A program made the translations under genes and the position numbers. This document shows positions 1 to 21,808 of a stretch of 21,808 bases of DNA, piece by piece. Source of the DNA: a virus; IMG/VR virus record IMGVR_UViG_3300007541_000269, positions 1 through 21,808 of that record, one strand, 5' to 3'. The notes beneath the pieces were generated by a model, which was not told where the DNA came from, ran no database searches, and worked only from the letters and a program-made list of their open reading frames with translations. Within the stretch, counting starts at the first letter, position 1. The number at the start of each line of letters is the position of its first letter.

Positions 1-32
1 ACAGGCACCGGGTGTTTCGAGGCGGGGCATGA
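1..32 (+). CDS. possible 3' end of an upstream gene (partial)
   Basis: The frame starting at base 3 is open from the window edge to a TGA at 30-32. That TGA overlaps the ATG of the next gene (29-31) in the ATGA arrangement typical of translationally coupled phage genes. Only about nine codons are visible, so nothing can be said about function. The call rests on the overlap alone. Confidence 0.3.
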   Translation, partial: RHRVFRGGA

Positions 33-901
33 CAGAGACCAGCACCATGATCGCCACAGGCGACGACGCAGGGGCCGATGATGTCATCGGACTGGCGCCG
101 ACAGGTGCGCTCGAGCCCTGCATCAAAGCGGCCATCGAAAGCGCGATTGATGATCTGCTCGTTGATGATGAGACGACGCGTGACCGCATTCGGTCGGCAA
201 ATCAGCGCCTTCGCCGCGCCGGCGACCCTCTTGGCCTCATGGATGGAGATGGGATCTCGGCGGATAGCATTGCGGAGACCAACGCCCCAACACCAGAGCG
301 TGTTGCGTCGCGGGGTGATTTCGAACGTGTCAGCGTAACAACCGGCGCAGGGCGCGATCAGCGCTCTGAGGTCTGGCGTCATGTGCCGATCGTCGAAGCC
401 ATGATCCGCCGAGGCCAGATCAGCAAGGAAGATGCCCCCTCTTTTGTCGAAGCCGCGCGGCGGTTTTATTCCGATTTTGCGCTTGGTCACTCAGGGACGC
501 GCGTTACGGCGCGCTATGGCGAGTTGACGTCGGCAGGCGGAACACCAGCATCGCAGCAGGTCGTGCGGTGGGAGTATGACAAGTTCGGCCGCGCCACTGA
601 GGCCCGCGGCCCCGAGGATCGCCGCCATGACGCACACACGCGCTGGTGGAACGCCTGCAAGGCGGTAGGCGTTGTATCGTGCCCGGTCACTGGGCGGCCA
701 CAGCCCTCACGCACACTGCAGTGGATGCTCGTCTTGATCTGCGAGGATTACAGCGTCGCATCCGAACGCACACCAACACTCGAGGACGCTGGCCGCGCCT
801 ACATGGGCTACAAAAGCCCTGTCCAGGCAATGGCTGCCGGCGCAGCACTCATCAAGGCTGGCCTGGAGCGGCTGGTCGTCCATTACGAGATCAATCTTTA
901 G
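29..901 (+). CDS. DUF6456-like protein, probable phage regulator
   Basis: This 290-aa protein starts at an ATG preceded by a GAGGCGGGG purine stretch. Residues 1-115 are acidic and low in recognisable motifs. Residues 140-290 resemble, from memory of the family, the DUF6456 domain of alphaproteobacterial regulators: an EAARRFYSDF helix (141-150), RVTARYGE (158-165), a DRRHDAHTRWW segment (197-207), a KAVG turn, and an ending with repeated Ala/Leu helices and LxxLVVHYE (279-287). In that family the domain often sits beside a helix-turn-helix and is assumed to be regulatory; I see no clear HTH here. It lies 16 bp upstream of a nuclease gene, suggesting a shared early transcript. An unrelated phage protein of unknown function remains possible. 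Confidence 0.6.
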   Translation: MTETSTMIATGDDAGADDVIGLAPTGALEPCIKAAIESAIDDLLVDDETTRDRIRSANQRLRRAGDPLGLMDGDGISADSIAETNAPTPERVASRGDFERVSVTTGAGRDQRSEVWRHVPIVEAMIRRGQISKEDAPSFVEAARRFYSDFALGHSGTRVTARYGELTSAGGTPASQQVVRWEYDKFGRATEARGPEDRRHDAHTRWWNACKAVGVVSCPVTGRPQPSRTLQWMLVLICEDYSVASERTPTLEDAGRAYMGYKSPVQAMAAGAALIKAGLERLVVHYEINL

Positions 902-917
902 AGGGGGGGGGCACGTC

Positions 918-1358
918 ATGCCTCGGCGAGCACACGCGAGGCGTCCCAGCAAACCTCGCACACGGACAGCCTCCCGTGCAGAGACCAAACTGCCCAAGGC
1001 GTCCGAAACACAAATCCATATCTCCGTTGCCCAGCATCTGCGCTATCGCGCCCGCAAGGGTGTCGTCTGGTTCCACCCTGCCAACGGCGAAAAGCGTGAC
1101 AAGGGCGCCGCCGCAAAACTCAAGGCGATGGGTGTGACGCCAGGCATCCCGGATCTTGTCCTGATTGCCGACGGCCGCACATACGGCCTCGAAATCAAAA
1201 CAGATCGAGGCCGGGTCTCACGTGACCAGCAGGACATGCTGGCCGCATTCAATGCGGCCGGCGCCTTCACCGCAGTTGCCTATGGCATTGACAGCGCGCT
1301 GGCTATTCTTGATCGTTGGGGATTACTCGCAAGCGCTCAGAAGCGCGTTGCGGCATGA
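918..1358 (+). CDS. VRR-NUC domain nuclease
   Basis: This 146-aa protein has a basic N-terminal tail (1-28) and then a compact VRR-NUC fold of the PD-(D/E)XK superfamily. Visible landmarks are E30/Q32 in the first helix, the strand VVWFHPANGEKR (49-60), GIPDLVLI with D79, the LEIK motif with E92 and K94, and the following QQ helix (Q104/Q105). These are the expected metal-binding and catalytic positions. VRR-NUC proteins cut structured DNA such as branched or flapped junctions; in phages, small stand-alone versions are common near replication or recombination genes. The ATG at 918 has a 9-G run (903-911) as its only purine-rich upstream element. The gene is the last before a long noncoding stretch. 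Family assignment is firm; the substrate is inferred. Confidence 0.9.
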   Translation: MPRRAHARRPSKPRTRTASRAETKLPKASETQIHISVAQHLRYRARKGVVWFHPANGEKRDKGAAAKLKAMGVTPGIPDLVLIADGRTYGLEIKTDRGRVSRDQQDMLAAFNAAGAFTAVAYGIDSALAILDRWGLLASAQKRVAA

Positions 1359-1374
1359 GACTTTTTGCAATACA

Positions 1375-1387
1375 GTACGAATCGTAC
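1375..1387. promoter_or_regulatory. operator-like dyad GTACGA-A-TCGTAC (copy 1)
   Basis: Two perfect 6-bp arms flank a single central A, 17 bp after the nuclease stop codon and 2 bp before the large inverted repeat. Read on the minus strand the core is CGATTCG, shared with copies at 1459-1471 and 1674-1686. The size and symmetry suit a homodimeric DNA-binding protein. It also contains GANTC, the site methylated by CcrM in many Alphaproteobacteria. No regulator is assigned. Confidence 0.45.
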
Positions 1388-1421
1388 GGCACGACATGCG
1401 CAGGGCACAGCGTTCTCACCA

Positions 1422-1450
1422 TTGACAGGTGTCTTGTCTCCTTGTTTGTG
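1422..1450 (+). promoter_or_regulatory. weak sigma-70-type promoter candidate in the repeat spacer
   Basis: TTGACA at 1422-1427 is a perfect -35 box. At 17 bp spacing the -10 is TTTGTG (1445-1450), a poor match to TATAAT, although -10 boxes are less conserved in Alphaproteobacteria. It would transcribe rightward through the right repeat arm towards the terminator at 1736-1774. The candidate rests on the -35 alone. Confidence 0.25.
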
Positions 1451-1458
1451 GCTTGGTG

Positions 1459-1471
1459 ATGCGATTCGAGA
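1459..1471. promoter_or_regulatory. CGATTCG motif, copy 2
   Basis: The core CGATTCG at 1462-1468, with flanks ATG and AGA, aligns with copies 1 and 3 under the pattern RTRCGATTCGWR. This copy is less symmetric than copy 1 and lies in the spacer of the 24-bp inverted repeat, next to its right arm. Confidence 0.35.
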
Positions 1472-1540
1472 CCCTTCACCGACGCTGTGCCCTGCGCATG
1501 TCGTGTTTTATGCAGGGTAGCATACAGGAATACCCAGAGA

Positions 1541-1606
1541 GGGCGGTCTGGTACAGCTCGCAAGGCTCCCAGCAGTAGGCGTACCCAGGGGTTCAGCCCG
1601 CCGCCC
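1541..1606 (+). ncRNA. possible three-way-junction RNA fold
   Basis: GGGCGG (1541-1546) can pair with CCGCCC (1601-1606). Inside, CTGGTAC (1548-1554) pairs with GTACCCAG (1581-1588) with one bulged C, and GGG (1589-1591) pairs with CCC (1597-1599) around a 5-nt loop. Together these give a nested closing stem with two branches. Pairing was read by eye, and short GC stems arise by chance in GC-rich DNA, so this is a candidate only. A transcript could end at 1661 or 1774. Confidence 0.3.
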
Positions 1607-1615
1607 AACACGTTT

Positions 1616-1661
1616 CAGCCGCAGCGCGAGTGTGGAGCCCCGCTGCTGCTGTTTCATATTT
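1616..1661 (+). terminator. 11-bp hairpin followed by T-rich tail
   Basis: CAGCCGCAGCG (1616-1626) pairs with CGCTGCTGCTG (1641-1651) with one mismatch around a 14-nt loop. TTTCATATTT follows at once. The loop is long and the T-tract interrupted, so this is a weaker terminator candidate than the one at 1736. Confidence 0.4.
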
Positions 1662-1673
1662 ATGGTTGATGGA

Positions 1674-1686
1674 ATACGATTCGAGT
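1674..1686. promoter_or_regulatory. CGATTCG motif, copy 3
   Basis: The core CGATTCG is at 1677-1683 with flanks ATA and AGT. Its last-half sequence CGATTCGAG is identical to that of copy 2, 215 bp away. It sits 50 bp before the terminator at 1736. Confidence 0.35.
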
Positions 1687-1735
1687 GACATGGTGACGAG
1701 GTCAGGGCGCGGAGGGCCGTCGCCTAGTGCGCTGG

Positions 1736-1774
1736 GAGGGAGTGGTTCTGCTGGACCGCTCCCTCTTTCGTTTT
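1736..1774 (+). terminator. strong intrinsic terminator
   Basis: The stem pairs AGGGAGTGGT (1737-1746) with ACCGCTCCCT (1755-1764), with one T:G wobble; a further G:C pair at 1736/1765 extends it. The loop is 8 nt and the tail is CTTTCGTTTT. It would stop rightward transcripts arriving from the nuclease gene or starting in the noncoding block. Confidence 0.75.
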
Positions 1775-1883
1775 GATCGGCAGGAAATGTGCTGTTAATC
1801 GTCCAGCTTATAGGTCGAGGCATTGACGCTTACGAGTGAATCAGTCACAAAAGAGCATCTTCGCAATAATAGGCCAGCAGGGA

Positions 1884-1911
1884 GCCGCCCGGGAAACCGA
1901 GGCGGCGTTTT
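1884..1911 (+). terminator. intrinsic terminator with GNRA loop
   Basis: GCCGCC (1884-1889) pairs with GGCGGC (1901-1906), continued by CGG/CCG closing a GAAA tetraloop (1893-1896) with one bulged A. GTTTT follows (1907-1911). It ends only 15 bp before the next start codon, so it could act as a terminator, an attenuator or a 5' leader hairpin for the gene at 1927. Confidence 0.55.
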
Positions 1912-1926
1912 GCATTGGGGGTCACT

Positions 1927-2232
1927 ATGCAGGACGATGATGAGATCCGTGCGGTCGCTCAAGCAATCGCTGACTGTCACGCAAAGGTTCCAGGCCTTGA
2001 TTGCGAAGGGCGCTTGGATGACGCCAAGACAATCATCGCCGCATTCGATGCATTGGTGGCCTTCCGCGGCGGCAAGCTGCTCGCCGAAGCAGCAAAGCCA
2101 CGTCCATCCGCACCCGCACATGTCCCGGCGGCCGACCCGGCCCCACCTCCCCCGGCCGCCGAGGACACGGACGCGGATATGGCCGCCAACGTCACGCCAC
2201 TGCCGAAAAAGCGCACACCCAAAAAGGGGTAA
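1927..2232 (+). CDS. small acidic/Pro-Ala-rich phage protein of unknown function
   Basis: This 101-aa protein is not recognised. Residues 1-60 look like a compact helical domain (QDDDEIRAVAQAI, then LDDAKTIIAAFDAL). Residues 61-90 are Pro/Ala-rich and probably flexible, and the C-terminus is basic (PKKRTPKKG). The ATG at 1927 was chosen over an in-frame TTG at 1915 because GGGGG (1917-1921) then lies at ribosome-binding distance. It is 6 bp upstream of the structural gene at 2239 and likely co-translated with it. The folded head plus charged tail would fit a small binding protein, but no role can be assigned. Confidence 0.65.
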   Translation: MQDDDEIRAVAQAIADCHAKVPGLDCEGRLDDAKTIIAAFDALVAFRGGKLLAEAAKPRPSAPAHVPAADPAPPPPAAEDTDADMAANVTPLPKKRTPKKG

Positions 2233-2238
2233 CTCATC

Positions 2239-3498
2239 GTGGGGCTGTCTCATATCTATGATGATGACTCCATCGACGAAGGTAACTCCACCGTCATCCC
2301 TCTTGGGGCTGACGAGACGTTCACTGGTGCCGGCGTAAGAAATGCACACACCGATGTCCTGGTGACACTCAAGACGGACGCGAGTGGCACGCTATACATT
2401 GAGTTTAGCATAGACAACACAAACTGGGATACATCGATTCCATTCGCGGTGACGGGCGGTGTCGGTGAATTCCATAGCGTCGTAAAGGGGCCGCGGTACT
2501 GCCGCATCAGGTACGTCAACGGCTCATCCGCGCAGACATATTTTCGATTGTCGACGATGTATGGGTCTTTTCGACAACCGAATCTCAGTCTCAATCGCGC
2601 GCTGCCGGCCGACGCAGACGCGATTGCAGTCAGATCGACCAACGTCAACCATGAGACCGCGCTCGGCCGTCGCTCCGGAGCCACGACCTGGCACAAATTT
2701 GGCCGAAATACTGACGTCGACACCGGTTCACCTGAGGTGATGGCCTCGTTCGGGGGGACGTTCACGCCGAGAACATCAGCAACCACACTATCTATCGTCA
2801 GCTCGGATGCTAACGACGTAAACGGCGACACTGGTGCACACGGCATCGTAGTATATGGCGTGGACGGGAATTGGGCAGAAAAGATCGAGGTCGTGTTCTT
2901 GACCGGACTTACGCCGGTTGTGACGACAAGCACGTGGCTAGGCATCAACAGGATTGCCATCTTTCGCGCCGGCTCCAGTCTATTTAACGAGGGAACAATT
3001 ACTGTCACCGCTGTGACGGGCGGTGAAACAATGGCCGAAATGCCGGTCGGTGAGGGGACGTCGCAGCAGGTCATTTTCCACGTCAAGGACAACGCTCAAT
3101 GTCTGATCGACCACATCAACGCCGATGTGGTTCGGCTGGCATCAGGGACGCAGCCGGTCGTGACACTGAATCTCTGGGTTTTCAGTGCGGTCAGCAACGC
3201 TAAGTACAAAGTAGGCACCTACTACATCAAGGCCAGGATCATGAAAACACTCGCACAGCTAATAATGGACGAGATCGAGCGCTGCGCCCTCGCGCGCGAA
3301 CCAATCACACTCAGCGCGATAGAGGACGCAGTGGGCCGGCACAAAGACGGGAGCCTTGAAAATCATCTTGTGCGGGATCCGCAGCAGCCACTTCAAGTTG
3401 GACCAAAGTCCACAATCTGGTTGGAGGCAGCGACGACGGTTAATAACACGTCGTGTGCAGGGCGAATTGTCCTGACCGTGCACGAAAACCCTGTCTGA
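2239..3498 (+). CDS. beta-rich phage virion-type protein
   Basis: This 419-aa protein starts at GTG with AAAGGGG about 10 bp upstream. Residues 10-112 resemble a common phage beta-sandwich module: VTLKTDASGTLYIEFSIDN, then YCRIRYVNGSSAQTYFRL at 87-104. Residues 150-316 resemble a second recurrent phage module: WHKFGRN, SSDANDVNGDTGAHG, YGVDGNWAEKIEV, INRIAIFRAG, GTITVTA. Such modules occur in head-decoration and tail/baseplate proteins. The C-terminal part (317-419) is less familiar. The second module resembles the duplicated domain of the gene at 17278. Lying upstream of the terminase genes is unusual for a virion protein and may mean it is an accessory fibre or decoration. The exact role is unknown. 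Confidence 0.75.
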   Translation: MGLSHIYDDDSIDEGNSTVIPLGADETFTGAGVRNAHTDVLVTLKTDASGTLYIEFSIDNTNWDTSIPFAVTGGVGEFHSVVKGPRYCRIRYVNGSSAQTYFRLSTMYGSFRQPNLSLNRALPADADAIAVRSTNVNHETALGRRSGATTWHKFGRNTDVDTGSPEVMASFGGTFTPRTSATTLSIVSSDANDVNGDTGAHGIVVYGVDGNWAEKIEVVFLTGLTPVVTTSTWLGINRIAIFRAGSSLFNEGTITVTAVTGGETMAEMPVGEGTSQQVIFHVKDNAQCLIDHINADVVRLASGTQPVVTLNLWVFSAVSNAKYKVGTYYIKARIMKTLAQLIMDEIERCALAREPITLSAIEDAVGRHKDGSLENHLVRDPQQPLQVGPKSTIWLEAATTVNNTSCAGRIVLTVHENPV

Positions 3499-3519
3499 TA
3501 AACCGGCACGAGGATCGAT

Positions 3520-3786
3520 ATGACGTGCATATGGGTAACGGCGACGCATGTGGAGTACCCGCACAACTCACGTGAGATGGCGGGTCGCGTCATGCATATT
3601 AACGCCGCTCAGATCGTAGCTGTTTGGCAGGAAGCGACAGGGACGTTTATTGCCGTCCAGCATCGCAGCGACATGGGCCCATTTGTGGAACCGCCAGAGC
3701 ATTTCACGGGGCAGCGTGTCGAGCAGTACTGCAAGGAGATCTTTACGGTGGCAAACTTCGAATTGCGCGACTCGGTTCACACATAG
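3520..3786 (+). CDS. hypothetical phage protein
   Basis: This 88-aa protein has no recognised family. It starts at ATG after GAGG in ACGAGGATCGAT and ends 14 bp before the next gene. The sequence is mixed alpha/beta in character (INAAQIVAVWQEATGTFIAVQH, residues 27-48, reads like two strands), without signal peptide or membrane segment. The reading frame fits neatly between its neighbours, which is the main support. Confidence 0.6.
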   Translation: MTCIWVTATHVEYPHNSREMAGRVMHINAAQIVAVWQEATGTFIAVQHRSDMGPFVEPPEHFTGQRVEQYCKEIFTVANFELRDSVHT

Positions 3787-3800
3787 GAGATGGTGTGATC

Positions 3801-4214
3801 ATGGATATCGACGCCGTCCATTCAGCGCTGCAATTCCCGATGGTGACGGTGCTTTTTGCGCTGGCCGTCCTGATGGGCATGCAGTCTCGTCGCGCAGCGC
3901 TCGACTTGATGACGTCGCCGTCGGTGGCCACAATGGCTGCGCTCGCTGTTTTCTTCGTTGCATGGGGCATTCGGCAGGGTTATTGGCATATGTACTGGGC
4001 GCTGCGCGCGAACGACAAGCCAGTATGGGCCGATCAGATGCTGTCGGCCCCGGTCGTGCCGATCGCGATGAACATCATCGCGCTATGCGCAGCAGGCGCC
4101 GCTATCGCTGTTGCTGCACGCCCGTACCTCAAGAAATGGTCAGCAGGTTGTGTGGCGGCTGGCCTGTTCGCTCTCATTGCTCTAGGTGCAGCTCTGGCAG
4201 GGGTTCGACCGTGA
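3801..4214 (+). CDS. four-helix membrane protein, holin-like candidate
   Basis: This 137-aa protein has four hydrophobic segments at about residues 12-27, 42-57, 83-106 and 114-134, short charged loops and a basic KKW between the last two. The ATG at 3801 was chosen because AGGAGA (3785-3790) precedes it and the upstream in-frame extension is not hydrophobic and overlaps the previous gene. It is followed directly by a coiled-coil plus single-helix protein (4215) and a 31-aa membrane peptide (4517), a grouping that recalls holin and accessory lysis genes. No endolysin is in the window, so lysis is inference; another inner-membrane role is possible. Confidence 0.7.
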   Translation: MDIDAVHSALQFPMVTVLFALAVLMGMQSRRAALDLMTSPSVATMAALAVFFVAWGIRQGYWHMYWALRANDKPVWADQMLSAPVVPIAMNIIALCAAGAAIAVAARPYLKKWSAGCVAAGLFALIALGAALAGVRP

Positions 4215-4520
4215 ATGGCATGGGACCCAAGGAGCGAGAGAGGCAGATATCCGAGTGGACCAGAGCACAGCGATCACGACACGCTGGTGAAGGTCACGCT
4301 GACGCTGTGGGGGGTGAATGGAACCAACGGTATAGCAGGGACAGTCAAGGAGCACGCGGAGCGACTGAAAGTTTTGGAACAATTCAGCAGGGACTTGCAT
4401 GTGATCAAGGACCTTGGCCGGTGGGTTCTGCTGGGGGTCTCGAGTTTGGTCGCCTGGTTAGTGTCGGACCCGGTGGCAAAGGCCATCGCCAAAGTCGTAA
4501 AGCTGTTGAGCGCTCCATGA
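4215..4520 (+). CDS. small coiled-coil/single-TM protein (XhlA-like architecture)
   Basis: This 101-aa protein begins immediately after the previous stop codon (TGA 4212-4214, ATG 4215). Residues 1-40 are hydrophilic, 41-68 form a likely coiled coil (VKEHAERLKVLEQF), 69-84 a membrane helix (RWVLLGVSSLVAWLVS) and the end is an amphipathic tail. This order matches haemolysin/XhlA-type proteins that accompany holins in phage lysis cassettes. The resemblance is architectural; no diagnostic residues are claimed. Confidence 0.65.
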   Translation: MAWDPRSERGRYPSGPEHSDHDTLVKVTLTLWGVNGTNGIAGTVKEHAERLKVLEQFSRDLHVIKDLGRWVLLGVSSLVAWLVSDPVAKAIAKVVKLLSAP

Positions 4521-4612
4521 GCACAGTAGCCTTCTATCTCACGTCGTGCCTCATCATAGCAATCCTCACTGCATACCTCACAATCCGCGTTCTGGAGCTT
4601 GCTGCCAAATGA
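4517..4612 (+). CDS. 31-aa single-TM microprotein
   Basis: The start overlaps the previous stop (ATGA at 4517-4520) and the stop overlaps the next start (ATGATGG at 4609-4615). The product is almost entirely one membrane helix (AFYLTSCLIIAILTAYLTI, residues 5-23) with a short charged end (RVLELAAK). A double stop/start overlap and a clean helix make chance less likely despite the length. The same frame is open far upstream to 3650, but that extension runs through the coding frames of three other genes. Phage membrane peptides of this size can be lysis accessories or regulators; the function is unknown. Confidence 0.5.
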   Translation: MSTVAFYLTSCLIIAILTAYLTIRVLELAAK

Positions 4613-4863
4613 TGGATCAAATCGACGCCGCCAACTTGCTCAAGGCCAAACGCGAGGATCGCAATCCGAAGTGCGCGAATTGTAGACATTGGTCAAGCAC
4701 AGGCGCACTGGGTGTCGCTGTTGGCATATGCCAGCGCAACTCCTACAGCACGTTGGCTCCCACCATCGATCCCACCAGCCCGGGAGCAGCATTGCGCACC
4801 TCAGTCCACACCACTGATCTATCCGTCTGCTCCGCATGGGAGAAGCAGGATGCAGCCATCTGA
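4609..4863 (+). CDS. Cys4 zinc-binding mini-protein
   Basis: This 84-aa protein has cysteines at 22, 25, 41 and 74: KCANCRHW, GICQRN and SVCSAWE. That pattern recalls a class of small phage proteins with a CxxCxxW start and a CxxW-type end, thought to bind one zinc ion. The ATG at 4609 overlaps the previous stop; a second ATG at 4612 is equally possible. Its frame overlaps the start of the next gene by 14 bp. The role is unknown; nucleic-acid or protein binding would fit. Confidence 0.65.
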   Translation: MMDQIDAANLLKAKREDRNPKCANCRHWSSTGALGVAVGICQRNSYSTLAPTIDPTSPGAALRTSVHTTDLSVCSAWEKQDAAI

Positions 4864-5137
4864 GCATGCAACAACAGACGCCATCCGTCTGTGGATGATG
4901 CAAAACCCAATCCCCAGCCTCGACAACCCTGACCCATCCACACCTGTCATCCAGGTCGACAACAGAGTGCCAGGCGGGCCAGCGGAGACATCATATGCCG
5001 CATGGGAAGATGTTAGGTACAGGTTGGAACGGATTACCGCAGTCGGTGCCGGTCTGCGCTGGCACACGGTGCCGACCCTAAAGCAGGCAGTGGAACAGGG
5101 TGAGCGAAAATGGATCGTGCATTGTTGCCTTGCATGA
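4850..5137 (+). CDS. hypothetical phage protein
   Basis: This 95-aa protein has no recognised domain. The ATG at 4850 was preferred to an upstream in-frame start at 4712 because that extension is a shadow of the Cys4 gene; a GGGAGAAGCAGG stretch (4838-4849) gives ribosome binding. The segment PAETSYAAWEDVRYRLERI (44-62) looks helical, and the end (KWIVHCCLA) is hydrophobic. It overlaps the upstream gene by 14 bp, consistent with coupling. Confidence 0.55.
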   Translation: MQPSEHATTDAIRLWMMQNPIPSLDNPDPSTPVIQVDNRVPGGPAETSYAAWEDVRYRLERITAVGAGLRWHTVPTLKQAVEQGERKWIVHCCLA

Positions 5138-5169
5138 GGTAGGCAGTTGTTGCACGGTTGGAGGTTGAA

Positions 5170-5388
5170 ATGATCCATTCGGAAGATGACGCAGTGTTAG
5201 ATGAGCAGATTTTCAACGATTTATCTCGGCTATCGAGTAGACACAGGGAAAGGGCGGTCAATCTCAAAACCAACGGCGACCCGGACGGGGCGCTGCGAGA
5301 GTTGAAATTGTTCACAGACGCGGAGAAGTTGCTTTTTGACTTCGGCGCATTTCTGAAGAGCAAAAGCAAGTCGCAGTCAGAAGTGTAG
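5170..5388 (+). CDS. small helical hypothetical protein
   Basis: This 72-aa protein is charged and mostly helical in appearance, with LSRLSSRHRERAVNLK and LRELKLFTDAEKLLFDFG stretches and a Lys/Ser-rich end. The ATG at 5170 was chosen because GGAGG (5160-5164) is 5 bp upstream; an in-frame TTG at 5158 lies before that site. No family is recognised. Confidence 0.55.
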   Translation: MIHSEDDAVLDEQIFNDLSRLSSRHRERAVNLKTNGDPDGALRELKLFTDAEKLLFDFGAFLKSKSKSQSEV

Positions 5389-5403
5389 AGTGGATGATGC
5401 CTC

Positions 5404-5414
5404 AGGAGGTGATC
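5404..5414 (+). promoter_or_regulatory. near-perfect Shine-Dalgarno deciding the 5415 start
   Basis: AGGAGGTGATC is complementary to the usual bacterial 16S rRNA 3' end over its whole 11 bases and abuts the ATG at 5415. Two earlier in-frame ATGs (5394, 5397) lie upstream of it and are therefore unlikely starts. The gene is probably strongly translated. Confidence 0.75.
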
Positions 5415-5933
5415 ATGGATGACGCCATCTACCGCGCACTCCAAAAGAGCACGTCCAATCTCGACGCCGCCGGCCCCGGCACCGCCTATGTCATCCCATC
5501 CGATATGATCAAAGCCTCCGGAATGGAGATCGATGATTTCGCCGCAGCGATGCCTAAGCCCACCCGCGCTCATACCATCACCGTCGACACGGACGCCAAC
5601 AACATCATGGTCTCCATCAACGCGGCATCCGAAAGGACCACCGGGATGACTCCAGATGAATTTCATTCCTGGTTTGCTGGGTTTGCTGCCGCCTGCACTA
5701 AGGTTCCAACTAAGGCGCAATGGGAGACCATCAAGTCCAACGCAGCGTCTGTCCTCACAAAAGACCAGCGGATGCGCATGGCGTTGGAAATGGAGATGGA
5801 ACGCACCCGCGTCGTCGCACAGATGAACGCCCGAGAGCCAGTCCCCTACCAATACGCGTTCGATGAGGATGGTGTCACTGTCTGCACACCCTACGGGACT
5901 CACAAATATTCTGACGACGATCCGAAGAACTAA
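5415..5933 (+). CDS. hypothetical phage protein, probably well expressed
   Basis: This 172-aa protein starts directly behind an 11-base match to the anti-Shine-Dalgarno. No family is recognised. Residues 55-67 (TITVDTDANNIMV) read as beta strands. Residues 74-130 are helical (TPDEFHSWFAGFAAAC, then AQWETIKSN and LTKDQRMRMALEMEMERTR), and the end is acidic (YSDDDPKN). No membrane segment or signal peptide is seen. It is 32 bp before the small terminase gene. Confidence 0.65.
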   Translation: MDDAIYRALQKSTSNLDAAGPGTAYVIPSDMIKASGMEIDDFAAAMPKPTRAHTITVDTDANNIMVSINAASERTTGMTPDEFHSWFAGFAAACTKVPTKAQWETIKSNAASVLTKDQRMRMALEMEMERTRVVAQMNAREPVPYQYAFDEDGVTVCTPYGTHKYSDDDPKN

Positions 5934-5965
5934 ACCATGCCGACTGTGGACATGAGGGTCAACGA

Positions 5966-6589
5966 ATGAAAGGTATGAAGAAAAAACGACCAACCAAAGA
6001 GGAAGTCAAGGCAGCAGCAGACAGGGCGGAAGCGCGCTCGCGCGGGGAGGACTTCGAGACGGAAAGCCAAGGTCCACTTGATCCACCAGAATCACGCGGA
6101 CGTGGGCGCCCAACAAAGTACAAGCCTGAGTATGCAGAACAAGCACGGAAACTCTGCTCGCTAGGTGCTACAGATGCAGATTTAGCAAAATTTTTCCAAG
6201 TTGACACAACCACCATCTGGAGGTGGCAAACCTCGCACCCTGATTTTTGCAATTCGTTAGTGGTAGGTAAGGGTTTTCCAGACGATCGGGTCGAAAGATC
6301 GCTGTATCAGCGGGCAGTAGGATATTCCTACGATGCGGTTAAAATCATGAAGCACGGCGGTGAAATCGTCCATGAGCGATACACCGAGCATGTGCCGCCG
6401 GATCCTGGCGCCGCGATGATGTGGTTGAAGAACAGGCGCAGCGACTCCTGGCGCGATCTCAAACAGCACGAGGTCGGGACGCCCGGTGAATTCGCGGCAA
6501 TGACAGACGATGAATTACGTGCCGAGCATGAGCGGCTATCAAAGGATGTGGCTGCAGTGCTGCACGATGGAACAGACACCGTAAACTGA
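5966..6589 (+). CDS. terS: terminase small subunit
   Basis: This 207-aa protein recognises the packaging site on phage DNA and recruits the large terminase. Residues 1-45 are a charged tail. GRGRPTKYKPEYAEQARKL (45-63) leads into a helix-turn-helix, GATDADLAKFFQVDTTTIWRWQ (67-88), the DNA-binding part common to this terminase family. VPPDPGAAMMWLKNRRSDSWRD (143-164) is the conserved segment after the oligomerisation helices. The ATG at 5966 has GAGGG 7 bp upstream; an in-frame ATG at 5975 is an alternative. The large subunit starts 2 bp after the stop. Family and context agree closely. Confidence 0.93.
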   Translation: MKGMKKKRPTKEEVKAAADRAEARSRGEDFETESQGPLDPPESRGRGRPTKYKPEYAEQARKLCSLGATDADLAKFFQVDTTTIWRWQTSHPDFCNSLVVGKGFPDDRVERSLYQRAVGYSYDAVKIMKHGGEIVHERYTEHVPPDPGAAMMWLKNRRSDSWRDLKQHEVGTPGEFAAMTDDELRAEHERLSKDVAAVLHDGTDTVN

Positions 6590-6591
6590 TC

Positions 6592-8250
6592 ATGCAGGGC
6601 CTCACGAAGCGCCAGCTAGTAGAGCGGCAAGTCGCTATCAATCGGGAGATCCTGCGCCGCGAAGCTCGGCAGCGCCAGACGGAGCGCGGTGGACTATTCG
6701 AGTTCGTCAAATACTTCTGGCACATCCTCGAACCAAAGACGCCATTCGTCGATGGGTGGGCCATTCGGGCGATCTGTGAGCACCTCGAGGCGGTCACGTA
6801 TGGTGAAATCAATCGCCTCTTGATCAATGTGCCACCTGGATTTTCTAAGAGCTTGTTGACGAACGTGTTCTGGCCGGCGTGGGAGTGGGGACCAGCGAAC
6901 CTGCCGCACCTGCGGCACATTGCTTTCTCTTATGCGGCATATTTGACGCAACGCGATAACGGCAGGTTTCGCGACCTTGTGACGTCACGGGAATACATCG
7001 CGCTTTACGGTGATCGATTTGAGGCGGTTGGTGTTGGTGTCGAGAAGATATCAAACAACAAGACCGGCTGGCGGTTTGCGTCGTCAGCGCACGGCGTCGG
7101 AACGGGTGAGCGGGCAGACCGCATCATTCTTGATGATCCACACAACGTAAAAGACGGTGAGTCCGACATAATCCGGACAAAGACAGTAAGGTGGTTTGAT
7201 GAGGCAATGTCAAATCGCCTCAACGATCTGCGGAAGTCCTCCATTGTTGTGATCATGCAGCGGGTTCATGAAAATGACGTGTCTGGGCACATTATCGAGC
7301 ATGAGCCGGAATACGAGCACCTTCTTATCCCGATGGAGTGGGATGGTCGGCGGTTTACAACATCCATCGGCTGGACAGACCCGCGGGAATTCGACGGCGA
7401 GTTGGCGTGGCCAGAGCGGTATCCAGATGAAACACTAAGGCGATCCCGCCGAAATCCATTCATGTGGGCTGGGCAGTACCAGCAAGCGCCGGAGCCGCGC
7501 GGTGGCGGCATGTTCAAGCGTGACTGGTGGGGCCTCGAGCACATCCCGTTCGGGAAACGCCCTCCCGATTGCGAGTACATCGTCGCGTCACTGGACTCGG
7601 CCTACACGAAGCAAGAGCGCAACGACCCGTCGGGATTTACTGTGTGGGGCGTCTACAGGGACCTACACAGTAATCCCAAGGTCCTGATGCTCGGCGCTTG
7701 GCGCAAGCACCTGGAAATGCACGGTCCTCACCAGGAGCGACGCCCGGGCGAAAGCGACAGGGCCTACGTTGATCGCTGCAAGAAAGACTGGGGGCTGGTC
7801 GAGTGGGTGGCCTATGACTGCAAGCGCTTGCGGGTCGATAAGCTGCTGATCGAGGCCAAGGCGAGCGGCATTACGGTGGCGCAGGAGATGCGACGCCTCT
7901 ACGCCAACGAGGCATATGGGATCGAACTCGTAAACCCCGAGGGTGACAAGTACGCGCGCGCCGTTGCAGTGATGCATCTATGGGCCGATGGCTTGGTCAT
8001 GGTGCCGGCGAGCCTTGAGGATCCGAAGGATGCCGATAGTCACCTGGTGCCACGCGACTGGGCACAGACTGTCATCGATGAGATGGCAGTCTTTCCCAAT
8101 GGCAGGTTTAGGGACTTGACGGACTCGACGACACAAGCGCTGAAGCATCTTCGATCTGTTGGTTTGGCTGTGCGGCGCGAAGAGCGGATGGACGAGCAAA
8201 TTGCGCGGTCGATGCATCAGGAGCAGATGCCGCCGCTGTATCCGGTTTAA
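6592..8250 (+). CDS. terL: terminase large subunit
   Basis: This 552-aa motor and nuclease drives DNA into the prohead and cuts it. The N-terminal ATPase shows a Walker A variant VPPGFSKS (80-87, K86) and Walker B RIILDDP (177-183), with Asp-Asp where many ATPases have Asp-Glu. An MQRVHENDVSGHII motif (222-235) and QYQQAPEPRGGGMF (295-308) form the usual link. The C-terminal RNase H-like nuclease has D335 in ASLDSAY, E421 in LLIEAK, and D508/D511 in FRDLTDSTTQAL. Length and motif order are normal for the family and no disruption is seen. It is paired with terS and followed by small genes and the portal. Confidence 0.97.
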   Translation: MQGLTKRQLVERQVAINREILRREARQRQTERGGLFEFVKYFWHILEPKTPFVDGWAIRAICEHLEAVTYGEINRLLINVPPGFSKSLLTNVFWPAWEWGPANLPHLRHIAFSYAAYLTQRDNGRFRDLVTSREYIALYGDRFEAVGVGVEKISNNKTGWRFASSAHGVGTGERADRIILDDPHNVKDGESDIIRTKTVRWFDEAMSNRLNDLRKSSIVVIMQRVHENDVSGHIIEHEPEYEHLLIPMEWDGRRFTTSIGWTDPREFDGELAWPERYPDETLRRSRRNPFMWAGQYQQAPEPRGGGMFKRDWWGLEHIPFGKRPPDCEYIVASLDSAYTKQERNDPSGFTVWGVYRDLHSNPKVLMLGAWRKHLEMHGPHQERRPGESDRAYVDRCKKDWGLVEWVAYDCKRLRVDKLLIEAKASGITVAQEMRRLYANEAYGIELVNPEGDKYARAVAVMHLWADGLVMVPASLEDPKDADSHLVPRDWAQTVIDEMAVFPNGRFRDLTDSTTQALKHLRSVGLAVRREERMDEQIARSMHQEQMPPLYPV

Positions 8251-8320
8251 GTCCGACGGTAAGTGCGTACCCTAAGTGGGCGTTATCGCCAGCACATAAA
8301 CCAAAGGAACGACGCAGCCC

Positions 8321-8419
8321 GTGCTTGACCTCATCTCCCCCGGCACAATCATGCTGATCGTTGGCTGCGCTCTGGCGCTGTGCGTCGTAGCAACAGTAGA
8401 CCGGAACATAGAGCCATGA
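8321..8419 (+). CDS. 32-aa single-TM microprotein
   Basis: A GTG start at 8321 is preceded by AAAGGA about 12 bp upstream. The stop (TGA 8417-8419) overlaps the ATG of the next gene (ATGA). The product has a hydrophobic helix IMLIVGCALALCVVATV (10-26) with Asp at the start and a short charged end. Without it the terL-to-pyrophosphatase gap would be 165 bp, long for this cluster. The overlap and helix support it; the length keeps the confidence modest. Confidence 0.45.
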   Translation: MLDLISPGTIMLIVGCALALCVVATVDRNIEP

Positions 8420-8949
8420 GCGGGCCCGACGTCGTCTCTCGAGCAATACGCTTGGCTCGTGAGCACGTACGTGAGGCTGAAGCCAAGGCAGAGAGAAAAC
8501 CCAGCGACGCCGCAAAGCAGGCCGGCAACTACCGCAAGGGTCACCTGACCTGGAATGGTCTCAAGATCACGATCGAGAATCCAAAGGGCTCCATCCGATC
8601 AGGACGCGCAGCCAACGGCAAGACGTGGTCCGTCGTCATGCCTGCGACCTACGGCTACATCAAGCGCTCAGTCGGCGCCGATGATGATCACGTGGACCTC
8701 TACATCGGGGCTAACCCGCTTAGTCAGGTTCTTTGGGTCATTGACCAGGTCGACGCCAAGACTGGCGCATTTGACGAACACAAGGTGATGGCCGGCTTCG
8801 ATACCAAGGACGAAGCGATTGCCACGTATCGTAAGGCGTTCTCCGACGGTAAAGCCGACGACCGCGTTGGCGGCGTGACCAGGATGAACATTGGCCAGTT
8901 CAAACGCTGGCTAGTGAAGTCCGACACAACTCAACCTCTAGCCATGTGA
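8416..8949 (+). CDS. stand-alone inorganic-pyrophosphatase-like protein
   Basis: This 177-aa protein matches, from memory, the InPase-like domain (PF18823) otherwise known inside very large phage polyvalent proteins. Motifs in order are GNYRKGH (37-43), IENPKGSIRSG (53-63), YGYIKRS (79-85), GADDDHVDLYIG (87-98) and FDEHKVMAGF (119-128). They parallel family I pyrophosphatases, whose E-x-P-K-G, Y-G-Y, DGDxxD and DxK elements bind metal and pyrophosphate; E54, K57, R61, Y79, D89/D91/D94, D120 and K123 are candidate equivalents. Residues 1-36 are a basic helix. The ATG at 8416 was chosen over 8380 because of the ATGA overlap. Activity is inferred; pyrophosphate removal would aid DNA synthesis, but the head-gene location is puzzling. 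Confidence 0.8.
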   Translation: MSGPDVVSRAIRLAREHVREAEAKAERKPSDAAKQAGNYRKGHLTWNGLKITIENPKGSIRSGRAANGKTWSVVMPATYGYIKRSVGADDDHVDLYIGANPLSQVLWVIDQVDAKTGAFDEHKVMAGFDTKDEAIATYRKAFSDGKADDRVGGVTRMNIGQFKRWLVKSDTTQPLAM

Positions 8950-9191
8950 GCCATATGACCGACAACAACATGGACATCACAGCCGACGACATCGTCGGCA
9001 TCCTGATTCACAATGCAAACCAAGCCGCATCGCATCTCGCCGTCAACGGCGTGCGGACCGACTGGGCTGCGTTCCATAGGCATCTCACCCGGATGCAGGA
9101 CCTCACGGCGCGCGTTCATTCGCTCGTCCACAGCACACAGAACGGCGCAGCCCCTGGCGATGAGGACGCCATGACCGGCGCCCCGAATTAA
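8946..9191 (+). CDS. small helical hypothetical protein
   Basis: This 81-aa product starts at GTG 8946, overlapping the previous stop (GTGA). An ATG at 8955 is the alternative, giving 78 aa. The sequence is largely helical (DDIVGILIHNANQAASHLA, then WAAFHRHLTRMQDLTARVHSLVHS) and His-rich, with a flexible acidic end. It sits between the pyrophosphatase-like gene and the portal. No family is recognised. Confidence 0.55.
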   Translation: MSHMTDNNMDITADDIVGILIHNANQAASHLAVNGVRTDWAAFHRHLTRMQDLTARVHSLVHSTQNGAAPGDEDAMTGAPN

Positions 9192-9203
9192 GGAAACAGA
9201 TTG

Positions 9204-11486
9204 ATGGCTGGCGGGATCGCATCAAAAGCCTTGTCTACTCCGATTGTCGAACAGGATCCGATTGTTGATGCTGATTTCGACGTCGTTGTGGAAGGCGTGA
9301 CCGACGATGATCCCGCCAACGCAATGCCCGGAATGACGGACGAAGGCACGATCGAGGTCCCACTGCCAGACGGTAGCGTGATCATCGATCTCAATCCACA
9401 GCCGACGCGCTCACAGAAAGTCACTGGGCACACAGAAAACCTCGTCGAGAAGATTGGAGCGGGCGAACTCTCCCGCATTTGTGGCGACCTGTGCCAGGCC
9501 ATCGATTCTGATGATCGGTCACGATCCGAATGGCTTGAGACACGCGCACGCGGTATCGAATTGTTGGGATTGAAATTGAGTGACCCCAAGGCATCGGTCG
9601 CATCCGGCGCCCCGTTGGAGGGCATGTCGACGGTGCGGGATCCTATCCTGCTTGAAGCGTGCATCCGGTTTATGGCTCACGCGTCGGCGGAGCTTTTGCC
9701 TGCATCAGGTCCCGTCAAAGTCAAGAACATCGGCGCGCACACAAAGGACACCGACAAGCAGGCTGAGACCCTTGAGCGGGACATGAACGGTCACCTAACA
9801 ACAACAGCGTCGGATTATTACCCCGACACAAAGCGCATGCTGTTCATGACCGGCTTCGGTGGAAGCGGGTTCAAGAAGCTCTACCATTCGCCCCTAAAAA
9901 ACCGGCCGGTTTCAGAGTACGTTGACGCAAAAGATTTGATCGTGTCAAACGCGGCCGTTGACCTGTCCTCTGCCGCGCGCGTCACGCACGTTGTCAGAAT
10001 GAAGCAGTCTGACATGATCCGCATGAAGCTGTTGGGTGTCTATGCTGACGTCGACACGTCGGCACAGCCCAACGCGCCAGACCGTGTCCAACAAGCCTTG
10101 AACGCGACATCAGGCATAACGCCGCCACAAGATCGACTCGAGGACCAGGATTACGAGCTATGGGAGTGCTACTGCGAGCTTAACATCGATGGGTTCGAGC
10201 ACAAACGAAATGGCAAGGTTACGGGGTTGCCACTGCCATACCGCGTAACGATCGATAAGAACGCGCAACAAATCCTCGAAATCTCACGCAACTGGGACGA
10301 GGGCGACGACGAATACAAAACGCGCGAGACGTTTGTTGAGTATTACTACATCAAAGGTTTTGGCTTCTATGGCATTGGCCTGTTACACATCCTGGGCAAC
10401 ATTGCCACGGCGCTGACAGCCGGCACGCGGGAAGTTCTTGACGCTGGCATGTTGGCCAACTTCCCCGGGTTCCTCTATCTCAAAGACGGCACCCGGCAGA
10501 TGACGAACAACTTCCGCGTGCCTCCCGGTGGCGGTTCGCCGATCCAAGGTGGCGACGGCCGGCGTATCCAGGACTTGGTTATGGCCCTACCATATAAAGA
10601 GCCAGGCCCTGCCTTTATGCAGTTCCTCGACGCATTGCGCCAGAATGGACGTGGCGTTGGCAATATGGCTGAAATTTCCGTTGGCGAAGGCAAGCAAGAC
10701 GCGCCGGTTGGAACAACCTTGGCATTGATCGAACAGGCCACCAAAGTGGAGGCTGCTGTTCACAAAGGTCTGCACTCATCGCAGAGCGAGGAATTCCGGC
10801 TCCTAAAACGGTTGTTTGAGGAGGACCCAGAAGGGTTGTGGCGCCACGCGCGGCGCACAGAAGGAAAATGGAACGAAGATGCGTTGCGGCAGGCGCTGGC
10901 TAACATTGACCTCATTCCACAGGCCGACCCGAACACGCCAAGCCATATGCAGCGCATGATGCGGGCGATCGGCATCAAGCAGCTCCAGGCCGCCAACCCC
11001 AATCTGTACGATCCACGCAAGGTCGATGAGCGTGTCCTGCAAATGCTCGGCATCGACGACTACGATGACCTGTTCCTGCCGCCACAACCGGCGGCCCAAA
11101 TGCCGCCCGACCCAAGGCTCCTCGTTGCACAAATGAACACACAGTTCAAGCAGGCGGAGTTGGGCGCAAAACTGCAGGACAACGAGCGGGATCGCCAATT
11201 GAAGCTGGCGATCGAGCAGCTAAAAATGCAGCCCAAGCCCGGCGATCCAAACGCGACGGCCGAGCAGGCTCCGCCAATCGACCCAAAACTCGCCGTTGCG
11301 CTGATCAACGCGGAGAACGCTCGCCTGGAGCGCGAAGCCGACGCGATCGAAAAGGAAAAGGATCGCGACACAAAGCTGATGATCGAGAAGTTGAAGCTGG
11401 CCGGCAATCTGGCGGTTCACCCTGAAAGCGAAGCGCTGGTTGAAGATTTCTTGGACACGGACAAAGTCCCCCTCTACCGCAACTAG
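9204..11486 (+). CDS. portal protein
   Basis: This 760-aa protein would form the dodecameric ring at one capsid vertex through which DNA passes. It is similar in style to the large portals of P22/SU10-like phages. Residues 1-75 are acidic and likely disordered. The body shows APLEGMSTVRDPILLEACIRF at 136-156, RMLFMTGFGGSGFKKLYH at 211-228 and the DAKDLIVSNAAVDL strand at 241-254. The C-terminal 120 residues are Gln/Lys/Glu-rich helices (AQMNTQFKQAELGAKLQDNE and DRDTKLMIEKLKL), fitting the barrel seen in long portals. The ATG at 9204 has AAGGAAA 7 bp upstream; an adjacent TTG at 9201 is unlikely. Position between terminase and scaffold supports the call. Confidence 0.92.
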   Translation: MAGGIASKALSTPIVEQDPIVDADFDVVVEGVTDDDPANAMPGMTDEGTIEVPLPDGSVIIDLNPQPTRSQKVTGHTENLVEKIGAGELSRICGDLCQAIDSDDRSRSEWLETRARGIELLGLKLSDPKASVASGAPLEGMSTVRDPILLEACIRFMAHASAELLPASGPVKVKNIGAHTKDTDKQAETLERDMNGHLTTTASDYYPDTKRMLFMTGFGGSGFKKLYHSPLKNRPVSEYVDAKDLIVSNAAVDLSSAARVTHVVRMKQSDMIRMKLLGVYADVDTSAQPNAPDRVQQALNATSGITPPQDRLEDQDYELWECYCELNIDGFEHKRNGKVTGLPLPYRVTIDKNAQQILEISRNWDEGDDEYKTRETFVEYYYIKGFGFYGIGLLHILGNIATALTAGTREVLDAGMLANFPGFLYLKDGTRQMTNNFRVPPGGGSPIQGGDGRRIQDLVMALPYKEPGPAFMQFLDALRQNGRGVGNMAEISVGEGKQDAPVGTTLALIEQATKVEAAVHKGLHSSQSEEFRLLKRLFEEDPEGLWRHARRTEGKWNEDALRQALANIDLIPQADPNTPSHMQRMMRAIGIKQLQAANPNLYDPRKVDERVLQMLGIDDYDDLFLPPQPAAQMPPDPRLLVAQMNTQFKQAELGAKLQDNERDRQLKLAIEQLKMQPKPGDPNATAEQAPPIDPKLAVALINAENARLEREADAIEKEKDRDTKLMIEKLKLAGNLAVHPESEALVEDFLDTDKVPLYRN

Positions 11487-11496
11487 GAGCCACAAC

Positions 11497-11937
11497 ATGA
11501 AAAACATGAAGGACAGCGCCTTCGCAAGAACTGAGCGGATGGTGGGGCGGTGTGCGGGCGACGGTTCGTCACCTTATTCCACACGCGGGACCACGCCGAA
11601 GATGCGCGCGGCAGGCGGTGCCGTTTCCGACGATGATGCGGGATTTGGTGACGTGGTCGGCGGCATGAGTTCGCGCAAGCGTCTCGATCGCGCTGGTCGC
11701 AAGAAGCCGTCAGCATCGACGACAGTGGTCAACATCGTTGTGTCGCCGAACAAGGGCGCTGGTGGCGATGAAAAGCCCGCAGGTGCGATGCCTGTCCCGG
11801 TCGGTCCGCCACCACCCATGCCGCCGATGCCACCTCCCATGCCGCCCATGATGCCGGCGGGCGCAGCACCAGGTGGGCTGCCTCCTGGTGCCGCTCCCCC
11901 CCCAGCGTTTGCCCGCGGCGGACGCGTGAAGCGCTGA
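11497..11937 (+). CDS. basic Pro/Met/Gly-rich phage protein
   Basis: This 146-aa protein starts at ATG after TAGGAG. Residues 1-75 hold an RKRLDRAGRKK patch near 71-81, then a short hydrophobic strand (TTVVNIVVSP). Residues 107-140 are almost wholly Pro, Met, Gly and Ala and must be extended, and the end is FARGGRVKR. Small phage head-cluster proteins with a Pro-rich linker and an ARGGR-type basic end are common and of unknown function; DNA or RNA contact inside the head is a guess. A run of eight C at 11896-11903 sits near the 3' end, and the stop overlaps the next ATG by one base. The RLDR-type basic motif recurs in the 63-aa protein at 16973. Confidence 0.7.
   Translation: MKNMKDSAFARTERMVGRCAGDGSSPYSTRGTTPKMRAAGGAVSDDDAGFGDVVGGMSSRKRLDRAGRKKPSASTTVVNIVVSPNKGAGGDEKPAGAMPVPVGPPPPMPPMPPPMPPMMPAGAAPGGLPPGAAPPPAFARGGRVKR
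11896..11904 (+). other. C8 run with possible -1 frameshift heptamer
   Basis: In frame the bases read CCC CCC CCA; the heptamer C-CCC-CCA (11898-11904) fits the X-XXY-YYZ pattern. A -1 shift here stays open through 11937 and joins the frame of the next gene without meeting a stop. It could also be a sequencing-error site. Proline-codon slippage is better known in the +1 direction. Confidence 0.3.
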
Positions 11938-12146
11938 TGCATCCGGCCGACCTGAGATTGATGCGTCTTTTGTCGAAACGCATTCGCGAGGAGATGGAGG
12001 ACCGCACCGCGAGCATTGTCAATGGCGCACTGCCCGACTTTGCAACGTACCGCTCGCGCTGCGGGTATTTGCAGGCACTGTCCGACGTCATGCAGTGGTG
12101 CGAAGAGATCGAGCGGGAGAGCGACCCAGCCGACCCGCGAACCTGA
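11937..12146 (+). CDS. small helical hypothetical protein
   Basis: This 69-aa protein starts in a TGATG overlap with the previous stop. It is strongly helical and charged (LRLMRLLSKRIREEMEDRTAS, residues 6-26), with a second helix GYLQALSDVMQWCEEIERE. Proteins of this size and style often follow the portal in phages and resemble small accessory subunits. It could be made alone or, if the C8 run slips, as the C-terminal half of a fusion with the Pro-rich protein. No family name is assigned. Confidence 0.6.
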   Translation: MHPADLRLMRLLSKRIREEMEDRTASIVNGALPDFATYRSRCGYLQALSDVMQWCEEIERESDPADPRT

Positions 12147-12174
12147 TTGTAGCCTTCTGTTGCGTGCGTGAGCG

Positions 12175-12193
12175 CCATCCCGCGCCGGGGTGG
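12175..12193 (+). other. 8-bp hairpin upstream of the groES-like gene
   Basis: CCATCCCG pairs with CGGGGTGG around a CGC loop, with one T:G wobble. No T-run follows, so it is not an intrinsic terminator. It lies in the 77-bp gap before the co-chaperonin start and could mark RNA processing or tune translation. Confidence 0.35.
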
Positions 12194-12223
12194 AGATCAA
12201 ACCTTTATGGAGAATCAGACCGC

Positions 12224-12646
12224 ATGAGCAATGCTCTGATGTCGCAACGAATTCAGGAGCTTTCCAAGAGCCTGGATATCAAAGAGTCAATTCTGAAGGC
12301 ACTTGGCTCTGCCGTGGATCAGTATCGCCTTTTCGATGATGACGTTCTGTTGGCGACCTACATTCGGCCAGAGAAGACGGCAGGCGGCATTATCATGCCG
12401 GAGCGCGTCAAGGACGAGGATCGGTTCCAGGGCAAGGCTGGCCTATTGCTCAAGTGTGGTGCAGCCGCCTTCAAATTCGACCGGAGCGGGATGTTCAAGT
12501 TCGAAGGCGAGGCCCCGAATATACATTCCTGGGTTGTGTACCGGCCGTCCGATGGCTGGGAAATCGCACTGCATGGCGTGTCGTGTCGCATTATCCGGTC
12601 CGTCATGCTGCGCGGCGTAATAGACGATCCATCCGTGATCTGGTGA
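12224..12646 (+). CDS. GroES-like co-chaperonin
   Basis: This 140-aa protein has a helical N-terminal extension (1-35), then a Cpn10-type beta-barrel: DDDVLLATYIRPEKTAGGII (38-57), PERVKDEDRFQGKAGLLLKCG (59-79), HSWVVYRPSDGWEI (101-114) and GVSCRIIRSVMLRGVIDDP (118-136). The KTAGGIIMPE stretch matches the GroES mobile loop that docks on GroEL, and the QGKAG strand matches QGxVxxxG. Phage GroES-like proteins (T4 gp31 is the model) help the host GroEL fold the capsid protein. The ATG at 12224 was chosen because upstream codons lie in the previous gene's shadow and GGAGA precedes it. No GroEL is encoded here, so it would rely on the host's. Confidence 0.88.
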   Translation: MSNALMSQRIQELSKSLDIKESILKALGSAVDQYRLFDDDVLLATYIRPEKTAGGIIMPERVKDEDRFQGKAGLLLKCGAAAFKFDRSGMFKFEGEAPNIHSWVVYRPSDGWEIALHGVSCRIIRSVMLRGVIDDPSVIW

Positions 12647-12654
12647 GGTGATCG

Positions 12655-13689
12655 ATGGCAAGCGATGATTTTGTGATCGACCTCTCCGAGGAGGAGATCC
12701 AGGCGCTAGAGGCGCCGTATGCAGGCCAGGACCCGGCATCAGCGGCTCCTGCCGCTGCGCCACCTGCAACAAAGGTGGAGCCGGCCCCAGCCAAGGCGAG
12801 CGAGGTCAAGGAGACCAAGCTTGCCACACCTAAGGTGAGCGATCAGGAGTTATGGGATCGGCGCCTCAGGGAAGCTAACGAGAAGACGGAGGCTGAGCGT
12901 GCGCGCCGCATCGCTGCGGAAAAGACGGCACACGAAAAGTCGACGTCTCTAGCTGTCACGGAAGCGCGCGCAACGGAGGCTGACTATTACGCCGTCTCTA
13001 ATGCGCTCGGCCGGACGGACGCAGAAATCGCAGCACTGAAGCGCGCGCACAAGGAAGCGCTCGAGGCTGGCGATTACGATGCCGTTACGGAAGCCGCCGA
13101 CAAACTTGCCGAAGCCCGTGCGCGGCACGCCGATCTGAAGTCAGGCGAAAGCGAGCTTAAGACCCGACTGGAGCAAGCAAAGGACCGCGCAAAGAAGGCG
13201 TCAGAAACGAAGCATGAGGCCGACGAACCGGCTGACGACTTCAATGCGTTTCTGCGGCAGTTCGGAACGCGTGAGCAGCAGTGGTTCCGTGACCACCCAG
13301 AGTGCGCACCGATGCACGACGCGAAGAAATTCGCGAAGGCACAGGCAGCTCACTATGCGGCGCTATCGGACGACGTAAAGCCTGGCACCGATCAGTATTT
13401 TGCCTACATCGACGAAAAGATGGGGTTCCGCGACGCGCCACCAGAGAAGGTGGAGGATGATGGCGTTGTTGTCAGCACTGAGTCCAAGCCAGCGTCGACA
13501 CCGCAGACAAAGCGCGTTGCCGCTCCCGTCTCTCGGGACGGCGCCGTCGTTACGCAGCGGGAGGACGGCCGCTACCAAGTCCGACTGACGGCCGAGCAAC
13601 GCGAAATGGCAGAGGCCATGGGCATGACGCCGACAGCCTACGCCAAGAATCTCATCAAGGCCCGCAACCAGGGCCTCATCGGCGCCTAA
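12655..13689 (+). CDS. head scaffolding protein
   Basis: This 344-aa protein is acidic and helical. Residues 26-60 are Ala/Pro-rich; 60-195 form long charged coiled-coil stretches (ELWDRRLREANEKTEAERAR, then AALKRAHKEALEAGDYDAV). FNAFLRQFGTREQQWFRDHPE (197-217) is a motif seen in phage scaffolds, and the C-terminus (RLTAEQREMAEAMGMTPT) is a typical capsid-binding helix pair. Scaffolds guide shell assembly and then leave. The ATG at 12655 has GAGGTGATC upstream. Position after the portal and before the capsid gene supports the call. Confidence 0.85.
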   Translation: MASDDFVIDLSEEEIQALEAPYAGQDPASAAPAAAPPATKVEPAPAKASEVKETKLATPKVSDQELWDRRLREANEKTEAERARRIAAEKTAHEKSTSLAVTEARATEADYYAVSNALGRTDAEIAALKRAHKEALEAGDYDAVTEAADKLAEARARHADLKSGESELKTRLEQAKDRAKKASETKHEADEPADDFNAFLRQFGTREQQWFRDHPECAPMHDAKKFAKAQAAHYAALSDDVKPGTDQYFAYIDEKMGFRDAPPEKVEDDGVVVSTESKPASTPQTKRVAAPVSRDGAVVTQREDGRYQVRLTAEQREMAEAMGMTPTAYAKNLIKARNQGLIGA

Positions 13690-13707
13690 GCGCAAGGAGC
13701 ACATATC

Positions 13708-14295
13708 ATGGCAGCACAAGCCGCAACCAAGGAAAAGCCAGACCGCGAAAAGGCACGCGAGCCTGTCACAAGCGAGCGCACGCCAGAGCGGGAGAGGGCG
13801 CGTGAGCCAGCCCGTGCCGGCGGGCTATCGTTCACACATCCCATCACAGGCGAAGTCCTCACGCGCGACCCGATCCCGTCGGGGTCATCCCAGTATCACA
13901 TCCCGAAGGAACTGATTCCTGACGGCATGGTCTATCAGTGGCGCCGCAAGAGCACGCTGGGCGAACCTGATCTTGCCAACATCTCAAACCTCAAGCGTAA
14001 CGGTTGGCGCGAGGTGCCGGCGGATCGCCATCCGGAGTATCCGGTCGAACTGGAAGGGCTCGTCCTTATGGAGTGTCCGGAGATGTTTGTTGCTCAGTCT
14101 CGAGCCGAGGAGCGACAGGCTGCGATGGCGGAAAAAATGAAGCAGCGGCGCCCGCGCAACGAAGCAACTCTCGCCGGGTATTTCGACGATCAATCGCCGG
14201 CAGCGGCCCGGCTCAACTTTGCCAAGCGCGAAGTTGAGGCATCGGATCCGGCTTTGCGCCCATCGTACTCTCGGCAGGTCGACATCGATAGCTGA
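13708..14295 (+). CDS. conserved phage head-cluster protein of unknown function
   Basis: This 195-aa protein has a very basic/acidic mixed N-terminus (1-38) and a core resembling a family often seen near phage capsid genes: SQYHIPKELIPDGMVYQWRRK (61-81), LKRNGWREVPADRHPE (95-110) and GLVLMECPEMFV (117-128), followed by an amphipathic helix with EKMKQRRPR. It starts at ATG with AAGGAG 8 bp upstream. An intrinsic terminator lies 24 bp after the stop, so it closes the portal-scaffold block. The role is unknown; virion or assembly factor are both possible. Confidence 0.7.
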   Translation: MAAQAATKEKPDREKAREPVTSERTPERERAREPARAGGLSFTHPITGEVLTRDPIPSGSSQYHIPKELIPDGMVYQWRRKSTLGEPDLANISNLKRNGWREVPADRHPEYPVELEGLVLMECPEMFVAQSRAEERQAAMAEKMKQRRPRNEATLAGYFDDQSPAAARLNFAKREVEASDPALRPSYSRQVDIDS

Positions 14296-14319
14296 GCGCG
14301 ATTGCAGATTTGTTTGAGT

Positions 14320-14345
14320 AGGGCGGCCTTGTGCCGCCCTTTCTC
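14320..14345 (+). terminator. intrinsic terminator before the capsid block
   Basis: AGGGCGGC (14320-14327) pairs perfectly with GCCGCCCT (14333-14340) around a CTTGT loop, followed by TTCTCGTT. The stem is strong but the T-tract is short and broken, so termination may be partial. It separates the scaffold block from the capsid block. Confidence 0.65.
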
Positions 14346-14356
14346 GTTCCGGCGTA

Positions 14357-14377
14357 CCTGCAGCATGCCGCTGCAGG
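14357..14377. repeat. CCTGCAG-n7-CTGCAGG inverted repeat
   Basis: Perfect 7-bp arms flank CATGCCG, 17 bp after the preceding terminator stem and 65 bp before the decoration gene start. It could be an operator, a leader hairpin, or part of the capsid block's own promoter region. No convincing sigma-70 boxes are visible beside it. Confidence 0.5.
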
Positions 14378-14441
14378 ATAGCAGCGAGACCCGACGAGCG
14401 TTCGGCGTCAGCTAAACCTCTGCCAAAAAAGGGAAACCAAA

Positions 14442-15038
14442 ATGGCAAACACTCAGACTGCTTTCGGCTTCAGGCCGATTGGAGTTGGCGGTGGAGCGGC
14501 GCCGAATTTCGAGCTGCGCACTGCCAAAATCGCATCCGCCAACACCACCAAGATCTACAAGGGCGATCCGGTGAAGATGTTGAACACGGGCTACATTGCT
14601 CAGTGGACCGCATCGACCGCCGCAAGCCAACTGTGGGGCGTTTTCGTCGGCTGCAAGTACCACGACTCCGCCGAGGGCCGCGTCGTCAACAGGCCGTATT
14701 GGCCTGGAGCTAACGCATCTGGCGATGTCGAGGCGTATGTGGTCCCGTGCATCCTTGGCGTCGCGCCACGGTTTCTCGTGGCTTCCAGTGGCACGGCCAT
14801 CACCCGTGCGGACGTTGGCGCGAACGCTGACGTCTCGATCGGCACGGGATCAACGGTGACCGGCCTCTCCGGCGCAACCTTGGACCAGTCAACCCTGGCA
14901 ACGACGGCAACACTGCCGTTTCGTGTCGTGGATCTCTGGTCGGAGGTTTCGCCGAATGCGCCGAACGGAGCCGATGATTCCTCCAGCTACAACTGGGTGA
15001 TCGTCGCGGCCAACATTACCGGTTCGACCGGCATCTAA
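14442..15038 (+). CDS. probable head decoration or capsid-associated protein
   Basis: This 198-aa protein opens with MANTQTAFGFRPIGVGGG, a start typical of proteins encoded just before the major capsid gene in many phages. Other landmarks are IYKGDPVKMLNTGYI (38-52), WGVFVGCKYHDS (65-76) and RPYWPGANASGD (84-95). The composition is beta-rich, Gly/Ala/Ser/Thr-rich, with no signal or membrane segment. AAAAAAGGGAAA provides ribosome binding. Such proteins are usually abundant in virions and thought to sit on the shell. The family link is from memory. Confidence 0.78.
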   Translation: MANTQTAFGFRPIGVGGGAAPNFELRTAKIASANTTKIYKGDPVKMLNTGYIAQWTASTAASQLWGVFVGCKYHDSAEGRVVNRPYWPGANASGDVEAYVVPCILGVAPRFLVASSGTAITRADVGANADVSIGTGSTVTGLSGATLDQSTLATTATLPFRVVDLWSEVSPNAPNGADDSSSYNWVIVAANITGSTGI

Positions 15039-15052
15039 GGGGGCCTGACACA

Positions 15053-15964
15053 ATGGCAATCGCACTCTCAGCAATCAAGGACCTGCTCATCCCGGGGCTC
15101 ATGGAGGTCACGGGGCAGTACAAGGATCTGCCGAACTACTATGGCAAGGTCTTCTCAAAGCGCACCAGCAAACTGCAGGTGGAGCGCTCGGTCCAAACCC
15201 GATACGTTGGGCTGCCGGAACTCAAGACCGAAGGCGGGTCGACGCACTTCGACAACTCTGCCGGCCAGCGCTACGTCTACAATATGGAGCCGGTCGAAGT
15301 TGGTCTTGGCTACGCGATCACGCGCAAAGCCATCGACGACAACCTCTACAAGTCCGACTTTAAGCCAACGGCTTTGGGTCTCGTCAAGGCGTTCAATCAG
15401 TATTGGGAGCGTGAGGCGGCGTCGATCTTTAATACGGCAACCACCTACGACACTCAGATTGGCGGCGACGGCAAGGCCATGTGTGCCACCGACCACCCGT
15501 ACGATGGTGGAACGTGGGCTAACCGTCCGTCGACCGACACCGATCTGAATGAGGGCTCACTACTGGACGGCATGACTGGCGTGCGGCGTGATTTCGTCGA
15601 TGAGGCTGGGCTCAAGATCTATGCCCGCGCGGAGCGTTTGATCGTTCCGCTCGAGCTGGAAAAGGTGGCCATCCGCCTTCTGAAGTCGGAGCTTCGCCCG
15701 GGCACGGCGAACAACGACGTCAATGCGGTGCGGTCTCTGTCCGGTGGCCTGTCGGAGTACATCGCGTGGGATTATCTCACGAACACCCGCGCATGGTTCC
15801 TTGACACCTCCATCGACGGCCTGATCCACATCGAGCGCGTTGCATTTGAAACCGACATGCAGGTGGACTTCACGACCGACAATCTGTTGGTCAAGGGCTA
15901 CCAGCGCGCCGGCTTCTTTTACAACGACCCGCGCGCTGTTTGGGGCTCGTTCCCCAGCTCGTAA
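15053..15964 (+). CDS. major capsid protein (HK97-type fold expected)
   Basis: This 303-aa shell subunit shows an N-terminal arm, then YNMEPVEVGLGYAITRKAIDD (76-96), HPYDGGTWANRP (148-159), DEAGLKIYARAERLIVPLEL (183-202), NDVNAVRSLSGGLSEYIAWD (221-240), LTNTRAWFLDT (242-252) and FTTDNLLVKGYQRAGFFYNDPR (273-294). These are the hallmarks of a phage capsid family whose chain ends with the DPR segment. There is no long N-terminal delta domain, which agrees with a separate scaffold gene. AGGGGG lies upstream of the ATG. Confidence 0.94.
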   Translation: MAIALSAIKDLLIPGLMEVTGQYKDLPNYYGKVFSKRTSKLQVERSVQTRYVGLPELKTEGGSTHFDNSAGQRYVYNMEPVEVGLGYAITRKAIDDNLYKSDFKPTALGLVKAFNQYWEREAASIFNTATTYDTQIGGDGKAMCATDHPYDGGTWANRPSTDTDLNEGSLLDGMTGVRRDFVDEAGLKIYARAERLIVPLELEKVAIRLLKSELRPGTANNDVNAVRSLSGGLSEYIAWDYLTNTRAWFLDTSIDGLIHIERVAFETDMQVDFTTDNLLVKGYQRAGFFYNDPRAVWGSFPSS

Positions 15965-15991
15965 TCCCGCAACAGGAAAGGATCGACTCCT

Positions 15992-16906
15992 ATGCCTTAT
16001 TCTGACTTTCCGAATGGGGTGACGAGCTTTGGTATCCCGATGGTGGGGGGCGCGCTCCCCATCTCATCGGAATACTATTTCGTCAGCTCGACTTTGGGCT
16101 CCGATGGCAACGAAGGGAATATGTCATATCCCTACGCGACCATCGACTACGCCATCGGGCGCTGTACGGCGTCGCGTGGTAGCGTGATTGTCGTCTTGCC
16201 GGGGCACACCGAGACCGTGACGGCGGCTGGCGGCATCACGCTTGATGTTGCAGGCGTCCAGATCATCGGCATGGGGACGGGCTCGCTCCGCCCCACCGTC
16301 AACTTCACGACAGCAGCCACAGCCAGCGTTGTTGTCTCCGCCGCAAACTGCACGATCAAAAACGTGCTGTTTACTGGCGGAGTCGATGAGTTGGCCAATC
16401 CCATCCACGTGCAGGCGGCAGACTTTGCGCTCGTCGACTGCGAGTGGCGGGATGTGACTGGCCAGGCCACGGATGTGGTGCTCACCACGGCAGCGGCCAA
16501 CCGGATGCTCATCAAGAACTTCCGGTTTGACGGCGCGGCGGCCGCTGGGGCTAATGCGGGCATTGCGATCGTTGGTGGTGATCGCATTGTTATCGATGGC
16601 CTCTACATGGACGGCAACTTCGCGGTGGGCGGTATCGATGTTCGAACCACTGCGACGACCGACCTCGAGGTGCGCAACGTCGTGTTCCGGACTCGGAACG
16701 CGGCCGACATCTTCCTTGTCGATACTATCACGGCTTCGACGGGAATGATTGGGCCGAACATCAGTCTGCGACTAAACGACAACGCAGACAACGTGACAGA
16801 GGCAATCACGGGGGCCACGTTCGTTCTGTTCGACCCGATCTACGTCGTGAACCTGGCTGGGGAAAAGGGTCTATTGATCAACTGGACTGCCTCGGCCGAC
16901 GCCTAA
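15992..16906 (+). CDS. parallel beta-helix virion protein
   Basis: This 304-aa protein begins YYFVSSTLGSDGNEGNMSYPYATI (28-51), the usual entry strand of phage pectate-lyase-like beta-helices with the G-SDGN motif. It continues with repeating rungs: GVQIIGMGTG, CTIKNVLFTGG, FALVDCEWRDV, MLIKNFRFDG, IVIDGLYMDG and LEVRNVVFR. Each rung has the hydrophobic-turn-hydrophobic spacing of about 20-25 residues. No catalytic Asp/Glu cluster is evident, so a structural fold is favoured over an active depolymerase. Directly following the capsid gene suggests a head fibre or decoration. AAAGGA precedes the ATG. Confidence 0.8.
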   Translation: MPYSDFPNGVTSFGIPMVGGALPISSEYYFVSSTLGSDGNEGNMSYPYATIDYAIGRCTASRGSVIVVLPGHTETVTAAGGITLDVAGVQIIGMGTGSLRPTVNFTTAATASVVVSAANCTIKNVLFTGGVDELANPIHVQAADFALVDCEWRDVTGQATDVVLTTAAANRMLIKNFRFDGAAAAGANAGIAIVGGDRIVIDGLYMDGNFAVGGIDVRTTATTDLEVRNVVFRTRNAADIFLVDTITASTGMIGPNISLRLNDNADNVTEAITGATFVLFDPIYVVNLAGEKGLLINWTASADA

Positions 16907-16915
16907 GCCTAGCCT

Positions 16916-16947
16916 ACTCTGGGTGGCCTTCATGGGCCACTCAGAGT
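16916..16947 (+). terminator. 13-bp hairpin after the beta-helix gene
   Basis: ACTCTGGGTGGCC (16916-16928) pairs with GGCCACTCAGAGT (16935-16947), with a single G:T wobble, around TTCATG. The tail CCATTCCTCTTTG is only moderately T-rich, so it may pause transcription or protect the capsid mRNA 3' end more than fully terminate. Confidence 0.6.
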
Positions 16948-16972
16948 CCATTCCTCTTTGAGGGTCTCGCCC

Positions 16973-17164
16973 ATGAAAATGCGCCACAAAAAGCATATGC
17001 CATCCAAGGACTCACCCAAAGGCAAAATGGACAAACCCATGAAGCCGCCGGTCATGGCAGATGGTGATGCTGATGTGTTCCTGCCCAAAGAAATGCCGCC
17101 GATGATGGGGTCGCCGCCCAAACGTCGGCTCGATCGTAAGCGAGGCGGACGGGCCGGGTGCTGA
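16973..17164 (+). CDS. small basic phage protein
   Basis: This 63-aa protein is rich in Lys, Met and Pro (MKMRHKKHMPSKDSPKGKMD), with an acidic middle (ADGDADVFLPKE) and a basic end (PPKRRLDRKRGGRAGC). The ATG at 16973 has GAGGG about 8 bp upstream; an in-frame TTG at 16958 lies before that site. The gene is framed by two hairpins, at 16916 and 17222. Its end shares the RLDR plus GR-type basic pattern with the protein at 11497. Nucleic-acid or capsid-interior binding is a guess. Confidence 0.6.
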   Translation: MKMRHKKHMPSKDSPKGKMDKPMKPPVMADGDADVFLPKEMPPMMGSPPKRRLDRKRGGRAGC

Positions 17165-17221
17165 CGCTCCGCGCGTTCCCCGGTCCAGCATGCACGCGGC
17201 GGCGCCAAGCGCCCTAAGACA

Positions 17222-17254
17222 GGGGCGCACCTTTCGAGGTGTGCCCCATTTTTT
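17222..17254 (+). terminator. strong intrinsic terminator with TTCG loop
   Basis: GGGGCGCACCT pairs with AGGTGTGCCCC (one G:T wobble) around a TTCG tetraloop, followed by A and six T (17249-17254). All features of an efficient rho-independent terminator are present. It closes the capsid block. Confidence 0.9.
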
Positions 17255-17277
17255 GCCCCACCTCAGGAGACCTAAGG

Positions 17278-18234
17278 ATGATCCCGATCAGCGTCACAGT
17301 CGGCCCTCTTGCTACGGCCGACGCGGACGGCGTGTGCGCGTCTCAAGTCGTTCCTGCTGCCGGCGCTCTTGCCATCAATGGCGCGCTCACCGCCGGATTT
17401 GATGCTGACGCCTTTGCAACAGCTCAGGCTGTTGCTGGTGCTGGCGACCTCACTCTGGATGGCACTCTGACGCAGAGTGGTGTCGGATATATGGCTACGC
17501 CCGGATACGTGACGATCACGTCCGCAGGCGATGACAGCGGGATAACATTTACGGTCGCGGGCATGCGCTATGATGCCGGTGGCCCTGCCTACTACACCGA
17601 GACGATTACAGGATCCAACACCAGCATTGTCGCGACGAGCGTGAAATTTCACACGGTGACTGCCGTAACGGCATCGGGTGCCGCGGCAGGGAACGTGTCG
17701 GTCGGCACAAACGGCGTCGCAACGACGGACATGGCCCGCCGCATCCGGATCACATCGGCGGGCAATGACGCCGGCATCACGTTCACTCTGACCGGAACCG
17801 ACTGGAACAACAACATTGTCACCGAGACCATCACTGGCTCCAATGCGTCAACGGCTGACAGCACGCTCGACTTCAAGACGGTGGCGAAAATCACGGCGTC
17901 CGGTGCATCAGCAGACGCGGTCACGATCGGAACAAACGGCATCGCCAGCAGCCGCCCAATTCGGTTTGATGAGTTCGCGGGTCCCGAGGTGGCGTTGCAG
18001 GTGACGGCGACCGGAACGGTGAGCTTCACTGTTCAGCAGAGCCTCGATGACCCGGAAGATATCGGGTTGGGAAGCGTCACGTGGCTGGCTCACGCGGATT
18101 CTGATTTTGTCAACGGGACGGCGTCGGCGCAGTCAAATTACGCCTACGCGCCGCTTGTTTCAAGGATACTGCTGAATTCTGGAACGGGGACGGTTGTTTA
18201 CACCGCGATCCAATCAACCGTGAACACACTCTAA
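17278..18234 (+). CDS. virion-type protein with duplicated beta domain
   Basis: This 318-aa protein starts at ATG with AGGAG 9 bp upstream; a longer frame from 17239 would run through the terminator. Two successive copies of a roughly 70-residue domain lie at residues 78-148 and 157-224. Each reads ITSAGxDxGITFT, TETITGSNxS, an FxTVxxIT(A)SG strand and a VGTNG/IGTNG end. Residues 230-318 form a different beta-rich domain (VALQVTATGTVSFTVQQSLDDPE). TETITG-type repeats are frequent in phage head and tail-surface proteins. It precedes the coiled-coil and adaptor genes. The precise place in the virion is unknown. Confidence 0.75.
   Translation: MIPISVTVGPLATADADGVCASQVVPAAGALAINGALTAGFDADAFATAQAVAGAGDLTLDGTLTQSGVGYMATPGYVTITSAGDDSGITFTVAGMRYDAGGPAYYTETITGSNTSIVATSVKFHTVTAVTASGAAAGNVSVGTNGVATTDMARRIRITSAGNDAGITFTLTGTDWNNNIVTETITGSNASTADSTLDFKTVAKITASGASADAVTIGTNGIASSRPIRFDEFAGPEVALQVTATGTVSFTVQQSLDDPEDIGLGSVTWLAHADSDFVNGTASAQSNYAYAPLVSRILLNSGTGTVVYTAIQSTVNTL
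17509..17949 (+). repeat. tandem domain duplication within the 17278 gene
   Basis: Copy A (17509-17721) and copy B (17746-17949) encode the two related beta domains. Shared landmarks in order are ITSAG-D-GITFT, TETITGSN, T-V--TASGA and GTNG. The DNA has diverged more than the protein, indicating an old duplication kept by selection. Confidence 0.8.
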
Positions 18235-18248
18235 GGCGGTGACCACCC

Positions 18249-18884
18249 ATGGCACTTTCAAAAATCTCGACTGAGGGCGAAAGGGACATCGCTCTCGCAG
18301 CCAAGGGCGGCGACACGTTTGAGCGGCGCCTCGCTCAGATCATGCAAGCAAAGGCGGACGCCGATGAGTCCTTGAAATCGCTTCGCCTCGGAAAGTCTAT
18401 CGCTCAAGCGCGCGCAGACGCCGACAGGCGGCTTCTGGATGCCGAGCAGAAGGCGAGTCAAATACTGGGCGACGCACAGCGTGCGGCGGACCAGGCACGG
18501 CAGGAAGCCGCCGACGCACTGGCGGCAGCTCGAGAGACAGCCGATGGATTAGCGGCGGCGGCGCAAGCATTGGCGGCCGACATCAAAAGCAAGGCAGCGG
18601 ACGAGATGGCAGCAGACAGAGCACGGGCCGATGCCGCATTGGTAGACATGCGGCGCGCACAAGAGGCGGCGCTAGCGACGGCACAAGGAGAACACTCCAA
18701 AGCGGAGACCGAACGCGCTGCAGCACAGGCCGACCGAGCCGAGGCGCGCAAACTGATGGAGACGGCACAACAGGCACACGAAGATGCGGCAAAGCTAAAG
18801 GCACAAGCTGATGCATTGCTGACAAAGGCAAAGGTGGCAGCGGACCAGCTTCGAACGGCAATCGGCAGCGTGACGGCGCTGTAA
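18249..18884 (+). CDS. Ala-rich long coiled-coil protein
   Basis: This 211-aa protein is almost continuous helix from residue 24 to 205, with Ala, Lys/Arg, Glu/Asp and Gln in heptad-like order (AQARADADRRLLDAEQKA, then AADQARQEAADALAAARETA). It has no membrane segment or signal. It resembles TolA or ATP-synthase-b stalks only in composition, so homology should not be read into that. Placed between beta-domain virion genes and the head-tail adaptor, it could be an assembly factor or a fibre shaft. AAGGCGGTG precedes the ATG. Confidence 0.7.
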   Translation: MALSKISTEGERDIALAAKGGDTFERRLAQIMQAKADADESLKSLRLGKSIAQARADADRRLLDAEQKASQILGDAQRAADQARQEAADALAAARETADGLAAAAQALAADIKSKAADEMAADRARADAALVDMRRAQEAALATAQGEHSKAETERAAAQADRAEARKLMETAQQAHEDAAKLKAQADALLTKAKVAADQLRTAIGSVTAL

Positions 18885-18897
18885 TAGGAGGCCCAAC

Positions 18898-19611
18898 ATG
18901 GCGACGTCAGGCACATACGGGTTCTCTCCTACCCTCGGGAGGCACGTCCTTGCTGCGTTTGCTCGCATTGGCATCAGGCGGACAGCCATCGGCGTAGAAC
19001 ACATGAAGGACGCCGAGTTCGAGTCCAACCTCCTGCTGTGCGACTGGGCCAACAAGCAACCGAACCTATGGCTATCATCGCTGAAGACCGAAGCCATCAC
19101 AGCCGGCACCGCCACCTACACGCTCGATCCCGAAGTCGTGGCAATTCAAATTGCTTACATCTCGACGACTGTAGGCACAACGACGACAGATCGACCGCTA
19201 GGTGCCCTTTCAACCGTCGAATACCACGCCATCCCAAACAAGGCGACGACGGGATACCCAACGTCGTTCTGGTTCGATCGACAGGTAACGCCTCAAATAA
19301 CGCTGTGGCCGACGCCTGACAGCGTCTACACCTACACTCTCAAATACCGCTGCGTACGACAAGCCGAGGATGCTGTTCTTGCTGGTGGGTATGACGTCGA
19401 GATCCCGTATCGGTTTAATACGGCCTTTGTTGACGGATTGGCCGATCGGTTGGGCGCGGTATATCCGGAGGCAGCAAAGGCGGCGCTGGGCGCTGGGTTC
19501 GCACAGACGCTTGCGGAACGCGCTGTGCGGTCGTGGCAAACGGCCGCTGGTCAAGATACGGAAGATGTTCCGATTTACATATCTCCATCTCTCGGCGGCT
19601 ACTACCGATGA
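18898..19611 (+). CDS. head-to-tail adaptor (P22 gp4/SU10-type)
   Basis: This 237-aa protein would bind under the portal ring and prepare it for the tail. Landmarks are GIRRTAIGVEHMKDAEFESNL (25-45), TATYTLDPEVVAI (71-83), VEYHAIPNKATTGYPTSFWFDRQ (107-129), ITLWPTPDSVYTYTLKYRCVRQ (134-155) and a C-terminal helix region (FVDGLADRLGAVYPE). The sequence order of helix bundle, YTLP/D turn, PNK-GxPT-F segment and LWPxPD strand is that of phage adaptors in the gp4/SU10 group, recalled from memory. TAGGAGG precedes the ATG. The next gene starts inside its stop codon. Confidence 0.78.
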   Translation: MATSGTYGFSPTLGRHVLAAFARIGIRRTAIGVEHMKDAEFESNLLLCDWANKQPNLWLSSLKTEAITAGTATYTLDPEVVAIQIAYISTTVGTTTTDRPLGALSTVEYHAIPNKATTGYPTSFWFDRQVTPQITLWPTPDSVYTYTLKYRCVRQAEDAVLAGGYDVEIPYRFNTAFVDGLADRLGAVYPEAAKAALGAGFAQTLAERAVRSWQTAAGQDTEDVPIYISPSLGGYYR

Positions 19612-19970
19612 GCTATCGCTTCCATGGCCGCGCGCGCGTTGACACATCAAACCCGAGCGCCTTTGGCGCCTGCGACAGATGTGGGTTCCTTCACAATCTC
19701 TGCGACCTCGGCTACCAGCACCAATGGGCCGGCACAGAGTTGATCAACAAGCGTATTCGCGTGTGTGACCGCTGCATGGATGAGCCGTCCTTGTTTCTGA
19801 AGGCGATCACGCTTCCGCCGGACCCTCCACCCGTCATCGACGCACGACCAGAGCCATACGAGATGGATCAAGTCGATTATCGTGAGACGGAAGATGGTGC
19901 GGACAGGATAGACGAATCCGACGTGAATCGCGTGACAGAAAGCTCAGCAGATCAGGACTACGGGTCTTAA
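19608..19970 (+). CDS. zinc-ribbon mini-protein with acidic tail
   Basis: This 120-aa protein starts in an ATGA overlap with the adaptor stop; an upstream in-frame start at 19533 would lie inside the adaptor gene. CDRCGF (22-27) and VCDRCMDEP (52-60) form a CxxC-CxxC zinc ribbon of a type that often follows phage adaptor genes. C32 is an extra cysteine. Residues 70-120 are Pro-rich and then strongly acidic, an unusual extension that might mask a DNA- or protein-binding surface. The role is unknown. Confidence 0.75.
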   Translation: MSYRFHGRARVDTSNPSAFGACDRCGFLHNLCDLGYQHQWAGTELINKRIRVCDRCMDEPSLFLKAITLPPDPPPVIDARPEPYEMDQVDYRETEDGADRIDESDVNRVTESSADQDYGS

Positions 19971-19971
19971 C

Positions 19972-21808
19972 ATGGCAACATCGAAGATTTCCGGCATGCA
20001 AGCGCTGTCCGTGGCGCTGACCGGAAGCGAAGAGACTGAAGTTGCAAAGTCTAACGTGTCATACCGACTTTCACTAACAAACCTTTTCAAGACAATTGGC
20101 GTTCTGCCTGACAATGGCGGAAACCCGGTTCCAACAAGTGGCTACCGGATCGCTCTCTATAAAATTTCAGACGGACAGCCCTACAGCACGACATTAAACG
20201 AGGCGTTGACTGGTGTCGGAACCGTCCCCGCGGGTGGCTCGGCGGGCCAGAAATTGGCCAAGGCGTCGGGTTCCGATTATGATACGGAGTGGGTAGACGA
20301 CAACGCGGATGATCAATCCGCAAACACGGTCCTTGCGGGTCCGGCATCAGGTGCTGACGCGGCGCCTTCGTACAGGGCGCTCGTTGATGATGATCTGCCG
20401 ATTGTCTCAGTTTCAAAGGGCGGCACCGGGTCATCAACGGCTTCAGCGGCGCGGACAGCTCTTGGGTTGGCTATCGGCACAGACGTCCAAGCATATTCCT
20501 CCGTTCTTGCCGCAACAACGGCTTCGTTCACAACGGCCCAAGAAACAAAGCTTGGCTATATTAGCATAACACAGAGCGTTGATCTTGATGCAATAGAATC
20601 TCGCGTCAACGCGCTGGATGCGGCCGTTGTTCTTGTTGGCACATGGGATGCATCGGCAGGGACATTCCCTGGTTCAGGAACGGCGCAGGCGGGTGAATCC
20701 TACCTTGTCACTGTTGGTGGGACTGTCGATAGTGTTGAATTCACTGACGGTGATCGCATTATTGCCATCACAGATAACGCGTCCACGACAACGTATGCCA
20801 GCAACTGGTATAAGGCGGACTATACAGATCGGGTTAGCTCCGTTGCCGGTCGAACAGGCGCCGTTACGATAGCATCTACCGACATCACAGATTCAACGTC
20901 GACTGGGCGGGCCGTACTTACTGCTACTGACGCCGCGGCTGCCAGGACGGCCATTGGAACGGTCATTGGCACAGACGTTCAAGCGTATTCGTCCGTCCTC
21001 GCCAACACGACTGCCAGCTTCCTAATCGCCGACGAAACGAAGCTCGATGGGATCGAGGCTGGGGCAGATGTTACGGACGAGGCCAACGTTACGGCGGCAC
21101 TTAGCGGTGCAACAACAACAGGCGTAACGCCAGCCGCGGGTGACAAGGTTCTGTTGCTCGATGCCAGCGATAGCGACAATCTCAAGCACGCGCTGTTTTC
21201 CAGCTTCACGGGCGGCAGCGGCGGCGGTGGGAATGCGTCATATATCAATAATTTAACGCTCGCGGCATCGGTCGGCAGTAGCGCGCTGACAATAGCCGTT
21301 AAAGTGGCGGATGGTAGCACTGATCCGAGTAGCGGCGATCCTATCAGCGTGACGTTCCGATCCTCGACGGCTGCTGATGGTGATTACGATACGGTGTCGA
21401 TTGAGGCCGCGCTATCTCTGACAATAAGCAGCGGCTCTACATTGGGGGTGACTGGTACATCCATACCTTTTCGAGGGTGGGTTTTGCTGTTCAACGACGC
21501 GGGAACGCCGCGGTTGGGCGTTGTTAACTGCAATGGCGGCACATCAATAAAATCGCTGGATGAGTCGCAGTTGTTATCCTCTACCGCCGAGGGCGGAGCG
21601 GGCGCAGCCGACAGTACGAAAGTTATTTATACGGGTTCGGCTGTAACAAACAAGGCGTTCCGTGTGCTGGGGTATTTCGACTACGCGTCTGGCCTCGCTA
21701 CAGCGGCAGGTAATTGGGACGCGGCGCCTACGAAGTTGCAGCTTTTTGGTCCTGGCACACCACTGCCCGGACAAACAACAGGCAATATGGCTCAGGTCAT
21801 CAAGACTG
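19972..21808 (+). CDS. tail-fibre-like protein (3' end beyond window)
   Basis: An open frame runs from ATG 19972 through the window edge, giving at least 612 aa. It is low in cysteine and rich in Ala, Gly, Ser and Thr. Phage fibre signatures recur: VSKGGTGSSTASAARTALG (143-161 region), DETKLDGIEAGADVTDEANV, SSVAGRTGAVTIASTDITD, and a Gly-rich hinge (TGGSGGGG). A 39-residue unit is repeated (20446-20562 and 20938-21054). Beyond residue 420 the sequence becomes a beta-rich region without recognised family. It follows the adaptor and zinc-ribbon genes as the first tail gene. A receptor-binding or fibre role is likely; the missing C-terminus prevents a firm call. The ribosome site (ACGGG) is weak. 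Confidence 0.82.
   Translation, partial: MATSKISGMQALSVALTGSEETEVAKSNVSYRLSLTNLFKTIGVLPDNGGNPVPTSGYRIALYKISDGQPYSTTLNEALTGVGTVPAGGSAGQKLAKASGSDYDTEWVDDNADDQSANTVLAGPASGADAAPSYRALVDDDLPIVSVSKGGTGSSTASAARTALGLAIGTDVQAYSSVLAATTASFTTAQETKLGYISITQSVDLDAIESRVNALDAAVVLVGTWDASAGTFPGSGTAQAGESYLVTVGGTVDSVEFTDGDRIIAITDNASTTTYASNWYKADYTDRVSSVAGRTGAVTIASTDITDSTSTGRAVLTATDAAAARTAIGTVIGTDVQAYSSVLANTTASFLIADETKLDGIEAGADVTDEANVTAALSGATTTGVTPAAGDKVLLLDASDSDNLKHALFSSFTGGSGGGGNASYINNLTLAASVGSSALTIAVKVADGSTDPSSGDPISVTFRSSTAADGDYDTVSIEAALSLTISSGSTLGVTGTSIPFRGWVLLFNDAGTPRLGVVNCNGGTSIKSLDESQLLSSTAEGGAGAADSTKVIYTGSAVTNKAFRVLGYFDYASGLATAAGNWDAAPTKLQLFGPGTPLPGQTTGNMAQVIKT
20446..21054 (+). repeat. 39-residue repeat in the tail-fibre-like gene
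   Basis: Units at 20446-20562 and 20938-21054 encode sequences identical at 30 of 39 positions by my count, sharing AARTA, IGTDVQAYSSVLA, TTASF and ETKL. Phage fibre stalks are commonly built from such units. They lie 492 bp apart start to start, separated by another domain, so this is a dispersed and not a tandem duplication. Confidence 0.8.

Follow-up and report, generated by a model that had tools for sequence, protein, structure and literature searches.

The stretch of viral DNA analysed here (21,808 nucleotides of the IMG/VR record IMGVR_UViG_3300007541_000269; hereafter, the window) carries a gene for a free-standing InPase-domain protein of 177 aa (8416..8949, + strand), which is assigned to the family PF18823 by its open reading frame, by a Pfam profile and by its predicted structure. 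According to our preferred reading, to which we give a probability of about 0.6, the gene encodes a solo InPase, a predicted metal-dependent phosphoanhydride hydrolase that is made late, acts in the infected cell and is perhaps carried in the phage head. The enzyme identity of the gene is well supported, while we infer its activity, its substrate and its presence in the virion. The InPase family and its predicted injection with the phage DNA have already been published, and pyrophosphate or nucleotide targets have been proposed in the same work (Iyer et al. 2017; PMC5512222). New here is a solo member of this already known phage enzyme family, which sits in a variable cargo slot. Among the papers listed by searches of the open-licence literature, no report testing the activity of any PF18823 protein was found, and the available excerpt of PMC12667214 mentions the family only for a sequence logo. 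A single-domain protein of 177 aa is simpler to purify and to assay than giant proteins or portal fusions, and a solo member would allow a direct test of whether the family cleaves pyrophosphate or a nucleotide.

The InPase gene and its neighbourhood

The InPase reading frame extends from an ATG at 8416 to a TGA at 8949 on the + strand (177 codons plus stop), and an upstream in-frame GTG at 8380 is an alternative start, which would yield a protein of 189 aa. On the opposite strand, reading of 8416-8949 is interrupted by stops. The gene order is TerS, TerL, 32-codon ORF, InPase, 81-codon ORF and portal, all on the + strand. PHROG matches identify the terminase small subunit (phrog_309, 5966..6589) and the terminase large subunit TerL (phrog_38, 6592..8250). 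The 32-codon ORF (8321..8419) has a GTG start and its stop overlaps the InPase start (ATGA); it encodes a single hydrophobic stretch with a best 19-residue mean hydropathy of 2.5 and may be translationally coupled to the InPase gene. The 81-aa ORF (8946..9191), the start of which overlaps the InPase stop, is without family match and precedes the gene for the portal or head-to-tail connector (9201..11486), which was assigned to phrog_1216 by a PHROG match and lacks an InPase domain. Thus, the ORF and its neighbours bear out the claim of the earlier note that the InPase is a separate gene between terminase and portal. Further downstream, a profile match below the Pfam cut-off indicates a GroES-like co-chaperonin 5' of the capsid genes (12233..12646, + strand), and a GroES-labelled gene is present at the corresponding place in four of the opened phage relatives with a homologous portal.

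Promoter-like or terminator-like sites were not found beyond chance between 5800 and 11700, so that the InPase gene is probably part of one late transcript and the solo InPase would be produced together with the late packaging and head genes. In the same virus, a separate DNA-ejection-like protein is encoded downstream (L064, 2696-5284). The longest contig of this virus (L064 and L065) reaches 35.5 kb and probably represents an incomplete genome. The contigs of this virus are identical across the InPase gene, so that no selection signal can be read from the window copy. The window also contains a gene of the VRR-NUC nuclease type at 918-1358 (PF08774, 26.4 bits). Moreover, a comparison of the window with two further contigs of this virus shows 52 differing positions, all of which lie in 84-814 within the first ORF (29-901), and no differences in the remainder of the 14 kb that they share. 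In this patch, which looks like a recombined segment, 44 codons carry synonymous and 6 non-synonymous changes.

Family, fold and predicted active site

The earlier note had placed the protein in the InPase-like family, and both the profile comparison and the fold model agree with this assignment. The window protein matches PF18823 with 171.3 bits (E 1.2e-50; curated cut-off 26.8 bits) over profile positions 2-134 of 135. The score against the family I pyrophosphatase profile PF00719 is 15.2 bits and lies under the cut-off of 23.5 bits, so the protein is not a family I member by profile, and a search of NCBIfam returned no family. An AlphaFold2 model that was built with 52 domains as input reached a mean pLDDT of 93.6. 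When the model was compared with the PDB using Foldseek, the best 50 matches listed were all inorganic pyrophosphatases (best E 1.2e-3, TM about 0.4), and all 50 matches listed by VIA-align were pyrophosphatases as well (Z up to 7.4, 114 residues aligned, rmsd 3.7). A Z value below 8 can on its own reflect a common arrangement, but here the sequence comparison agrees. Thus, the model predicts that the window protein has the family I pyrophosphatase fold, with moderate similarity. A search of the PDB with the profile of the 52 domains retrieved the Pa193 portal (E 8.4e-47), followed mostly by pyrophosphatases at weak E-values.

A comparison with seven host family I pyrophosphatases using hhalign (probability 91.3, E 9.5e-7) paired E54, Y79, D89, D91, D94 and D120 of the window protein with the host residues E21, Y56, D66, D68, D71 and D103, which in the E. 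coli enzyme are numbered E20, Y55, D65, D67, D70 and D102. Three of the paired residues belong to the putative metal-binding acidic motif D89-D90-D91-H-V-D94 (8680..8697, + strand), which was delimited by this alignment. The statement of the earlier note that most catalytic-type residues are apparently kept stands: the acidic site is aligned, including D120 on D103, but in this sequence-level alignment the host K105 falls on H122, one position before the invariant K123.

In classical pyrophosphatases, the substrate-binding basic residues are located on or near a hairpin, and the window protein has no counterpart of these hairpin residues. As judged by spacing only, the distance between E54 and D89 (35 residues) is ten residues shorter than that between E21 and D66 in the host pyrophosphatase L180 (45 residues), as expected if the protein, in line with what PMC5512222 states for the InPase family, lacks the hairpin that the classical enzymes have between their first strands. 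The absence of the hairpin residues and the PF00719 score below the cut-off imply that the substrate may not be pyrophosphate. Taken together, the InPase is a shortened relative of the family I (soluble) inorganic pyrophosphatases, in which E54, D89, D91, D94 and D120 would hold metal ions and thereby activate a water molecule. In the infected cell, the enzyme would then split a phosphoanhydride, either in free pyrophosphate or in a pyrophosphate-bearing nucleotide.

Conservation of the acidic site

The conservation of individual residues was assessed in an alignment of 19 rows (A3), consisting of 15 phage rows obtained by tblastn with no motif filter, the window protein and three IMG/VR rows. 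The 15 phage rows were hand-picked from 468 tblastn records for context and diversity. Another alignment of 52 rows (A1) was derived from scans with the patterns AFDEHKV or FDEHKVM, so that the invariance of its columns 118-125 is partly built in and not independent of the search; conservation therefore rests on A3. The residues D89, D94, D120 and K123 are unchanged in all 15 phage homologues and in all 19 rows. The earlier note had named substitution of these positions in homologues, along with a lack of activity, as what would speak against its reading, and no such substitution was observed in these rows. Moreover, E54, R61, Y79, G80, Q111, F119, E121, A134 and Y138 are invariant in the 19 rows. 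Among the motif-free phage rows, position 91 carries D in 13 cases and E in two, and position 122 is variable (H in 12 of 15). The second family motif, A118-F-D-E-H-K123 (8767..8784, + strand), thus contains four invariant residues, F119, D120, E121 and K123. Judged by sequence, the acidic active site of PF18823 is conserved in the window protein.

Fusions of the InPase domain and a possible link to the phage head

The domain was said to be best known from giant proteins, and its distribution agrees: of the 78 IMG/VR loci, 71 have it in an ORF of 383 aa or more, five, a small minority, are solo and two are cut by contig ends (L058 and L083). The solo loci comprise two of the window's own virus (L002 and L003) as well as L005, L051 and L052. 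In the fusions, the domain is linked to a Mu-type portal (L011), to Phage_portal_3 (L034, L044, L049 and L057), to ClpP-type head proteases (L028 and L194), to the internal-head-protein domain DarA_N (L032, L035 and L047) or to ddrB-ParB (L032 and L038), and other partners are GP88 (L190), TUDOR (L189) and RRM (L055). In addition, the "minor head proteins" of PB1 and ECML-117, which are Pbunavirus-type portals, carry the InPase domain at the C-terminus. Thus, this one phage domain has been combined with no fewer than four head-linked partners that are unrelated to each other, namely two portal types, a ClpP-type protease and DarA_N. In a survey of genomes, the domain was detected in 6 of 398 from the phylum of G026, a genome that was itself selected for having an InPase domain, and all six copies are located in open frames of more than 2100 aa. 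Of 231 genome loci, 80 were kept, and these include one complete ORF near the solo size (L149, 258 aa).

Two further arrangements were observed. GP88 (PF17338) pairs with the InPase domain twice, as it is fused to it in Tunturi_5 (L190, 2935-4272) and encoded just upstream of it in L005 (4509-6516). At L086 (5980-7131), the InPase domain is followed by a region matching the PHROGs of phosphoheptose isomerase and polynucleotide kinase, which is an unusual partner.

At the level of the family, the fusions favour a link to the interior of the head, but they do not do so specifically for the solo gene in the window. For the InPase-ClpP protein gp020 of Cellulophaga phage phi13:1, the GenBank record annotates presence in the virion by MS/MS. 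By analogy with the fusions to portals, ClpP-type proteases and DarA and with this annotation, virion delivery is plausible, and the solo InPase may travel in the head and reach the cell along with the DNA, in the way supposed for its fused relatives. The protein could accordingly act as a delivered effector, which is packaged into the head near the portal, injected, and eliminates pyrophosphate, or an alarm nucleotide that contains it, early in infection. We consider this a serious candidate, somewhat short of even odds. Such a role has been predicted for the family (Iyer et al. 2017; PMC5512222), and it would fit the arrangement in the closest relative, MW202675, in which the domain shares a polyvalent-type cassette with an ART-PolyVal/M15 protein, located between the portal and GroES genes. 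However, the solo protein is without a fused head part or a known packaging signal, its residues 1-28 resemble the stretch preceding the domain in fused relatives and not an evident targeting tail, and the solo copies of the Vibrio phages D509 and 207E48.1 are encoded outside the head genes. A more specific version, in which the free InPase is stored in the head, enters with the DNA and destroys a pyrophosphate-bearing defence nucleotide, seems unlikely to us. If true, the repeated switching between polyvalent and solo forms and fusions to portal or protease would amount to different ways to load one weapon.

The gap between the TerL and portal genes

From the location of the gene, the earlier note had suggested a job in head assembly or packaging. 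Homologues of the window portal were found in 18 phage records, five of which were opened for context, and none of these five has an InPase gene between TerL and portal. In MW202675, the gap is occupied by a dCTP-deaminase/dUTPase-like gene along with small ORFs. It holds two large ORFs in HTVC027P, a PcfJ-like protein in DSL-LC04 and a tRNA in Caulobacter phage RW, and it is empty in CRP-901. In the stretches examined of the five relatives, a clear InPase match was present only in MW202675, where the domain ends an 898-aa protein that is encoded downstream of the portal, before GroES. The portal-GroES interval of the window holds no homologue of the MW202675 cassette. Searching 25 records for the portal family gave four matches, the virus of the window twice, L005 and L008, while a portal scan of viral contigs returned the same virus only and a phmmer search of the window portal against the PDB gave no match. 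As the content of the slot is variable, location says little about function, and the gap in which the gene lies is best interpreted as an accessory slot for swappable cargo rather than as a sign of a packaging function.

A packaging role was therefore rejected as the main reading. A protein that binds the portal or the terminase as a part of head assembly or packaging, with catalysis perhaps lost, would account for the place of the gene, for the C-terminal portal fusions in Pbunavirus and other phages and for the solo copy in L051, which lies immediately after a terminase-small-subunit-like gene. This explanation is improbable given that all five opened relatives hold other cargo or nothing in the gap, that the solo copies of Vibrio phages lie outside the head genes and that the active-site residues are conserved. 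Moreover, in the Pa193 portal residues 529-765, which contain the InPase domain, are without density according to PMC11042391, which indicates that the domain is no rigid component of the portal and argues against packaging.

Solo copies in other phages

At least three Vibrio phages encode a solo InPase (D509, 207E48.1 and YC; 192-202 aa, annotated as hypothetical). In D509 and 207E48.1, the gene is located near genes for a dCMP deaminase and an anaerobic ribonucleotide reductase, and in YC the flanking genes are hypothetical. This context, together with the dCTP-deaminase/dUTPase-like gene in the TerL-portal gap of MW202675, would suit a helper of nucleotide metabolism that works in the infected cell only, where it would act like a viral soluble pyrophosphatase and dispose of the pyrophosphate released when phage DNA and RNA are made. 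Some hosts may also lack a family I enzyme, as 5 of 16 genomes searched were without a PF00719 match. However, most members of the family occur as fusions with head or polyvalent proteins, and the window gene belongs to the late cluster, at a time when most replication would already be under way. We therefore regard this role as possible but tentative.

In a tree of 68 rows, the solo state requires at least four changes, which are all forced by well-supported branches: one each for the window, L005 and L051 and one for the three Vibrio phages together. With regard to a possible origin of the window gene by excision from the 898-aa protein, the window protein groups with domains from large proteins of the polyvalent type and with one portal fusion (support 97/83, seven rows) and not directly with MW202675, L008 and L005. 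This grouping was lost in a tree of a 26-row subset chosen after the first tree, and in this subset a clade of the window with MW202675, L008 and L005 was not rejected (AU p 0.176). The solo InPase of L005 occupies the site of the 907-aa gene of L008 and the 898-aa gene of MW202675, and it is 77% identical to the domain of L008. Substitution rates (NG86) were dN 0.077 and dS 0.544 for the solo copies of L051 and L052 and dN 0.160 and dS 0.608 for solo L005 and fused L008, and dS was saturated for two Vibrio solo copies. By these sequence estimates, purifying selection acts on the solo copies of other phages.

This selection bears on whether the window gene is a decaying, functionless remnant of a polyvalent protein, as the resemblance of residues 1-28 to the pre-domain stretch of fused relatives and the missing portal-GroES cassette might suggest. 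With an intact ORF that overlaps the preceding gene and with every invariant residue retained, such decay is very improbable. Our preferred reading remains a solo, probably active InPase.

Comparison with known systems

The window protein has the family profile, the acidic site and the shortened E54-D89 stretch in common with the phage polyvalent InPase domains (PF18823; PMC5512222). However, polyvalent InPase domains sit in proteins of 383 to more than 4000 aa, while the window copy, a single domain and thus not a multi-domain polyvalent protein, stands alone in the TerL-portal gap. Pbunavirus-type portals such as Pa193 gp19 (PDB 9b41) and PB1 gp18 have a C-terminal domain with the same motifs, and the window protein matches residues 637-762 of Pa193 gp19 (E 3e-24). 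In Pa193 the domain is fused to a dodecameric portal, whereas the portal of the window is separate, belongs to another PHROG family and is without the domain. The family I pyrophosphatases (PF00719) resemble the window protein in their fold and in the acidic residues of the metal site, but the window protein is shorter, scores below the PF00719 cut-off and has an imperfectly aligned catalytic lysine.

Among the solo proteins, those of the Vibrio phages D509, 207E48.1 and YC are of similar size and share the invariant residues with the window protein; however, they are encoded outside the head gene cluster, are 30-32% identical to the window protein and stand apart on the tree. The solo protein of L005 (176 aa) also comes from a phage with a phrog_1216 portal, but its gene, which has a GP88 (PF17338) gene nearby, differs from that of the window in being located where MW202675 has the gene for the 898-aa protein. 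In the 898-aa protein of Caudoviricetes sp. MW202675, the InPase domain covers residues 731-873 and is 51% identical to the window protein, and the portals of the two phages are 48% identical. The 907-aa protein of L008 is a homologue of this 898-aa protein. Thus, in MW202675 and L008 the InPase domain forms the C-terminus of a large protein, unlike in the window, where it is encoded as a solo enzyme.
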